A DNA stretch of 64,000 bases from Pseudarthrobacter siccitolerans (GTDB lineage Bacteria; Actinomycetota; Actinomycetes; Actinomycetales; Micrococcaceae), in NCBI RefSeq assembly GCF_030823375.1, contig NZ_JAUSXB010000001.1, positions 2,852,001-2,916,000 of the forward strand, in the 5' to 3' direction. How positions within the stretch are numbered: the stretch's first letter is position 1; the number at the start of each line of letters is the position of its first letter. The position numbers and the translations under genes were made by a program. This document shows, in pieces, positions 1 to 64,000 of the stretch. The notes under the pieces are model-generated. The model saw nothing but the letters and a program-made list of their open reading frames with translations, was not told where the DNA came from and made no database searches.

Positions 1-315
1 TGCGACATCGGCAACAATGAGCCCGATTGTGCTGGTTCTTCCCGTGGGAAGGGCCTTTGCGAAGGGATTCGCTTGATAGTTGAGTTCAGCAGCTGCATCT
101 TCGATGAGCTTGCGGGTACTGACACTTACCCGGCCGGGCTTGCTGAGAGCTCTGGAAACAGTCGAGGGATTGACACCCGCCAGCTTCGCAATGTCGTAAA
201 TGGTGGCGTTGGCCGCCCTGGACGGCCTGCCTTCGACTATGCCGCGGACGCTCTTAGCTTCCGCTTTTGGGGGTGAAAGTTCAGTCACTACTACAGCATC
301 GGGAATATTCCCCAT
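1..315 (-). CDS. LacI-family transcriptional regulator, N-terminal part (cut by window edge)
   Basis: Reading the minus strand from an ATG at 315 gives 105 uninterrupted codons to the window edge. After a 40-residue leader comes a classic LacI helix-turn-helix with the core TIYDIAKLAGVNPSTVSRAL, then the hinge region and the start of the periplasmic-binding-like effector domain (TIGLIVADVA). The leader is longer than in most LacI proteins, so the true start may be internal. It diverges from uxaC, and an 18-bp dyad of LacI-operator type lies between the two genes, so it most likely controls the hexuronate operon. The ligand is unknown because the sensor domain is outside the window. Confidence 0.9.
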   Translation of the reverse strand, partial: MGNIPDAVVVTELSPPKAEAKSVRGIVEGRPSRAANATIYDIAKLAGVNPSTVSRALSKPGRVSVSTRKLIEDAAAELNYQANPFAKALPTGRTSTIGLIVADVA

Positions 316-440
316 GAAATCAAGCGGTTGCCATACATCTCACTTTTGTTGACGCGTTTTGATACTGGCCAAAGCGATCGACGGGCATACATTCGCGTTA
401 TCGTGCCGCTTCTGCCAGCTAGCACTTGACTGATTACCTG

Positions 441-458
441 TTGGCAACCGGTTGACAA
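441..458. promoter_or_regulatory. LacI-type operator upstream of uxaC
   Basis: The sequence TTGgCAACCGGTTGaCAA is a palindrome with a perfect 10-bp core (445-454) and matching TTG/CAA outer arms; only one base pair is mismatched. A central CG with CAAC/GTTG arms is typical of LacI/GalR operators. It sits 30 bp before the uxaC start and 126 bp before the LacI start. It also overlaps a TTGACA at 452-457 that could be a -35 box, consistent with repression. No clear ribosome-binding site precedes uxaC. Confidence 0.72.
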
Positions 459-487
459 ACAAGCGAGTCAGCCCGGACCATTGACGT

Positions 488-1894
488 ATGCCACAGTCGA
501 TTGCCTCCCATCTGGACAGGCTCCTGCCCGCTGATCCAGGAACCCGACGCATTGCGCGCGAGCTCCTGCAGCGCGTCGAGGACCTCCCCATCATTTCCCC
601 GCACGGGCACGTTGACGCCGCAGTCATCGAGCAGAACACCCCCTTCCCGGATCCCGCCGCGCTGCTGGTGAGCCCGGACCACTACGTCACCCGGCTGATC
701 CACGCCAGCGGTGTCCCGCAGGAGAAGCTGCGCGGATCCAACACCTCCGAGCCCGACTCCCGCGCGGTCTGGCGTGAGTTCTGCAAGGCCTGGCCGCTGT
801 TCGAAGGCACCGCTTCGGGCTACTGGCTCCGCACCCAGTTCACCAGTGTCTTCGGTTTGGAAGGCGAGCTGAGCGAGGCCACTGCGGATGCCAGCTATGA
901 CGCGATTTCCGCCAGACTTTTGGAGCCGGGCTTCAGGCCCCGTGAGTTGTTCAAGGATTTCAACATCGAGGTTCTGGCCACCACCGATGACCCGCTGGAC
1001 ACCCTGGCGAGTCACAAGGCCATTGCCCAAGATCCCACCTTCCACGGTCGTGTCCTGCCCACTTTCCGCCCCGACGCGTACCTGAACATCGCCCACCCGT
1101 CGTGGTCGGCGAACGTGGACAAACTCATCGCGGCAGCGGGCGACGGCGGCACCGGCTATGGCGCCTACATCACCGCACTGGAGAACCGGCGTCGTTATTT
1201 TGTGGAACATGGTGCAGTGTCCGCAGACCATGGCGTCCGCACCCCGGCCACGCTCAAGCTCGACGTGGCGGACGCAGCCAGGCTGTTTGACCGCGCCCGC
1301 TCAGGCGACGCCACGGCGCAGGACCGCGACGATTTTGAAGCGCACATGATGTACCAGATGGCCCGCATGTCCGTGGAGGACGGCCTAGTGATGACGATCC
1401 ACCCGGGCTCGTACCGCAACCACCACGAGCCCACCTTCAACGCCTTCGGCGCGGATACCGGGCACGACATCCCGTTCGCCATCAACTACACCGATGCCAT
1501 CCGCCCCGTCCTGCAGGACTTCGGTACCGCCAAGGATTTCCACCTGGTTCTCTTCACGCTGGATGAGACCGTGTTTTCCCGCGAACTTGCCCCGCTGGCC
1601 GGCTTCTATCCGTCCGTGTATCTGGGTGCGCCGTGGTGGTTCCTGGACGCACCGGATGCCATGCTGCGGTTCCGCTCCGCCGTGACCGAGACCGCAGGTT
1701 TCTCCCGTTCCTCCGGCTTCATCGACGACACCCGCGCCTTCTGCTCCATCCCCGCCCGGCACGACGCCTCCCGCCGCGTTGAAGCCTCCTTCCTGGCCCG
1801 GTTGGTGGCTGAGCACCGGGTCAGCGAGGAGCGCGCCCACGAACTCATCGTGGACATCGTGGACGGCTCACCGCGGCGGGTGTTCAAGCTGTGA
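488..1894 (+). CDS. uxaC: Glucuronate isomerase
   Basis: A 468-residue protein of the usual UxaC length. It isomerises D-glucuronate to D-fructuronate, or D-galacturonate to tagaturonate, in the cytosol. The amidohydrolase-like TIM barrel opens with a metal-binding PHGH motif at residues 38-41. Other family stretches visible are the DEPLDT-like segment near 167 and LTIHPGS-type segment near 302. It is the first gene of the operon and overlaps uxuB by GTGA. The ATG at 488 is used because homology begins immediately after it; there is no convincing Shine-Dalgarno sequence, so the mRNA may be nearly leaderless. Confidence 0.93.
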   Translation: MPQSIASHLDRLLPADPGTRRIARELLQRVEDLPIISPHGHVDAAVIEQNTPFPDPAALLVSPDHYVTRLIHASGVPQEKLRGSNTSEPDSRAVWREFCKAWPLFEGTASGYWLRTQFTSVFGLEGELSEATADASYDAISARLLEPGFRPRELFKDFNIEVLATTDDPLDTLASHKAIAQDPTFHGRVLPTFRPDAYLNIAHPSWSANVDKLIAAAGDGGTGYGAYITALENRRRYFVEHGAVSADHGVRTPATLKLDVADAARLFDRARSGDATAQDRDDFEAHMMYQMARMSVEDGLVMTIHPGSYRNHHEPTFNAFGADTGHDIPFAINYTDAIRPVLQDFGTAKDFHLVLFTLDETVFSRELAPLAGFYPSVYLGAPWWFLDAPDAMLRFRSAVTETAGFSRSSGFIDDTRAFCSIPARHDASRRVEASFLARLVAEHRVSEERAHELIVDIVDGSPRRVFKL

Positions 1895-3276
1895 GGACTG
1901 AAGTGCAACCCCCGCCTATTTTGCCCGCGGACCTGCCGCAGCTGAACCGCGCGCTCCACCCGATGCCCAAAGCCCCGGTCCGGATTGTCCACCTGGGGCT
2001 GGGCGCCTTCCACCGCTCGCACCAGGCCTGGTACACACAGCAGGCTTCTGACGCCGCAGAGTGGGGGATCGCCGCGTTCAGCGGCCGTCGGCCGGATGCT
2101 GCTGACATACTCGCAGCCCAGAATGGTCTGTTCACGCTGGTGCAGCGCTCCGGTAAGGGAGACTCATTTGAGCTCGTCGGCAGCATCGCCGAGGCCGTTG
2201 ACGGTGCGGACCTGCGGCGGCTGAAGGAACTCGTGGCCTCTCCGCAGACCTCGGTTGTCACCCTGACTATCACCGAGGCCGCATATACGCCGGACGAGGC
2301 CAACGGCGGCGCTTTGGAGTCAGCAACACCGCTGGGCCGCCTTGTCCTGGCACTCGCCGCCCGGCGGGAGGCAGGTGCGGGACCACTTGCTATCGTCTGC
2401 TGCGACAACCTTGCGCACAACGGAACGGTGACCCGGAAGGCTGTTCTCGCCCTTGCCGCTTGGCCTGCAGGCCAAGCTGGCGCTTTCGCCGGATTATCAG
2501 AATGGATCGACGCGAACGTGAGCTTCGTCAGCACGTCCGTGGACCGCATCACCCCAAGGACCACGACGGCGGACATTGAGTTGGTTGCCGATGCCTGCGG
2601 TTACCGCGATGCGGCGGCCGTGATTACGGAGCCGTTTCACAACTGGATCCTTAGCGGCAGCTTTCCCGCCGGCAGGCCCCGCTGGGAAGATGCCGGGGCC
2701 GTGTTCGTAGACGACATTGCGCCCTACGAGAACCGCAAGCTATGGCTGCTCAACGGGGCGCACTCCATCCTGGCGTACTCCGGATTGCTCCGGGGGCATA
2801 AAACTGTTGCCGAGGCGCTCTCCGACAGTGCTTGCCGGGCCGCCGTGGAGGAGTTTTGGGATGAGGCATCCCAACACCTGCCCATGAGGCTAGGCATCCC
2901 GGAGTACCGGGCTGCCCTGCTGGAACGGTTCGGAAACGAGAGGATCGCGCACCTCCTGACGCAGATCGCCGCGGATGGCACCACCAAGCTGCGGATGCGT
3001 TCCTTGCCCATCCTGGCCGCCGAACGGGAAGCGGGACGTTCCGGTGACGGGGCTGCGCGGATGATCACAGCCTGGCTGGCCTATGTGACTTCCGCAGTGG
3101 AATTCCAAGATCCGCGGGCAGGGGACATCAAGAACGCGCTCAACCGTAGGGGAAGAGAACGGACGGCGGCGCTTCTGGCGCTGCTTAGCCCCGAGCTCGC
3201 CAGTGACAAAGCCTTCGTTGAGCGCCTCGATTCCCAGCGGTCCACCTTAGTGGCCGCTTCTGCCCACAACTTGTGA
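1891..3276 (+). CDS. uxuB: Fructuronate reductase (mannitol dehydrogenase family)
   Basis: This 461-residue long-chain dehydrogenase has an N-terminal Rossmann motif GLGAFHRSHQA (residues 36-46). Its catalytic triad has the family spacing of the polyol-specific long-chain dehydrogenases: K283, N288 and H291 in the segment YENRKLWLLNGAHS. The reaction expected from context is NADH-dependent reduction of fructuronate to mannonate, the step after UxaC and before ManD. The GTG start overlaps the uxaC stop by four bases, indicating translational coupling. Tagaturonate or mannitol as substrate cannot be excluded from sequence alone. Confidence 0.85.
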   Translation: MRTEVQPPPILPADLPQLNRALHPMPKAPVRIVHLGLGAFHRSHQAWYTQQASDAAEWGIAAFSGRRPDAADILAAQNGLFTLVQRSGKGDSFELVGSIAEAVDGADLRRLKELVASPQTSVVTLTITEAAYTPDEANGGALESATPLGRLVLALAARREAGAGPLAIVCCDNLAHNGTVTRKAVLALAAWPAGQAGAFAGLSEWIDANVSFVSTSVDRITPRTTTADIELVADACGYRDAAAVITEPFHNWILSGSFPAGRPRWEDAGAVFVDDIAPYENRKLWLLNGAHSILAYSGLLRGHKTVAEALSDSACRAAVEEFWDEASQHLPMRLGIPEYRAALLERFGNERIAHLLTQIAADGTTKLRMRSLPILAAEREAGRSGDGAARMITAWLAYVTSAVEFQDPRAGDIKNALNRRGRERTAALLALLSPELASDKAFVERLDSQRSTLVAASAHNL

Positions 3277-3328
3277 TCACCCCAGCATCCATAACTACTG
3301 GCCCTTTGCATCAAACCTTGGAGACTCC

Positions 3329-4177
3329 ATGACTCAAACATCACCCACCGTATGGCCGCTTTCTGGATTTGGCGATGAAGTCGATCCCGACCCGGCGGTA
3401 CAGTCAGCAGTCCTCTTAGCTCTCGGCGCCAGCCACATTGAGGTACGCAGCGCGTGGGGGGTCAACGTCTCCGAGTTCGAACCTGGGCAGGCCGCAAGGC
3501 TAAAGGAAATTCTGGACGGCAAAGGGCTCAAAGTCTCTGCCGTGGCGAGCCCCATCGGGAAAGTTTCGGTGACCCTTCCTGTTGAACATGAAGTGCAGCG
3601 GCTCCGTCAGATCATTTCCGTGGCCAACGTCTTGGAGACCAGGTACATTCGAGTCTTTTCCTTTTACCCGGGGGAGGGCCAAAGCCAAGACGAGGTCCGT
3701 GAGGATGTGATCCTACGAATGAGAGCGCTTGCCGCAGAAGCTGCCGGAGCTGGAGTTGTCCTCCTTCACGAGAATGAAAAGGGAATTTACGGGGACACCC
3801 CTGAGCGTGTTCTGGATCTCATGACCGAGGTCAACTCTCCAGCCCTGCGGGTCGCGTGGGATAACGCCAACTTCGTCCAGGTCGGAGTGAAGCCGTATAC
3901 CGAAGGCTATGCCCTGTTGCGTCCTTACCTGGAATACCTTCAGGTAAAGGACGCCCTGTTGGCCAGCGGAGAGGTCGTACCAGCGGGACAAGGGGACGGT
4001 GAACTAAACGCAACCATAGCTGCGCTGAAGGCAGATGGCTATCGCGGCTTCGCCTCGTTGGAACCACACCTCGCCAGCGCCCATGAACTGGGAGGCTTCT
4101 CAGGGCCTCGCGCCTTCGGTGCTGCAGCCCGCGCGTTTGCGTCATTGGCCGCAGAGAATGGAATTGAGCTCTCGTGA
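3329..4177 (+). CDS. Sugar phosphate isomerase/epimerase-like TIM-barrel protein
   Basis: A 282-residue protein of the xylose-isomerase-like TIM-barrel superfamily (AP endonuclease 2 fold). Likely metal ligands are E148 in LLHENE, D178 in VAWDNANF and E246 in ASLEPHL; the strand-6 histidine is replaced by Q205 (YLQVKDA). A GGAG ribosome-binding site precedes the ATG. It overlaps the next Gfo/Idh gene by GTGA. The pair is repeated by the next two genes, so each TIM-barrel protein probably works on the keto sugar made by its oxidoreductase neighbour. The exact substrate is unknown. Confidence 0.75.
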   Translation: MTQTSPTVWPLSGFGDEVDPDPAVQSAVLLALGASHIEVRSAWGVNVSEFEPGQAARLKEILDGKGLKVSAVASPIGKVSVTLPVEHEVQRLRQIISVANVLETRYIRVFSFYPGEGQSQDEVREDVILRMRALAAEAAGAGVVLLHENEKGIYGDTPERVLDLMTEVNSPALRVAWDNANFVQVGVKPYTEGYALLRPYLEYLQVKDALLASGEVVPAGQGDGELNATIAALKADGYRGFASLEPHLASAHELGGFSGPRAFGAAARAFASLAAENGIELS

Positions 4178-5205
4178 CCGTGCTGAAAGCGGCTGTTGTC
4201 GGATGCGGTGACGTTTCGGCGGTACACCTTCAGGCAATATCAGATCTCCCAGGCGCCCGGCTTGCCGCCGTCTGCGACACAGACCCTGCCAGGCTGGGGG
4301 CAGCATCGTCCGCCTATGGCGTCCCAGGATTCGCCGAGCACATCAGCTTGATTGAAACAGTGAGACCTGACGTGGTGCATATTGCCACACCACACAACAC
4401 ACACGCATCCATCGCCGCAGATTGTTTGGAACGGGGCGTGAACGTCATCGTTGAAAAGCCGTTGGCGCACACTCTTGAGGAGGGCCGGCGGTTGGTGCAG
4501 GCCGCGAAGGCGAGCAGCGCAAAAATCGCCGTCTGCTTCCAAAACCGCTACAATGCCACCTCTCAGGCCATGCACCAAATGATTCACTCAGGTGAATTGG
4601 GCAAGGTGGTAGGGGCATCCGCCACTGTGCTGTGGCATCGCAATGCTGACTATTACCGCAACAGGCCATGGCGCGGCAGTTGGGCGGCCGGCGGCGGCGG
4701 GTTGATGATGAACCAGGCTATCCACACCGTAGACCTCCTGCAGTGGCTCGTGGGTGATGTGGTCTCCCTCGCGGGCAACTCATCCACTCGCGCATTGGGT
4801 GACACCATCGAGGTGGAGGACACAGCCGAGTTCTTGGCAAAACACGCCAACGGGTCTCGAAGTCTTTTTTACGCGAGCCTCGCGAACTCCATTAATGCGC
4901 CCATCACCTTGGACATCGTCACAGAAAAGGCAACCCTGAGCCTCCGCGGCGACCTGACCGTCACGCACATCGATGGTCGCAGGGAGGTTATTGCGGAAAT
5001 GAAGCGAGATCCGCAAAAGGAAGTACCGACGGGCGGCCGGGCCTATTGGGGCTTGTCACACGAATTACTCATCGAAGACTTCTACACCAGAATTGGTGAC
5101 CCCGAGCCGTTCTGGATTAATCCTGATGAAGCCCTTAAGTCACTGGTTATCGTCAAGGAGCTCTACCGCCAGAGTTACCCGACACGTCTTGAGACCGTGT
5201 CCTGA
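4174..5205 (+). CDS. Gfo/Idh/MocA-family oxidoreductase
   Basis: A 343-residue NAD(P)-dependent sugar dehydrogenase. The N-terminal Rossmann segment starts at residue 6 (AAVVGCGDVSAVH), and the catalytic EKP motif lies at 94-96 with lysine 95. The C-terminal alpha/beta substrate domain carries the usual GGGGLMMNQAIHTVD segment with the active-site histidine. The GTG start overlaps the upstream TIM-barrel gene by four bases. Family members oxidise a sugar hydroxyl, often C3 or C1. Its place between uxuB and manD suggests feeding a sugar or sugar acid into the mannonate route. Confidence 0.82.
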   Translation: MTVLKAAVVGCGDVSAVHLQAISDLPGARLAAVCDTDPARLGAASSAYGVPGFAEHISLIETVRPDVVHIATPHNTHASIAADCLERGVNVIVEKPLAHTLEEGRRLVQAAKASSAKIAVCFQNRYNATSQAMHQMIHSGELGKVVGASATVLWHRNADYYRNRPWRGSWAAGGGGLMMNQAIHTVDLLQWLVGDVVSLAGNSSTRALGDTIEVEDTAEFLAKHANGSRSLFYASLANSINAPITLDIVTEKATLSLRGDLTVTHIDGRREVIAEMKRDPQKEVPTGGRAYWGLSHELLIEDFYTRIGDPEPFWINPDEALKSLVIVKELYRQSYPTRLETVS

Positions 5206-5310
5206 ATTCCGAGCCGCTGCCCTCAGCCTTGAACGATCAAGCGGCGGCGATTGAGGGCGTTCTCCATTGAACGCCACCCGACAAAATCGATTAGACGGAG
5301 AAAGATAAAC

Positions 5311-6171
5311 ATGGCCAAAATTGGCGTCCAGGCAATGATGCTGATGCAGGACTTCGCGCAGGACGGGGCATTCGAAACGCTCAAGAAAGTCAGCGCGATT
5401 GGGTACAATGCGGTAGAGATTTCGCAGATTCCCATGTCCGCGAATGTCGTGGACGAGTTGGACCGCGCCCGGACTGAACTTGGCATGGAAATGGCGGCCC
5501 TGTCCGTGGCGGTAGATCTCCCCGCTGGTCGCCCAGGCGATACGCTCAAAAAGGACTTCGCAAAGATTGTCGACGACGCCAACCGTCTCGGATCCAAATT
5601 CCTGCGCATCGGTATTATGCCTTTCCCGGCCCTGAAGTCAATAAATGCTGTAGCCGACTTTGCAAAGGAAGCAAATGAATACGCGGAGCAGCTGAAAGAA
5701 CACGGCATCGGTCTCTATTACCACAATCATCACATCGAATTTGCGAAGTTCGACGGAAAGTACATGCTGGACATTATTGCCGACAATTCCCCTGCGATGG
5801 GCTTGGAACTTGACGTGCACTGGGTTCAGCGCGGTGGCCACGACCCCGTGCGCACGATTAACAAGTATGCGGGCCGCGCCGCCATGATCCACCTCAAGGA
5901 CTACCGCGTGGGCGAAGTGCCGGAGACCGCTTTCGCCAAGCTCGCCGCCCGGGACGCTGAGGGCTTCCGCAATGACTTTCGAAACGTTATTGAATTCGCT
6001 GAAGTGGGCGAGGGCAACCTCGACTTTCCAAGCATCATTGCCGCGTCCCAGGCCGCAGGCGCGGAGTATTTGCTCGTCGAACAGGATGAACTCTACGGCC
6101 GCACGGTATGGGAAGCGCTCCAAACGTCCTATGACAACCTCGTGGCAATGGGGCACTCAAACCTTTTCTAA
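5311..6171 (+). CDS. Sugar phosphate isomerase/epimerase-like TIM-barrel protein (IolE-type)
   Basis: A 286-residue xylose-isomerase-like TIM barrel. The ATG at 5311 is chosen because GGAG lies 11 bases upstream and the fold starts at once (KIGVQAMM). Metal-site residues visible are H138/H140 and E143 in YYHNHHIEF, D168/H170 in LDVHW, H195/K197 in HLKD and E257. This intact ligand set differs from the first TIM-barrel gene at 3329, which lacks the HLKD histidine. It precedes a second Gfo/Idh gene by 42 bp. The role is probably isomerisation, epimerisation or elimination on a keto sugar. Confidence 0.78.
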   Translation: MAKIGVQAMMLMQDFAQDGAFETLKKVSAIGYNAVEISQIPMSANVVDELDRARTELGMEMAALSVAVDLPAGRPGDTLKKDFAKIVDDANRLGSKFLRIGIMPFPALKSINAVADFAKEANEYAEQLKEHGIGLYYHNHHIEFAKFDGKYMLDIIADNSPAMGLELDVHWVQRGGHDPVRTINKYAGRAAMIHLKDYRVGEVPETAFAKLAARDAEGFRNDFRNVIEFAEVGEGNLDFPSIIAASQAAGAEYLLVEQDELYGRTVWEALQTSYDNLVAMGHSNLF

Positions 6172-6213
6172 CCCCGGCTTTAAGCAGTCAAACAAGATAT
6201 GGAGAATTATCAA

Positions 6214-7380
6214 ATGAGCAAGAAAGTCCGCCTTGGCATAATCGGTCTTGGGCAGCAGGGCAGCATGTACGCTCACTTCATCAGCACAGGTAAAGTCCCC
6301 AACATGGTCATTGGTGCCGTCTGCGACGTCGACGCGTCCAAGAAGGAAGAAGCTGCTGCTAAGTATCTGGACATCCCGTTCTACGATGACTACATCACTA
6401 TGCTCGACAGTGGAGACGTGGATGCTGTAGTGACCTGCGTGCCGCACTTCCTCCACCCCGAGATGGGTATCGAAACGCTGAAACGGGACATCCACGTGCT
6501 CGTCGAAAAGCCCGCTGGAGTGTACACAAAGCAAGTGTCGGAACTGAACGAGTTCGCAGCTAGCAAGCCCGAACTGTCGTTCGCCATCATGTTTAACCAA
6601 CGGAACAACCCCCTGTACCAGCGGCTCAAGGAGATCGTGGAGAACGGGGAAATCGGCGACATCCGCCGGACCAACTGGATCATCACCACCTGGTGGCGCC
6701 CACAGGGGTACTACAACTCAAGTGAATGGCGGGCCACCTGGGGCGGCGAAGGCGGTGGTGTCCTGGTAAACCAGGCGCCTCACCAGCTGGACCTCTGGCA
6801 GTGGATTTGTGGTGTTCCCAAATCGGTGTACGCAAAGGTTGCATACGGCTTCCGCCGGGACATCGCAGTTGAAGATGAAGTTACAGCCCTAGTCGATTAC
6901 GGCGACGGCGCCACGGGCGTCTTCGTCACCGCAACCCATGACTTGACCGGCACGGACCGCTTCGAGATCCTGGGCGACAAAGGCAAGATCATCGTCGAAA
7001 ACTCCAAAACGGCCACTGTGACCCGACTGGTCAAGCCGGAGCGTGAACTCAGCGATTCGATGGGTATGGACGACATCCGCAAGGTAGTCACCGGGCAGCT
7101 GGACTCCGATGAGCTTTACGCTTCCGAAGTCATCGAATTCCCGTCACCTTGGGGGGTACAGCACGCGGGCGTACTGGAAAACTTCGCCGCCAATATCCTG
7201 GACGGAACCCCGCTTCTGGCCCCGGGCTCGGACGGCATCAAGGGTGTTCGTCTGGCTAACGCAATTCACCTGTCGAGCTGGACGGGGAGCGAAGTCGACT
7301 TGGACTTTGATGAAGACCTGTTCCTCGCTGAGTTGAACAAGCGCATCCTGGCAGAAGGCAAGTTCCCACAACGCTCCTAG
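6214..7380 (+). CDS. Gfo/Idh/MocA-family oxidoreductase
   Basis: A 388-residue dehydrogenase. The start at 6214 has a well-placed GGAG and is preferred over the in-frame ATG at 6199, which would overlap that site. GLGQQGSM at 11-18 is the nucleotide-binding loop and EKP at 98-100 holds the catalytic lysine. The C-terminal domain has GGGVLVNQAPHQLDLW. It is only moderately similar to the 4174 gene, so the two are not a recent duplication. The natural substrate cannot be read from sequence. Confidence 0.82.
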   Translation: MSKKVRLGIIGLGQQGSMYAHFISTGKVPNMVIGAVCDVDASKKEEAAAKYLDIPFYDDYITMLDSGDVDAVVTCVPHFLHPEMGIETLKRDIHVLVEKPAGVYTKQVSELNEFAASKPELSFAIMFNQRNNPLYQRLKEIVENGEIGDIRRTNWIITTWWRPQGYYNSSEWRATWGGEGGGVLVNQAPHQLDLWQWICGVPKSVYAKVAYGFRRDIAVEDEVTALVDYGDGATGVFVTATHDLTGTDRFEILGDKGKIIVENSKTATVTRLVKPERELSDSMGMDDIRKVVTGQLDSDELYASEVIEFPSPWGVQHAGVLENFAANILDGTPLLAPGSDGIKGVRLANAIHLSSWTGSEVDLDFDEDLFLAELNKRILAEGKFPQRS

Positions 7381-7570
7381 TCATTGGCAGCGACACTTCC
7401 TCCGGCTCACGCGGAGTAGATGCGTAGGCGACCGTGACGATAGGGCCCTGGTGACCAGGTGGACCGGCCTTGCGGGGCCTCCGGCTCGTCCCAACTAACC
7501 GGCATCCGCGGTGCAGGTGGCGCCTATCCGCTCTTCGCGACCTCATAAATCAGACTTGAAAGGACCTGCT

Positions 7571-8800
7571 GTGAAAATCATTGCTGCCGACGTCTTCGTG
7601 ACGAGTCCCTCCCGAAATTTCGTGACTCTCCGGATCACCACCGAGGACGGGGTGACCGGCATCGGCGACGCCACCCTCAACGGCCGTGAACTTGCCGTTG
7701 CCGCGTACCTGAAGGAGCACGTTGCGCAGCTGCTGATCGGTAAGGACCCGCACCGGATCGAGGACACGTGGCAGTTCCTGTACCGGAGCGCGTACTGGCG
7801 GCGCGGGCCGGTGACGATGGCCGCGATCGCCGCCGTCGACATGGCGTTGTGGGATATCAAGGGCAAGATGGCCGGGATGCCCGTGTACCAGCTCCTCGGT
7901 GGGGCGTCGCGGAACGGGTTGCGCGCGTACGGGCACGCTTCGGGCGCGGATATCCCGTCGCTGTTCGATTCGGTGCGCGAGCACCTGGAGCTGGGGTACA
8001 AGTCGATCCGGATCCAGACGGCGATCCCCGGGATCAAGGCTGTGTATGGGGTGGCGGCGCAGGCGCAGGCCTCGGGGGAGCGGTATGACTATGAGCCTGC
8101 CGGGCGTGGTGCGTTCCCGCTGGAAGAGGACTGGGACACCCGGGCGTACCTGCGGCACCTGCCGACGGTGTTTGAGGCGGTCCGGAATGAGTTCGGCCCG
8201 GAGATCCCGTTGCTGCATGACGGGCACCACCGGATGACGCCGATCCAGGCTGCGAAGCTGGGCAAGGCGTTGGAGCCGTATGACCTGTTCTGGTTGGAGG
8301 ACTGCACGCCGGCGGAGAACCAGGAGGGCCTGCGCCTGGTGCGCCAGCACACCACCACGCCGTTGGCGATCGGGGAGATCTTCAACACGGTCTATGACTT
8401 CCAGACGCTGATCAAGGAACAGTTGATCGATTACGTGCGGGCCGCGTCCACGCATTTCGGCGGGATCAGCCCGTTGAAGAAGGTCATGGACTTCGCTGCG
8501 CAGTATCAGATCAAGTCCGGTTTCCATGGGCCCACGGACATTTCCCCGGTGGGTTTCGCGGCCCAGCTGCATGTGGGCCTGGCGATCCATAACTACGGGA
8601 TCCAGGAATACATGCAGCACTCGGCCAAGACCAACGAGGTCTTCGAGCAGTCCATGACCTTCACCGACGGTTACCTGCACCCGGGCGACAAGCCCGGCAT
8701 CGGCGTCGAATTCAACGAAGAAGCCGCGGCCGCCTACCCGTACCAGCAGGCCTACCTGCCCTACAACCGCCTGGTCGACGGCACCGTCCACGACTGGTAA
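7571..8800 (+). CDS. manD: D-mannonate dehydratase, enolase superfamily (ManD/RspA type)
   Basis: A 409-residue enolase-superfamily enzyme that dehydrates D-mannonate to 2-keto-3-deoxygluconate. The GTG at 7571 is chosen for its GAAAGGA box. Metal ligands D217, E243 and E269 are present, with H219 next to the first ligand and H319 in the barrel. The ManD subgroup dyad is present as R147 (SIRIQT) and Y159 (KAVYG), the same positions as in the characterised Novosphingobium enzyme. It completes the UxaC-UxuB-ManD series. It is unrelated to the UxuA mannonate dehydratase of enteric bacteria. Low-efficiency ManD-family members that use gluconate also exist, so activity should be confirmed. Confidence 0.88.
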
Positions 8801-8808
8801 GGAAAACA

Positions 8809-9336
8809 GTGAGCAACAATCAACCCGGAAACGCCGGACCCCGTGTAGTGGTCATGGGCGTCTCCGGCTGCGGCAAGACCACCATCGGCGATCTTGTGGC
8901 CCGCGAACTGGGTGTCCCGTTCCTGGACGGCGATTCCCTCCATCCGGTGGAGAACGTGGCCAAGATGGCGGCCGGCACACCGCTGACGGATGAGGACCGC
9001 TGGCCCTGGCTCGCCACGGTGGGCCGCGAGCTGGCTGCAGCGGGAGATGGCGGGATGGTGCTTGCCTGCTCCGCCCTCCGCCGCAGCTACCGCGACGCCA
9101 TCCGCGAACAGGCTCCGGACACCATCTTCCTGCACCTGAACGGCAGCAAAGAGGTCCTGAAGGCACGCATAGAAAGCCGCACCGGGCACTTCATGCCACC
9201 GGCACTCCTGGAGTCACAGCTTGCAACGCTGGAACCGCTCGACGCCAACGAAGCCGGCGTCCACGTCGACATCGCCGCACCCGTAAACGAAGTAGTGGCC
9301 ACGGCGCTGGCCAACATCCCGCACACCCACGTCTGA
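8809..9336 (+). CDS. gntK: Gluconokinase
   Basis: A 175-residue P-loop kinase of GntK length. The Walker A motif GVSGCGKTT is at 17-25, followed by the family signature DGDSLHPVENVAKM and DEDRWPW. It phosphorylates gluconate to 6-phosphogluconate. The GTG start lies 8 bp after manD with a GGAAA box. Placed right after a mannonate dehydratase, it either serves gluconate made by one of the Gfo/Idh or SDR enzymes here, or phosphorylates another aldonate. No 6-phosphogluconate dehydrogenase gene is present in the window. Confidence 0.9.
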   Translation: MSNNQPGNAGPRVVVMGVSGCGKTTIGDLVARELGVPFLDGDSLHPVENVAKMAAGTPLTDEDRWPWLATVGRELAAAGDGGMVLACSALRRSYRDAIREQAPDTIFLHLNGSKEVLKARIESRTGHFMPPALLESQLATLEPLDANEAGVHVDIAAPVNEVVATALANIPHTHV

Positions 9337-9432
9337 CCGGCGTGCTTAACACATGCAACTCTCGCGGCCGGTGATGGCTGCCGCCGACCAAAAGGGCTAC
9401 CTGAATGCTGTTACCAACGAAGGAGAAAAACT

Positions 9433-10266
9433 GTGAAGATAACCCCGGGTAGCGTCGCCGTCATCACGGGAGGCGCCAGCGGTATTGGTTTTGGCCTCGC
9501 AGAAGCCCTCGCGGAACGAGAGGTCCGTCTGGTTTTAGCCGACGTCCGAGAGGATGCCCTTGAACCGGCTGCTGATGCCCTCCGGGCAAAGGGCGCGGAG
9601 GTTGCGACCGTCCGCACCGACGTCACTGACCGGAATTCCGTGGAAGGGCTTGCGCACCGCACCTTGGAACTATTCGGACGGGTCGACCTCGTTTGCAACA
9701 ACGCCGGCCTGATATGTTCCGGCGCACCCCTCTGGGAGCAGAGCACACAGACCTGGGACCGAATGATCGCGGTCAAGGTCATGGGAGTTGTCCATGGAGT
9801 CCAAGCCTTCGCCCCCATCATGATTAAGCAAGGCGCAGGGCATTTTCTTAACACTGCATCGTCCGGCGGCCTGGCGCCATTGCCGAACCGCACACCGTAC
9901 ACCGCCACAATGCACGCGGTTGTAGGTTTGACCGAGACTCTCGACCTCGAACTCAAAGCAGAGGCGCTGGCCCTCGGGGCGACCGTGCTGTGTCCTGGCC
10001 TCGTGGACACAGCAATCGGAAAGAACTCGGCAACCTTGGGCGCAATCAAATTGTCGTCAGGCGCCGAGGGGGCGATGCGAAGCATCGCGGCTGCTTCCGG
10101 AGGGATCCTCACGCCGCTGGAGGTTGGCGAGGCAGCGATAGCCGGCATTGAGGAAGGCAGGGTCCATGTAGCCCCCGGTAATGACGTTTCCGCCCGCGCT
10201 AAAGCAAGGGTGCAAGGCCTGTTGAGGGACTTGGAAAAGTCAGGACAGGTTATTGAAACCCATTGA
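9433..10266 (+). CDS. Short-chain dehydrogenase with catalytic lysine replaced by methionine
   Basis: A 277-residue classical SDR. TGGASGIG at 12-19 binds the cofactor, NNAG is at 90-93, and the active-site serine lies in NTASS near 143. The YxxxK motif reads Y156-T-A-T-M160 instead of the PYTATK usual in close relatives; the codon at 9910-9912 is ATG, one base from AAG. Loss of this lysine normally cripples SDR catalysis. The start has a strong AAGGAG. It is followed by an MFS exporter. Function is unknown; the protein may be inactive, regulatory, or the base may be a sequencing error. Confidence 0.8.
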   Translation: MKITPGSVAVITGGASGIGFGLAEALAEREVRLVLADVREDALEPAADALRAKGAEVATVRTDVTDRNSVEGLAHRTLELFGRVDLVCNNAGLICSGAPLWEQSTQTWDRMIAVKVMGVVHGVQAFAPIMIKQGAGHFLNTASSGGLAPLPNRTPYTATMHAVVGLTETLDLELKAEALALGATVLCPGLVDTAIGKNSATLGAIKLSSGAEGAMRSIAAASGGILTPLEVGEAAIAGIEEGRVHVAPGNDVSARAKARVQGLLRDLEKSGQVIETH

Positions 10267-10270
10267 TGTC

Positions 10271-11944
10271 ATGACTCCCGGGAACAGACCTAAAAAACCA
10301 AGAGCCCACGCAACGAAGCACAAGAAGGGTTCATCCACTGGTTCGATCCTCAGGACATTGACCGGGCTGCTTACGGGCCTTCTTGTAGCGCTCTTGGCGA
10401 GCTCAATTATTTCCACCTCAATTCCTCGAATTGTTAACGACCTAGCGGGATCCCAGGCCACTTTCACTTGGATCGTGACCGCCACTTTACTGGCCATAAC
10501 TATTAGCACGCCGATTTGGGGCAAATTGGCCGACCTACTAAATCGGAAGGCATTAGTGCAGGCAGCCCTGGTGATCTTTGTCGCAGGTTCCCTGCTGGCT
10601 GGCGCTGCACCTGAACCAGGCACTTTAATCGCAGGACGCGTCATTCAAGGACTGGGCGCTGGCGGCTTGCTGACTCTGGTGCAGATCATCATGGCCGATA
10701 TCATTAGCCCGCGAGACCGTGGAAAGTATATGGGCTTGACGGGCGCAGTCATGACAGCGGGCTCCGTGGGAGGACCGCTGCTCGGTGGAGTCATCACTGA
10801 TTTCGCTGGGTGGCGGTGGAACTTCTTCGCCTCAGTTCCCTTCGCCCTGGCCTCGCTCGTGCTGATTCAACTTACTCTTCACTTGCCCCGGAAGCCTCGG
10901 ACCGTGACCATCGATTACGCCGGAGCCGTCTTCATAACCGCCGGCGTGTCGAGCCTGCTGATCTGGATAACTTTGGGTGGCTCGCAGTTTGAATGGCGTT
11001 CACTTCAATCTTTGCTGTTGCTGGCGGCATCCCTCGTACTGCTTATCGCTGCCGTCCTGATAGAAAGAAAGGCCGCAGAACCGATTATCCCGCTGTCTCT
11101 GTTCCGGAATCGTTCCTTCTCCCTCACTGTTATCGCCAGCATCTCAGTAGGTGTGGCGGTCTACGGTACGGCAGTATTCATGAGCCAGTACCTGCAGCTC
11201 AGTCGCGCGGCCACCGCTACGGACTCTGGACTTATTGCCATGCCTCAGGTCATTGCAGTGGTGGTGGCGTCCACGGTCGTTGGCGCCCTGATCAGCCGCT
11301 CGGGTAAATGGAAATTCTGGATGGTCCTGGGAGCCAGCTTCCTCACCTTGGGCTTGGGTTGCTTGGCAACCATAGGCGTGGCGACACCGATACCACTCCT
11401 GTGGACCTATATGGCATTTGTTGGATTGGGCATCGGGATGGTTATGCAAAACCTCGTCCTCGTCACTCAGAACACGGCCGAGGTAGCGCACCTAGGCGTA
11501 GCAAGCGCCGGGGTAGCCTTCTTCCGCACTCTAGGCGGAACAATCGGAGTCACGGTACTTGGCGCAGCCCTTTCCTCAAGGGCAGCACAAGTCATAGCGG
11601 ACAAATCCGACTCCTTGAGGGCGCAGGGGATTGACCCATCGGTGATCAGCACCGGACGGCTACCAGATATGGGTTCCCTAAGCGATCCCCTTCGTGCCGT
11701 GGTTGCGGAAGCCTATGCCCAGGGAGTGGCCGGAGTATTTCTACTATCCACGCCGCTTGCGCTGCTTACTGTTGTCGCCATCGCTTTCCTTCCCAATGTG
11801 CCTCTGAAGCGAAAGACAGGCCTTGAACAACTCGCGGAAACGGAAGCAGAAATCGCCGTGGACATCGCCGGGGGAGAGGCACGGCTAGCTGTTAGCGAAT
11901 CGGAAGGTACGAGGGAATTGTCAACAGACTCCCGCCGCCCGTAA
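10271..11944 (+). CDS. MFS transporter, DHA2 (EmrB/QacA-like, 14 TM) family
   Basis: About 557 residues with 14 hydrophobic segments by eye. Family motif A appears as GKLADLLNRK after the second helix, and a motif C-like AGSVGGPLLGG stretch follows. DHA2 members are proton-coupled drug or metabolite exporters in the cytoplasmic membrane. The SDR gene ends at 10266; an ATG at 10271 is taken as start, though a TTG at 10253 is in frame. Location in a uronate operon suggests export of a toxic intermediate or a co-transferred resistance function. The stretch 9433-11944 looks less G+C-rich than its neighbours. Confidence 0.85.
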   Translation: MTPGNRPKKPRAHATKHKKGSSTGSILRTLTGLLTGLLVALLASSIISTSIPRIVNDLAGSQATFTWIVTATLLAITISTPIWGKLADLLNRKALVQAALVIFVAGSLLAGAAPEPGTLIAGRVIQGLGAGGLLTLVQIIMADIISPRDRGKYMGLTGAVMTAGSVGGPLLGGVITDFAGWRWNFFASVPFALASLVLIQLTLHLPRKPRTVTIDYAGAVFITAGVSSLLIWITLGGSQFEWRSLQSLLLLAASLVLLIAAVLIERKAAEPIIPLSLFRNRSFSLTVIASISVGVAVYGTAVFMSQYLQLSRAATATDSGLIAMPQVIAVVVASTVVGALISRSGKWKFWMVLGASFLTLGLGCLATIGVATPIPLLWTYMAFVGLGIGMVMQNLVLVTQNTAEVAHLGVASAGVAFFRTLGGTIGVTVLGAALSSRAAQVIADKSDSLRAQGIDPSVISTGRLPDMGSLSDPLRAVVAEAYAQGVAGVFLLSTPLALLTVVAIAFLPNVPLKRKTGLEQLAETEAEIAVDIAGGEARLAVSESEGTRELSTDSRRP

Positions 11945-12033
11945 ACCCTGACCCGTCCGAGGGCAGGCACCCACCGGAGCCCGTAGGGCAGTCTGGCAAG
12001 ACACCAAAAAGACTTTCAGAAAGGAGAACCATC

Positions 12034-12909
12034 ATGAGCAACGTTGCAGTCATCGGACTCGGGATCATGGGCCTGCCCATGGCCGTCAACCTGGTCAAGG
12101 CCGGCCACGCCGTTACCGGCTTCAACCGCAGCCAGGACAAGATCGATAAGCTGGTCTCCGAGGGAGGCAAGGGCGCCTCGAGCATCGCCGATGCCGTGAA
12201 GGATGCCGACGTCGTCATCACCATGGTGCCGGACTCCCCCGACGTCGAAGGCGTGGTCAGCGGCAAGGACGGTGTCTTCGCCAACGCCAAGCCGGGCGCC
12301 CTGTGGATCGACGCCTCCAGCATCCGCCCCGACGTCGCTGTCCGGCTTGCCGCAGAGGCCAAAGAAGCCGGCCTCCGCCCCCTTGACGCCCCGGTTTCCG
12401 GCGGCGAACAGGGCGCCATCGACGCCGTCCTGTCCATCATGGTGGGCGGCGACAAGGCAGACTCCGACGACGCCCAGGACGTCCTCAATGCCCTCGGCAA
12501 GACCATCGTCCACGTGGGCCCCTCCGGCTCCGGCCAGACCGTTAAGGCTGCAAACCAGCTGATCGTCGCCGTCAACATCGAAGTCCTCGGCGAAGCCATT
12601 GCGTTCCTTGAGGCCTATGGCGTGGACACCGACGCCGCCCTCAAGGTCCTCGGCGGCGGCCTGGCCGGCTCCAAGGTCCTGGACCAGAAGGGCCAGAAGA
12701 TGCTGGACCGCAACTTCGACCCCGGCTTCCGCCTCGCCCTCCACCACAAGGACATGGGCATCGTCACCTCGGCAGCCCGTGAAGCCAACGTCGCCATCCC
12801 GCTTGGCGCCGTCGCCGCGCAGCTCGTCGTCGCCACCGCCAACCAGGGTGACGGCGCACTGGACCACTCCGGACTCTTCAAGCAGGTCCTCCAGCTCTCA
12901 GACCGCTAG
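12034..12909 (+). CDS. garR: 2-hydroxy-3-oxopropionate (tartronate semialdehyde) reductase, beta-hydroxyacid dehydrogenase family
   Basis: A 291-residue NAD(P)-dependent enzyme. GLGIMG (8-13) binds the cofactor, DAPVSGGEQGA (118 onward) is the substrate signature, and K171 in GSGQTVKAANQ is the catalytic lysine. It reduces tartronate semialdehyde to D-glycerate in glucarate/galactarate or glyoxylate metabolism. A strong AAGGAG precedes the ATG. Its presence with uronate genes fits sugar-acid catabolism, although no glucarate dehydratase or GarL aldolase gene is seen here. 3-hydroxyisobutyrate dehydrogenase is the main alternative. Confidence 0.82.
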   Translation: MSNVAVIGLGIMGLPMAVNLVKAGHAVTGFNRSQDKIDKLVSEGGKGASSIADAVKDADVVITMVPDSPDVEGVVSGKDGVFANAKPGALWIDASSIRPDVAVRLAAEAKEAGLRPLDAPVSGGEQGAIDAVLSIMVGGDKADSDDAQDVLNALGKTIVHVGPSGSGQTVKAANQLIVAVNIEVLGEAIAFLEAYGVDTDAALKVLGGGLAGSKVLDQKGQKMLDRNFDPGFRLALHHKDMGIVTSAAREANVAIPLGAVAAQLVVATANQGDGALDHSGLFKQVLQLSDR

Positions 12910-12973
12910 TAGCGGCCCGGGAAATCCGTGCGTTGCGTCCCGCCTCCTCCATCCGGGCATATTAGGAACAGAT

Positions 12974-13435
12974 ATGGCACTCGCCCCTGAAACGGCAGCA
13001 GACCTCGTGTATGAAATATTCGACCTCCAACGAGCAGTGCGTTGCATCGCTGCATTTACCTCACGAGGGGAAGGAATGGGCGCAGCCCAGCATTTCGTAC
13101 TTCGGCTTGTAGGTGAGGGGGAGTGCCGGGCTGCTGTGCTCGCTGCGCGGCTCGGCATTGGTGCCCCAGTCCTGAGCCGGCACATCGCGGATTTGGAGGA
13201 GCAGAGTCTAGTCGTTCGTCGGAAAGATCCAGGTGATGGCCGTGCTCAGCTTGTTGCCATTACACCATGGGGTCTGGAAAGACTGCGACGCTTGGAGGCC
13301 GAACGATCAGCAGCCTTTCAAGAACATCTCTGGGACTGGAACGAGGAAGATGCCCGCAGTGCGGCGAAAACACTGCACCAGCTAACTCAGTCGCTCGTCA
13401 AATCTGCCGTGCAGGCCCGGAGCACAACTAGCTAA
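12974..13435 (+). CDS. MarR-family transcriptional regulator
   Basis: A 153-residue winged-helix protein. The recognition part reads AAVLAARLGIGAPVLSRHIA followed by the wing DPGDGRAQLVAIT, typical of MarR. The ATG at 12974 is used because the fold starts shortly after it, and a GGAACA lies upstream. It follows garR by 64 bp in the same direction, so it may be the last gene of the operon. A candidate target is the MFS exporter upstream, since MarR proteins often control DHA2 pumps, but no operator was identified. Confidence 0.85.
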   Translation: MALAPETAADLVYEIFDLQRAVRCIAAFTSRGEGMGAAQHFVLRLVGEGECRAAVLAARLGIGAPVLSRHIADLEEQSLVVRRKDPGDGRAQLVAITPWGLERLRRLEAERSAAFQEHLWDWNEEDARSAAKTLHQLTQSLVKSAVQARSTTS

Positions 13436-13488
13436 CACCCACGGCCTTCATGCTGGAGTCCAGCCCAGGAGTATTGGTCTGCTGGAAG

Positions 13489-13534
13489 GCGCACGCTGCA
13501 AGTGGTCTGTCCCTCCGACCTTGCAGGCGTGCGC
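13489..13534. terminator. Long hairpin after the MarR gene
   Basis: GCGCACGCTGCAAG at 13489-13502 pairs with CTTGCA-g-GCGTGCGC at 13520-13534, a 14-bp stem with one bulged G and a 17-base loop. There is no T-tract, so it is at best a factor-dependent or imperfect terminator. It separates the uronate operon from the esterase pair. Confidence 0.45.
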
Positions 13535-13659
13535 GCCTGGTCAAGAAAGCGCCTCTGCCTCCTCCCCCTTAGGACTGTCTCGTATGTCTCCCTCGAAATG
13601 TGTAGAGCCAGGCACCCTTAGGAGGGCTCTTTCCAGCGCACGTATAAACAGAAACGGGA

Positions 13660-14967
13660 TTGCCAGTGGATTTCCTGCTTGAATACAACCTCGTTGATGG
13701 CGTTTTGATGTGGACCCTTACGGTTCTCACAGCTTGGCTCCTCGTTGTCCTCAGCTGGCGCAGGGTTCCCTTGTGGTGGCTGGCAGCCGCCTGGATTTTC
13801 ACGGGCGGCGCGCTGCTGGCGTGGCTGACCCTGTGGGTGTTCGAGTTCGTTTTAGATGTCGTTAGCAACCTTCCATGGCAGGTTAGGGCATGGTTTACTT
13901 CCTTCGTCGGGGCTTCGGTACTGACAGGGGTAACCTTCTGGAAGTCTCCTCGGTGGAAAAAAGTTTTGGCTGTAGGTGCTGTCCCGATTTTTGTGGTCAC
14001 GACCGTAGTCGGGATCAATTCCTACTACGGTCTTCGGCCCACCGTTGCGGCGCTGCTGGGTATATCGCTTGCCCCTCAGCTGGACATCAATAAACCAGCG
14101 CAAGACATGACCACCAGCATGCCGGTTCTATGGAGGGACTGGGAAGCTCCGCCGAACATGCCTGCCACCGGTGTCACGAGGACTCAAGTTATTCCAGGAA
14201 CGTTATCGGGATTTACTCCCAGACCTGCCGGAGTGTACCTCCCTCCAGTCGCCCTTGTGGATTCCCCCCCGGCTCTGCCGCTGGTGGTCATGATGATGGG
14301 CCAACCCGGTGACCCTGATCCCCGTTTCGCCGCGGATGCACTTAATGAACTAGCGGCCCGGAACCGAGGTCTGGCACCGATCGTAATCGTGGTTGATCAA
14401 CTGGGTAATCCGCTTGTCGACGACCTTTGTTTGGATACAGCCCGATTTGGCAACGTTGAGACGTACATCAACAAGGATGTCGTGGAGTGGGCGCGAAGGA
14501 ATTTGAACGTCATCGGTGACGCCAGGTACTGGACAGCGGGTGGATATTCACACGGCGGCCAATGCGCCATCTCATTCGCCGCCAAATACCCGGAAACATG
14601 GGGCAACGTCCTTGATGTATCAGGAGAAGAGTACCCCGGAGCCGAGCACCCCGGAAGCACTCTACGAGAGATATTTCACGGGGACCAGACCGCATACGAC
14701 GCGCAAAAACCCGAGCACATTCTCAATATCCGCCAATACAAGGGCATCCATGCAGTCTTCACCGCCTGCCGCGATGATCCGGCCTACATGACCGCTGCCC
14801 GGAAGATAAGCACAGCAGCCAGCCACGCTGGAATGACCGTCAACCTCCTGGAGATCCCGGAAGGCGGGCACGGCATAGGTGCCCTTGCAACTGGCCTTCG
14901 CGACGGTTTTGGGATCCTATACCCCCGACTGGGCTTATCCAATCCAACGGACGGACCGGCTCCATGA
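13660..14967 (+). CDS. Membrane-anchored esterase (alpha/beta hydrolase, esterase-D type)
   Basis: About 435 residues. The first 135 contain four hydrophobic helices; the rest is an extracellular-type alpha/beta hydrolase. The nucleophile elbow is GGYSHGG with S297, and a late EGGHG gives H404 as probable catalytic histidine. This layout resembles the membrane-bound putative esterases (PF00756) of corynebacteria and relatives. A GTG two codons in may be the true start, since no strong ribosome-binding site is visible. It overlaps the deacetylase gene by ATGA, so the two probably act together on cell-wall or exopolysaccharide acyl groups. Confidence 0.72.
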   Translation: MPVDFLLEYNLVDGVLMWTLTVLTAWLLVVLSWRRVPLWWLAAAWIFTGGALLAWLTLWVFEFVLDVVSNLPWQVRAWFTSFVGASVLTGVTFWKSPRWKKVLAVGAVPIFVVTTVVGINSYYGLRPTVAALLGISLAPQLDINKPAQDMTTSMPVLWRDWEAPPNMPATGVTRTQVIPGTLSGFTPRPAGVYLPPVALVDSPPALPLVVMMMGQPGDPDPRFAADALNELAARNRGLAPIVIVVDQLGNPLVDDLCLDTARFGNVETYINKDVVEWARRNLNVIGDARYWTAGGYSHGGQCAISFAAKYPETWGNVLDVSGEEYPGAEHPGSTLREIFHGDQTAYDAQKPEHILNIRQYKGIHAVFTACRDDPAYMTAARKISTAASHAGMTVNLLEIPEGGHGIGALATGLRDGFGILYPRLGLSNPTDGPAP

Positions 14968-15893
14968 CAGTCAGGCACAGGCAGGCACAAAGCACAAAAG
15001 GCTTCTCCCGGCGGTATCTACTTGGCGCCGGAATTTGCCTAATGTCCTATCCGCTGCTGGAAACACTCAGCCAGAACCGCAAATTGGAACAAACAGAACC
15101 GTGGGAAGACGATAACGAGAGGCAGCGCGAATTTCCGGACGAAGACGACGTATCCATACCCCCTCAACTACCACGGACACTGTCTGTTCCAAGCCGTGGG
15201 GAAGTAATCAGGTCTTTCACCGGGCAGGTTCCCGTCTACTGGGGACTTGAAGCGCCAGGGGTGCTGAAACGGCTACCAGCAAGTTCGGGAGGGGTGGTCC
15301 TCACAGTGGACTTTTGCGGAGGACCCGGTGGCAACGCAGTGGATACGCTCTTGCTGAATGCCCTGCGGCAAAACGGGATTCCAGCCACCCTTTTCCTCAA
15401 CTCCCGCTGGATTAGAGAAAATCCTTTGAAGAGCCAAGAACTCGCCAACGATCCTTTGTTCGAACTCGCAAATCACGGCTCCGCCCATTCTCCCTTGTCT
15501 GTGAACGGAAAAAGTGCCTACGGCATCCCCGGGACGAAAGGACCAGAGGAAATTTACGACGAAATAATGACAAGCAACGCCGTTCTGGAAGATTTAACCG
15601 GGCGGCCCCAACGCTTCTTCCGGCCTGGGACCGCATATATGGACGATGTAGCCGTACAAATAGTCCATGCCCTGGGGCTCATTCCAACCGGCTTCAGTAT
15701 CAATGGAGATGGAGGAGCTACCTTCACTGCTTCAATCGTTGCCCGAGAAGTATCATCAGCTGCACAAGGGGACATCGTGATCGTCCACGGCAACCACCCC
15801 GAGGGTGGAACCGCCCAAGGACTCATTCAGGCCTTGGCCTCAACACGGGACCTAAACGGAAAATTCATGCACTTCCCGGCAACCGTAGCGTAA
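14964..15893 (+). CDS. Tat-exported polysaccharide deacetylase-like (NodB domain) protein
   Basis: A 309-residue protein. An N-terminal SRRYLLGAG (15-23) followed by a hydrophobic run resembles a Tat signal. The NodB-like motif 1 is unusual: TVDFCGGPGG (114-123) keeps the catalytic-base aspartate D116 but has F-C where most members have a second aspartate and glycine. Motif 2 is intact as HGSAH (H171, H175), the metal-binding histidines. RFFRPG near 215 matches motif 3. Translationally coupled to the esterase by ATGA. Likely removes acetyl groups from an extracellular glycan; the altered motif 1 may change metal use. Confidence 0.75.
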   Translation: MTVRHRQAQSTKGFSRRYLLGAGICLMSYPLLETLSQNRKLEQTEPWEDDNERQREFPDEDDVSIPPQLPRTLSVPSRGEVIRSFTGQVPVYWGLEAPGVLKRLPASSGGVVLTVDFCGGPGGNAVDTLLLNALRQNGIPATLFLNSRWIRENPLKSQELANDPLFELANHGSAHSPLSVNGKSAYGIPGTKGPEEIYDEIMTSNAVLEDLTGRPQRFFRPGTAYMDDVAVQIVHALGLIPTGFSINGDGGATFTASIVAREVSSAAQGDIVIVHGNHPEGGTAQGLIQALASTRDLNGKFMHFPATVA

Positions 15894-16092
15894 GCGAATG
15901 GTGCCTAGGAGTGCGCTGAACAATTGGCGGAAGTGAGGCGTGCCTGCTGGATCTTCGGGACTAGTGATTTACGGCTGGTTTCATGCAGGGACGTGAGGAT
16001 GGGCAACGCGGGTATTTGGATGTCGAGGCGCTGGCTCGGGAGTTGTTAGCTCCGGGCAGCGTTTTCGCTCATCTGGCCACGCATCGGGGCGG

Positions 16093-16500
16093 TTGTTTCC
16101 GGATTCGGTGATGGAGGATCTCTTTCCGTCGCGGCGGGACTGGCCTTCCGTTCCGGCACCGGTGATCGGGTCGGTGCAGGCGTTGCAGGGCCTCTTTGAC
16201 AGGGGAGACCGTCGAGGCGCTTTGAGCGCATTCTTGGAGGTTCGTGTGGAGCTGGTCGACAGACACCCGGAGATTTGGCGCCAGCAGAATGCCCGGCAGC
16301 ACGATGACCCTGAATCAGGTCCACCGAGTTCTCCAGGCGGTCTTTGGTTGGGAGGACATGCACCTGCACAGGTTCACAGCCTTGGAGCCCTTTGTGAGGC
16401 TGCGGCCGGCCAATGGCGAAATTCGCGCGACAACCTGACAGTGGCTCCCGAAGCAGGAGTGCCTTGATCCGGACGACAGACCTGAGGAGGAATTTTCACG
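16093..16500 (+). pseudogene. Broken plasmid pRiA4b ORF-3-like gene
   Basis: Two reading frames together match the intact copy at 24767. The first frame has VRVELVDRHPEIWRQQ and the second, from about 16300, has LNQVHRVLQAVFGWEDMHLH. A frameshift near 16290-16310 separates them, and the C-terminal half of the domain is missing after about 16440. The family is common on mobile elements of actinobacteria and has no firm function. As with the intact copy, a dispersed repeat follows directly. Confidence 0.75.
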
Positions 16501-16538
16501 GACGCCATTAGCCAAATTTTCCCGACCCAAATCAGGGT

Positions 16539-16680
16539 CACCGCTGGCGGCCTGTCCTACAACCTGTCAACCGGGCCTTGGCTGAGGAGTTCTGACTTCC
16601 GGTCTCTGGAGGCAACACCACGAAATGGTGCCAGAAAAAGGGCGCCTTCCGCAGCCACTCCCCCCGCACATCGTAAAGAG
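16539..16680 (+). repeat. Dispersed repeat R1, copy 1
   Basis: About 142 bp that recur at 21426-21567 with roughly six differences. The unit contains a small hairpin, CACCA-cgaaa-TGGTG. Copy 1 runs on into an AGAGCCGATAG motif that also occurs at four other places in the island. It lies between the broken pRiA4b gene and the broken recombinase. It could be a relic transposon end or a recombination site. Confidence 0.8.
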
Positions 16681-16710
16681 CCGATAGCCGAGATTCCGTC
16701 AAGCTACGGC
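16677..16710. repeat. GCCGATAG motif, site 1
   Basis: AGAGCCGATAG, a short spacer, then TTCCGTCAAGCT. The block lies 17 bp before the homology of recombinase copy 1 begins. Equivalent blocks are at 22121, 25492, 26877 and 27919. The partial dyad GCCG...CGGC would suit a serine-recombinase subsite, but this is inference. Confidence 0.55.
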
Positions 16711-16726
16711 CACGGGGGTTACGGCT

Positions 16727-17335
16727 CAACGACGGCGTCGGTAGGGGAGTGGTTCAGTCCAGCGTGGCGTGGCGCAGGTACTGGAAGACGGTCTCTGCTG
16801 ATTCCGTAGTCACGAGCAAGTAAGGCCTTCGGGACACGTTGCCGGCGCGCTGTACCAGCTCGGCGGCCCGTTCCGGGGTGAGAGTCTTTCTCCTGCCTTT
16901 GTACGCGCCGCGCTGCTTGGCCAGGGCGATGCCCTCCTTTTGGCGTTCCCTGATGAGGGAGCGTTCGAACTCGGCGAAAGCACCCATGACGGGGAGCACG
17001 AGGTTGGCCATGGGGGAGTCCTCGCCGGTGAAGACCAGGCTCTCCTTGACGAACTCCACCCGCACGCACGCAAGTCATCGAGATTTCGCGCGAGCCGGTC
17101 CATGCTGTGCACGACCACGGTGTCCCCGTGGCGGGCGAACCGCAGCAGTTCGGTGAGCTCCGGCCTAGCGGTGTCCCTGCCCGAGGCCTTGTCGGTGAAA
17201 ACTCTGTCAAAAACTTGGCCTTCGAGCTGGCGTTTGTCGTTCTGATCCAGCATGCTCACCCGCACGTACCCGATCCGCTGCCCCGCCATATGCGCCTCCG
17301 ACCCTCGTCCTGTCAGGTTGAGTTCTAGGCTCGTG
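16727..17335 (+). repeat. Long direct repeat DR-A (recombinase copy 1 segment)
   Basis: This segment matches 27967-28595 in the same orientation over its whole length, apart from a 28-bp deletion and scattered substitutions. The two copies bracket about 10.6 kb of accessory DNA. The homology starts at CAACGACGGC and ends at TGTCAGGTTGAGTTC, extending past the gene on both sides, so a unit larger than the coding sequence was duplicated. Confidence 0.8.
16754..17289 (-). pseudogene. Broken serine recombinase (resolvase family), copy 1
   Basis: The N-terminal frame from 17289 reads GQRIGYVRVSMLDQN, with the resolvase catalytic serine in YVRVS and the DRLARN motif, then shifts. Compared with copy 2, about 28 bp are missing near 17063-17075 (12 residues expected after NLDDLRA). 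The frame continues as RVEFVKESLVFTGEDS and the E-helix region AEFERSLIRERQ. A second one-base loss near 16830 alters the C-terminal helix-turn-helix. Tn3-type resolvases of about 190-200 residues are the closest family. It cannot make a full protein. Confidence 0.88.
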
Positions 17336-17469
17336 TAATGCTCATGGCGTTGGAGAGCTTGGTACCGCCGTTGTTGCCCACGAAGAGCATTGCACCGAGA
17401 GAGGCGGCCAGTGGCGAGCTCCGGCAATTTCTACATAGCCCGATGGGAAGCAGCCGCCCGGAGGCGGCC

Positions 17470-17955
17470 TCACAATCTAGCACTGCAACCGCTTGCCTCA
17501 GCGCCAGCAAATGCTCCTGCCATCCAATCTCGACCAAGCAATAACACGCCTTCCCTTGGCTTATCGCGGAAGTTGGCGCAATGCAATCGGTTGACATACG
17601 ACCGTTGCGTTGTGATACTGGACACGCCTCCGCATAAATAGGTGGGGCTTTCGGTAAGACGTTCCACTTTGGCCACTAATCCAGAGGAACCATGGATCGG
17701 AGCTGTCCAATCGGGCAGAGCATCCCACCTTGGGTTCAGAAGCGCTTTCCATTTATTGCCTTGGCCTACCGGCACACCCTGGCTGACGAAGACAGAACTT
17801 CCCCGGCGCCTGTTCGCGTTGCTCCAATCAAGAATCTCCGATGCCCGAGTCACGACCAACGGCCAAGACGCCGCAAGCCACTCGCCCACTGATTGGGGGA
17901 TATCCGGTGGCGAGTAGCATTCCCCGGCAAGGTCCAGAAATTTCTCGAGTACCAA
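17470..17955 (-). CDS. Hypothetical protein, doubtful
   Basis: A 161-residue open frame with some protein-like composition (IPQSVGEWLAASWPLVVTRA, NKWKALLNPRWDALPDW) but no recognised domain, no clear ribosome-binding site and overlapping alternative frames. It fills the otherwise empty stretch 17336-18150. It may be a gene fragment left in the recombinase-rich island or chance coding. I see nothing else in that stretch. Confidence 0.25.
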   Translation of the reverse strand: MVLEKFLDLAGECYSPPDIPQSVGEWLAASWPLVVTRASEILDWSNANRRRGSSVFVSQGVPVGQGNKWKALLNPRWDALPDWTAPIHGSSGLVAKVERLTESPTYLCGGVSSITTQRSYVNRLHCANFRDKPREGVLLLGRDWMAGAFAGAEASGCSARL

Positions 17956-18150
17956 AAGTTTCGCGCGGAGTGCTGATCAGTGTCACAACCAAGAACACCG
18001 GAGTTGGCGGGGAAACGAGCGGCACGTCCGAGAGGCTGCACTACGAAGGCAGTAGCGCCAGTTGACCGAGCTCCGTCGGAGACATGACTTCGGCCCGAGT
18101 ACGACTTAGCTCGGCCCCCGCGCTACCAGAACTTAAGACCAAAGGAAGCC

Positions 18151-19464
18151 ATGATGAAGCAACCCCGTCAGGGAACCCCGACCTACGCGCGCCGCACTGT
18201 GCTATCGGTTTCGTTCGTACTTGCGTCCAGTCTCGTGCTCCAAGGTTGTTCTTCGGGGAATAGTGAAGCTGACAGCGGTGACATTGAGCTGACAGTTCTC
18301 AACCAGTCCCGTGGACAGGCCGAAGCGCTGACTGCCCTTGCGGCGAAGTACTCTGAAGAAACAGGCATCAAAGTATCTGTCGACACCCCTGGTCCCGCGG
18401 ACTTCATGTCCAAGCTCCAATCTAAGGCCCAGTCCAATTCCATGCCGGATTTGTTCTCCTCCGTTGGCAATTCAGAGATGGCACCCTTCTACAAGGCCGG
18501 TTGGGCATTCAACCTTGAGTCGGAAATGAATGGCGACTGGAGCAAGAATTTCCAGCCGGATCTCCTCAAGGTGACAAAATTCAATGAGGGCAACCCTGAT
18601 GGGGTGAAGGCGGGAATTTACAGCGCACATTGGGAGATATCGGTATACGGGCTTCTCGTTAATCCGGACAAGGGAACCATAAATCCCTCTGTTGCTCCCG
18701 CGACTATGGCAGATCTGACGAAGAAGCTAGCCGAGGGAGGCGAAAATGGGCAGGGTAAATTCTCAATCTCAGCCTCGATGGTTCCCAACCTTATCCAGTA
18801 CTACGCATCAAACTATATGAGTGACGAGGAAATAGACGCAACTTTCTTGGGCAAAGCGAGCTGGAAAACGGAGGCCTGGCGAAAGACGTTCAAACTCCTT
18901 GAGGACCTTGCAAAGGCGGGAGCTATAGCAAGCAACACGATTCCGGGAGGCTCGGGGGATAACGCCGCGGTCGAGAAATCGTTCTTCAACACGCGAGATA
19001 TAGGAGCAATTTTTGATGGCTCTTTCTCAATTGCAGTGGCAAGGTCGTCAGCGCCTGACTTCACAAATTACCGATCGCTTCCTCTTCCTAAAGCGGCGGA
19101 TGCAACGCATGAACCCAGAGCGCGCTTTGATACGGGCAAGGGTATGTCAGTGAACGCAAAGGGCAAGCACACCAAAGAGTCCCTGGCGTTCCTGAAATGG
19201 CTCACGGCTGCAGAGCAGCAGACGTACTTTGCTAAAAAAATGGGAATACTGCCATCCAATCCGGAAGTCTTGAAGTCCGACACGATTTCTGCCCAGGCAG
19301 AAGGCTTCCGAGATCTGCTCCCGACTCTCCAAGTTGTCCCATCTTCGCTTTCGACGGACGTCAAGAATGTGATCCAACGTGGCTCTCAGAACCTCGTCCT
19401 GGGGGAGACGACGCCGGACAAGCTTCTTGAAGATATTCAAGTTGCCCAGGACAAGAGCAAATGA
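18151..19464 (+). CDS. Sugar ABC transporter, extracellular solute-binding lipoprotein
   Basis: A 437-residue CUT1 binding protein. The N-terminal signal ends in the lipobox LQGC with C33. The mature part starts with IELTVLNQSRGQAEALTALA and shows the two-lobe pattern of family 1 solute-binding proteins. An AAGGAAG box precedes ATGATG. It overlaps the first permease by ATGA. No sugar enzyme or regulator flanks this importer, so the substrate is unknown. The codons look less G+C-rich than in the other three importers, consistent with transfer. Confidence 0.9.
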   Translation: MMKQPRQGTPTYARRTVLSVSFVLASSLVLQGCSSGNSEADSGDIELTVLNQSRGQAEALTALAAKYSEETGIKVSVDTPGPADFMSKLQSKAQSNSMPDLFSSVGNSEMAPFYKAGWAFNLESEMNGDWSKNFQPDLLKVTKFNEGNPDGVKAGIYSAHWEISVYGLLVNPDKGTINPSVAPATMADLTKKLAEGGENGQGKFSISASMVPNLIQYYASNYMSDEEIDATFLGKASWKTEAWRKTFKLLEDLAKAGAIASNTIPGGSGDNAAVEKSFFNTRDIGAIFDGSFSIAVARSSAPDFTNYRSLPLPKAADATHEPRARFDTGKGMSVNAKGKHTKESLAFLKWLTAAEQQTYFAKKMGILPSNPEVLKSDTISAQAEGFRDLLPTLQVVPSSLSTDVKNVIQRGSQNLVLGETTPDKLLEDIQVAQDKSK

Positions 19465-20393
19465 CAAGCCAGCTAGAGATTCAGCCGCGGCTACATAGTC
19501 CGTTGAGGCAGTCGCGGCGATCACTGCGGCGTAACTCTACTGGTTGGCTGTTTCTCGCACCTGCCGTCCTGCTGATTGCCGCGTTAACTGTCATACCCTT
19601 TGGGCAAGCGATCCTACTGAGCTTTCAGGAATGGGACGGTATAAGCCCGGACTCTCCGTTCGTCGGGCTCGACAACTATTCCGCCGTCCTAAAGGATCAG
19701 GTTTTCTGGGCCTCGATGGGCAATGTCCTTGTCTTTGCGGTGGTCGGGTTCTTCCTGGGCAACGGTATCGCCCTCGCTATGGCCATAGCAGTCAACAAGG
19801 TGCCACGAGCAAAGGCGTTCTTCAGGACGGCCTTCTACCTTCCAGGCGCATTCTCGGTAGTAGTTGTAGGCCTGATTTACTCCTGGCTGCTGGAACCGCG
19901 GATTGGGATTGTTAACCGTGGTCTTGAAGCAATTGGCGCCGGTTCTCTCTCGCAGAACTGGCTAGGTAACCCGGAAATTGCGCTTTTCAGCGTTGCGCTG
20001 GTCTTTGTCTGGTACCACTGGGGCTTTGCCTTTATCCTCTTTCTCGCCGGACTGCAGGACATCCCGAACGAACTCTACGAGGCCGCCAGCTTGGACGGCG
20101 CACCCGGTCGGACAAAGTTTCGCTACATCACATGGCCGCACCTCGCTCCCGTTACTAGCATTGTGAGCGTGCTGACGCTGCTCTCCGCCTTGCAAGTTTT
20201 CGGCACAGTACAAGTCCTCACCAATGGAGGCCCTGGCTACCACACCATGGTACCGACCCTTCAGATATACATCGAAGCATTCGCCAATCACCGTTATGGA
20301 ACAGCTGCTGCAATGTCTGTTTTGTTCGGCGGTGCACTGGTCGTCCTATCACTTGTGCAACTCGGAATCTCGAGGCGGAGCTCCCGTGCCTAG
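19461..20393 (+). CDS. Sugar ABC transporter permease (MalF-type)
   Basis: A 310-residue inner-membrane subunit with six hydrophobic helices. The EAA loop, which contacts the ATPase, reads YEAASLDGAPGRTKFRYITWP. It starts by overlapping the binding-protein stop. It forms the pore with the next permease; no ATPase gene accompanies the pair. Confidence 0.9.
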   Translation: MTSQLEIQPRLHSPLRQSRRSLRRNSTGWLFLAPAVLLIAALTVIPFGQAILLSFQEWDGISPDSPFVGLDNYSAVLKDQVFWASMGNVLVFAVVGFFLGNGIALAMAIAVNKVPRAKAFFRTAFYLPGAFSVVVVGLIYSWLLEPRIGIVNRGLEAIGAGSLSQNWLGNPEIALFSVALVFVWYHWGFAFILFLAGLQDIPNELYEAASLDGAPGRTKFRYITWPHLAPVTSIVSVLTLLSALQVFGTVQVLTNGGPGYHTMVPTLQIYIEAFANHRYGTAAAMSVLFGGALVVLSLVQLGISRRSSRA

Positions 20394-20416
20394 TTCTTTC
20401 AGAAAGCTGACCCCTC

Positions 20417-21322
20417 ATGTCCTCAGTTGAAGTGAAGGATCAACCGCCAACTTCAGAGGTGCTCACAGCGCGTACAGATGCAAAAGTCCACAAAGGCGGG
20501 CGTCCGCGTAAAATGGATAGATTCGGTCTGTACGGGCTACTTGCTGCCGCCACTATCATTGCTTTGTTTCCGATCTTCTGGCTTGTTTCGGGCGCGTTCC
20601 AGACGATAGACGAACTGTACAGTGGGACAAGCCTCTTGCCGAAGGCGCTTCAATGGTCCAACTTCGTTGACGCTTGGACCAAAGGTGACCTAGCAACCTA
20701 TCTCACAAACAGTGTTATATACACACTGTGCGCAGTAGCCGGCATCCTGATCATTTCAAGCTTGGCAGGATACGCCTTAGCTCGAATGGATTTTGCCGGC
20801 AAGGGAATGTTTACTGTGGTGATCTTGGCTGTAATGGTCATACCCGCACCGGCAATGTTCCTCGCCCAGTACAGGCTTTTGATTTCGCTGGGCCTGACTA
20901 ACAGCAGGATCGGGTATGTGTTGATCCTTATGGCTGCTGGAGTTCCCATGGCAACTCTAATTATGCGGAGCTTTTTCTCGAGCCAGCCAAGAGAACTTGA
21001 AGAGGCGGCGGCACTTGACGGCGCCTCTTCATTCGTAATCTTCTTTCGCGTGATAATGCCCTTAGCCCGACCAGGGCTTGCGGCGGTTGGTGTGATTCAA
21101 GGACTGAATGCCTGGAATGAGTATCTTATGGCCCTGGTCCTGTTCGATGATGATGCTCTTATGCCGATTCAGCGCGGACTCACCAGCTTCGTGTCGGCCG
21201 ACTCTCCGCAACAGCACATCCTACTTGCTGCTACAACAATTTCGATTGTGCCAATTATCGTGTTCTATTTGCTGGCCCAGCGCCACATTGTTAAAGGCCT
21301 CGGAGCTGGGGCCACGAAGTAG
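20417..21322 (+). CDS. Sugar ABC transporter permease (MalG-type)
   Basis: A 301-residue permease with six helices after a 35-residue polar N-terminus. Its EAA loop reads LEEAAALDGASSFVIFFRVI. It lies 23 bp after its partner. The operon stops here; dispersed repeat R1 copy 2 begins about 100 bp downstream, so any catabolic genes that once followed may have been lost. Confidence 0.9.
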   Translation: MSSVEVKDQPPTSEVLTARTDAKVHKGGRPRKMDRFGLYGLLAAATIIALFPIFWLVSGAFQTIDELYSGTSLLPKALQWSNFVDAWTKGDLATYLTNSVIYTLCAVAGILIISSLAGYALARMDFAGKGMFTVVILAVMVIPAPAMFLAQYRLLISLGLTNSRIGYVLILMAAGVPMATLIMRSFFSSQPRELEEAAALDGASSFVIFFRVIMPLARPGLAAVGVIQGLNAWNEYLMALVLFDDDALMPIQRGLTSFVSADSPQQHILLAATTISIVPIIVFYLLAQRHIVKGLGAGATK

Positions 21323-21425
21323 AATTGAATACTTACACCGAAGCGATTGAAATGCATTTCGCGTATCCGATTCACAGCTTCCTTATGCAACCGACGATCA
21401 ATCGGGGGCCGCCGAGGTTCCTGAG

Positions 21426-21567
21426 CACCGCTGGCGGCCTGCCCTACAACCTGTCAACCGGGCCTTGGCTGAGGAGTTCTGACTTCCGGCCTCTGGAGGC
21501 AACACCACGAAATGGTGCCAGGAAAAGGGCGCCTTCTGCAGCCACTCCCCCGCACATTCTAAACAGA
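21426..21567 (+). repeat. Dispersed repeat R1, copy 2
   Basis: About 95% identical to 16539-16680, including the CACCA-cgaaa-TGGTG hairpin. It ends at CACAT-TCTAAACAGAC, where it diverges from copy 1 just before the GCCGATAG motif. It follows the orphan importer. Confidence 0.8.
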
Positions 21568-21612
21568 CATGAACGGGTATTCAGGAGCCGGGAATAGCCC
21601 CCGGCTTGCCGC

Positions 21613-21867
21613 ATGACGGCAATTAACCTTTCAGCACCGGATGAGAAAGAGCAAATGATTCAAGCACCCAGCACGATCCGTCGCGTAACGACGACGGACG
21701 CCTCCCGGATCGACGATCTTCTGAACTCGACCATCGGCAGAATCATCCCAGACGCCGTTGAGCTGAACCACGGCATCAGAGTGACCCGAACCGGACCAGG
21801 AGAATACACTGTCGAAACCGCCGCGGATATTGCTTGCGGTTACACCGTCTATGAGGACAGTGTATGA
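21613..21867 (+). CDS. Small hypothetical protein
   Basis: An 84-residue frame; an ATG at 21655 with GAGAAAG upstream is an equally likely start and would give 70 residues (MIQAPSTIRRVTTTDASRID). The end, YTVETAADIACGYTVYEDSV, looks protein-like. No domain is recognised. It overlaps the next short frame by ATGA. Confidence 0.4.
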   Translation: MTAINLSAPDEKEQMIQAPSTIRRVTTTDASRIDDLLNSTIGRIIPDAVELNHGIRVTRTGPGEYTVETAADIACGYTVYEDSV

Positions 21868-22052
21868 ACACTGTTTTAGTGACGACTGAGGCGCCCGAGC
21901 CATCGGCCCGCCGAGATCGACGACCAGGCTCGGTGCTAGTAACAGCCGGGCCGTGGAACCATGCATTAGATGCAGGAGACCTACGGGCGCAAGGCATCCA
22001 AGGGCACTTCCTGACCCAGTCTCCGATCACGAGCAGTTGCAAGAACGAATGA
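21864..22052 (+). CDS. Small hypothetical protein, doubtful
   Basis: A 62-residue frame beginning at the ATG that overlaps the preceding stop (ATGA), which suggests translational coupling. The sequence MNTVLVTTEAPEPSARRDRR shows no known domain. It could be chance. Confidence 0.25.
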   Translation: MNTVLVTTEAPEPSARRDRRPGSVLVTAGPWNHALDAGDLRAQGIQGHFLTQSPITSSCKNE

Positions 22053-22120
22053 TTGAATGCGGAAATACCGAATTCGTCAGCAGGCGGGAGTTCTCGCAGC
22101 CACTTCTACTCCCGTTATTT

Positions 22121-22150
22121 AAGAGCCGATAGTCGACCTTTCGTCACCCT
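22121..22150. repeat. GCCGATAG motif, site 2
   Basis: AAGAGCCGATAGTCGACC then TTTCGTCA. The bases before it (GCAGCCACTTCTACTCCCG) are a degenerate form of the end of repeat R1, so this is a decayed R1 copy. The rest of 22053-22447 holds only the doubtful frame at 22157. Confidence 0.55.
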
Positions 22151-22156
22151 GGGGGA

Positions 22157-22447
22157 GTGGCCCGACCAGCCACTCTTCGCCCGCGCAAGAGGCTGGGTGC
22201 GGGAGCCTGGCCAGTCTTCCTTGGCTTCTTCCAGGACCGCACGCGCAGCTGGCGCGTCGTGAAAGTCCGGCAGTGTGCAGTTATCGCCAAAGTTTCCGCT
22301 TCGGCTTTAGCTGGAAAAACATCGCCGGGGCGCCGGCCGATTGGCCCGCTCATGTTCCCAAGTTTAGAGGCCGAGACGGAGGCCGAAGCTACTGTTACAG
22401 CTCCATCTGTTTTACAGAAAGTCAGATCTATCGCTAAGAATGGTTAG
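22157..22447 (+). CDS. Hypothetical protein upstream of the repeat protein, doubtful
   Basis: A 96-residue frame whose stop TAG (22445-22447) directly abuts the GTG of the repeat protein. The C-terminal part, FPSLEAETEAEATVTAPSVL, looks protein-like, while the basic N-terminus (MARPATLRPRKRLGAGAW) may not be translated. No known domain. It might be the 5' part of the following gene separated by a stop codon. Confidence 0.3.
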   Translation: MARPATLRPRKRLGAGAWPVFLGFFQDRTRSWRVVKVRQCAVIAKVSASALAGKTSPGRRPIGPLMFPSLEAETEAEATVTAPSVLQKVRSIAKNG

Positions 22448-23569
22448 GTGCACTCCGATGACGTCTACCAGAACCTTCCGGTCCCACGTGAGAAGGAACC
22501 GCAAGGGTTGGACCGTCCTACGTCTAGCGCGCTCACGGGTTTGAGCGAGCAACTGGCCAAGAGCTACAAGAACCCGATGGAAGACCTCGGCAAACAGCTG
22601 GCTAGCAGCCTGGCGCTCAGCGGTATGGCCAACTTCAAACACCCCCTCGCAGACATGAAAGTGCCTAACGCACTCACGGTTTTCAGCGAGCAACTGGCCA
22701 AGAGCTACAAGAACCCGATGGAAGACCTCGGCAAACAGCTGGCTAGCAGCCTGGCGCTCAGCGGTATGGCCAACTTCAAACACCCCCTCGCAGACATGAA
22801 AGTGCCTAACGCACTCACGGTTTTCAGCGAGCAACTGGCCAACAGCTACAAGAACCCGATGGAAGACCTCGGGAAACAGCTGGCTAGCAGCCTGGCGCTC
22901 AGCGGTATGGCCAACTTCAAACACCCCCTCGCAGACATGAAAGTGCCTAACGCACTCACGGTTTTCAGCGAGCAACTGGCCAACAGCTACAAGAACCCGA
23001 TGGAAGACCTCGGGAAACAGCTGGCTAGCAGCCTGGCGCTCAGCGGTATGGCCAACTTCAAACACCCCCTCGCAGACATTCTGGGAAACCCAAGAATTAG
23101 TGGTCTCAGCAGTGCGTGGCTTACCGAGTTCGAGAACAGCGGCGCTGACGGCCTAGTGGCTTCCTTGAGGGAGGACTTAGCTGTCGACCCATCGCTTGCT
23201 CAGGAAGTAGAGGAGATCTTTGAGCGGATAGGCGCACCCGAGGATCTACTGGATGAGACAGCAGATTTCCTTAACCTGACTGTTCCCTTCGGGTACGACG
23301 CTGCGGTTCGAGCAGGTCTTCAGGTCTTGGCCGTAACGAGCCTCTATGCAGTTCTTCTGATCATTTTCCTCAATAATCCCGTTCTGGGTGCCGTGCTTTC
23401 CGCCGGCGGCACCCCCAACGTGGCGGCCTCCTGGAAAGCTACCGGCAACGCTTATGACCGGTTGTACGGTACTGACGCCAAGCCAAAGCTCGTGTCGAAA
23501 GACAGGAAGCGAAAGAAAAGCGGTCCCCTTGCAAAGAAAAACTCACGTAACCGCACTAGCCGCTGGTGA
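22448..23569 (+). CDS. Membrane protein with four tandem 47-residue repeats
   Basis: A 373-residue protein of unrecognised family. After 27 residues come four nearly identical 47-residue units, each with SYKNPMEDLGKQLASSLALS and MANFKHPLADMKVP. They are probably helical, with regular leucine and alanine spacing. A unique middle (residues 216-285) is acidic and helical, followed by one or two hydrophobic segments (VLAVTSLYAVLLIIFLNNPV, about 297-316), then a very basic tail (KDRKRKKSG...). The GTG start at 22448 lacks a strong ribosome-binding site. Repeat number may vary between strains. Possible roles are surface or scaffold functions; this is guesswork. Confidence 0.65.
   Translation: MHSDDVYQNLPVPREKEPQGLDRPTSSALTGLSEQLAKSYKNPMEDLGKQLASSLALSGMANFKHPLADMKVPNALTVFSEQLAKSYKNPMEDLGKQLASSLALSGMANFKHPLADMKVPNALTVFSEQLANSYKNPMEDLGKQLASSLALSGMANFKHPLADMKVPNALTVFSEQLANSYKNPMEDLGKQLASSLALSGMANFKHPLADILGNPRISGLSSAWLTEFENSGADGLVASLREDLAVDPSLAQEVEEIFERIGAPEDLLDETADFLNLTVPFGYDAAVRAGLQVLAVTSLYAVLLIIFLNNPVLGAVLSAGGTPNVAASWKATGNAYDRLYGTDAKPKLVSKDRKRKKSGPLAKKNSRNRTSRW
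22529..23092 (+). repeat. Tandem 141-bp repeat, four units
   Basis: Units begin at 22529, 22670, 22811 and 22952, all exactly 141 bp, so the frame is kept. Units 1 and 2 share CTGGCCAAGAGC and CTCGGCAAA, while units 3 and 4 share CTGGCCAACAGC and CTCGGGAAA. Within each pair the sequence is virtually identical, which points to very recent duplication of a two-unit block or gene conversion. It is coding DNA, not a CRISPR. Confidence 0.95.
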
Positions 23570-23736
23570 CTTGGGATGCCGATAATGAGCACTTCAGACT
23601 TCAAACGATCCGGGAAAAGCGCTACTAATGATGGCAGCAAACAGCGTTTTGCAGGGCACTCTCCCGCAGTCTTTCGTAAAGTACGGCCCAGAGGCCTTCA
23701 CCTTCACTTTGTAACCAACGTCCTGACTCAGTACAC

Positions 23737-24534
23737 CTAGCGGGCCTTCCCCTCACAGCTGGCTATTGAGTATCCGCCGCTGGAGGTGTTTGTCGAAACG
23801 ACGGTGCCGTCGACTGTGATCCGGCAGGTGATGGTGCCTTTGCTGTTCGTGTTCTGCGCGGAGAGGTAGAGGAAGTGCCCCCGGGGCATGGTGTAGGTGA
23901 TGCCGCGCTTGCCGGTGGTTCCGTTGGCCAGCGGTACAGCCTTGCCGCTGCCCTGGACTGTTCCGGTCGGAGCTTCCATTGTGAGGTTGGCGCCCGTGGC
24001 GGTGCCTTCCACCTCATAGAGCACTTCAAACGTGCTGCTGTAAGCGGTGGAGTCTGTGCCGGTGGACGTGGTCGTTTTGTTTTTGCCCGCGCCGGCCATT
24101 GCGGTCCCGATGACGGCAAGAAGGGCCAGGACGCCGACGACGATGATCAGCGGAAGCCATCGCTGCCGGTCGAAACCTTTGCGGGGCCTCGACATGGTTC
24201 CGCCTGCGGCAGTGACCTGCCCGGGAACTCCGGGAGCCGGAAGCGCCCCCGGGGCCGCCGGCGTCCAGCCGACCTGCGGGAGCGTGGTCTGACCTGTCCG
24301 TTCGCGGTAGGTGGCCGTGGCGTCTTCCAAACGGGCCTGCCAGGCTGCGTGCTCGTTCCGGCGGCGGTGCAGATATTGGCTGTGAAGTGCCGATGGTGAC
24401 TGGTCCTGGCCGGGCCGTTCGAGTGCGTCGAGGTATTCGGTTTCCAGCGCGATGGCGGTGGCATGCCACGTCCGGGTGGCGTCCTCAACAGTGCGGGTGT
24501 AGTCAGTCCGCGCGTCGTCCTCAAATTCGGTCAT
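23737..24534 (-). CDS. Membrane protein with C-terminal MmpS-like domain
   Basis: A 265-residue protein. The start at 24534 is chosen for a GGGGG box and because MTEFEDDARTDYTRTVEDAT begins a helical, charged cytosolic region. One transmembrane helix (LPLIIVVGVLALLAVIGTAM) lies near residues 130-150. The exported part from about 165 is a beta-rich domain, FEVLYEVEGTATGANLTME to CRITVDGTVVSTNTSSGGYS, similar in pattern to the MmpS accessory proteins of mycobacterial lipid exporters. No MmpL partner is nearby. The function outside mycobacteria is unknown. Confidence 0.7.
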   Translation of the reverse strand: MTEFEDDARTDYTRTVEDATRTWHATAIALETEYLDALERPGQDQSPSALHSQYLHRRRNEHAAWQARLEDATATYRERTGQTTLPQVGWTPAAPGALPAPGVPGQVTAAGGTMSRPRKGFDRQRWLPLIIVVGVLALLAVIGTAMAGAGKNKTTTSTGTDSTAYSSTFEVLYEVEGTATGANLTMEAPTGTVQGSGKAVPLANGTTGKRGITYTMPRGHFLYLSAQNTNSKGTITCRITVDGTVVSTNTSSGGYSIASCEGKAR

Positions 24535-24766
24535 TTTGCCCCCAAGACATGATCCGCCAGGCAGTGGCACCGCTCGTGATGCTCGCCGGTTGTACCCCGG
24601 ATTCTGCCATACCTGGCACCCAAAGCTACGACCTGATCGAGTGGCTGGATGCCTCCGGCAAATACCTCCTAGGCCGGGCGCAGCCAAGATCAAGCGGGTG
24701 ACAACCGAGGAATGGAAGGCGGCCCTGTCTAAGTAGAAGGGCAGTGAGGCCTGTAAAAATGGGTGC

Positions 24767-25408
24767 ATGGACAAATTTGAAGCCGGGAGCGGGGTGGGAC
24801 AGGACTCGGTCCTGGAGGTTCGCGTTGAGCTGGTCGACAGCGAGCCTGAGATTTGGCGCCGATTCGAACTCCGGGGCTCCTTGGCTTTGAGCCAGGTACA
24901 TCAGGTCCTGCAGGCAGCATTTGGCTGGGAGGACGCGCACCTGCATCGGTTTGTAACCAGCGACCCGTCCGCGCCGCTGCGGCCCGTTGACGGCGAATTC
25001 CCGGAAGTCCAGCAATGGCTTCCCGCGACGGAGTGTGAAGAACCCGGCGACAGGCCTGAGGAGGATTGCTCCCTGGAACAGCTGGTCGCGCTGGGATCTG
25101 GTAGAGCGTTCTACGAGTACGACTTTGGTGACAGCTGGCTTCACCGGCTCGAACTGGTCTCCCGCAGGCCCTGTGGCGAAGGCGCTCCGCCGGCCCTGCT
25201 GATCGACGGCGCCCGGCATGGGCCGCTGGAAGACTCCGGAGGATTTCCTGGTTACGAGGAGATCATGGACGCCCTGGCCGACCCGTCCCATCCTGCCCAC
25301 GCTGAATCTGCCGCCTGGTTGGCTGACACGACCGGATCGGATGAGCCTTTTGACCCTGCTTTCCTGGACATCCCCGCCGTGAACCAGATGCTGGCTGAGC
25401 AGTTCTAA
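24767..25408 (+). CDS. Plasmid pRiA4b ORF-3 family protein
   Basis: An intact 213-residue member. The family core runs from VELVDSEPEIWRRFELRG through LSQVHQVLQAAFGWEDAHLH to YEYDFGDSWLHRLEL and the C-terminal GGFPGYEEIMDALADPSHP. The biochemical role is unsettled, but members are common on mobile DNA. The copy at 16093 is a broken relative. The repeat block at 25464 follows it, as at the broken copy. Confidence 0.85.
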   Translation: MDKFEAGSGVGQDSVLEVRVELVDSEPEIWRRFELRGSLALSQVHQVLQAAFGWEDAHLHRFVTSDPSAPLRPVDGEFPEVQQWLPATECEEPGDRPEEDCSLEQLVALGSGRAFYEYDFGDSWLHRLELVSRRPCGEGAPPALLIDGARHGPLEDSGGFPGYEEIMDALADPSHPAHAESAAWLADTTGSDEPFDPAFLDIPAVNQMLAEQF

Positions 25409-25463
25409 TTCCGGGGATTCCCGGGGATAAACGCTACCAATGGATGCACGGAAACAGCCCCCC

Positions 25464-25520
25464 TTCTGCAGTCACTCCCCCGCCCTATCCAAAGAGCCGA
25501 TAGCTTATATTATGTAAAGC
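25464..25520. repeat. Degenerate R1 end with GCCGATAG motif, site 3
   Basis: CTTCTGCAGTCACTCCCCC matches the end of repeat R1, and AAAGAGCCGATAG then follows as in copy 1. The downstream part, CTTATATTATGTAAAGCT, is more diverged. Confidence 0.6.
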
Positions 25521-25589
25521 TGGCATTGGGAAGGAGCTGAAAAAGGTCCGGATGAATGCCTAATTGCTGTAGTCTTTGGCCAAGCTGCC

Positions 25590-25892
25590 TCAGCCTTCGC
25601 ACTCCACGCAGTAGGCGTGGCCGTTGCTCTCCCGCGCCAGTTGGGACCGGTGCCGGACGAGGAAACAGGAATAGCAGGTGAACTCGTCCGCGGCCTGGGG
25701 AATCACTTGGACGATGAGCTCGTCGGAGATGATTTCGCCGCCTGGTGTCAACCCTTCGTCGAGGGCATCGGCTTCGTCCAGCTCGGTGACGACGCTGCGG
25801 GCATCTGGGGCGTTCGCGGACTGCAGATCCTCCAGGGAGCGCTCCTGGGATTCCTTGACGTCGGAACGGACTTCGTCATAGTCGGCTGCCAC
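25590..25892 (-). CDS. DUF4193 zinc-ribbon protein
   Basis: A 100-residue protein from a GTG at 25892 (GGAAG upstream). An acidic N-terminal half is followed by the family signature VIPQAADEFTCYSCFLVRHR. Two CxxC pairs (CYSC and CVEC) should bind zinc. DUF4193 proteins are typical small actinobacterial proteins near housekeeping genes; the function is unknown. Upstream in-frame codons are ignored as they lack family similarity. Confidence 0.85.
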   Translation of the reverse strand: MAADYDEVRSDVKESQERSLEDLQSANAPDARSVVTELDEADALDEGLTPGGEIISDELIVQVIPQAADEFTCYSCFLVRHRSQLARESNGHAYCVECEG

Positions 25893-26519
25893 TAGGTGCT
25901 TCTTCCTTAAGTCGTCGCTCTGATGCCCATTCCGGACGAGACTGTAACGTACGCGGTCGCACGGTTGTTCCTCAAAACGTGCGCGAGCCATATTGGGACG
26001 CTTGAGGTGTGCGGCCAACACTTCGCCCCCGCAGATCAATAAATACGTCAAGACTTAATAGGTGCTTCACGGCGCAGGAACACACCGCGCTGAGCAATGG
26101 CGAAGCTCCGATCAAATAGCGGTTGACCGGAGCTTCGGTTCATTATGACCCCTGCAACCTGAGAAACTGCTGGGAGTTGGCAGCCCTCAGGCCCACCCCC
26201 GCCGCTCAGGCACGTTTGGAGACCAGACCTTGACCCAAATGAAGCAGTCGAGCTACTTCCCCGCCACCGTCCCTCAGCGAAGGACAGCTCAACCACCATG
26301 AACCAGCGGGTAAACGACAATAGCCATTCAAGAAGCGCGGTCGGCTTGGGCCAGGTACTCAAAGTCAGGCTGCCGCAACTCGTATGGCGGTCCTCCGGCC
26401 GTCCAACCCTGACGAATCTCTTGCCCGCCCCCACTGCTGGCCCATAGGCTCGAGGGGTGAGTGGCGGGGACGGCAATTCGAAAAGCGGATCCGGCCCGCG
26501 ACCCGTGAAGGAAACAGGC
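25893..26519. other. Stretch without convincing gene
   Basis: Frames here on the minus strand (for example 26048-26572) have no recognisable domain and overlap the cold-shock leader. The last part, from about 26460, is probably the 5' untranslated leader of the cold-shock gene. Nothing else is supported. Confidence 0.5.
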
Positions 26520-26723
26520 ATGGCAACAGGTACGGTCAAGTGGTTCAACGCCGAAAAGGGCTTTGGTTTCATCGCCCCCGACGACGGAAGCGCTGACGTG
26601 TTCGCACACTTTTCGGCAATCGCTTCCAGCGGTTACCGCTCCCTCGACGAGAACCAGAAGGTTCAGTTCGACGTCACTCAGGGCCCTAAGGGTCCGCAGG
26701 CGGAGAACATCCAGCCGCTCTAA
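26520..26723 (+). CDS. cspA: Cold-shock protein (CspA family)
   Basis: A 67-residue protein that is a complete cold-shock domain: [18 protein letters not shown], with RNP1 (KGFGFI) and RNP2 (VFAHF). It binds single-stranded RNA or DNA as a chaperone. GAAGGAA lies 7 bases before the ATG. A strong hairpin terminator follows, so it is monocistronic. Confidence 0.96.
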
Positions 26724-26737
26724 GCGGTTGTTAGGAG

Positions 26738-26769
26738 GCTGGCCGGCACATGCTGGCCAGCTTCTTTTT
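26738..26769 (+). terminator. Rho-independent terminator of the cold-shock gene
   Basis: GCTGGCC (26738-26744) pairs with GGCCAGC (26755-26761) around a 10-base loop and is followed by TTCTTTTT. It lies 15 bp after the stop codon. Confidence 0.9.
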
Positions 26770-26876
26770 GTTCCCCCAACGCCAAGCCTGCCTGGTAATT
26801 CAAATCGCTTCTCTTCGATCCGGTAAGCCCGAGACCCTTGAAACGTAGTTGCCCCATCGGACTTCGCCTGAATGCT

Positions 26877-26905
26877 AAAAGCTGATAGCCAGCGTTCCGT
26901 CAACT
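26877..26905. repeat. GCCGATAG-like motif, site 4
   Basis: TAAAAGCTGATAGCC then GTTCCGTCAA. It is a variant of the motif at 16677 and lies before the toxin-antitoxin pair. Confidence 0.45.
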
Positions 26906-26972
26906 AACTGTGGTCCCTAAAGCATTGACGGCGAGGTGGAAACCTACATTAGGGGGCTTGGGCCAGTGGACT

Positions 26973-26988
26973 TCAGAACATGTTCTGA
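26973..26988. promoter_or_regulatory. Palindromic operator of the toxin-antitoxin pair
   Basis: TCAGAACATGTTCTGA is a perfect 16-bp palindrome 13 bp before the antitoxin ATG. Antitoxins of this kind usually repress their own operon, so this is the likely autoregulatory site. It is not a LexA box, because only two bases separate GAAC and GTTC. Confidence 0.7.
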
Positions 26989-27001
26989 GTAATGTTGAAC
27001 C

Positions 27002-27457
27002 ATGAGCACATTAGCCAGTTCCCGAACGACGTTCCAGTCTTCAGAGCTGAGTCGAGCCTCCGCTGATGTTTTTGCTGCTGCTGCAGATCACCCTGTCCTG
27101 GTCACCCGGCGGGACGGCGAATCTTTGGTACTGATGTCAGAGAGCGCGGATCGGGCCCGGGCGTCATTGCTTGAACTCGCCGCACAGCTTGTTGCTGTCA
27201 CCACCAGTACCGATGGAACCCTTGCAGGGCGCATGAGCGATCGCTTTCCGTGGATGCTCGCCTTGAGCCCAGCTGATCGCGAAGTGTGTGCCAACGAAAT
27301 CGTGGCAGCTGCACGGGCATCATTCGCCACTAACCAGCCCCATCTGGCCATCGCAGAACTCAACGCCTGGCGTGAGACTGCAACTGCCATCGCCGCTGGC
27401 CTCGGCAAGGAAGCCGTGGAGTGGCTTGATGATGCTGAGACCGTCGAGCGCCCCTAG
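27002..27457 (+). CDS. Type II antitoxin, Phd/YefM-like
   Basis: A 151-residue protein. The N-terminal 60 residues resemble the Phd/YefM DNA-binding fold (FQSSELSRASADVFAAAADH then PVLVTRRDGESLVLMS). The long C-terminal part with LAGRMSDRFPWMLALSPADR is expected to cover the toxin. The toxin gene starts 3 bp later. A perfect palindrome before the start supports autoregulation. Confidence 0.75.
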   Translation: MSTLASSRTTFQSSELSRASADVFAAAADHPVLVTRRDGESLVLMSESADRARASLLELAAQLVAVTTSTDGTLAGRMSDRFPWMLALSPADREVCANEIVAAARASFATNQPHLAIAELNAWRETATAIAAGLGKEAVEWLDDAETVERP

Positions 27458-27460
27458 GGT

Positions 27461-27805
27461 ATGGCGAAAAGCGAAAAGGTCGAGCGGCCAACAAAAAAGA
27501 GCGAATACGAACTCCGTTTTGCATCTGTCCAGGCGAAGCGCGGTTGGACTGATCTGAAAGCTACGATCAGGAATTCGTTGGCAGATTCGTGGGATTTTCT
27601 GACTAGGACTCCTCAGCTCACGACACCAACCAACTACCGGCTGCGTGGGGATCTAGGTCTTGTGTCACGGGATGGTGCTACCCACGACAGATGGCAGCAC
27701 AAGCTAACCCTCAAAGGTGATGCACGAATCTGGTTCTACGTCGTGGAGCAAGTCGTCTACCTGGAGCAGGTTCACACAAGCCATCCAAATGAGACGAAGT
27801 CGTAG
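27461..27805 (+). CDS. Type II toxin, RelE-like
   Basis: A 114-residue basic protein. The order EYELRFASVQAKRGWTDLKA, a helix, YRLRGDLG, WQHKLTLKGDARIWFYV and a final VYLEQVHTSHPNETK strand matches RelE/ParE-type toxins that pair with Phd-like antitoxins in actinobacteria. Its target, mRNA or gyrase, cannot be told from sequence. The 3' end overlaps the readthrough frame of recombinase copy 2 on the other strand. Confidence 0.72.
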   Translation: MAKSEKVERPTKKSEYELRFASVQAKRGWTDLKATIRNSLADSWDFLTRTPQLTTPTNYRLRGDLGLVSRDGATHDRWQHKLTLKGDARIWFYVVEQVVYLEQVHTSHPNETKS

Positions 27806-28559
27806 CCCCCACGCAAATTGGTACTCCACATGGGTGACTCCGGAGGGGTTTTGCTTGCGCCTGGCCTGCACCCGGGAAGGAGCACTTCGTCGAAGCATCT
27901 CGGATGAGGACCTGCCCGGACGCCGATAATTTGACCTTCCATCAGCTGTGGCCGCGTAAACATGGCCAACGACGGCCTCGGCAGGGGAGCGATGCATTCC
28001 AGCTTTGCGTGGCGCAGGTACTGGTATACCGTTTCGCGGCTGATTCCGTAGTCACGGGCAAGGAGGGCTTTCGGGACACCGTTGCCGGCGCGTTGGACCG
28101 GTTCGGCAGCCCGTTCGGGTGTGAGGGTCTTTTTGCGTCCTTTGTAGGCGCCACGCTGTTTGGCCAGGGCGATGCCTTCCTTTTGGCGTTCTCTGATGAG
28201 GGAGCGTTCGAATTCGGCGAAGGCGCCCATGACGGAGAGCATGAGGTTGGCCATGGGGAGTCCTCGCCGGTGAAGACCAGGCTCTCTTTGACGAACTCCA
28301 CGCGTACACCCTTGCGCGTCATGCCTTGGACGAGGGCGCGTAGATCGTCGAGGTTGCGGGCGAGCCGGTCCATGCTGTGCACCACGACGGTGTCGCCATC
28401 GCGGGCGAACCGCAGCAGTTCCGTGAGCTGTGGCCTGGCGGTGTCCCTGCTGGATGCCTTGTCCGTGAAGACCCGGTCCAATATCTGGCCTTCAAGCTGG
28501 CGTTTCTCGTTCTGGTCCAACGTGCTGACGCGTACGTACCCGATCCTCTGTCCGGCCAC
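27772..28559 (-). pseudogene. Serine recombinase (resolvase family), copy 2, with frameshift
   Basis: From 28559 the frame reads GQRIGYVRVSTLDQNEKRQL, with catalytic serine and DRLARNLDDLRALVQG intact. It breaks at 28255-28258, where four Gs replace the five Gs of copy 1 (17012-17016). The following frame resumes with MANLMLSVMGAFAEFERSLI, the hinge helix, and a clean helix-turn-helix (ALLARDYGISRETVYQYLRH). Homology ends near 27995 and the frame then runs on without a stop to 27772. One inserted base would restore a complete resolvase, so decay is recent, or the base was missed in sequencing. Confidence 0.88.
27919..27950. repeat. GCCGATA motif, site 5
   Basis: GACGCCGATAATTTGACC then TTCCATCAGCT. 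It lies before recombinase copy 2 in the same relation as site 1 has to copy 1, which suggests that the motif belongs to the recombinase unit. Confidence 0.5.
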
Positions 28560-28595
28560 CGGTGCCTCCAACCCTCGTGCTGTCAGGTTGAGTTC
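27967..28595 (+). repeat. Long direct repeat DR-A (recombinase copy 2 segment)
   Basis: Matches 16727-17335 in the same orientation. It forms the right boundary of the bracketed accessory segment. Confidence 0.8.
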
Positions 28596-28922
28596 GAAGC
28601 ATGTCCCCGAAGAAAGTCAAGATTTACCGCTCAGTTTCGTCAGGTTGGGGTGTAGCCAATCTGAATGGGGAGGCTTGCCCAGGGTGAGCCGGCACGGCAC
28701 CACGAATGAATCGTGCAAGCTATCGGACGGCAACAAAGCCGGGGCCATCGGCCAACAATCATCTCTGTCAAGCCAAAGAATAGGTGACCCCTGCGGTTTG
28801 ACCACCGGGAAGGACATTAGCTTCTAGCAACGGGTCTTGCCTGGGCTTCGAACTGGCCCCGCCACTCACGGGCGCCTCGTCGACTGCATCCGTTCCCTCG
28901 CCCTGCGGTTGCCAACGGTGTT
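28596..28922. other. Stretch without convincing gene
   Basis: No open frame with recognisable content, no hairpin of note. It separates the recombinase from the 3' end of the TIM-barrel gene. Confidence 0.5.
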
Positions 28923-29747
28923 TTAGGTGAAGCTCATTTCGGTTTCTTCGAGGAGCTCGAGCAGTCGTGCGCGACTACGGAGAACCTCGGGGAACGGGTT
29001 GTAGTGCTCGGGCTCGTGCTCGATGCTGATCGGCCTGTCGTAGCCGATCTCATTTAGTGCCCGGACGCAATCCTCGATCGGGACGATGCCATCGCCGTAG
29101 GCGCATGTGTCGTGGGCGCCTACGGCGCGCACGTCCTTGAGGTGTACGTAGAAGACGTTGCTGCCGAGTTCGCGGATCGCCTGAGCGGCATCGAAGCCTT
29201 GGGTTCCGAACCAGCCCGTATCCACAGTCGCGCCGATCACGCCGTCGTGGTCGTTGCCGATCTCGTCGAGGAGCTCCGCTGCGCTCTTCTGGGGGTGGTT
29301 CTCGAGGCCGAGCACGTTGCCAAACTCCTTCAGGATTCCGATGACAGAAGTGCGGTCTGAGAGAAGAAGCGGCGTCTGGCCGCCGAGAATGTTCGTGCCG
29401 AGGGCTTTCGCGATTTCGTTTGCGCGCCGGAACTTCTTCACGGTGTCACCGTAGCTGCTGCCGTAGCTCGCGACGGTTACGCCGTGCTTCTGCAGCACGC
29501 GCTGGGCCCCGGTGATGTGCTCGTCCGTTGCCCACTCGTAGTTGAGCTGGGGGTGCCAGACGTCCAAGGTGTCGAAGCCGGCGTGGACCGCGCTTTGCAC
29601 GAACGCGTCAAAGCGTTCCTCGAAGGTCGAGATCGGGCGGTACCAGTCGTTGGCAGCGCTGTCGCCCTGGTTCCAGCCCTCGGTCATGTTCCAGTCGAGT
29701 TGCTGTGCTACGAGGTTGGCTCCCATGAACGAGATGTCGTTATTCAC
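28923..29747 (-). CDS. Sugar phosphate isomerase/epimerase-like TIM-barrel protein
   Basis: A 274-residue protein of the xylose-isomerase-like TIM-barrel superfamily. The GTG at 29747 is preferred to the ATG at 29759 because GGAGAG lies just before it. Metal-site candidates are E152 in LGLENHP, D179 in ATVDTGW with the HLKDV strand and E262 in SIEHEPEH. It diverges from the importer operon at 30267 across a 519-bp regulatory region, so it probably belongs to the same regulon as the importer, the dehydrogenase at 33615 and the TetR regulator. Confidence 0.75.
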   Translation of the reverse strand: MNNDISFMGANLVAQQLDWNMTEGWNQGDSAANDWYRPISTFEERFDAFVQSAVHAGFDTLDVWHPQLNYEWATDEHITGAQRVLQKHGVTVASYGSSYGDTVKKFRRANEIAKALGTNILGGQTPLLLSDRTSVIGILKEFGNVLGLENHPQKSAAELLDEIGNDHDGVIGATVDTGWFGTQGFDAAQAIRELGSNVFYVHLKDVRAVGAHDTCAYGDGIVPIEDCVRALNEIGYDRPISIEHEPEHYNPFPEVLRSRARLLELLEETEMSFT

Positions 29748-29975
29748 TGTTCTCTCCATTGATTTTTTCGGTTAGTGCGGGAATGGAATGGAACCCCTTG
29801 CCGGCAGCTCGCCCGCAAAGAGCAGCCCATATGGGACTGTCTTTTGCTGATGGGGCGCCAGGTCAATCAGCAGCCGTGGCGTGTTGGCGCACTTCGTCTC
29901 CCTCGCCTCATTGCTCAAGGTGGCGCATCTGGCTGTTTGATAGCCCAGTCAAGTGCTGGCTATCAGGATTGCTCC

Positions 29976-30004
29976 GGTAAAAGTATATGCCCGATTACCT
30001 TTCG
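29976..30004. promoter_or_regulatory. TetR-type dyad, site A
   Basis: GGTAAAAG at the left and TTACCTTTCG at the right, spanning 29 bp. The right half matches those at 34860 and 45006. Confidence 0.5.
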
Positions 30005-30121
30005 TTTGGCAAGAGATGTGGGGCGGCCAAATTTATTCTTATCCGCCCACGCTCTGTCGCCGATTGGGGGAGCCTCCGGGCAGGCGAAAGGGATAAGAAT
30101 TTTTGCAACGAAACCATTGCG

Positions 30122-30149
30122 CGAAAAGTGCACGTCTATATACTTTTAG
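30122..30149. promoter_or_regulatory. TetR-type dyad, site C
   Basis: CGAAAAGT on the left and ACTTTTAG on the right, 28 bp overall. It lies 118 bp before the binding-protein start. Confidence 0.5.
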
Positions 30150-30266
30150 TGCCGAGGAGATCTCGGCCGGGATCGCGGCAAGGAGGCAGCGGTTCCCGGA
30201 GCGGCTCCCGACTCGGAGATCCCGGCAGTCCTGCAGTACATAGGCACATTCCAGATAGGTGACAAC

Positions 30267-31598
30267 GTGGTTACAACAACATCAGCCGGGCGCAGGCGGC
30301 TCCTTGCGGCTTTGGCGGTTCTGGCGGGGTCGACAATGACCCTCGCTGGCTGCGGTCTGAACAACGGCAGCGGAGGTGCTGCCAGCAGCAGCAAGGCGCT
30401 CACGGTGTGGCACCAGTTCTCCGGCGAGGGAGGCACGGCGATGGACACCATTCTTAAGGGGTACAACAAGGCGAACCCGGATGGGCAATTCGAGGGCCGC
30501 GCCATCGCGAATGACGAGGCCAACACGGTCATCCGCACAGGCCTTTCCGGTAACAACCCACCGACTGTGCTCCAGTATGAGGGGTACCAGCAGACGGCTG
30601 ACTACGCGAAAGCCGGCCAGCTGATGGATATCACAGACTGGTATAACGAGCACAAGGACAACTTCACATACGGTGAAAGCCAGGCAGTGATGGACGCCTG
30701 CGGGTACGAAGGGAAGGTCTACTGCATCCCATGGAACGTGGACACCAGCGAGCAGATCTTCGTCAACCCGGACATTATGGACCAGCACGGCCTCAAGGCG
30801 CCGTCGACGATCGACGAATTGAAAGCAGCTGCCGGTAAGCTCAACGGCGCCGGCGTCAGCCCGGTCTCGCTCTATGCGGGTGACGGCTGGCCGGCGGCGC
30901 ACTGGTGGTATCTGCTCACCATTCAGCGCTGCTCTGTGGACACGATCCTGAAGGCGGCAAAGCAGGACGGAGCAAAGTGGGACGACCCTTGCTTCGAGCA
31001 GTCCGCGCAGGATCTGTACGACCTCGGTAAGGCGGGCGTGTTTCCGCAGGGTGTCGAGGGCCAGGACTACAACGCCATGCTCCAGCTCTTTCTCTCGGGC
31101 AAGGCCGCAATGATGAACACGGGAACCTGGTTCAACTCGACCCTTGCGGACACCCCGCCGGAATTCGAAACCGAAGCTGTCGCGTTCCCGCAGGTTGATC
31201 CATCCAAGCCCTCACACCAGATCCTCGGCGGCTTTACAAATGTCTTTGGCGTCACCGCCAACAGTGGTAACACCGATGCCGGTTTGAAGTTCCTGGACTA
31301 CATTTCCGATCCCGGCAGCGGTGCGGGTGCAGAGTTTGCCAAGAGCGGTCTCGTTAACGTCATCGTAGGCGCTGATAAAGAGATGAGCCCCCGGGTGAAG
31401 GCGTCCTACGACGCCATTTCCGAGGCGCTGTCCTTGCCGGGCAACAATGTGATCGCCTACTTCGAAAACCTTGTGCCGCCTAGCGTGGGCGAGGACTCGA
31501 TGTATAACGGAGCTGCTGCTCTGACCTCCGGTGCAATGCAGCCCAAGGATTTCGTGTCAAAGCTGCAGCAGGCTGCGCAGGCCGCCGCCGCCGAATAG
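30267..31598 (+). CDS. Sugar ABC transporter, extracellular solute-binding lipoprotein
   Basis: A 443-residue CUT1 binding protein starting at a GTG (AGGTGA upstream). The lipobox LAGC puts the lipidated cysteine at 29. The mature start, LTVWHQFSGEGGTAMDTILK, and the later GGFTNVFGVTANSGNT are typical of family 1 binding proteins. It is followed by two permeases, a zinc-type dehydrogenase and a TetR gene, so the ligand is probably a sugar or polyol oxidised in the cytosol. Confidence 0.92.
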   Translation: MVTTTSAGRRRLLAALAVLAGSTMTLAGCGLNNGSGGAASSSKALTVWHQFSGEGGTAMDTILKGYNKANPDGQFEGRAIANDEANTVIRTGLSGNNPPTVLQYEGYQQTADYAKAGQLMDITDWYNEHKDNFTYGESQAVMDACGYEGKVYCIPWNVDTSEQIFVNPDIMDQHGLKAPSTIDELKAAAGKLNGAGVSPVSLYAGDGWPAAHWWYLLTIQRCSVDTILKAAKQDGAKWDDPCFEQSAQDLYDLGKAGVFPQGVEGQDYNAMLQLFLSGKAAMMNTGTWFNSTLADTPPEFETEAVAFPQVDPSKPSHQILGGFTNVFGVTANSGNTDAGLKFLDYISDPGSGAGAEFAKSGLVNVIVGADKEMSPRVKASYDAISEALSLPGNNVIAYFENLVPPSVGEDSMYNGAAALTSGAMQPKDFVSKLQQAAQAAAAE

Positions 31599-31677
31599 GG
31601 CCCTCCGGTCCGATTCACAGGTTGGGCGCGGCGCTTGCATGGCCCGCGCCCAACCCCATCTCAATGAGGAGAAGGCA

Positions 31678-32652
31678 ATGTCTGCAGTTTCTGTTCCACC
31701 CATCGAGCATCAGCGGGAGACGCTGACCGACGCGATTGAACCCAGGGAAAGCCGGAAACGGCGCGGGACCCACATTTCCGGGCGGTCGAAGCTTGGGGCA
31801 ACCGGCTTTATCCTTCCCGCTTATTTCTTCTACGCTGGCTTCCTGCTGATCCCCCTCCTGCTCACGATCCTGCTGAGCTTCACGAGCTGGAACGGTGTCG
31901 GCTACAACTCAATCCAGCCCAACGGGGTCAAGAACTACATCAAGCTCGCGAACGATCCGGTGTTCCTGCAGGCGCTCCTGCACAACGGGATCTTCCTCGC
32001 CACGACCGTCATACTGAAGGGCATCCTGGCTTTCATGCTGGCACTCGCCCTGCGGCGGGTCTTCCCCGGGGCCGCGTTCTTCCGGGCGGTATTCGTGATC
32101 CCGAGCATCCTGTCGCTCATCGTGGTCAGCCTCCTGCTCAAGTTCCTCGTCGATCCCAACAACGGGCTCATCAACCCGCTCCTGCGGTCCATCGGCTTGG
32201 GAAACCTGGCCGGCTCCTGGCTGGGCGACCCGAACCGGGCCCTGCCGCTGCTGATCGGCCTGGACGTCTGGCTCGGTTTCGGGCTCTTTCTCTTTGTCTT
32301 CCTCGCAGGGATGTCGGCCTTGCCGGGGGAAGTGACGGAGGCCGCGAAGGTAGACGGCGCGAACTCCTGGCAAGAGACCTGGTACGTGACCACCCCACTG
32401 CTCGCACCCACCTTCCGGCTGGTGGTCCTGCTCGGCGCCATCGAGAGCCTGAAGGTGTTCGCCACTGTCTACGTCGCCACCTCTGGCGGTCCGAATCATG
32501 GCACGGAGGTGCTCGCGTCATGGGCATTCTTCCAGGCCTTCACCGGCAACCAGGTGGGCTACGGCAGCGCGATCATGAGTGTCCTGCTCGTGGCCACGCT
32601 GATCCTCGCCGTTTTCTACGTCCGTGCCAATCAGAAAGGAAACGTCCAGTGA
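31678..32652 (+). CDS. Sugar ABC transporter permease (MalF-type)
   Basis: A 324-residue permease. The ATG at 31678 is preceded by GAGGAGAAGG; upstream in-frame codons overlap the binding-protein gene and are ignored. Six helices and the EAA loop VTEAAKVDGANSWQETWYVT are present. It ends in GTGA overlap with the next permease. Confidence 0.92.
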   Translation: MSAVSVPPIEHQRETLTDAIEPRESRKRRGTHISGRSKLGATGFILPAYFFYAGFLLIPLLLTILLSFTSWNGVGYNSIQPNGVKNYIKLANDPVFLQALLHNGIFLATTVILKGILAFMLALALRRVFPGAAFFRAVFVIPSILSLIVVSLLLKFLVDPNNGLINPLLRSIGLGNLAGSWLGDPNRALPLLIGLDVWLGFGLFLFVFLAGMSALPGEVTEAAKVDGANSWQETWYVTTPLLAPTFRLVVLLGAIESLKVFATVYVATSGGPNHGTEVLASWAFFQAFTGNQVGYGSAIMSVLLVATLILAVFYVRANQKGNVQ

Positions 32653-33539
32653 CCGTCCTCGAGAACCCCGACATCAGGCTGGTACTCAAGGAGGACCAAC
32701 AGAACAGAGCGCCTCGCTTCTGGCGAATCATCCGGCGCACCACGCTCTACGCGGTGCTCAGCCTGCTCGCCGTCACGATTCTCTACCCGGTGCTGTGGAT
32801 GTTCTCCACATCGCTCCGGGACAACGGCAGCGTCCTCATGCACCCCTTCGACTTCAGTGGCAGCTGGGGCTTCGACAACTACACCAAACTTTTCCGGGAG
32901 GGCGATATCCTCACGTGGCTGGGCAGCAGCATATTCGTGAACATCACGAGCGTCGCGCTCATCGCGGTGCTGTCAGTTCTCGCAGGATACGGTTTTTCGG
33001 CCTACACCTTCCCCGGTAAGAACATCCTGTTCGTGCTCCTTATCATCGGGCTTACGATCCCGCCCCAGGCGCTCGTCGTCGCGGGCTTCAGGTGGATCAC
33101 TCTGTGGGGCATCGAGAACACCTACTGGAGCCTCATCTTCACCTACGGTGGCTGGACCTCCTTCGGCATCCTCATGATGCGCAACTTCTTCGACTCTGTT
33201 CCGAAGGAACTTCGGGAGGCAGCCATCATGGACGGCGCTTCGCAGTTCCGGATCTTCCGCCAGGTCTACCTCCCGCTTGCGGCCTCGCCGATGACCACGG
33301 TACTCATCTTCACTGCGGTCTGGGTATGGAATGACTTCATCTACCCGATTGTGTACCTGCAGTCAGAAGAGATGTACACCATCCCTATCGGCGTGCTGCA
33401 GTTCACCGGCCGCACCACCGTGCAGCTCGCCACGCAGATGGCAGTGCTGACCTTCGCCACCGCGCTGCCGCTGGCCATGTATCTGATCTTCCGGAAGCAG
33501 TTCATGCGCGGCCTTCTCGAAGGCGCCGTCAAGGGCTAG
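32649..33539 (+). CDS. Sugar ABC transporter permease (MalG-type)
   Basis: A 296-residue permease starting at the GTG that overlaps the preceding stop. The EAA loop reads LREAAIMDGASQFRIFRQVY. It partners the 31678 product. An ATPase must come from elsewhere in the genome. Confidence 0.92.
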   Translation: MTVLENPDIRLVLKEDQQNRAPRFWRIIRRTTLYAVLSLLAVTILYPVLWMFSTSLRDNGSVLMHPFDFSGSWGFDNYTKLFREGDILTWLGSSIFVNITSVALIAVLSVLAGYGFSAYTFPGKNILFVLLIIGLTIPPQALVVAGFRWITLWGIENTYWSLIFTYGGWTSFGILMMRNFFDSVPKELREAAIMDGASQFRIFRQVYLPLAASPMTTVLIFTAVWVWNDFIYPIVYLQSEEMYTIPIGVLQFTGRTTVQLATQMAVLTFATALPLAMYLIFRKQFMRGLLEGAVKG

Positions 33540-33614
33540 CGAACCGGTCCAATATGCCGCCGCCAGCCGGAGCCGGCGGGAATGAACCATCACAAGAAGA
33601 GAAAAGAGTCAAAA

Positions 33615-34652
33615 GTGAGATCAGCGGAGATCACGGGCAAGGGAAAAGTCGAGGTCTCCGACAGGAGTACCCCGAAGGCCAGCGGAGACCTCGTCGTCGT
33701 CAAGATCCTGGTCGCGCCGATGTGTACCGAGTTCAAGAAGCGCCAAAACGGGATCGAGGACCACTCCCTGGGACACGAGGCGGTGGGAGTGATCACCGAT
33801 GCCGGGAACTCGCGGCGTTTCCAGGTGGGGGACCGGGTCGCGGTCATGCCGCATTACGGCTGCGGCCTGTGCTACCTCTGCAGTTCGGGCGACTATATGC
33901 ACTGCCCCGATCAGCGTGACGTGCTGGCAGAGACAGGCCAGGACTACGGGACGGCAACGTACTCCCAGTACCTGCTCAAGCCGGACTGGCTCGTCGTCAG
34001 GATTCCGGATGACATCCCACTGGTGCACGCCGCCATGGCGTGCTGCGGCTTCGGGCCGACGTTCGGGGCCCTCGAAAGGATGCGCGTCGACGCCCTCGAC
34101 GTCCTCCTCGTCTCGGGCTGCGGCCCCGTGGGCCTGGGCGCCGTGGTGCAGGGCGTGACCCGCGGAGCGCGTGTGTTCGCCGTCGAGACCCATCCCTACC
34201 GGGCGGAGCTGGCCCTTAAGCTGGGCGCAGAGCGCGTCTTCAACCCCATGGAAGAAGACGTACCCTCGATCGTCAAAGCGAATACGGGGCGCGGCGCCGA
34301 CGCTGGCATCGAGACCAGCGGCGCCCCGGTGGCAGCGAAGAACCTCGCACTGTCCATCCGGCCGCGCGGACGACTCAGCGTCGTGGCCTGGACTGGTGAC
34401 GTCACCTTCCCGCCCCTCGTCCCGCAGGGCATCGACATCTTCGGTGTGTGGCACTGGAACAGCCTCAAACTGGCTGAGGAAATGTGGCGGACGGTCCGCA
34501 AGGCGGGCCACCTCATCGACCTCATGATCACCCATAGGATGCCGCTCGAGGATGTCTCCGATGCCATGGATATCCAAGACACTGGCGCATGCGGCAAAAT
34601 CTTGCTGTTCCCGCACGGCGAGTTCGATGAGGAGGAGTTGGAAAGAACGTGA
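33615..34652 (+). CDS. Zinc-dependent alcohol/polyol dehydrogenase (MDR family)
   Basis: About 345 residues. The GTG at 33615 is taken as start because the fold begins there; an ATG at 33582 is also in frame. Catalytic zinc ligands are C37 and H54-E55 (GHE). The structural zinc loop CGLCYLCSSGDYMHC is complete. The Rossmann part has VSGCGPVGLGAV. Related enzymes oxidise sorbitol, threonine or other secondary alcohols with NAD. It ends the importer operon and probably acts on the imported substrate or its product. Confidence 0.85.
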   Translation: MRSAEITGKGKVEVSDRSTPKASGDLVVVKILVAPMCTEFKKRQNGIEDHSLGHEAVGVITDAGNSRRFQVGDRVAVMPHYGCGLCYLCSSGDYMHCPDQRDVLAETGQDYGTATYSQYLLKPDWLVVRIPDDIPLVHAAMACCGFGPTFGALERMRVDALDVLLVSGCGPVGLGAVVQGVTRGARVFAVETHPYRAELALKLGAERVFNPMEEDVPSIVKANTGRGADAGIETSGAPVAAKNLALSIRPRGRLSVVAWTGDVTFPPLVPQGIDIFGVWHWNSLKLAEEMWRTVRKAGHLIDLMITHRMPLEDVSDAMDIQDTGACGKILLFPHGEFDEEELERT

Positions 34653-34853
34653 GCCGCGCCGGGTGGAAGGAACCGTAGGAGGCCCGTCCTCCACCCGGCA
34701 GCCGATGGCGAGGAAAAAACCATTCACAAGCATTGGGGGCGGACGCGTCTCAATATCAGGCACCCCTTGCGCCCGGATTAGCCCACTGCACGTAGGTACA
34801 GTCGTAGGGCACAATTTCGGCTCCCCTCCGTCCAGGAAACGAGCCGAATATGG

Positions 34854-34874
34854 GCATTCACCTTTCGTGCAATA
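34854..34874. promoter_or_regulatory. Conserved promoter/operator block before the TetR gene (site D)
   Basis: The 21 bases from GCATTCACC to GCAATA match 45001-45021 at 19 positions. In both places the block lies 34-43 bp before the TetR ATG. It includes the ACCTTT half-site seen in dyads A and B. Confidence 0.55.
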
Positions 34875-34908
34875 GTCTCTTTCTAGAACGGCACAGGAGG
34901 CGTGAAAG

Positions 34909-35526
34909 ATGACAGTGCAGACTCCAAGGGCTCGTCGGGGACCTTACCGGAAGGGGATCGAGCAGCGGCAGAAGATGGTTGAAGTCGCAGTCGAGGTCTT
35001 CGGCCAGAACGGTTTCAAGGGAGGTACTTTGCAGCAAGTGGCGGACCGGGTGGGCCTGACACCCGGGGCCATCATGAAGCTGTTCGGAAGCAAGGAAGGC
35101 CTGCTCATAGCCGTACTCGAGCACTGGGGGAAGGCCACCGCCGACGTCGTTGGACCAGATCTCCGCGGGTACGCGCTGCTGGAGGGGTTCCGGCGCCTGA
35201 TGTCCTACCACGTCCGCCACCCAGGCCTCCTGGCGCTCTACACGACCATGGCAGCTGAAGCCACATCCCCGGAGCACCCCGCACACGATTTCATGACAGC
35301 CCGCTACCGCACAAGCCTGGGGGACATGCGTGAACTTTTCGCCGAGGCAGCCGCAAGCGGGCACTTTCGACCGCTCGGCGTACAGGAGATCGCGCACGAG
35401 GCGGAATTCCTCCTGGCCACCATGGACGGGCTGGAGATACAGTTTCTGCTAAACCGCTCGTTCGACCTCGAGTCTTCCTTCGGTGCCTATATCGATTGCC
35501 TGAACGAGCGCCTCGCGCCGGCTTGA
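34909..35526 (+). CDS. TetR/AcrR-family regulator, paralogue 1
   Basis: A 205-residue regulator. The N-terminal helix-turn-helix (GGTLQQVADRVGLTPGAIMK then LFGSKEGLL) is followed by a helical ligand domain. It is closely similar over the whole length to the product of 45065 (same MTVQ start, AVEVFGQ, YHVxHPGLLALYTTMAAEAT). It follows the importer-dehydrogenase operon and shares a promoter block with its paralogue. It is the likely repressor of 28923-34652. Confidence 0.9.
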   Translation: MTVQTPRARRGPYRKGIEQRQKMVEVAVEVFGQNGFKGGTLQQVADRVGLTPGAIMKLFGSKEGLLIAVLEHWGKATADVVGPDLRGYALLEGFRRLMSYHVRHPGLLALYTTMAAEATSPEHPAHDFMTARYRTSLGDMRELFAEAAASGHFRPLGVQEIAHEAEFLLATMDGLEIQFLLNRSFDLESSFGAYIDCLNERLAPA

Positions 35527-35557
35527 AAATCTTCCGCTGTTCCGGTCCCCGGTTTCA

Positions 35558-36535
35558 TCACGAGGCCTCGGTGAGGTCAAGGAGTGTTTTGATGGAATTG
35601 TGGCCGCCCTCTCCGGCGAAGAGTGCGGGCAGGTCTTCGAGCCGGACAAGGGAGTCGACCAGGTCGGATGGTGAGAGGATCTTGTGGGCGCTGAGACGTT
35701 GTGCCCGGTTCATCCACCGCATCACGTCCTCGGGGTTGCGGTGATGGAGGCTGAGTACGCGTAGGGCCCGGTAGTTCCAGCTCTCCATGTCCACGGTGCG
35801 TTTGCCGCCGTTGGACTGGTGGTAGCCCATGATTCCTAATGTGCCGCCGATCTGCACCAGGCTCGCTGCAAGATCAAGCCCGGCGGCCGCGCCGGTGGCT
35901 TCAATGACGAATGAATTGTTCTGCATCATGGCGTCGGTGACCTCGTCCGGGCTGAAGGTCCGGTCCGCCCCCCATTTGTTAGCCAGCTCCCTGGCAGTGT
36001 CGCGGGGTTCGATGACGGTGACCCGGTGCCCTTGGGCGACCAGCAGGCGAAGGGCCATCAAACCCATGAAACCGGCACCGACCAGGATCACTTCGGAGGC
36101 CTGCGCCAGTTCGAGCATTTCGAGGCCGCCGATGACGCAGGCGAGCGGTTCGGCCAACGCGGCGTCCCGAAGGCTGCAGCCGGGGTGGAGCGGGATGATC
36201 CTATCGTTGGGGACGATGATCTCCGTTGCATATCCGTCAGTGACATAGGCAGCGACCGGCAGGCCCGCGTGGAGAGCCGGATCAGTACTCTCTGTAATCG
36301 TGCCCGAGACTTCGTGGCCAAGCCGCGAGGGAAAGGGGCCTTGGCCTTCCCGGACCATGGCAGTATCTGAATGGCATACTCCGACGTAGGCCACCCGAAC
36401 CCTCACGTGGCCGCCGGGCAGCATCTCCGGCTGCCCTTGGTCGATGGTCACTTTCCCCGGCCCGGTGGCAGTAAGCCAGCTGGCCAGTTTCGTCTCGGCT
36501 TTCTGATCCAAGGTGCTGATCAGCGGCTTGCCCAT
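35558..36535 (-). CDS. Zinc-dependent alcohol dehydrogenase (MDR family), short form
   Basis: A 325-residue medium-chain dehydrogenase. The ATG at 36535 lies within the end of the ThuA gene (16-bp overlap). The catalytic site has GVCHSD and GHEVSG. The four-cysteine structural zinc loop is absent, unlike the 33615 enzyme. VGAGFMGLMALRLL is the cofactor loop. It is the last gene of the minus-strand cluster that begins at 42732 and is convergent with the first TetR gene. Substrate unknown, probably a sugar-derived alcohol. Confidence 0.85.
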   Translation of the reverse strand: MGKPLISTLDQKAETKLASWLTATGPGKVTIDQGQPEMLPGGHVRVRVAYVGVCHSDTAMVREGQGPFPSRLGHEVSGTITESTDPALHAGLPVAAYVTDGYATEIIVPNDRIIPLHPGCSLRDAALAEPLACVIGGLEMLELAQASEVILVGAGFMGLMALRLLVAQGHRVTVIEPRDTARELANKWGADRTFSPDEVTDAMMQNNSFVIEATGAAAGLDLAASLVQIGGTLGIMGYHQSNGGKRTVDMESWNYRALRVLSLHHRNPEDVMRWMNRAQRLSAHKILSPSDLVDSLVRLEDLPALFAGEGGHNSIKTLLDLTEAS

Positions 36536-37218
36536 AGCAGGCCCCTTTCGATGATGGTGCGGATGTTGGTGTTTTGGAGGATTTCGACGCGGTGGCCGGG
36601 GGTGGTGACGAAGATGCGGCCTTTGCCCCATTGGCGGGTCCAGATGGCGGGGGAGGTGACTTCGCGGTTCCAGGGGTCCCATTCCCGGGCTTTTTGGGTG
36701 GTGGTGGCCAGGACGTCGATGTAGTCGTCGGAGAGGACCCAGTATTGTTCGGTGACCAGGTCGAAGTCCTTGAGGCCTTTGGTGATGGGGTGTTCGGCGG
36801 CTGCGGGGAGCATGTTGATGGTGTAGGGCATGTAGTTGTCTGACTGTTCGCCGGTGCATTGGTCGGGGTGCTTGCCGGGGTGGCAGGCGAACTGCCCGCC
36901 GATCAGGTGGAGGTAGTCGGAGTTGTTCCGGTAGGAATCGGCGATCCCGCCGTGCCAGCCGGCCAGGCCGGTGCCGTTTTCGACGGCGGTGCGGAGCCCG
37001 GCGAATTCTTCTTTTTCGATGGTGGTCATGGTCATGCATTGCATGATCAGGTCCACGCCTGCCATGTAGTGGGTGTCGGCGTAGACCTTGGGTGATTCTT
37101 CGACGCGGACGTCGTAGCCGTTGTCTTTGAGGTAGGGGATGAAGAGTTCGGTGGCTTCGTAGGGCTGGTGGCCGTCCCAGCCGCCGCGGACCACCAGGGC
37201 GGTCTTATTCTCGGTCAT
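36520..37218 (-). CDS. ThuA-like (glutamine-amidotransferase fold) trehalose-utilisation family protein
   Basis: A 232-residue ThuA-domain protein. Visible features are ALVVRGGWDGHQP at the start, GLAGWHGGIADSYR in the middle, ACHPGKHPDQ and YWVLSDDY. In rhizobia, ThuA works with a Gfo/Idh partner (ThuB) in catabolism of 3-keto-disaccharides. Here Gfo/Idh and TIM-barrel genes lie directly upstream, so a similar keto-sugar role is likely. Confidence 0.85.
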   Translation of the reverse strand: MTENKTALVVRGGWDGHQPYEATELFIPYLKDNGYDVRVEESPKVYADTHYMAGVDLIMQCMTMTTIEKEEFAGLRTAVENGTGLAGWHGGIADSYRNNSDYLHLIGGQFACHPGKHPDQCTGEQSDNYMPYTINMLPAAAEHPITKGLKDFDLVTEQYWVLSDDYIDVLATTTQKAREWDPWNREVTSPAIWTRQWGKGRIFVTTPGHRVEILQNTNIRTIIERGLLWASR

Positions 37219-37251
37219 GAAGTGGTTCCTTAATTGTGGGATGGTGGCGTT

Positions 37252-38256
37252 TTAGTGGCTGGTGAAGGCGGCGTCGAAGGCGGCTGCGGGCGGGGCTATC
37301 CGGGCGAGTTCCTGGACCATGGCCAGTGCCTGCGGGGCGCCGGTGAGGCGGTCCATGCCGGCGTCTTCCCATTCGATGCTGGTGGGGCCGTTGTAGCCGA
37401 TGGCGTTCAGGGTCCGGAAGATCCGGTTCCATGGCACGTCCCCGTGGCCTGCGGTGACGAAGTCCCAGCCGCGGCGGGGATCTGCCCAGGCCAGGTGGGA
37501 GCCGAGGCGTCCGTTGCGGCCGTCGAGTTGGCGGATGGATTCTTTTACGTGGACGTGGAGGATGTGTTCGGCGAAGTCCTGCAGGAACATTACCGGGTCC
37601 AGGTCTTGCCAGATGAAGTGGGACGGGTCGAAGTTCAGCCCGAAGCTCTTGCGGTGCCCGATGGCTTCGAGGGTGCGTTTGGTGGTCCAGTAGTCGTAGG
37701 CGATTTCGGAGGGGTGGACTTCCAGGGCGAACCGGACGCCTTGTTCTTCGAAGACGTCCAGGATGGGGTTCCAGCGGTCCGCGAAGTCCTGGTAGCCGGC
37801 GTCGATCATGGTTTCGGAGGCGGGCGGGAACATGGCGACGGCTTTCCAGATGGAGGAGCCGGTGAACCCGGTGACGGTGTTCACGCCGAGGCGGGCGGCT
37901 GCCCGGGCGGTGTCTTTCATTGATTCGGCGGCCCGGCGGCGTACTCCTTCGGGTTCGCCGGTGCCCCAGATTTCGGTGGAGAGGATGCCTTGGTGGCGTT
38001 CGTCGATGGGGTCATCGCAGACGGCCTGGCCGGTGAGGTGGTTGGCGATGGCGAAGACGCGCAGGTTGTTTTTTTCCAGGATGTCCAGCCGGCCCTGGAG
38101 GTAGTTGTCGTCTTCCGCGGCGCGGCGGGGGTCCAGGTGGTCGCCCCAGCAGGCAATCTCGAGCCCGTCGAAGCCCCACTCGCCGGCGAGCCGGGCCACC
38201 TCCTCAAAGGGCAGGTCGGCCCACTGGCCGGTAAAAAGCGTGATTGGCCGTGTCAT
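37252..38256 (-). CDS. Sugar phosphate isomerase/epimerase-like TIM-barrel protein
   Basis: A 334-residue TIM barrel, longer than the other three. The ATG at 38256 lies 5 bp after the Gfo/Idh stop and has GGTGACAGAG before it. Probable metal ligands are E179 (ALEVHP), D210 and H213 (NFDPSHF), H236 with K238 (HVHVKES) and E297 (IEWED). Close relatives sit beside Gfo/Idh dehydrogenases, and some TIM-barrel partners of such enzymes catalyse beta-elimination or hydration of 3-keto sugars. The exact step is unknown. Confidence 0.8.
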
Positions 38257-38261
38257 CTCTG

Positions 38262-39485
38262 TCACCGGCTTCCGGCCGAAACTGCGGCAGTGGATCCTAC
38301 GTCGGTCCACCGGCAGTTGTCGTTGGCACTAGCTTCAACAGTTGCCAGGACTTTTTGCACCTGCAGGGCATCCGTGAATGAGGGTTCCGGTTGACGGCCT
38401 TCACCGATTGCCGTGACAAGGTCCACCACCTGGTGCGTGAAGCCGTGCTCGTACCCCAGTCCGTGGCCGGTGGGCCACCAGTTGCCCACGTAGGGGTGCT
38501 CGGGCTCAGTGACCATGATGCGCCGGAATCCGGCGTCGGGCTCTTCGGCACGGTCATAGACGGAGAGGTAGTTCATGTCTTCGAAGTCGAAGGCCAGGGA
38601 TCCTTCTGATCCGTTGACTTCGATGCGCATGGCGTTGCGGCGCCCAAGGGCTGCCCGCGATGCTTCAAAGACGCCGATCGGGCCGCCGTCGAACTTTGCA
38701 CTGAAGACCACTGCGTCATCGACCGTTACCGGGCCTTTTTGCGCGGCTTGGCCTGTGGTGCCGTGGCCGCCCAGGCCGACGAAGTCTCCGCCTATAGGAC
38801 GTTCTTTGACGAACGTCTCCATCAGGGCAGAAACGCCGGTGATTTTTTGGCCGGTGATCCATTGGGTGGCGTCGATGATGTGCGCACCGATGTCTCCCAG
38901 GGACCCCGAACCGGACTTGCTCTTGTCCATCCGCCAGGTCAGCGGTGCGTTCTCGTCACTGAGCCAGTCCTGCAGGTACTGGGCCCTGACCTGGCGAATG
39001 TGGCCGAGCCTGCCCTGTTCGACGAAGCGTTTGGCCAGTGCCAGCGCTGGGGTGCGCCGGTAGGAGTACCCGCACATGGCGTAAACGCCGTTTCGGGCGG
39101 CGTCGTCGGCCGCCGCGCTCATCCGCTCTGCCTCCTCGACGGAGTTGGCCAGGGGTTTCTCGCACAGCACGTGCTTGCCGGCCTCAAGGGCCGCGATCGC
39201 TATCTCGGCGTGGGTGTCGCCGGGGGTGCAGATGTCGATCAGGTCGATGTCGTCCCGTTCGATCAGCCGGCGCCAGTCCGTCTCAACCGACTCCCAGCCA
39301 AGCTTGTCCGCCGCGGCCCGCACGCCGTCGGCGTTCCTTCCGGCCACGGCAGTGAGCTGAGGCTGCAGCGGCAGGTCAAAGAACCGGGGCGCGGTACGCC
39401 AGGCGTGGGAGTGGGCCGCACCCATGAAGGCGTAGCCCACCATGCCGATGCGGAGCGGTTGCGGGAGGTCGGTGGTGGGGAACAT
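38262..39485 (-). CDS. Gfo/Idh/MocA-family oxidoreductase (levoglucosan-dehydrogenase-like group)
   Basis: A 407-residue dehydrogenase. [16 protein letters not shown] (14-29) is the cofactor loop and EKP is at 109-111. The stretches [25 protein letters not shown] and [13 protein letters not shown] are shared, as far as I recall, with actinobacterial levoglucosan dehydrogenase, which oxidises the C3 hydroxyl of an anhydrosugar. The identity is not high enough by memory to assign that substrate. It lies between the importer and the TIM-barrel and ThuA genes, so a 3-keto product is expected. Confidence 0.82.
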
Positions 39486-39524
39486 TGGAAAACCTTTCGG
39501 GAGAGGAAGTGCAGGTGTTGCCTT

Positions 39525-40403
39525 TTATTGGCCGGCGAGGGAGCCGCCGATGCCCCCGACGCTGAAGTAACGGTTGAGGCAGCCGAAGACGATGATCGGA
39601 GGCAGGACCATGATGACGGCGACAGCCATGACGGGGCCCCAGTCCGTGGCGTTCTGCTGAAAGAAAGTCTGCAGGCCCACCGGCAGGGTGAAGTGGTTGT
39701 TGGAGCGCAGGAAGATCACGGCGATGAGGTAATCATTCCAGCAGACGAGGAAGCTGAAGATAGCGGTGGAAAGGACTCCTGGAAGGGAGTTACGAAGCAC
39801 GACACGAAGGAAGCTGCCGAAGACTGAGCAGCCGTCCATCCAGGCAGCTTCTTCGAGACTGATCGGGATCGAGTCGAAGTAGGCGGCCATCATCCAGGTG
39901 GCTACGGAGAGGGTGCCACCGACGTAGATGATGGTGACCCCGGTGAGGGAGTCCGCGAGTCCCAGGTTGGCGAAAAGGATGAACAAGGGAATGACGGAAA
40001 CGATGACGGGCAGGCTCTGGACAACGAACAGCAAGAGGGAGTAGCCCGCGACGAGCCTATTGCGCCCTCGGGATACCACGTATCCTGCTGGCGCCGCGAC
40101 GACGACGGCGGCGATGACGGTGATGAGGGTAACCCAAAGGCTGTTGCCCAGCCAGTGCAGGGCGGCGGTCTGGGTGAGCACGTAGGTGAAGGAGTCAAAG
40201 CCGATGCTGCCGCCGGTGGCGACGGGAGGCTGCAGGGCAAGGATGAACACTGCTGCCACGGGGACCAGGACGATCGCGGTGATGACGGAGAGGAGGGCGA
40301 ATCGGAGCCATTGGCCGTGCCTGGCGTTCGTGTCGCTGGTAAGTTCCCGCGGGCGGCCGGCGGCCGGGGCCGGCACTGGCCGGGTGGTTGCTGGTGCGGA
40401 CAT
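39525..40403 (-). CDS. Sugar ABC transporter permease (MalG-type)
   Basis: A 292-residue permease with a proline-rich polar N-terminus and six helices. The EAA loop reads LEEAAWMDGCSVFGSFLRVV. An AAAGAAAGG box precedes the ATG at 40403. It is the third gene of the 42732 operon. Confidence 0.92.
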   Translation of the reverse strand: MSAPATTRPVPAPAAGRPRELTSDTNARHGQWLRFALLSVITAIVLVPVAAVFILALQPPVATGGSIGFDSFTYVLTQTAALHWLGNSLWVTLITVIAAVVVAAPAGYVVSRGRNRLVAGYSLLLFVVQSLPVIVSVIPLFILFANLGLADSLTGVTIIYVGGTLSVATWMMAAYFDSIPISLEEAAWMDGCSVFGSFLRVVLRNSLPGVLSTAIFSFLVCWNDYLIAVIFLRSNNHFTLPVGLQTFFQQNATDWGPVMAVAVIMVLPPIIVFGCLNRYFSVGGIGGSLAGQ

Positions 40404-40433
40404 GGTGGGCCTTTCTTTGGGTGCCGGTCCGGG

Positions 40434-41387
40434 TCAGTGGATGACTGATTTGCGGATCTGGCGGTACAGCACCACGGAGACGAAGACGAGGACGAAGGTC
40501 ATCAGGAAGGCGATGGCTACCCCGTAGCCGGTCTGGAAGTTCTGGAAAACGACCCGGTAGGCGAGTACGACCAGTGAGGTGGTCGCATCAACGGGGCCGC
40601 CGCCGGTGAGCAAGTAGATGGTGGGGAAGTCGTTGACGCAGAAGATGGTCATCAGGATCCAGCTGATGTAGGTGGATCGGGCGATCAGCGGCAAGGTGAT
40701 TCCTGTGAACATCTGGGTCTTTGTTGCCCCGTCGACACGGGCCGCCTCGTAGACGGTCGGTTCGACACTGGATAGGGCGGCGCTGGTCATGAGCATCATG
40801 AACGGGAAGCTGATCCAGACCTTGAACACGCAGACCGTCAGGGCGGCCAGGGTGGGGTTCGCCAGGAACAGCACGTCCCCGAAGCCCAGGGCCTTGGCCA
40901 GGATAGGGATAGGGCTGGTCGATGTGGCGACCAGCCAGTTCCATGAGGTGGCGGAAACAACGACGGGCACCACCCAGGGCAGCAGCAGGAGGACCTTGAA
41001 CACTCCTGTCCCGGGAATCCTGGTCCGGATCAGCAGCGCCAGGGCCAGGCCGATGGCCCAGCTGCCGAAAACACCGGCGAGGGTGAAGACGAGTGTGAAC
41101 TGGGCCGCTTTCCAAAAGGCCGCGTCCCCGAAGGCCTTGGTGAAGTTATCCAATCCCACGAAGGGGCCGTCGCCGATGAGGGATCCGTTGTGCAGAGCCT
41201 GGACGGCGGCGTTGAACAACGGGTAGGCGTTGAGCAGTACCAGCAGGATGATGGACGGGGCGACCAGAGCTGCCATGGTCAGGCCGCCGCGGGTGACGCG
41301 CCGGGGCCGCCGCCCGGCGGGGCCTTGCCCCGCCGGGCCGGTTCCGCGAAGCGTGCGCGTTACGGAACGGACTGTCGTTGATGTCAT
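40434..41387 (-). CDS. Sugar ABC transporter permease (MalF-type)
   Basis: A 317-residue permease. The EAA loop reads VYEAARVDGATKTQMFTGIT. It lies 28 bp after the binding-protein gene. With 39525 it forms the membrane pore. Confidence 0.92.
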   Translation of the reverse strand: MTSTTVRSVTRTLRGTGPAGQGPAGRRPRRVTRGGLTMAALVAPSIILLVLLNAYPLFNAAVQALHNGSLIGDGPFVGLDNFTKAFGDAAFWKAAQFTLVFTLAGVFGSWAIGLALALLIRTRIPGTGVFKVLLLLPWVVPVVVSATSWNWLVATSTSPIPILAKALGFGDVLFLANPTLAALTVCVFKVWISFPFMMLMTSAALSSVEPTVYEAARVDGATKTQMFTGITLPLIARSTYISWILMTIFCVNDFPTIYLLTGGGPVDATTSLVVLAYRVVFQNFQTGYGVAIAFLMTFVLVFVSVVLYRQIRKSVIH

Positions 41388-41415
41388 GACGTTTCTTTCC
41401 TCGGAGCCGGATTTC

Positions 41416-42732
41416 TCACATCACCGATTCGATGCCCTTTTGCAGCGTGGCCAGCGCTGTCTTGGGGTCGGTCTCACCTTGCACAACCTGCTGGGCGAAG
41501 GCAGTGAAGGCTTGCCCGCCGTCAACGGCATTCAGGGATGAGACGATCTTGGTCGACTTCGCCGCGAAGGTCTTCGCGACCGGCTGCCATTCCTTCACGG
41601 CCTTGACCATGTTGGCGTCCTTCTGGAACTCGGGCAGATCCACGATGCTCTTGCGCACGGGAAGCGCCTGCAGGAGGCCCTTCTGCCAGTAGGACTTCAT
41701 CTGATCCAGATACCAGGTCATGAACGCCTCAGATGCCTGCTGGGAGGGGGTGTTCGAGTACATCATGAGGTTGTTGACGTAGTACAGGGTGCCCTTATCG
41801 CCGTGAGGACCCGTCAGCGGGCTGGCGACCTGGATGTCATCGTCTGTCTCGTCCAGGGAGGCCCGCAGGGAGGGGACGCTGAAACCCATGCCCACTTTTT
41901 TCGCCTTCCAGTCACTGTTCAGGTTGGCGCTGGTGTAGCTGACTGCGGCAGGGTCAATGATCCCTTCGCGGGAGAGCTGCTGATAGAACTGCAGGGTCTC
42001 GATGTTGCGGTCGGTGACACAGTCGGGTTTACCGTCTTCAGCGAAGAGTCCTCCGCCGTTGTTGATCATCATGGCCAGGATGGACTGTTCACCGAGCAGG
42101 GCGCCGGCACCTGTGGCGGTGCCGTAACCGATGACGCCGATCTTCTTCAGTGCCTTGCCGGCAGTGATGAAGCTGTCCCAGTCGGTGGGAGCCTCGACCC
42201 CGGCCTTTTCCAAGAGCGACTTGCGGTAGGAGAGCACCCGCATGTCCAGCTGCCACGGGACGGCCACGTAGCCCTTGTCGGTCTTGAGGGAGTCGAAAGT
42301 CCCGGGCAGGAAGTCGTCATAGGCGCCGCTCTTCTTCAGCGAGCCGACCAGGTCATCGGCATAGGCAATCGCGCCCTGGTCGGCGAACTGGAATGCCTGG
42401 AAGCCTCCGCCGGAGCTGACCGCCGGTCCGGTCTTCGAGGCCACCGCCGAGGCGAAGGTCTGGTAGTAGTTGGCCCACTGGGTGCTCTGGTAGGTTGCTT
42501 TGGTGCCGTCCGGCCCCGAGTATCCGTCGACGAGGGTCTGTGCGGCTTTGGTGTATTCAGGCGGACCCCAAGGCATATCCCAGACCTTGAGTGTGGTGCC
42601 TCCGGCACCGGAGGCGCTGCCGCCGGAACCGCCACAGGCGGCGAGAAGAGGCAGGGAAGCTGCTGCGGCAGCGAACCCCAGGAAGCCACGGCGGGAAACG
42701 GCGGAACCGCTGCCGGTGGAAGCATTCATCAT
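41416..42732 (-). CDS. Sugar ABC transporter, solute-binding lipoprotein with Tat signal
   Basis: A 438-residue binding protein. SRRGFLG (13-19) is a twin-arginine motif and LAAC puts the lipid anchor at C33, so it should be exported folded and then lipidated. LKVWDMPWGPPEYTKAAQTL opens the mature fold. GGAG precedes the double ATG. It heads an operon running to 35558, with permeases, Gfo/Idh, TIM barrel, ThuA and dehydrogenase. The ligand is likely a glycoside or anhydrosugar. Confidence 0.92.
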   Translation of the reverse strand: MMNASTGSGSAVSRRGFLGFAAAAASLPLLAACGGSGGSASGAGGTTLKVWDMPWGPPEYTKAAQTLVDGYSGPDGTKATYQSTQWANYYQTFASAVASKTGPAVSSGGGFQAFQFADQGAIAYADDLVGSLKKSGAYDDFLPGTFDSLKTDKGYVAVPWQLDMRVLSYRKSLLEKAGVEAPTDWDSFITAGKALKKIGVIGYGTATGAGALLGEQSILAMMINNGGGLFAEDGKPDCVTDRNIETLQFYQQLSREGIIDPAAVSYTSANLNSDWKAKKVGMGFSVPSLRASLDETDDDIQVASPLTGPHGDKGTLYYVNNLMMYSNTPSQQASEAFMTWYLDQMKSYWQKGLLQALPVRKSIVDLPEFQKDANMVKAVKEWQPVAKTFAAKSTKIVSSLNAVDGGQAFTAFAQQVVQGETDPKTALATLQKGIESVM

Positions 42733-42852
42733 TGAACTCCTTGAAACTGTGTAGCCGGGGGATCCGGTCTACCGGTCGTAATGGAGGTTCCTTTCATCTC
42801 TGAACGGAACCGGGGGGGAGCTGCGACGCCGACTGTCAGCCCGCAGCGTCCT

Positions 42853-42869
42853 GGCCTCGAAGTGAGGCC
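42853..42869. terminator. Small hairpin between two minus-strand units
   Basis: GGCCT-cgaagtg-AGGCC forms a 5-bp stem 6 bp beyond the stop of the 42875 gene. There is no T-tract, so it may only weaken readthrough into the importer operon. Confidence 0.35.
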
Positions 42870-42874
42870 TAGCG

Positions 42875-43672
42875 TCATTCAGCTGTGCGTAGGGTGAAGA
42901 CGTCGCGTGCGAAGCCTGCCAGGTCGGTGCCGCTGGCGCCGTCCTGGACCAGGCGGTGCAGGTGGCGCCAGGCAGAACGGTGCGCCGTCTCCCACTGGGT
43001 CTCCAGCAGGGTCGCCCCTTCGGGTCCGGAGACAGTGACCTTGCCCGGCACGGCAGCGGACGGTCCCGGAAGGACGGTTTCCACAGCGGTCTCCGGCTTG
43101 ATGATCCGCAGATAGGCCGACGTCGGGACGGAGTCGGAAGCGATGGCGGACAAAGAAGCCCGGGCTCCGCTGGAAAGGAGTGCCTGTGCTTCATACCCGT
43201 GCATGTCTTTGAAGACAAAGCGCAGGTCGGTCACTTCATCGACCGCACTCCTGATGAGTGAAAGGTGGCCCAGCAGCACCCGTTCAAGGTCCGACCCCAC
43301 CGGGACATTGATTCTGGTTTCGAGGAGGCTGTCTGCATCATTCCGTGCGGTGAATGCATCCTTGCCGGCAGTGACCGCAGGGTTATAGGCCCAGGTGGAG
43401 TCGACGAGGACCGGGACGTCCGCCCCTTCTGCGGTGTCCCTCAGAGAGGTGACATCTTCAGGGCAGGGATTGATGACGAGGAGGCCCTTGGCGCCATTTC
43501 GGATGGCCTCTTCCGCTGCCTGCGTCCAGCCCTTACTTCCGTCGATGGCCACAAGGTCTGACTTGTCGGCACCGGCGGGGTGAAGTGACACGGGCAGGGA
43601 TGCGATAACTTCCGGCACAGCGCCGGAGGCCTCTGCGGCCGGGGCGGCAGTGACGGTGAGTTGGGTTGTCAT
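42875..43672 (-). CDS. Unknown protein, possibly a degenerate Gfo/Idh paralogue
   Basis: A 265-residue protein with no standard motif. Its middle resembles a Gfo/Idh enzyme in register: GAKGLLVINP stands where relatives have GKHVLxEKP, and VPVLVDSTWAYNPAV stands where they have the R-Y-N-P strand. The C-terminal part (ALLSSGARASLSAIASDSVP, VPGKVTVSGPEGATLLE) fits the beta-sheet substrate domain. The GxGxxG loop and catalytic lysine are absent. It overlaps the stop of a true Gfo/Idh gene, so it may be a non-catalytic partner subunit. This reading is inference. Confidence 0.6.
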   Translation of the reverse strand: MTTQLTVTAAPAAEASGAVPEVIASLPVSLHPAGADKSDLVAIDGSKGWTQAAEEAIRNGAKGLLVINPCPEDVTSLRDTAEGADVPVLVDSTWAYNPAVTAGKDAFTARNDADSLLETRINVPVGSDLERVLLGHLSLIRSAVDEVTDLRFVFKDMHGYEAQALLSSGARASLSAIASDSVPTSAYLRIIKPETAVETVLPGPSAAVPGKVTVSGPEGATLLETQWETAHRSAWRHLHRLVQDGASGTDLAGFARDVFTLRTAE

Positions 43673-44766
43673 ACTGTTACCTCTTCCTTGTTTGCTCCGA
43701 GTTCGCCCCGGGTCGCTTCCCGCACGGCGGCGGACGCTTTGTCAGCTACTTCCAGGGCGAACGTCAGGTCATGGATCAGGCCGTTGACATCGAGTGGGTG
43801 TGCCTTGCCCCGTGCCAGCTCTGCCAGGAACCGCCATTCTCCTTCGTATCCGTTGTAGGGGTACGGGCCGTACACCTGGGTTTCGGTACCCCGGCGTATG
43901 TGCGCGGTCGCCGAGCCTGCCTGCACGTAGGAGGGCGTGAAATCTATCCGTAGGGACGCGTCGTCCCCGATGGCCTCGAAATACCACTCCGGTTCCCAGC
44001 TCTGGGTGTTTACGCCGTACAACTGGACGCGGCGGTCTCCCACCCGAAGGTTGACCAGGTAACCCGAGGGGTGGGGGACGACGCAGGAGAGAACTTCGAC
44101 GTCCGTGAAATCGGGACAGAAGGCCCTGACAAGGGGAAGATCATGGATGGCCAAACCCATGATGCCGCCCCGGACCATTCCTGCAGCCACTTCCGGGTCG
44201 GTGCGGTCCTGTTTGGGCCAGGTCGGCCGGGTGATGACCTCGGTGGCGAAATCTTCAAAACGCGCGTTCGGAGGCAGAACGATCGAGTAACGGATCGTGT
44301 GAGCGGCCTGGACCAGGTCACCCCAGTTCGCCTGCGCGGCCAGCCAGCCCGGATCGAAGGTATGCATGGCGCCGACGATGATCGGCACCCCGGTCTCCTT
44401 CGATACAGCAGCGATTTCCTCGGCCTCCTGCTGACTCATCGCAAAGGGCTTCTCGCACAGCACTGCCTGCTTCCCGGCGCGGCACGCTGCTATTACCTGC
44501 TCGGCGTGGAACTGGTGCGGGCTGCAGATCACCACTATCTGGACGTTCTCGTCGGCCAGGAGCTCGTCCATGCTCGTGGTCCAGTCGGCGCCGACGCGCC
44601 CCGCAACGGACTCAGCAACGGCAGGGTCAACGTCCATGATGCGTGCAACGTGAAACACGTCCCGCAGCCTCGCCAGGGTCGGGAGGTGGATGGCTTGGGT
44701 GACCGGTCCGGCCCCCAGGATTCCAACTCCCAAAGTTGAAGTACTCAAAATAGTTTCTCCATTCAC
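43669..44766 (-). CDS. Gfo/Idh/MocA-family oxidoreductase
   Basis: A 365-residue dehydrogenase. GILGAGPVTQAIHLPTL (15-31) binds the cofactor; EKP is at 105-107 with K106. GIMGLAIHDLPLVRAFC carries the active-site histidine region. It is the first gene of a two-gene unit with 42875 (4-bp overlap) and diverges from the second TetR gene across a region containing an operator-like dyad. The substrate is unknown. Confidence 0.83.
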   Translation of the reverse strand: MNGETILSTSTLGVGILGAGPVTQAIHLPTLARLRDVFHVARIMDVDPAVAESVAGRVGADWTTSMDELLADENVQIVVICSPHQFHAEQVIAACRAGKQAVLCEKPFAMSQQEAEEIAAVSKETGVPIIVGAMHTFDPGWLAAQANWGDLVQAAHTIRYSIVLPPNARFEDFATEVITRPTWPKQDRTDPEVAAGMVRGGIMGLAIHDLPLVRAFCPDFTDVEVLSCVVPHPSGYLVNLRVGDRRVQLYGVNTQSWEPEWYFEAIGDDASLRIDFTPSYVQAGSATAHIRRGTETQVYGPYPYNGYEGEWRFLAELARGKAHPLDVNGLIHDLTFALEVADKASAAVREATRGELGANKEEVTV

Positions 44767-44985
44767 GGGTCCCCGAATCGGCGCACGACAGACGGTGACG
44801 GTTCATGCCGGTACGCGTCAAAGTGGCGGCTGAATGCCGTTGACATGGAGGAGCCCATCTGCGGGCTGTCCTGCTCAACTGACTCGGGGGCGGGATTCAT
44901 GTGTGGCTTGTGATGCTCACCGGCAGGGGCCGTGTCCGACTCCGTTGGTTTCGCGGTGTCGCAGAATCTGTGATCCAGGCGACAT

Positions 44986-45014
44986 CTAAAAGGTATACCA
45001 GCATTTACCTTTAG
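44986..45014. promoter_or_regulatory. TetR-type dyad, site B
   Basis: CTAAAAGGTA on the left and TTACCTTTAG on the right, 29 bp overall. It lies 50 bp before the TetR ATG and about 220 bp before the divergent Gfo/Idh gene. It is the clearest of the four related sites. Confidence 0.6.
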
Positions 45015-45064
45015 TGCAATACTTGGATTCAAAGCATCCCCGACCAAAGGCAGGCCCCGACCCC

Positions 45065-45724
45065 ATGACAGTGCAGCGCACCCCGCGGGGCCCGTACAAA
45101 AAGGGAATCGAACGCCGTCAGGAAATAGTGAAAGTCGCTGTGGAGGTCTTCGGCCAGTACGGATTCAAAGGGGGAACACTCCAGCAGGTAGGTGACAAGG
45201 TCGGACTCACGCCCGCAGCCATCATCAAACTGTTCGGAAGCAAAGAGAAACTCCTCATAGCCGTCCTTGAACACTGGGGTGTAGTCACAGGCGGCATCGT
45301 CGGGCCGGAAGCAACGGGATACCAGCGTCTGGACGGCTTCAAACGTCTCATGGCCTATCACGTCGAGCACCCCGGATTACTTGAGCTGTACACCACCATG
45401 GCCGCCGAGGCGACATCCGTGGAACATCCAGCACATGGGTTCATGACTGCCCGGTATCACGCCTCGCGGGAAGATATGAGGCGCCTTTTCAGCGATGCTG
45501 TGAACGAAGGGCGGTTCCGGCGAATGAACCAGGAGGAGATCACGCACGAGGCGGAATTCCTGCTCGCGATCATGGACGGACTCGAAATCCAGTTCCTGCT
45601 CAATCCAGCATTCGGCCTGCAGAAATCCTTCAGTGCCTTCCTGAACCGTCTCGATCAGAGGCTCAAACCTGACATGCCGCAGGGGGATCTGAAAGCCCAA
45701 ATAGTCCAGAGCGAGAGGAAGTAG
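45065..45724 (+). CDS. TetR/AcrR-family regulator, paralogue 2
   Basis: A 219-residue regulator. The ATG at 45065 is chosen because MTVQRTPRGPYKKGIERRQE aligns exactly with the start of the 34909 product. The helix-turn-helix reads GGTLQQVGDKVGLTPAAIIK. It diverges from the Gfo/Idh unit at 44766 and probably represses it, and perhaps the importer operon at 42732. High similarity to paralogue 1, including the upstream block, suggests duplication with partial overlap of targets. Confidence 0.9.
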   Translation: MTVQRTPRGPYKKGIERRQEIVKVAVEVFGQYGFKGGTLQQVGDKVGLTPAAIIKLFGSKEKLLIAVLEHWGVVTGGIVGPEATGYQRLDGFKRLMAYHVEHPGLLELYTTMAAEATSVEHPAHGFMTARYHASREDMRRLFSDAVNEGRFRRMNQEEITHEAEFLLAIMDGLEIQFLLNPAFGLQKSFSAFLNRLDQRLKPDMPQGDLKAQIVQSERK

Positions 45725-45881
45725 AGCCCGAGAAACTGCATACGGCCCCCAAGCAGCACCTGCTGTCACCGTCCTGCAAATTCAGAACCGCAAGGTGCAG
45801 AGCGAACAGGTATTGCCTGGAAAATCTTCAGCCCTGACGGGCCTTCACCCCCTATCATTTCTTATCCCGAGGAGACCTACT

Positions 45882-46667
45882 GTGCTTGCTCCCTATCCCG
45901 CAACCCATTTCCCCGAAAAAGCAACCGCGATCGTCACCGGGGCGGCCTCCCCGCGCGGCATTGGCCGCGCCACTGCACATAGACTCGCCCGAGACGGATG
46001 GGCCGTGGCCGTTTTTGATCTTGATCCCGGCGCCGCTGGCTCCGTCGCCCGGGAAATCCGTGAGGCTCACGGCGTCCAGGCGATTGGGCTGGGCGTGGAC
46101 ATAGCCGACGAAGAGCGGGTGCGGGCGGCGGTCCAGACCGTTCATGAACAGCTTCCGCAGCTTGTTGGGCTCGTCAATAACGCCGGAATCAGCTCCCCCG
46201 TACCGTTCCTGGAGGTCAGCAAGGCGGAGTGGAGCCGTGTGGTGGACGTCAACCTTAACGGGACCTTCCATGTGACGCGGGCGGCGGCGGAAATCATGGC
46301 CGCGAACAAGCTCGGGAGGATCGTGAATGTTGCCTCAGCCTCCGCCCAGCGCGGTGGCGGTGTTTACGGCCGGGCCGCCTACTCTGCCTCCAAAGCAGCT
46401 CTTCTCGGCATGGCCCGCACCCTGGCCCGGGAACTGGGTCCGCTGGGAATCACTGCCAATTCGGTTTCACCCGGTTCCATCGACACGGACATCATGGGTG
46501 GCAGGCTTACCGATGAGCGCAAATCGGTCCTACTCAAGGAACTCCCGGTCGGCAGGGTGGGAACGGTGGAGGACGTTGCCGGCGTAATCAATTTCCTCTT
46601 GGGCAGGGAGGCCGGCTACATCACGGGGGCCACCTATGACATCAACGGCGGCTCCCATATCGCCTGA
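45882..46667 (+). CDS. Short-chain dehydrogenase/reductase
   Basis: A 261-residue SDR. The GTG at 45882 has GAGGAG upstream. The cofactor loop is TGAASPRGIG, longer by two residues than the standard, and NNAG is at 99-102. The catalytic set is complete with Y167 and K171 in AAYSASKAA. It is followed directly by a beta-hydroxyacid dehydrogenase. It probably oxidises a sugar acid or polyol. Confidence 0.85.
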   Translation: MLAPYPATHFPEKATAIVTGAASPRGIGRATAHRLARDGWAVAVFDLDPGAAGSVAREIREAHGVQAIGLGVDIADEERVRAAVQTVHEQLPQLVGLVNNAGISSPVPFLEVSKAEWSRVVDVNLNGTFHVTRAAAEIMAANKLGRIVNVASASAQRGGGVYGRAAYSASKAALLGMARTLARELGPLGITANSVSPGSIDTDIMGGRLTDERKSVLLKELPVGRVGTVEDVAGVINFLLGREAGYITGATYDINGGSHIA

Positions 46668-46671
46668 ACCC

Positions 46672-47577
46672 ATGTCCCCTAACACCCGCGACTTGCGGGC
46701 GGCAGTAATCGGTCTTGGGCCGATGGGCGCACCCATCGCCAGGAACCTGCTCAAGGCCGGCTACCAGACCACCGTCTGGAACCGGTCAGAGGAGCCGCTG
46801 GAGGAATTCCGCGGAACCAAGGCCGTGATAGCCGGTGACCCCGCTGACATCCACGCGGAAGTCCTGCTTTCGGTCCTTCCCGATGTCGACCAGCTTCGTC
46901 AGGTCTTGTCACAAGGACCGAGACCGCTGGGACGTGCTCTGAACCCGGGAACCTACCTGCTGGTGATGAGCACGTCCTCGCCCTCTAAAGTCCGCCTACT
47001 CGCGGAGGACCTTTGTACCCAAGGAGTCGTGGTCATGGACGCCCCCATGAGCGGCGGCGACTCCGGTGCACGCGAAGGCAGCCTCAGCATCATGGTCGGA
47101 GGCTCTGAAGCCGACTTTGAATACGTCCGGCCTCTGTTGCTCGCCATCGGTTCAACAGTGCTGCACATGGGGCCGCTGGGATCAGGGAGCACAGCCAAAT
47201 TGTGCAACCAGATCGTAGTGGCAGGGACCTTGGCCGCTCTTGCTGAAAGCTACGGTCTGGCCGCAAGGGCCGGGCTGGACCCTGCAGACTTAACAAAAGT
47301 GCTGCAAGGCGGGCTGGCGGACAGCGCCGTCCTCCGTCTGAAAAAGTCCAATATCCTGGGACGCGCTTATGTACCAGGAGGCAACGCCACCAACCAGCTG
47401 AAGGACCTTCGCTATGCTGCCGAATCGGCCGAGCAAGTAGGGACCACGCTACCGATAGCATCCGCAGCAACTGCCCTTTTCGCAGAAGTCGTCCAGCGGG
47501 GTGGCGGCCGTCTTGACCACTCAGTTATCTGCGAGCTGTTTCGCTCGCATGGTGTTCTCGATGAACAGGCGAGCTGA
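46672..47577 (+). CDS. NAD(P)-dependent beta-hydroxyacid dehydrogenase (GarR/3-HIBADH family)
   Basis: About 301 residues from the ATG at 46672; an ATG at 46636 inside the SDR gene with GGGGG upstream is an alternative. GLGPMG (14-19), DAPMSGGDSGA (123 onward) and K176 in GSGSTAKLCNQ are the cofactor, substrate and catalytic motifs. It differs from the 12034 enzyme and is a second copy of this family in the window. The substrate could be tartronate semialdehyde or a related hydroxyacid. Confidence 0.85.
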   Translation: MSPNTRDLRAAVIGLGPMGAPIARNLLKAGYQTTVWNRSEEPLEEFRGTKAVIAGDPADIHAEVLLSVLPDVDQLRQVLSQGPRPLGRALNPGTYLLVMSTSSPSKVRLLAEDLCTQGVVVMDAPMSGGDSGAREGSLSIMVGGSEADFEYVRPLLLAIGSTVLHMGPLGSGSTAKLCNQIVVAGTLAALAESYGLAARAGLDPADLTKVLQGGLADSAVLRLKKSNILGRAYVPGGNATNQLKDLRYAAESAEQVGTTLPIASAATALFAEVVQRGGGRLDHSVICELFRSHGVLDEQAS

Positions 47578-47608
47578 GGAACGGGACAGGCTCGACCAGC
47601 CGACGGGC

Positions 47609-47635
47609 TGACACAGGGCAGCGGTGGCTGTGTCA
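47609..47635. terminator. Hairpin between convergent genes
   Basis: TGACACAG (47609-47616) pairs with CTGTGTCA (47628-47635) around an 11-base loop. It overlaps the LacI stop codon and lies 31 bp after the dehydrogenase stop, so it could end transcription from both sides. It lacks a T-tract. Confidence 0.5.
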
Positions 47636-48664
47636 GGCCTCCGGCGGCGGAGCGCAACTGCCGCCAAGGACAAGGTTGCTGCGGAAAACCGCCGTTTGCG
47701 GTGGGCGTGAAGGGTCAGCGACCATCTCCAGGAGCACGCGCGCAGCTGTTGCTCCCATCTCAGGGATCGGTTGGCGCATCGCGGTAAGGGGCGGCCTCGT
47801 GAAACGTGCGGATTGTGTTCCGTCAAAGCTGACGATTGAGAGGTCTTGTGGGACGCGCAGGCCGAGCTCATCGCAGGCGTGCAGTACCCCGTGCGCCTGC
47901 GCGTCGGAGGTGACGAAGACGGCGGTAGGGCGGCCCCCTGGCTCGGTGGCTGCCCTCCCGCCACGCGCCAGCAGGGTATGCGCCGCTTCGGCTCCGCCCC
48001 GCGTAGAGAATTCGGCATGAGCCACCAAATGCGCGCCATTAGGAAACCCCATGCGGGCCTGCTGCTCGCTCCAACCGCGCATTCGCTCAGCACTTACGGG
48101 TATCGGCCGGGGGCCTGTGATGCATGCAATGACGCTGTGGCCCCAGCTCTGAAGATGCTCGACAGCATATGCCGAATCGAGGACGTTCTCGGAATGGACG
48201 CTCGAGACGCGCCTGCTCGTCTCAAGGCGGTCAATAACGACAACAGGCGGAACGTCGTCCTGCGCTTCACTTAGGCTGCGGAGCGCCCTGGACGAAGTGA
48301 GAATGATGCCGTCCACCCGGCGGTCGATGAGGGACCGCAGGTGGATGCGCTCGCGCGCCGCGTCGTCGTCAATGATGCCGATCGACAGGAGGTTGCCGGC
48401 CTCGAACAGTTTCCGCTCGATCGCGTCTGCCAGCTCCGCGAAGTAAGGATTTACCGGGCTGGGCATGAGCAGGCCGATAGATTTTGTGGATCCTCCACGG
48501 AGCGCGGAAGCGATCGCGTTAGGACGATAATCAAGGGCCTCAATGGCCGCCGCTACCCGCGCTCCTGCTTCCCGGGAAACCGGACGGGGACCCTTGTTGA
48601 TCACGTAGCTGACCACCGAAGGGGAAACTCCCGCCATTCGGGCCACATCTGCCCTTGTAGCCAT
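47633..48664 (-). CDS. LacI-family regulator of the nucleoside operon
   Basis: A 343-residue regulator. The helix-turn-helix reads TRADVARMAGVSPSVVSYVI, then the hinge YRPNAIASALRGG and a periplasmic-binding-like sensor with GLLMPSPVNPYFAELADAIE. It is the last gene of the minus-strand operon that starts at 54009. The double CAACnCGnGTTG operator before that operon is its probable binding site. A ribose- or nucleoside-like inducer is expected from the gene neighbours. Confidence 0.9.
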   Translation of the reverse strand: MATRADVARMAGVSPSVVSYVINKGPRPVSREAGARVAAAIEALDYRPNAIASALRGGSTKSIGLLMPSPVNPYFAELADAIERKLFEAGNLLSIGIIDDDAARERIHLRSLIDRRVDGIILTSSRALRSLSEAQDDVPPVVVIDRLETSRRVSSVHSENVLDSAYAVEHLQSWGHSVIACITGPRPIPVSAERMRGWSEQQARMGFPNGAHLVAHAEFSTRGGAEAAHTLLARGGRAATEPGGRPTAVFVTSDAQAHGVLHACDELGLRVPQDLSIVSFDGTQSARFTRPPLTAMRQPIPEMGATAARVLLEMVADPSRPPQTAVFRSNLVLGGSCAPPPEA

Positions 48665-48745
48665 TTATCCTCCTGCTACCCGTCGCGTTCCTGTCCGGGG
48701 GTTCCGCATCAGCTCCGCTGGCTGTACTTAGCGCTCACGGTATCA

Positions 48746-49696
48746 TCACCGCACTCTCTGCCCCGTCTCCGTGGACGCCAAAATGCCCAGTTCTGAACGT
48801 GTCGGGTACGAAGATTGGGCACCAAATCTGCCGACGGCAAAACTGCCGGCACGCACCCCGGTCTCAGTCGCCTGCCGAAGAGACAGTCCAGCTGAGAGCT
48901 CCGCCGCCAGTGCTCCGACGAAGGCATCTCCGGCGCCAGTTGTATCCATGACCGCTTCCACCTCCGGGGCCGGAACGTGACCGCTGCCAGACGTATCCGC
49001 CCAGCAGGCACCGGCCCCTCCCAAGGTGATAACAGCGGAACGAACAGTAGCCAGAAGGATGGTCAACGCCTGTTGTGCTGCGGCAGCTTCCGGAATCTGG
49101 AAACCCACCATCGCCTCCGCTTCGGATTGGTTTACGACAAGCGGGTCGCACAGGGACAAAGTCTCTTTCGCCACCGCACGGTAGGGGGCGAGGTTAAGGA
49201 CAACTCTTGCCCCCACAGCTTCCGCTGCCTGCGCGGCCGCGTCGATAATTTCGCTCTTGACCTCACCTTGGAGTACCACTGCACCGGTGCCATTGGCGCC
49301 TCCACCCGCAATGGCACGCTTTACCCGGCCCGGATGGAGTGAAAAGTTCGCCCCGGGAACCACTGTGATGGAATTTTCTCCACTGTCGAACACCGAGACC
49401 AGGGCCAAGCCCGTCCGTGCGTGCGAAACGATTTCCACCGCGGTGGTGTCGACTCCTTCGGCGCGGAGCTCTCTTAAGAGGAGGGCGCCGTCATTGTCAT
49501 CCCCGACGCATCCTACGAATCGGACTTCAGCCCCCATCTTCGCGGCAGCAACTGCCTGGTTGGCACCCTTGCCTCCGGGGTGCTTGATCATGTTTTTGGC
49601 CAGTACGGTCTCACCCGGTGCCGGCGGCGCCGCAACCTGAACAATGTAGTCCAGGTTGGCTGAACCGATAACAAGCACCTCTGCGCCTTCTTGCAT
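48746..49696 (-). CDS. rbsK: Ribokinase (PfkB family)
   Basis: A 316-residue PfkB kinase. GGKGANQAVAAAKMG (42-56) is the N-terminal signature and DTTGAGDAF (251-259) holds catalytic D257 and the anion hole. It phosphorylates ribose to ribose 5-phosphate. It follows a nucleoside hydrolase and importer operon, so the ribose comes from imported nucleosides. It starts 3 bp after the permease stop. Confidence 0.9.
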   Translation of the reverse strand: MQEGAEVLVIGSANLDYIVQVAAPPAPGETVLAKNMIKHPGGKGANQAVAAAKMGAEVRFVGCVGDDNDGALLLRELRAEGVDTTAVEIVSHARTGLALVSVFDSGENSITVVPGANFSLHPGRVKRAIAGGGANGTGAVVLQGEVKSEIIDAAAQAAEAVGARVVLNLAPYRAVAKETLSLCDPLVVNQSEAEAMVGFQIPEAAAAQQALTILLATVRSAVITLGGAGACWADTSGSGHVPAPEVEAVMDTTGAGDAFVGALAAELSAGLSLRQATETGVRAGSFAVGRFGAQSSYPTRSELGILASTETGQRVR

Positions 49697-49699
49697 GAC

Positions 49700-50608
49700 T
49701 TACTTCTCCCCGCTGGTCGTTGAGAGACCCCCAAAGAACCGCTGTAGCGTGAACATCAATAAAGCAGGAACCAACGACAGCAGTACGGCACCGGCAAAGT
49801 TCTGGCCGAAGTCGGAGGTGTGCTCAGAGAACGTCTTTGCAAGTGCCACTGGCGCGACCTGGAGCCGGGAATCACTGACCACCAAGAGCGGCCAAAGATA
49901 GGCGGTCCACTGTCCCAAGAAGATCAACAGCGCGCTATTAGTCAGGGCCGCACCGCTGTTGGGCAAAAAGACCGACCAGAGAATGCGCGGTTCCGATGCC
50001 CCGTCCAGTTTCGCGGCCTCGCGCAAGGACTCCGGGATGCCAAGGAAGAACTGCCGAAGATTAAAGATTGCCAGCCCGTTGCCGATACCGGGCAGGATCA
50101 ACCCGGCCATGGTGTTGGCAAGGTTCCATTCCGTGAACTGTTGTGAAAGCGGAATCGCGATCGCTTCGAACGGGACCATGAAACTGATCACGACGAATGC
50201 GAAGATGAACGATCTCCCGGGAAAACGCAGGACAGCCAGAGCGTAGGAGGCAAGAACGCTTACTCCGACACCAAGCACAACCGTTCCGAGGCAGACAGCA
50301 GCGGAATTGAGCAGGGCCTGGCCGAATTCACCTCTCAGGAGCTCCGCGTAATTGTTAAGCGAGACTTGGCTCGGCACCAGGATCCGCCAGGAAAGCGGGT
50401 AGAGCGAGCCGAAGATTTCCTCACTCGGACGCAGGGAACCGATCAGGATCCAAACGGCAGGCAGGATGAAAATCATGCCGAGTATGACGGCGACGGCAGT
50501 CATCCAGGGGTTCTTCCGCTCACTCCGGGTTTTCCGGAGGCCGACAAAGGGACGCCTAGGGGACTGCGCCGTCAGAACCGGAGCCGCTTCCACAGCGTTT
50601 GAGTTCAT
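49700..50608 (-). CDS. ABC transporter permease (MalG-type)
   Basis: A 302-residue permease with six helices and the EAA loop LREAAKLDGASEPRILWSVF. It overlaps its partner at 50605 by four bases. In this operon it probably carries nucleosides. Confidence 0.92.
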   Translation of the reverse strand: MNSNAVEAAPVLTAQSPRRPFVGLRKTRSERKNPWMTAVAVILGMIFILPAVWILIGSLRPSEEIFGSLYPLSWRILVPSQVSLNNYAELLRGEFGQALLNSAAVCLGTVVLGVGVSVLASYALAVLRFPGRSFIFAFVVISFMVPFEAIAIPLSQQFTEWNLANTMAGLILPGIGNGLAIFNLRQFFLGIPESLREAAKLDGASEPRILWSVFLPNSGAALTNSALLIFLGQWTAYLWPLLVVSDSRLQVAPVALAKTFSEHTSDFGQNFAGAVLLSLVPALLMFTLQRFFGGLSTTSGEK

Positions 50609-51621
50609 TTCGAGCTCCTAGAGGATGCCTCTTCGCGCAGGAGCCGGAACTGGAGGGCCACGAAGAACAGCATGATGAGTGTAAGGACAATGATTTCGGC
50701 GGCCCCGAGGTTGCGGCTGCCGTAACCGTAGCTAGTGCGGTATGCGTCGAACATGAGCAGCGTAGTGCTGCTCTGGGGGCCGCCGCTGGTGAGCAGCTGA
50801 ACGGGAACAAAGAGAACGAAGTTCGCCGCAGTGTTGGCGACCAGCACGAACAGCAGCGGCCGTTTGAGCAATGGAAGGGTGATCGAGAAGAACGTGCGTA
50901 TTGGTCCTGCCCTGTCGATGCGCGCCGCTTCATAGTATTGACCCGGGACGGCTTCAAGGCCAGCAATCAGGAAGATCATCCAGTAGCCGATACCGATCCA
51001 GGAGGCGACCAGAATGATTGATGCCAGCGCCTGGTCCGGAGAGGTGAAAAAGGGCTGCGGGTTGCCTCCCAAGGCCGAAATAATGGCGTTGATGGGTCCT
51101 TCAGGTCGCAGCGCGACGCCCCAGGCGATGCTCGAACCCACGATGGGAATGGTGGCCGGGATAAAGATAAGCGTGCGCCAGAGTCCGCGGAAGGCAATCC
51201 GCTGGGTCATCACCACGGCGATGAGCAGTGCGAGTCCCAGCTGCAGCGGATTGATGATGACGTTGAACACCATTGTCCGCACGAAAGTGTCGATAAAAGC
51301 CGGATTCGTGAAGAGATCCTGGTAGTTGTCCAAACCGCTGAAGCGCGGCTTTTGCACGCCTCCCGGCAACCCCTTGTAGAGGCTGGAAACAAACGCCCCC
51401 ACACCGGGGGCCACCCGCATAGCAAAGATGGCGATAAGAGCGGGGGCGAGGAAGATCAGTGCCCACATGGCCTCTGCGCGCTGCCCGTGAAGCCAGCGTC
51501 CCCTCGTCCGCATTCCGGGACGGGCGCGGTCCAGCGGCTTCGCGGCGGGACCGCGCCCTTGCTGAGGGCCTATGCTCTGTCCAGTGACCGAGGAGCGGTC
51601 CGACATTTTGACCCGGTTCAT
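50605..51621 (-). CDS. ABC transporter permease (MalF-type) with altered EAA loop
   Basis: A 338-residue permease. The EAA loop reads YYEAARIDRAGPIRTFFSIT; the glycine that normally follows the aspartate is arginine. That position faces the ATPase, so coupling to the shared ATPase may differ. All other features (six helices, order in operon) are normal. Confidence 0.9.
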   Translation of the reverse strand: MNRVKMSDRSSVTGQSIGPQQGRGPAAKPLDRARPGMRTRGRWLHGQRAEAMWALIFLAPALIAIFAMRVAPGVGAFVSSLYKGLPGGVQKPRFSGLDNYQDLFTNPAFIDTFVRTMVFNVIINPLQLGLALLIAVVMTQRIAFRGLWRTLIFIPATIPIVGSSIAWGVALRPEGPINAIISALGGNPQPFFTSPDQALASIILVASWIGIGYWMIFLIAGLEAVPGQYYEAARIDRAGPIRTFFSITLPLLKRPLLFVLVANTAANFVLFVPVQLLTSGGPQSSTTLLMFDAYRTSYGYGSRNLGAAEIIVLTLIMLFFVALQFRLLREEASSRSSK

Positions 51622-51633
51622 GGTCGACTTCTC

Positions 51634-52965
51634 CTATTTGTAGGGTGCCCAGACTTTGTTGAGCTGGCCCGCCGCCGTTTCCAGCGCCGCCTTCGGATCG
51701 GAGCCATTCCGGATGTCAGAGAACGCCCGCCCCATGACTTCTTCGAATTCCACGTAGCCGACTGTGGAGAGACGAGTAATACCGGTGTTCGCGGTTTCGT
51801 AGTCAATGATCTTCGCGGCCTTCTTGCCCTCTTCTGAAGCGAAAACGCTACGGGCAAAGTACTCGTCCTTGCCTTCCACGTTGGCCGGCAATTCCGGAGT
51901 GGGAGCGTTGATGGCGTACCCGCCGCCATTGTCCACAGACATCCACTTCATGAAGATCGCCGCGGCTTCCTTTTTCTGGCTGAAAGGGTTCATCGAAAGC
52001 GCCCAGGAGCCCGAAGCCGTTACCGGCTTGCCGTCCTCGAAATATGGGTGCAGCGCTACACCCCAGTTGACATTGGATTTCTGCAAAGCAGGCAGCAGCC
52101 AAGGGCCCTGGACCTGGAAAGCCGTTTTACCCGCCAAAAAATCAGGATCACTCTGCTCGGCGCCAACCCCCCTGGGGGAGAGCCCATCCTTGAAGATCGA
52201 GCCGTACCATCCCATGGACTTAACCCAGGCTTCAGAGGTGATGTCGGGAGTGAGGTTGCCGTTGCCCGTTGCGCCAGGGGATCCGCCCAAGGACACGGGG
52301 AGGGCTTCGAGCTGGTAATACCGGTCCACCTGTCCCAGGACCAGACCGTTCGGAGCACCTGCGTCCACGGCCTTCTTGGCATCGCTGCTCAGCTTCTCCC
52401 AAGTGACCCGCTTCTGGGCATCATCCGAGGGGTACGCCACCCCGGCCTTGTCCAGAAGATCTTTGTTGTAAAAGAGCAACTGCGTTGAGTTGGCAATCGG
52501 TACTCCCTCCAGCTTGCCTTCGGCGGAGCTTCCTTCGAGGGAAGCCTTGTCCCAGGAGTCCTTGTACGGCTCAAATTGCTTCGTCAGATCGGTGGTGTAA
52601 CCACGGGCTGTCAAGGCTGCAAGGCGGGGCATGTCGGCCCAGTAGACATCAGGGTTACCGTCTTTTGCGGAAACCCGGGCTTCGAGAACTGAGTTGAGCT
52701 GGTCAAAGGGAACGCTTTCGAATTCGACCTTGATGCTGGGGTGTTCCTTATTGAAAGCGTCCAGCACACCCTGCATCCCATTTTTCTCAAGCTGGAGGTG
52801 GCTCAGGACTTTGATCGTGGCCGTGGGGTCCTTTTCCGGGATGCTCCACTCCTGGTCAGCCTGGTTCTCGCCTTGGGTGGTGCCGGCAGGTGAACTGCAT
52901 CCGGCGGTGGCGAGGAGGATGCCCACGCCAAGCAGGGAGCTGGCGAGGCGAATGCGTCGTTGCAT
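51634..52965 (-). CDS. ABC transporter solute-binding lipoprotein
   Basis: A 443-residue binding protein. The ATG at 52965 is chosen for its CGGAG box and short signal; the lipobox TAGC gives C23. It belongs to the CUT1-type family 1 binding proteins, unusual for nucleoside uptake, which in many bacteria uses BMP-type lipoproteins. The operon context (nucleoside hydrolase, ribokinase) is the basis for the suggested ligand. Confidence 0.9.
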   Translation of the reverse strand: MQRRIRLASSLLGVGILLATAGCSSPAGTTQGENQADQEWSIPEKDPTATIKVLSHLQLEKNGMQGVLDAFNKEHPSIKVEFESVPFDQLNSVLEARVSAKDGNPDVYWADMPRLAALTARGYTTDLTKQFEPYKDSWDKASLEGSSAEGKLEGVPIANSTQLLFYNKDLLDKAGVAYPSDDAQKRVTWEKLSSDAKKAVDAGAPNGLVLGQVDRYYQLEALPVSLGGSPGATGNGNLTPDITSEAWVKSMGWYGSIFKDGLSPRGVGAEQSDPDFLAGKTAFQVQGPWLLPALQKSNVNWGVALHPYFEDGKPVTASGSWALSMNPFSQKKEAAAIFMKWMSVDNGGGYAINAPTPELPANVEGKDEYFARSVFASEEGKKAAKIIDYETANTGITRLSTVGYVEFEEVMGRAFSDIRNGSDPKAALETAAGQLNKVWAPYK

Positions 52966-53034
52966 GAATAACTCCGTTCGTGACTTCATGTTGTGGATCC
53001 GGTATTCGTGCCGGATCAACACTGGAAATTGGGA

Positions 53035-54009
53035 TTAGACAGAGGACAAACGGTCAAGGAAGTGGGAGATGAACGCATCCGCGTCCACATCCACTGCGAT
53101 CTTGACGTTGGGCTGAGGAGGGTTATCAGTGGTGAGAAAATCTGCCACGGCCACTCCCCGGGCAATGCTCGGCCCGGTGACGACTTCCACGTGGGCGTCC
53201 TTCCACGTGAGGAGTTCCGGCCTCGACACCGCGGCCACAGCCAACGGATCATGCATAGCGCAGGACTTTCCGGCGTTTGGATCCCCCGGGTTCTTGACGG
53301 CCAGATAGTCAATCCATCCCATGGTGTAGTCGCCGGCGAAAGAACCAAAACGGCTCGCACCCGCCCGCATTTTCTCGGCGTGCTCCCGCGTGAGCTGGAC
53401 CTTCAGGGTCACATCCAGTCCCACGAGACGGATGGCAGCCCCGGAACGCAACACAGCTTCCGCCGCCTCAGGGTCCATCCAGAAGTTGAACTCGCCCGGC
53501 ATCCCGGAGACATTGGTGTGCTCGAGGAACACGCCGCCCATGATGACGATCTCTTTGACATTGCGGGCGAAGGCAGGATCAAGATTGATCGCCGCCGCCA
53601 CGTTCGTCAAAGGACCGATCGCCACCACCGTCAGCTCCCCGGGCGCTTCCGCTGCCTGCTTGGCGAGCTCGGAGGCTGCATACCCCTGGCGCGGCCTGCG
53701 GTGGCCAAACTCGGCCCGGACCTTCTCAGGAGCACACCGAAACTTGTCAGGGTACTGAATAGGGGCTGCAGCCCCCTGCACGACCGGAACATGCGGTGCA
53801 CCCAAACGGTCCAACAGCTCGCCGGTCAGGTACGAGGCGCTCTCCACATCGGCATTTCCATTCACCGTGGTCACCATTTCGACGGTGATATCCGGCTCAG
53901 TAAGGGCAAGGGCGAGGGCGAATCCATCGTCGATGTCCGAACCGGGCACCCCCATTGCCATGTCCGTATCAAGAATTATGCGCGTTGGCGCTGTTGGGGA
54001 AGCGATCAC
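53035..54009 (-). CDS. Nucleoside hydrolase (IUNH family)
   Basis: A 324-residue enzyme that splits ribonucleosides to base and ribose. The calcium-binding motif is D14-T-D16 with D27/D28 in IDDG; the usual spacing is widened by an insert (MAMGVPGS). Other family segments are VVAIGPLTNVAAAINLDP, MGGVF, the FNFWMDPEA strand and MHDPLAV. The GTG start at 54009 has GGAG upstream. It is the first gene of the operon, with the double LacI operator just before it. Base specificity cannot be told. Confidence 0.92.
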   Translation of the reverse strand: MIASPTAPTRIILDTDMAMGVPGSDIDDGFALALALTEPDITVEMVTTVNGNADVESASYLTGELLDRLGAPHVPVVQGAAAPIQYPDKFRCAPEKVRAEFGHRRPRQGYAASELAKQAAEAPGELTVVAIGPLTNVAAAINLDPAFARNVKEIVIMGGVFLEHTNVSGMPGEFNFWMDPEAAEAVLRSGAAIRLVGLDVTLKVQLTREHAEKMRAGASRFGSFAGDYTMGWIDYLAVKNPGDPNAGKSCAMHDPLAVAAVSRPELLTWKDAHVEVVTGPSIARGVAVADFLTTDNPPQPNVKIAVDVDADAFISHFLDRLSSV

Positions 54010-54026
54010 AGCAAAGAACTCCTTCG

Positions 54027-54066
54027 TTCAACTCGTGTTGACTTGTGATATTCAACACGAGTTGAA
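54027..54066. promoter_or_regulatory. Double LacI-type operator before the nucleoside operon
   Basis: TTCAACTCGTGTTGA (54027-54041) and TCAACACGAGTTGAA (54052-54066) are exact 15-bp inverted copies with 10 bp between. Each half is itself a CAACnCGnGTTG dyad, so there are two operators with centres 24 bp apart. They lie 18 bp before the nucleoside hydrolase start. The LacI protein at 47633 is the obvious candidate. Confidence 0.85.
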
Positions 54067-54116
54067 CGGCTAATACAAGGGGGTTGCAGGCTGGCAGGGC
54101 GTGCTTCATCCCGGAC

Positions 54117-54178
54117 TCAGCGTGGCGCAGGTACTGCTAGGCAGTCTCCCCACTGATTCCGCAGTCGCGGGCAAACTT
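54117..54178 (-). pseudogene. Remnant of a third serine-recombinase C-terminus
   Basis: The minus strand reads FARDCGISGETA, a stop, then QYLRHAE, matching the last helix-turn-helix of the copies at 16754 and 27772 (LARDYGISRETVYQYLRHAK). Only about 20 codons remain. It lies between the nucleoside operon and the MHS transporter. Confidence 0.75.
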
Positions 54179-54185
54179 CGAAGTT

Positions 54186-54230
54186 TAAAAAGGGGCGCCG
54201 TCCAGATCTCCCTTGGACCCAGACGGCGCC
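54186..54230 (-). terminator. Terminator of the MHS transporter unit
   Basis: GGCGCCGTC (54194-54202) and GACGGCGCC (54222-54230) form a perfect 9-bp stem. On the minus strand it is followed by CCTTTTT. It lies 20 bp after the transporter stop. Confidence 0.9.
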
Positions 54231-54249
54231 TGCCTTACTTACGGGTGTA

Positions 54250-55623
54250 TCAGTTGGCGGTGACCCGGTCTTGCGGGATGCCCGCGTTTTTCTCGTCCAG
54301 TTCCTGGGCGGCGGTGATGCGCCGGTCCAGTTTTGCCAGCGTTTCCGGTGCGAGGATGGTCGCGACAACGGTGATGACCCCGATGATGCTGAAGTACAGG
54401 ATCACCCAGCCCGGCTTGCCGCCGCCGGCAGTGAGCAGGGCCACGGCGACCAGCGGTGCGATGCCGCCTGCCAGGACCGAGCCGAATTGGTAGCCCATGG
54501 ATGCGCCGCTGTAGCGCAGCTTGGTGGAGAACAGCTCCGCGAAGAAGGCGGCCTGGGGGCCGTACATCGAGTTGTGGAAGACGGCCAGCCCGATAATGAT
54601 GGCGAGCGTTGCCAGCAGCGCGCTGCCGGTATCCGTCATGACGAAGTAGAGCGGGAAGAACAGGAGTCCGCCGATGGACCCGAACAGGTACAGCGGCTTG
54701 CGCCCGATCTTGTCCGAGAGGATGGCCCACAGCGGCACGGCAAAGACGCCGATGGCTGAGGCAATCAGAACGGACATGGTGCCCTGGTTGGCCCGTTCAG
54801 CACCGAACGTCTTCATGATGTAGACCACGGAGAAGGTCGTGTACAGGTAGAACGCGGAGTTTTCTGCCAGGCGCATGCCCACCACAAGCCAGATGCCCTT
54901 GGTTTCCTTCTTCATGGCCTCGCCGAGGGGCTTTTTCGCGGTCTGGTTCGCCGCCACAAGTTCCTTGAAGTCCTTGGAGTCTTCAAGCTTGTTCCGGACC
55001 ACCATGCCGGTGACGATCAGGATAACGCTGAGCAGGAACGGAAGGCGCCAGGCCCAGGCGTCGAACTCTGCTGCCGGTACGGCTGCTTTGACGGCAAGGA
55101 CGCTGGAGTTGGCCAGCAGCATGCCCGCCGGCACGCCCATCTGGGTGAAGCTTCCAAAGAATCCGCTGCGTCCGGCAGGGGCGTGTTCGATGGAAATGAC
55201 AGCGGCACCAGCCCACTCGGCTCCGGCGCCGAAGCCCTGCAGCAGGCGCAGAACCGTCAGCAGGATCGGAGCCCAGACTCCGATCTGGGCGTAGGTGGGA
55301 AGCATTCCCATGGCAAGGGTGGCGAAGCCCATGATGAGCAGGGAGAGCACCAGCATCGGCTTGCGGCCGATTTTGTCACCGAAGTGGCCGGCGAACATGC
55401 CGCCGAAGGGGCGGGCAACGAAACCCACCGCATAGGTGACAAACGCCATCAGCAGGCCGGTGGCCGGATCCTGTTCCGGGAAGTACAGGCGGCTGAAGAC
55501 TCCGGTCGCGGCGAGCAGACCGAAGATGTAGTAGTCGTACCACTCGATGGTGGTGCCGATGAAGCTGGCAGCCGGAACACGCCAGGGCGCCTTCTTCTTG
55601 GCTTGGGTGTTGGAGATCGTCAT
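54250..55623 (-). CDS. MFS transporter, metabolite:H+ symporter (MHS) family
   Basis: A 457-residue transporter with 12 hydrophobic helices. The MHS signature is near the N-terminus (ASFIGTTIEWYDYYIFGLLA), with RPFGGMFAGHFGDKIGRKPM as the family loop. Members take up small organic acids such as citrate, alpha-ketoglutarate, shikimate or proline betaine. The ATG at 55623 has GAGAAG upstream. It is the last gene of the ADH-ALDH-transporter unit, so it likely imports the unit's substrate. Confidence 0.9.
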   Translation of the reverse strand: MTISNTQAKKKAPWRVPAASFIGTTIEWYDYYIFGLLAATGVFSRLYFPEQDPATGLLMAFVTYAVGFVARPFGGMFAGHFGDKIGRKPMLVLSLLIMGFATLAMGMLPTYAQIGVWAPILLTVLRLLQGFGAGAEWAGAAVISIEHAPAGRSGFFGSFTQMGVPAGMLLANSSVLAVKAAVPAAEFDAWAWRLPFLLSVILIVTGMVVRNKLEDSKDFKELVAANQTAKKPLGEAMKKETKGIWLVVGMRLAENSAFYLYTTFSVVYIMKTFGAERANQGTMSVLIASAIGVFAVPLWAILSDKIGRKPLYLFGSIGGLLFFPLYFVMTDTGSALLATLAIIIGLAVFHNSMYGPQAAFFAELFSTKLRYSGASMGYQFGSVLAGGIAPLVAVALLTAGGGKPGWVILYFSIIGVITVVATILAPETLAKLDRRITAAQELDEKNAGIPQDRVTAN

Positions 55624-55665
55624 TAATCTTCTCTTTCGGATGGAAGGCAAGGGGAGCGGCAGGGG

Positions 55666-57144
55666 CTACCAGTCGAGGGCGATGTATTTCGTTTCGGTGA
55701 AGTCCAGCAGGCCCTGGTGCGCACCTTCGCGGCCGAGGCCGCTCTGCTTGACGCCGCCGAAAGGTGCTGCGGGGTCAGACACGAGTCCCCGGTTCAGGGC
55801 CACCATGCCGCTTTCGACGCGTTCGGAAACCCGGAGGCCGCGGCGAAGGTCCTCGGTGAAGACGTACGCTGCGAGGCCGTACTCTGAGTCGTTGGCGGCG
55901 GCGATGACTTCGTCTTCGGTGTCGAAGGGGATGACCGAGGCCACCGGTCCGAAGATTTCCTCGCTGACCATGCGGGCCTGCAGCGGGACGTTGGTGACGA
56001 CAGTGGGCGGGTAGTAGTACCCGGCGCCGTCGATGGCCTTGCCGCCGGCGAGGAGCCGGGCGCCCTGGCTGACCGCGTCGCGGACCAGGGAGTCGACCTT
56101 GCGGACGCTGGGTTCATCCACCAGCGGACCGACCTCAGTGCTGGGATCGGTGCCCGGGCCCACGCGCATCGCGCCCATTCGTTCAGCGAGCCGACGGGCG
56201 AACTCGTCGTGAATGCCGCGCTGGACGTAGATCCGGTTCGCCGCGGTGCAGGCCTGGCCGCCATTGCGCATCTTGGCGACCATGGCGCCGTCGAGCGCCA
56301 GCTCGAGGTCCGCGTCGTCGAAGACCAGGAACGGGGCGTTGCCGCCGAGTTCCATGGAGCACTTGAGCACGTTGTCCGCTGCCTGCCGGAGCAGGTGGCG
56401 TCCAACGCTGGTGGAGCCGGTGAAGGACAGTTTGCGCACCCGGGGGTCAGCGAGGATGGGCGTCATGACCTCGCTGGTTTTGCTCGTGGTGATGATGTTG
56501 ACCACACCGGCCGGGACACCGGCGTCGATCATCAGCTGGGCGATCGCCAGGGTGGTCAGCGGCGTGAGCGTGGCGGGTTTGAGGACGGCTGTGCAGCCGG
56601 CGGCCAGTGCCGGCGCGAGCTTCCGGGTGGCCATGGCTGCCGGGAAGTTCCAGGGGGTGATCAGCACGCAGACGCCGATCGGCATGTGCTGCACCAGGAT
56701 CCGGTTGGCGCCCGACGGCGAGACGGACACATCGCCGATGATCCGGACCGCTTCCTCGGCGTACCAGCGGAAGAATTCGGCGGCGTAGGCCACCTCTCCG
56801 CGGGCGTCGGCCAGGGCTTTGCCGTTTTCGAGTGAAATGAGGTGGGCGAGTTGCTCGCTGCGCTCGGTCATCAGGTCGAAGCAGCGGCGGAGGATTTCGG
56901 CGCGGCGCCGGGGCGGCGTCGCGGCCCACTCCGGGAGGGCTGCTGCCGCGGCGTCGACGGCGGCGAGGCCGTCCTCGACGTCGGCGTCGGCGATGTCGGT
57001 GATGACGGAAGCGTCGGAGGGATTGATCACTTCGACGGTGCCAGCGTTGCTGGCGTCCTGCCAGTTCCCGGCGACCAGCAGCTGGCGGGGCACCGTCAGG
57101 CCGTCGATGTCGAGCGGTTCAGAGGTTGAAAGAAGGGTCATCAT
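55666..57144 (-). CDS. Aldehyde dehydrogenase, succinate-semialdehyde-dehydrogenase-like
   Basis: A 492-residue NAD(P)-dependent enzyme. Active-site residues are N166 (TPWNFP), E265 (MELGGNAPF) and C299 (GGQACTAANR). The pattern of these motifs and of LAAGCTAVLKPA fits the succinate-semialdehyde dehydrogenase group. AAGGA precedes the double ATG. It follows an iron-type alcohol dehydrogenase in the operon, so it should oxidise the aldehyde that enzyme makes. Confidence 0.87.
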   Translation of the reverse strand: MMTLLSTSEPLDIDGLTVPRQLLVAGNWQDASNAGTVEVINPSDASVITDIADADVEDGLAAVDAAAAALPEWAATPPRRRAEILRRCFDLMTERSEQLAHLISLENGKALADARGEVAYAAEFFRWYAEEAVRIIGDVSVSPSGANRILVQHMPIGVCVLITPWNFPAAMATRKLAPALAAGCTAVLKPATLTPLTTLAIAQLMIDAGVPAGVVNIITTSKTSEVMTPILADPRVRKLSFTGSTSVGRHLLRQAADNVLKCSMELGGNAPFLVFDDADLELALDGAMVAKMRNGGQACTAANRIYVQRGIHDEFARRLAERMGAMRVGPGTDPSTEVGPLVDEPSVRKVDSLVRDAVSQGARLLAGGKAIDGAGYYYPPTVVTNVPLQARMVSEEIFGPVASVIPFDTEDEVIAAANDSEYGLAAYVFTEDLRRGLRVSERVESGMVALNRGLVSDPAAPFGGVKQSGLGREGAHQGLLDFTETKYIALDW

Positions 57145-57160
57145 TGGTCCTTGTTGCTGA

Positions 57161-58411
57161 TCAGCGGATGGTGCGGTCGCCGGCGTAGGCGGCGTTGACG
57201 ATGGAGGCTACGGCGTCCAGATCCAGCGGCACCGGGTTGTTGTCGATGAGCCGCTTGGAGTTCAGCGACAGCTTGGCGATCTGGGCGAGGTCGCTTTCCT
57301 GCACGCCAAGATCCTTCAGCGTCGGGGGCAGCTCGATCGCGGCGATAACCTCGTCGATTGCCTCGACGCCTGCGACGGCGGCGGCGCGCTCGTCCAACCC
57401 GCGGATGTCGCGCCCCAGGGCTTCAGCGATCTGAGCCAGCTGCGGCTGGATTGCCTGGAAGTTGTGGCGGACGACGTAGGGGAGCAGGAGGCCGACGCCC
57501 ACACCGTGCGGGGTGTGCGTGAGGGCGCCTACCGGGTACTGAATGGCGTGCGCTGCCGCGGTTCCCGCATTGCTGAGGACCATCCCGCCGTACAGCGCCG
57601 CGAGCATCATCCCGCCACGGGCCTCGGTGTTCTCCGGGTCCTTGTAGGCGGTAACCAGGCTGCTGCCCACCAGCCCGATGCCGTTCAAGGCAATCGAGTC
57701 CGTCAGGATGTTCTTGCCCACGAAGACCCGTTCCGAGGCCAGGGTGGACGTGGGCTCCCGGGTGATGGCAGTGAAGGACTCCACCAGGTGCACGAACGTA
57801 TCCGCACCGGTTGCGGCCGTCAGGGATGGTGGGCAGGAGTAGGTGAGTTCGGGATCGCACACCGCGGCGAACGGGATGATGTGCGGGCTCGAGATGCCCA
57901 TCTTCATGCCCAGATCAGGATCTGAGACGACGGCGATTGCGGTCGCTTCGGAGCCTGTGCCCGCCGTGGTGGGCAACGCGATGACCGGCTTGGTGGGGCC
58001 TGGAACGGCGAATTCGCCGTAGTAGTCGCTGGGCTTGCCGCCGTGCGTGAGCAGCACCGAGACGACCTTCGCCATGTCCATGCAGCTGCCGCCGCCGAAC
58101 CCGATGATGACGTCGACCTCCTGGCCCTTGAGCTCCTCGACGCAGGCAAGGATGCCCGGCGTCGGAAGCTCGGCCTGGGTGTCCCCGTAAACCCGTACGG
58201 TCAGATTCCGGTCCTCAAGGCTGCGGACAAGGGCGGAAAGTTCCTCTGAGACGGCCAGCCGCGGATCGGTGCAGACGAGGACGTTGGTCCCGAATTCTGC
58301 TGCGATATTCGCGACGGCGAAGCGCTGCTGGGCGCCGACGACGACGCTCCGGGGCAGGCGGAGGACGCCGAAAGTTGCGGGACGGATGCCCGCTGCGTGC
58401 GCACACGACAT
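57161..58411 (-). CDS. Iron-containing (group III) alcohol dehydrogenase
   Basis: A 416-residue enzyme. Metal ligands fit D204, H208, H288 and H302, and GGGS (106-109) binds the dinucleotide. Family segments include PTTAGTGSEAT and GALTHTPHGVGVGLLLP. GGAG lies 9 bases before the ATG. The family includes 4-hydroxybutyrate, lactaldehyde, propanediol and methanol dehydrogenases. With a succinate-semialdehyde-type dehydrogenase and an organic-acid transporter alongside, 4-hydroxybutyrate is a reasonable but unproven substrate. Confidence 0.88.
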   Translation of the reverse strand: MSCAHAAGIRPATFGVLRLPRSVVVGAQQRFAVANIAAEFGTNVLVCTDPRLAVSEELSALVRSLEDRNLTVRVYGDTQAELPTPGILACVEELKGQEVDVIIGFGGGSCMDMAKVVSVLLTHGGKPSDYYGEFAVPGPTKPVIALPTTAGTGSEATAIAVVSDPDLGMKMGISSPHIIPFAAVCDPELTYSCPPSLTAATGADTFVHLVESFTAITREPTSTLASERVFVGKNILTDSIALNGIGLVGSSLVTAYKDPENTEARGGMMLAALYGGMVLSNAGTAAAHAIQYPVGALTHTPHGVGVGLLLPYVVRHNFQAIQPQLAQIAEALGRDIRGLDERAAAVAGVEAIDEVIAAIELPPTLKDLGVQESDLAQIAKLSLNSKRLIDNNPVPLDLDAVASIVNAAYAGDRTIR

Positions 58412-58580
58412 TGTGAATAACTCCTAGGGATGGGATGGGCGGCTGCTCGAAAGGTGCCGCAGATCTCAGCATTCCAGAGTCGAGTGATACTCACCATGTG
58501 GTTTCAAGCCATAGAAAATCCCTTTGAATGTGGGCCGGTGCCACGTGCTTTGGCGGCTGTGCGCCTGGCAGGTCTGTTGA

Positions 58581-60551
58581 TCAGGAACCGGCGGAGCTGA
58601 CGCCGGCTGCTTTCATCCGCCATAAGCGCAGCGCCACTTGCACGTCGAGGGACCGGCTACCCCGGCGCCAGGAGGCGCCGACCAGGGCGTCGATACGGTC
58701 CAGCCGTTGCCGCAGGGTGTTGGTGTGGATATGGAGAGCGTCAGCCGTTTCCTGGGTGGCGCCGCCATTTTCGTGGAACATCCATGCGGTGAGGACCAGC
58801 TGTGTTCCGCGCCGCTCGTCGTAGTTCAGGAGTGGTCCCAGCTGCGCAGTGAGCAGTTGTCCGGCGAAGGGGCTCTCCATCGCTCCGAGCAACATTCCCG
58901 CTGTACCGAGGGCGGCGCGGTCCGCTGCCTCGCCGCTGCGCGAGAGAGCCTGCAGTGCGCGGAGGACGGCGTGGGCTTCGGTGTGGGCCGTTGAGAGCCG
59001 GGTAAAACCTGTCACCGGTTCTGATGACCCGACGGTGGCAGTGATGCGGCGTCGTTTCAGCTCATCAACGATCGACTGGCCGGCGCGGCCCGCGTCTCCG
59101 GCGTCATCGCGGCCACTGTCGTGTCGTTCCACGGGTTCAATAATGCACAGGTGTGATTCATGCAGGGCGATGATCCCCGGGACCGTCTCGCGTTGATGCC
59201 TGAGGACGGAGAGTGCCCGTTGGCGCTGGTCGTCAGTGACTCCCACGACACGCACCACGAGCTGAAGGTGATTTGCCAAGCCGAACTGCGCCGCCCTGCG
59301 GGTCATCGCCGCAGCGTGTTCAGAACGGGGACTAAGCAGGTCATCAATGAGTTCGAGCTGGAGCCGGTATTGGGCGTCCTGGTAGGTGCGTTCAAACAGC
59401 AGCGACACACTGAGCACCAGCGCGCTGCGTTCCAAGACCGCAAGCCGGGCCGCGCTGAGCTTCTCGGCGACGATGAGGGACGCGAGGTGCTGCTCGCCGG
59501 CTACGGCGGACATCACTGTGTACTTCTTGTTCTTGACCTCGAACTCTATGGCCGAGCTCTTGGCGGCAGACTCTTCGGCCGCGCTCAGGGCCGCAAAGCT
59601 TCCGAAGTCGGGGTTGGCTGCCATGCCTGCCATTGGCTCGCCCATGGGTGAAACCAAAAAAACAGGGGCGCTCAGGGACTCGGTCAACAGGGCGAGCAGG
59701 TGTGGCAGGCTGCCGGCTGAGGCCAGGGTCTCCATGAGCCGCCGGTCCAGGGTTGAGAGCTCTTCCAGAGCCCGTACATGGGAGAGGTTCTGCCGCTGGG
59801 CCTGGTCCAGCCGCGTCAGCGCATCGGCCATCTCTGTGAAGTAGCGGGCGTTTTCCAGCGCGACGGCCGCGTGTGTACCAATGGATTCCATGAGCGCCAC
59901 GTCGTCGCTGCTGAAATCGTGCGCATGCCTGTCGGCGACCAGCAGCGCGCCAATGACTTTTCCTTCTGCGCGAAGGGGGACGCCCATGATTGCCCGGACG
60001 CCCTCGGCTGCCACAGCAGTGTCGCTCGATTCCAGATGGGACTTGGACTCGTCCAAAAGGTAGTCGGCGCTCTGGGCAGGTGCTTCACCGGTCGCCACGG
60101 CGCCGAGCACGCCCTCGCCCAGGGGCATGCGGATGTTGCGGAACAAAGCGGTGGTTGCACCGTCGGTCACCCTGACATAGGACTCGCCCGTGTCATAGTC
60201 GTTCAGGCTCAAGTAGGCGACGTCGCTGCCGATCAAAGACCGGGTGCGTCGGACGATGGCCTTAAGCACCGCCTCGACATCACGTATGCCCGTCAAGTCG
60301 GTGGCCGTATCGTAGAGGACGCGAAGCAGGCCCTCCCGGCGGCTCGCCTCCCATAACCGGGCGTTGAGGCGGCGTGCGGCCGCCGCGCTGGTCTGGTCGA
60401 TGACTCCGGCGTCCAGCCAGTCGGAGAGCCTTGTCTCCAGTTCGGCCGCGGAAATACCGCTTTCCAGCATGGCCATTAGCTGGCCGGCCGCCTTCGTATT
60501 GCCTGATGGGCCCACCCCGGTGTGCAGGGCAGAACTTTCATTGGCGGCCAT
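58581..60551 (-). CDS. GAF-domain transcriptional regulator with PucR/CdaR-type helix-turn-helix
   Basis: A 656-residue regulator. The ATG at 60551 starts a sensible protein; the longer frame upstream is unlike coding sequence. A GAF domain spans about 75-240 (GLLRVLYDTATDLTGIRDVE through IGTHAAVALENARYF). The C-terminal 60 residues hold the PucR helix-turn-helix (ATQETADALHIHTNTLRQRL then DRIDALVG). It lies directly before the dehydrogenase operon on the same strand, with a 169-bp gap, and likely activates it in response to a small ligand. Confidence 0.88.
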   Translation of the reverse strand: MAANESSALHTGVGPSGNTKAAGQLMAMLESGISAAELETRLSDWLDAGVIDQTSAAAARRLNARLWEASRREGLLRVLYDTATDLTGIRDVEAVLKAIVRRTRSLIGSDVAYLSLNDYDTGESYVRVTDGATTALFRNIRMPLGEGVLGAVATGEAPAQSADYLLDESKSHLESSDTAVAAEGVRAIMGVPLRAEGKVIGALLVADRHAHDFSSDDVALMESIGTHAAVALENARYFTEMADALTRLDQAQRQNLSHVRALEELSTLDRRLMETLASAGSLPHLLALLTESLSAPVFLVSPMGEPMAGMAANPDFGSFAALSAAEESAAKSSAIEFEVKNKKYTVMSAVAGEQHLASLIVAEKLSAARLAVLERSALVLSVSLLFERTYQDAQYRLQLELIDDLLSPRSEHAAAMTRRAAQFGLANHLQLVVRVVGVTDDQRQRALSVLRHQRETVPGIIALHESHLCIIEPVERHDSGRDDAGDAGRAGQSIVDELKRRRITATVGSSEPVTGFTRLSTAHTEAHAVLRALQALSRSGEAADRAALGTAGMLLGAMESPFAGQLLTAQLGPLLNYDERRGTQLVLTAWMFHENGGATQETADALHIHTNTLRQRLDRIDALVGASWRRGSRSLDVQVALRLWRMKAAGVSSAGS

Positions 60552-60642
60552 GAACCTAATGCTAATCCGGGCGAGGCTGCGTGTGCCCTCGCTTAACGCG
60601 GTCCCGGCACTGGCCCCCCGCGAGGGAACGTGCCCCCGCCGG

Positions 60643-61473
60643 TTACCCCTCCGAGTGCGTCCGCACGTCAGGGCTGACCTCGGCAAGGTGGCCCAGGTTC
60701 CTGGACACCGCACGCGCCGTCGCCCGGACCGCCGGGGCCAGCACGTTGGGCGGGGTGGAGCCGTCCGGCACAACGATGGACAGCGCAGCCACCACCGAAC
60801 CTTGCGCGTCAAAGATGGGCGACGCCACGGACACCGTGCGCGAGGGGGCGGAGCGGCGGATCATCGCGATTCCCGTGCGCCGAACGTCGGAGAGGGTCCG
60901 CCGCAGCTGGCCCTCCGGCATGTTCTCCACCCCGGGCTCGTTTTCCGGCGGCTTGCGGAGCGTGGCCTCCTGGAACTGCCGGTCCGCCCCCGCCAGCAGC
61001 ACCAGCCCGACGGCGGTGGACCGCAGCGGCGCGCGGCCGCCCACCCGGTATGCCACTTCCGTCGCCTCCTTGGAGGACAGCCGCTCGATCAGCACCGCCT
61101 CCTCGTTGTCCCGGACGGCCAGCAGGACGTGGTGCCGGGTCACCTCAAACAGGTCTTCAAGATAGGGCAGCGCAATCTCCCTCACCCCGTGGCCGCGCGG
61201 CGAAAGGGACGCGACCTCCCACAGGCGGACCCCCACAACGTACCTGCCGTCGTCGAGCCGCTCCAAGGCACCCCACGCGACCAGCCGGGCGATCAGGCGC
61301 AGCGCGGTAGGGGCAGGCATGCCGGCATGGCGGGCCAGCTCCGAGAGGGTCAGGGCCCGACGGCGGTCGGAAAAGACCGCGAGCAGGCTCAGCGCCCGAT
61401 CGATCACCGGTTCGCCCTGCTTGGGCCGCTTCCCGCGGGTGGGGTTCGTGTCAGTGTCCGGGGGGACAGTCAT
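60643..61473 (-). CDS. IclR-family transcriptional regulator
   Basis: A 276-residue regulator. The N-terminal winged helix reads LTLSELARHAGMPAPTALRL, followed by the wing LERLDDGRYVVGVRLWEVAS. The C-terminal effector domain has VGGRAPLRSTAVGLVLLAGA and the SVVAALSIVVPDG strand. It diverges from the alpha-L-rhamnosidase gene with 152 bp between, so it is the likely regulator of rhamnoside use. Confidence 0.9.
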   Translation of the reverse strand: MTVPPDTDTNPTRGKRPKQGEPVIDRALSLLAVFSDRRRALTLSELARHAGMPAPTALRLIARLVAWGALERLDDGRYVVGVRLWEVASLSPRGHGVREIALPYLEDLFEVTRHHVLLAVRDNEEAVLIERLSSKEATEVAYRVGGRAPLRSTAVGLVLLAGADRQFQEATLRKPPENEPGVENMPEGQLRRTLSDVRRTGIAMIRRSAPSRTVSVASPIFDAQGSVVAALSIVVPDGSTPPNVLAPAVRATARAVSRNLGHLAEVSPDVRTHSEG

Positions 61474-61625
61474 GGCCGGAGGTTCCTTGCGCCGATGGAA
61501 AGTTCAGACCACAGTCCGTGAGCTACCCCACAATACTATTCCAACCAATGAAAGAAGGCTGTGGGTGGTTGCCTGCGGGAAACGAAGCTGGAACCCCAGC
61601 TGTCCCACGTTCAGGAGCCTCCTGC

Positions 61626-64000
61626 ATGACCTCCACCAGTCTCGACGCCGGCGTCGAGGAAACCCTCCTTGCCCCGGGCGCGCCCACCCGGCTTCGCGTG
61701 GAGCACCTCCGCGAGGCGATGGGCATCACCAACACGAGACCGCGCTTCAGCTGGGCGTTGCCGACGGGAACCGGACCCGCCGCGACAACAGCCCAGACCG
61801 CCTACCAGATCACGGCGAGCAATGGCTGGGACACCGGCCGGGTAGGGTTCGGCCAACACAACCTGGTCCCGTACTCAGGCCCCGCCCTTGAATCGCGCAG
61901 CCGGTTTGAGTGGCGAGTGCGGACATGGACCACGGACGCCAGCGGCGCCGAGACGGAAAGCCCCTGGTCCGAGCCGATGCCGGTCGAGCTCGGGCTGCTG
62001 CACGCCTCCGACTGGATCGCGGAGTGGATCGGCCCGGAGGAACCCGTTGTCGCTGCCCCCGGAGAGCGCCCCGGCTTTGCCCTCCGCAAGACTTTTACCC
62101 TGGACGCCGCGCCCGCCTTCGCCCGCGCGTACGCCACGGCTCACGGCATCTATGAGCTGTTCCTCAACGGCCAGCAGGTAGGCGACCAGCAGCTCACCCC
62201 CGGCTCCACCAGCTACAACACCACCCTGCAGGTGCAGGCCTACGACGTCACCGCGCTGCTGCGCCCCGGCACCAACACCATCCGCGCCATCCTCACGGAC
62301 GGCTGGTACCGCGGAACCTTCGGATTCACGCGCGACGCCGACATGTACGGCACGCACACCGCTTTCCTTGCGCAGCTGGAGATGCTGTCCGGCGGCCGCA
62401 CGAGGATGATCGGCACGGACCGCTCGTGGCTGGTGTCAGAAACGGAGATCCTCAGCGCCGACCTGATGGCCGGACAGCGGGTGGACTTCAGGATTCCGCA
62501 GGATTCAGTCAGGGGAGAGGTGGCAACCGCGGCGCGGGCCGCCGTCACGCAGGGCTACGAAACCCTCACCGGCCCGGTGGCACCGCCCACCAGGATCGTG
62601 GAGGAACTTGCACCAGTAGCCGTAACCCGCCTCGTGAGTGGTCACCAGGTGGTGGACTTCGGCCAGAACATCCACGGCTGGGTCCGCCTCACCAGGCTTG
62701 GGGCGCCGGGGGAGACTGTCACGCTCGTGCATGGCGAGGCGCTGGACGGCAACGGCGACGTGACCCAGGATCACCTGCGCCCGCTCGACTTCCGCAACCC
62801 CGGGCAGTTCCTGGCCGCCGGGCAAGTCGATGAGGTGACGGGATCGGGCGCCCCGGGAGAAGTATTCGAACCGCGGCATACCACCCATGGCTTCCAGTAC
62901 CTGTCCATTCGGGGCCTTACCGCGGACCTGGCCCCGGAGGACATTACCGCCTGCCTGGTCCAGACGGATCTTGAACCCCTCGGCAGCTTCACCTGCAGCG
63001 ATGAGCGCCTGAACAAGCTCCACGAGATAGTGCAGTGGAGCTTCCGGGACAACGCCTGCGAGGTGCCCACCGACTGCCCGCAGCGGGAAAAAGCCGGCTG
63101 GACGGGGGATTGGCAGCTGTTTATTCCTACGGCGGCATATCTTTACGACGTCGCCGGCTTTTCACGGAAATGGCTGAACGACGTCCGCGCCGACCAGTGG
63201 GAGAACGGCGTCATTGCCAACATCTCGCCCTCGCCCGGTCCTGACACCACTTCTGCCGACTTTATGGCCTTCGTCAACGGCTCGGCCGGCTGGGGCGACG
63301 CCATCGTGATGGTGCCGTGGGAGCTGTACCTGGCCACGGGCGACGCCGGAATCCTCGCGGAGAACTGGGAGGCGATGAAGCGGTGGGCGGGCTTTGTCCG
63401 GACCGCCGCCGAATCCAACCGGCACGCGGATCGCGCGGCGGCCAGCCCAACACCGGCACCCCACGAACAGTACCTCTGGGACACCGGCTTCCACTGGGGC
63501 GAATGGATGGAACCTGACGGTCCGGAACCGGACTTGTTCGCCGCCCGCTCCGCCGATCACGGCATCGTGGCCACCGCCTACTACCGAAACTCCACCGCCC
63601 TGCTGGCTAAGGTCGCGCAGGTCATTGGCCGCGCGGAGGAAGCCGCCGCGCTCGCCGAACTTTCCGAAAACATCCGCCGGGCCTGGGAGACGGAATACCT
63701 GGACTCCTCCGGGCACGTCACCCAACCCAGCCAGGCCAATTGCGTCCGCGCGCTCGCCTTTGATCTTGTCAGCCCGGCGCGGCGCGGCACTGTCACGGCC
63801 CAGGTGGTCTCGCTGATCAGGGCCGCCGGCACCCACGTGGGGACGGGCTTCCTGGCCACGCCCTACCTGCTGCCGGTCCTTGCCGACAACGGTGAACTGG
63901 GCCTCGCCTACGAGCTGCTGATGCAGGACTCGGAGCCCTCCTGGCTGGCGATGGTGGACCGCGGCGCCACCACCATGTGGGAGCTGTGGAACGGCATCGA
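61626..64000 (+). CDS. Alpha-L-rhamnosidase, GH78 family (cut by window edge)
   Basis: From the ATG at 61626 the frame stays open for 791 codons to the window end. The N-terminal beta domains (LRVEHLREAMGITNTRPRFS; AYATAHGIYELFLNGQQVGD) are the bacterial rhamnosidase N domain. The catalytic (alpha/alpha)6 domain has the family signature VPTDCPQREKAGWTGDWQLF, containing general-acid region carboxylates. It releases L-rhamnose from plant glycosides or pectin. No secretion signal is seen, so it is probably cytoplasmic and acts on imported rhamnosides. About the last 100-150 residues are missing. Confidence 0.95.
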   Translation, partial: MTSTSLDAGVEETLLAPGAPTRLRVEHLREAMGITNTRPRFSWALPTGTGPAATTAQTAYQITASNGWDTGRVGFGQHNLVPYSGPALESRSRFEWRVRTWTTDASGAETESPWSEPMPVELGLLHASDWIAEWIGPEEPVVAAPGERPGFALRKTFTLDAAPAFARAYATAHGIYELFLNGQQVGDQQLTPGSTSYNTTLQVQAYDVTALLRPGTNTIRAILTDGWYRGTFGFTRDADMYGTHTAFLAQLEMLSGGRTRMIGTDRSWLVSETEILSADLMAGQRVDFRIPQDSVRGEVATAARAAVTQGYETLTGPVAPPTRIVEELAPVAVTRLVSGHQVVDFGQNIHGWVRLTRLGAPGETVTLVHGEALDGNGDVTQDHLRPLDFRNPGQFLAAGQVDEVTGSGAPGEVFEPRHTTHGFQYLSIRGLTADLAPEDITACLVQTDLEPLGSFTCSDERLNKLHEIVQWSFRDNACEVPTDCPQREKAGWTGDWQLFIPTAAYLYDVAGFSRKWLNDVRADQWENGVIANISPSPGPDTTSADFMAFVNGSAGWGDAIVMVPWELYLATGDAGILAENWEAMKRWAGFVRTAAESNRHADRAAASPTPAPHEQYLWDTGFHWGEWMEPDGPEPDLFAARSADHGIVATAYYRNSTALLAKVAQVIGRAEEAAALAELSENIRRAWETEYLDSSGHVTQPSQANCVRALAFDLVSPARRGTVTAQVVSLIRAAGTHVGTGFLATPYLLPVLADNGELGLAYELLMQDSEPSWLAMVDRGATTMWELWNGI

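Follow-up and report, generated by a model that had tools for sequence, protein, structure and literature searches.

Two overlapping genes occur on the minus strand of the window, i.e., the whole stretch of 64,000 nucleotides of Pseudarthrobacter siccitolerans DNA that was analysed. The upstream gene, C0 (43669–44766), begins with a GTG start codon and encodes a Gfo/Idh/MocA dehydrogenase of 365 amino acids (P0002), which matches PF01408 in the Pfam search with an E-value of 1.9e-23. The downstream gene, C1 (42875–43672), begins with ATG and encodes a protein of 265 amino acids (P0001) recognized, by profile comparison and predicted fold, as a degenerate Gfo/Idh paralogue. The stop of C0 and the start of C1 overlap by 4 bp (43669–43672), in the geometry of translational coupling.

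Downstream of C1, a run of genes in the same direction extends to position 35558. It comprises an ABC sugar-binding protein located next after C1 (41416–42732; PF01547, E 3.2e-28), two ABC permeases (40434–41387 and 39525–40403; both PF00528), a Gfo/Idh enzyme resembling levoglucosan dehydrogenase (38262–39485), a xylose-isomerase-like TIM barrel (37252–38310; PF01261), a ThuA family protein (36520–37218; PF06283, E 7e-46) and, as the last gene of the run, a zinc-type alcohol dehydrogenase (35558–36535) recognized by domain search, all on the minus strand. On the other side, a TetR-type regulator (45014–45724, plus strand), also recognized by domain search, adjoins C0 in the divergent orientation. 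The product of the 38262 gene scores 364 bits against NF052479, the levoglucosan dehydrogenase (LGDH) model, and thus stays below the curated cut-off of 650 bits, which makes it a relative of LGDH instead of LGDH itself; its best match among solved structures is 4h3v from Kribbella flavida (588 bits).

Sequence and Predicted Fold of C0 and C1

The residues of the catalytic motif are present in the window C0 as E105-K106-P107 and H208. The Glu, Lys and Pro residues of the EKP motif and the later His are kept by C0 in all of the 87 distinct pairs, a set obtained after the removal of duplicate loci and of three loci (L020, L060 and L061) in which C0 is split over two frames. The dinucleotide loop, located at residues 18–23 of P0002, reads GAGPVT in place of GxGxxG. 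Across the pairs, the first and second glycines of this loop occur in 86 of the 87 C0 proteins, one having a gap, and the third glycine occurs in none of them, being mostly replaced by Thr. The usual catalytic triad of Gfo/Idh enzymes is Lys-Asp-His. The position located four residues before the His (Gly204 in the window C0) is occupied by Gly in 85/87 pairs, where the relatives usually possess an Asp residue, e.g., the LGDH-like neighbour in the hhalign alignment. Owing to the absence of both the third loop glycine and the usual Asp, the chemistry of C0 itself is not certain. In addition, C0 scores 50 bits against NF052479 and does not reach the cut-off of this model.

The window C1 has no match among Pfam, NCBIfam or PDB sequences, and differs from C0 by a shorter nucleotide-binding part and a shorter middle part. 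The GxGxxG motif is absent near the start of P0001, and I67-N68-P69 aligns with E105-K106-P107 of C0. At the column of the EKP lysine, the 87 C1 proteins contain Asn (42), Asp (17), Ala (8), Glu (6), Ser (5) and, more rarely, Arg (3), His (3), Gln (2) or Gly (1), and a Lys in no case. When the Arg that comes next is used to set the register visually, H208 of C0 lies opposite position 135 of C1, where His occurs in 0/87. Position 136, one column off in the same register, is a His in 49/87, and a shift of the register by one would place the His of those 49 opposite that of C0. A GxGxxG string occurs within the first 45 residues of two of the 87 C1 proteins and stands at the place of the loop in one of them; the dinucleotide loop is gone at its place from the other 86, P0001 included. 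The C1 that displays the string at the loop place (GSGPYG) belongs to Amnibacterium flavum (L049) and perhaps represents an intermediate of decay.

The relation between C1 and C0 is visible mainly by profile-profile comparison and by fold, since the matches at the sequence level are weak or absent. The comparison of single sequences gave a weak E-value of 0.063, the C1 model matched C0 proteins with 17–35 bits in some loci, and the C0 model matched the C1 of one locus (L070) with 22 bits. When the A2 profile was compared with PDB sequences, no Gfo/Idh protein was found, the best E-value of 0.47 corresponding to other proteins. In contrast, hhalign aligned C1 with C0 over 221 columns, the segments being collinear, with an E-value of 4.3e-6, and the comparison of the profiles built from the 87 pairs gave an E-value of 5.1e-12 over 235 columns, versus 0.07 for the column-reversed control. 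The same comparison, carried out for 16 other families of the C0-C1 loci, yielded E-values of 0.01 or worse. The AlphaFold model of C1 displays a pLDDT of 95, and 252 of its 265 residues can be aligned to Gfo/Idh structures, the fold matches consisting of VIA-align re-alignments of candidates provided by Foldseek. The predicted fold, a Rossmann-type domain followed by an open-faced α/β sheet domain, is that of the Gfo/Idh/MocA superfamily. Taken together, these data give good support to C1 being a degenerate C0 paralogue, devoid of the catalytic residues of the latter.

Most of what an earlier note on this DNA had read from the letters holds. The four bases common to the 42875 and 43669 frames, the collinearity of the 265-residue product with the Gfo/Idh family, the missing GxGxxG and the replacement of EKP by INP were all found again, and the structure prediction which it had proposed as a check returned a Gfo/Idh fold. 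Two of its terms need some restriction. The description of the product as lysine-less is right for the catalytic lysine and wrong for the protein as a whole, which contains seven lysines elsewhere. Similarly, the partner gene is a normal Gfo/Idh gene with respect to PF01408, the EKP motif and the His, but not with respect to its GAGPVT loop and to the Gly that takes the place of the usual Asp.

Pairing and Distribution of C0 and C1

In the genomes sampled, C0 and C1 are almost never found apart. Among the non-redundant pairs, 85/87 possess an in-frame C1 start exactly at the 4-bp overlap. With the C0 profile, 21 C0 genes were found in 17 of 396 genomes of the order sample and 8 C0 genes in 7 of 394 genomes of the class sample, and C1 adjoins all of them (21/21 and 8/8, respectively). 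These C0 genes all score at least 264 bits, with none lower among the matches listed down to the cut-offs of 1e-30 and 1e-40. The phylum sample yielded a match in 3/396 genomes. In these three scans, as in the genome scan with the C1 profile, at most the best 5–6 first-look candidates per genome were scored and misses are possible. Taking together all rows of at least 200 bits, overlapping loci included, C1 stands beside C0 in 105/105, a count for which the C1 model was iterated on those same loci. Conversely, the loci found via C1 all contain C0, except three (L081–L083) which correspond to partial matches of 19–23 bits.

Two matches of the phylum sample occur without C1. In L125 (G823:C96), C0 is ended by an internal stop and no C1 occurs in the roughly 0.87 kb beyond; past the stop, this locus displays a sequence that appears to encode the C-terminal region of a further Gfo/Idh protein. 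L126 contains a half-length relative of 111 bits, which ends near the contig edge. The frame splits of C0 in L060 (8901–10001), L020 and L061 may result from sequencing errors or from real decay. In L061 (Hiyo8), where the C0 fragment of 130 bits falls below the 200-bit line of the pairing count, C1 is also split over two frames.

As a family, C1 matched 62 proteins at E ≤ 1e-3, its own included, in a database of 5.8 billion proteins from which 7997 candidates were scored. None of these 62 proteins has a listed Pfam domain, and among those to which a source gives a name, nearly all are called "hypothetical protein". In a set of 59 genomes, C1 was found in 20, all of them among the 37 of its own genus group (own genome included) and none among the 22 outside. 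A pattern scan using one genome per species yielded 54 C1 loci in named genomes, distributed in Arthrobacter, Pseudarthrobacter, Paenarthrobacter, Sinomonas and several Microbacteriaceae, and in Kineosporia, Saccharopolyspora, Streptomyces and Propionibacteriaceae, among others. Owing to these 62 proteins and 54 loci, C1 is not a chance reading frame. Of 32 diverse C1 members, none matches the Gfo/Idh families of Pfam (PF01408, PF02894 or PF22725) at E 0.01. Stray matches, each of a single member, concern MR_MLE_C (E 0.0013) and PA (E 0.0034) in Pfam, and thiazolinyl imide reductase (0.0038), which we take to be a Gfo/Idh-type protein, in NCBIfam. The suggestion of the earlier note that no described family has this form agrees with these searches, and the conserved pairing which it had proposed to look for in other Micrococcaceae occurs there and extends beyond them.

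One C1 of 54% identity (P0043) is filed under Lysobacter korlensis, the name of a proteobacterium, whereas the family looks otherwise actinobacterial; the assembly is possibly misnamed. In three genomes, G089, G037 and G231, the C1 profile gave weak matches (E 3e-5 to 9e-4), which were discarded as partial and devoid of any adjoining gene of the C0 subfamily.

Selection and Co-Divergence

A set of 461 comparisons gave median NG86 dN/dS ratios of 0.13 (C0) and 0.27 (C1). C1 is thus under purifying selection, although looser than that acting on C0. The evolutionary distances of C0 and C1 are correlated with a coefficient of 0.946, a value reached in none of 500 permutations. In 34 loci, the correlation with C0 is 0.953 for C1 versus 0.939 for the LGDH-like gene, and the partial correlations between C0 and C1 range from 0.67 to 0.89 when six other genes are controlled for one by one. 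Co-occurrence, overlap and co-divergence are also displayed by operon genes whose products do not bind each other, and the co-divergence of C0 and C1 is consistent with a contact between their products without being a proof of it.

Gene Neighborhoods

The neighbours of the pair were counted in 71 loci, after L120 had been dropped as a duplicate of L071; these counts are lower bounds, the loci being of different lengths. C1 occurs in 71/71 loci. The most frequent neighbours are the two ABC permeases (58/71 each), the ABC sugar-binding protein (54), a ROK regulator (47), the LGDH-like enzyme (46), the PF01261 TIM barrel of the window type, designated C9 (43), a third Gfo/Idh enzyme (41) and a TIM barrel designated C7 (39), followed by the TetR regulator (23), ThuA (9), PF06439 proteins (9) and the C-glycoside deglycosidase β-subunit CGDB (4). 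In some loci (L070, L072, L111 and L108), the pair is kept where the transporter and most of the other neighbours are not seen.

The genome contains a second C0-C1 pair, separated from the first by about 116 kb and lying outside the window (L084; contig G000:C1, about 3012866–3014697), with C0 at 416–1456 and C1 at 1453–2247 of the locus and the same overlap. The two pairs are highly diverged, with identities of 37% for C0 and 20% for C1. The cluster around the second pair is of the C-glycoside type and contains a ROK regulator, an LGDH-like enzyme and a TIM barrel. Relatives of the C-glycoside deglycosidase subunits are located in L084, L109, L112 and L117, those of L109 scoring 633 bits to chain A and 184 bits to chain B (named AgCarC2) of 7dnm, an entry that presumably corresponds to AgCGD2. 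Depending on the locus, ThuA, GMC oxidoreductase or ring-cleavage genes also occur in clusters of this type. In L123, a locus of another genome, a single frame of 579 amino acids (7050–8789, minus strand) joins C1 to a 3-keto-disaccharide hydrolase domain (PF06439, E 2e-18). Both the neighbours and this gene fusion point to the metabolism of 3-keto sugars.

Comparison with Known Systems

Gfo/Idh enzymes are usually treated as homo-oligomers for which a single gene suffices, both in annotation and in expression. In the open-licence full-text literature, no description was found of a Gfo/Idh enzyme associated with a dead paralogous subunit. Yeast Gal80 is a regulator of Gfo/Idh fold which lacks dehydrogenase function and keeps its dinucleotide site; to our knowledge, neither Gal80 nor other non-catalytic proteins of Gfo/Idh fold are paired, at the gene level, with a catalytic paralogue. 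The rhizobial ThuA/ThuB system, which converts trehalose into 3-keto-trehalose, resembles the C0-C1 pair in associating a Gfo/Idh enzyme with a partner protein around a 3-keto sugar, and a ThuA gene belongs to the operon of the window. C1 itself is not ThuA, since the latter is a separate gene (36520–37218). The partner proteins differ in nature, ThuA belonging to PF06283 whereas C1 lacks any Pfam match and is itself a paralogue of the dehydrogenase. C1 is similarly not a β subunit of the CGDB type, since it lacks a Pfam match and CGDB is encoded by a separate gene in L117.

According to two reports (PMC7676230, PMC10066097), LgdA oxidizes C3 of levoglucosan, LgdB1 and LgdB2, both of the PF01261 family, carry out an elimination and a hydration, respectively, and LgdC, another Gfo/Idh protein, reduces 3-keto-glucose and corresponds to a glucose 3-dehydrogenase. 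The clusters of LgdA (LGDH; PDB codes 6a3f–6a3j) and LgdC share with those of C0-C1 the Gfo/Idh enzymes, a sugar ABC transporter and a PF01261 TIM barrel. The type of host is also alike, the L053 record bearing the strain name LG01 used in PMC10066097. In contrast to C0-C1, LgdA and LgdC appear in the parts of the two reports (PMC7676230, PMC10066097) considered here as single-gene enzymes without any dead partner, and C0 forms a separate subfamily with respect to both its score against the LGDH model and its Gly204.

The degradation of C-glycosides, as outlined in PMC8563793, starts with an oxidation at C3, followed by the cleavage, and the clusters contain a Gfo/Idh oxidoreductase of the DgpA type. 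The pairs of the second type stand beside close relatives of chains A and B of 7dnm in clusters resembling those of the C-glycoside deglycosidases (PMC8563793; PDB codes 7xr9 and 7dnm). In the latter clusters, the heteromer is the deglycosidase, built up from a TIM barrel and a β subunit, and not a Gfo/Idh enzyme associated with a partner of Gfo/Idh fold. A protein of the PF06439 family has been proposed to hydrolyse 3′-ketolactose (PMC9007349).

A functional analogue comes from outside this fold. The S-adenosylmethionine decarboxylase of trypanosomes is activated by heterodimerization with an inactive paralogue, the prozyme, as documented by crystal structures (PMC5201418). The association of a catalytic enzyme with an inactive paralogue is the feature which it shares with the model proposed for C0-C1, C1 being the putative inactive partner judging from its sequence and predicted fold. 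The prozyme system differs by its eukaryotic origin, an unrelated fold and pathway, and a complex established crystallographically where the C0-C1 heteromer is proposed from genomic data.

Proposed Function of the Pair

C0 and C1 are probably the catalytic and non-catalytic subunits of a single NAD(P)-dependent sugar oxidoreductase. The pairing, the overlap and the co-divergence suggest either one C0-C1 enzyme or a C1 that presents the substrate to C0. A C0-like ancestor would have been duplicated, one of the copies losing the catalytic residues along with a portion of the nucleotide-binding domain while retaining the open-faced β-sheet domain. Gfo/Idh enzymes assemble by this domain, and a heteromer is the simplest model because C1 keeps the sheet domain and not the usual dinucleotide loop. 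The working enzyme would thus consist of a C0-C1 heteromer with C1 in the place of a second C0, in which C1 may complete, stabilise or gate the active site or the substrate pocket of C0. As to the substrate, the gene context suggests that a sugar (3-keto-glucose or a 3-keto-glycoside) is oxidized or reduced at its C3 position, in partnership with the LGDH-like enzyme and relatives of the TIM-barrel eliminases/hydratases, and with the C-glycoside deglycosidase in the sister clusters. Since C0-C1 is located among relatives of the levoglucosan, C-glycoside and PF06439 genes, the best conjecture is an oxidoreductase acting at C3.

A C0 subfamily that works along with a dead paralogue could explain some failed or misassigned activities in soil bacteria of the Arthrobacter type. 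In addition, the pair would offer a bacterial, easily expressed model of the conversion of a duplicated homomer into an enzyme/pseudoenzyme pair, and C1 represents an unannotated family marking probable catabolic clusters for 3-keto sugars, of the anhydrosugar and C-glycoside types. In a bolder version, which is rather unlikely, the active site would be a composite one, C0 having dispensed with the usual Asp and the third loop glycine and the near-invariant Glu/Arg helix of C1 supplying the missing acid/base or handing on the 3-keto sugar; this would define a new enzyme class, i.e., a two-subunit 3-keto-sugar machine operating across the catabolism of anhydrosugars and C-glycosides.

The same helix underlies another rather unlikely reading, according to which C1 has become an enzyme of its own for the next, non-redox step (for example the hydration, elimination or epimerisation of the 3-keto sugar), with a site made of the E228/H231/R232/W235 helix and D91/W94/N97, located in or beside the C0 complex. 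Arg232 is conserved in 87/87 pairs, Glu228 in 84, Trp235 in 79 and His231 in 78, and judging from this conservation these residues could form a site proper to C1; moreover, one C1 is fused to a 3-keto-disaccharide hydrolase domain, as is common for enzymes of successive steps. However, the alignment places the NGYEGEWR motif of C0 opposite Trp235 and a portion of the helix, so that the helix may be structural, Trp235 is replaced by Leu in 8/87 and His231 by other residues in 9/87, and TIM barrels of the LgdB family, suited to elimination and hydration, are already present in many clusters.

It is improbable that C1 acts, like Gal80, as a sensor of the sugar or cofactor state controlling the TetR/ROK repressor or C0. 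Gal80 offers a precedent for a regulator of Gfo/Idh fold, the LGDH-like neighbour matches the Gal80p_C-like family of Pfam, and regulators of both types are common around the pair, TetR in 23/71 and ROK in 47/71 loci. On the other hand, C1 is present in every locus while the regulator switches between TetR and ROK or is not seen at all, and the dinucleotide loop has disappeared from nearly all C1 proteins, including that of the window. A role restricted to the folding of C0, or the mere hitch-hiking of C1 in the operon without any effect on the finished enzyme, is likewise improbable; it would account for the looser constraint on C1 (0.27 versus 0.13), but not for the persistence of the pair in loci that display neither the transporter nor most of the other neighbours, nor in the diverged paralogous pairs of one genome. 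Finally, a decaying pseudogene or an artefact of gene calling can practically be set aside, in spite of the missing catalytic motifs, the lack of a family name and the split C1 of L061, owing to a frame open in 87/87 pairs (the three split-frame loci having been left out beforehand), the dN/dS ratio of 0.27, the conserved start overlap and the high-confidence predicted fold.

Other Features of the Window

The operon of the window is flanked by two TetR regulators of one group (34909–35526 and 45014–45724), which score 316 and 322 bits against a single model built with both. A second sugar cluster, located at 4426–7380, contains a TIM-barrel gene (71 bits), around which are encoded two products that distantly resemble Gfo/Idh proteins (57 and 68 bits).
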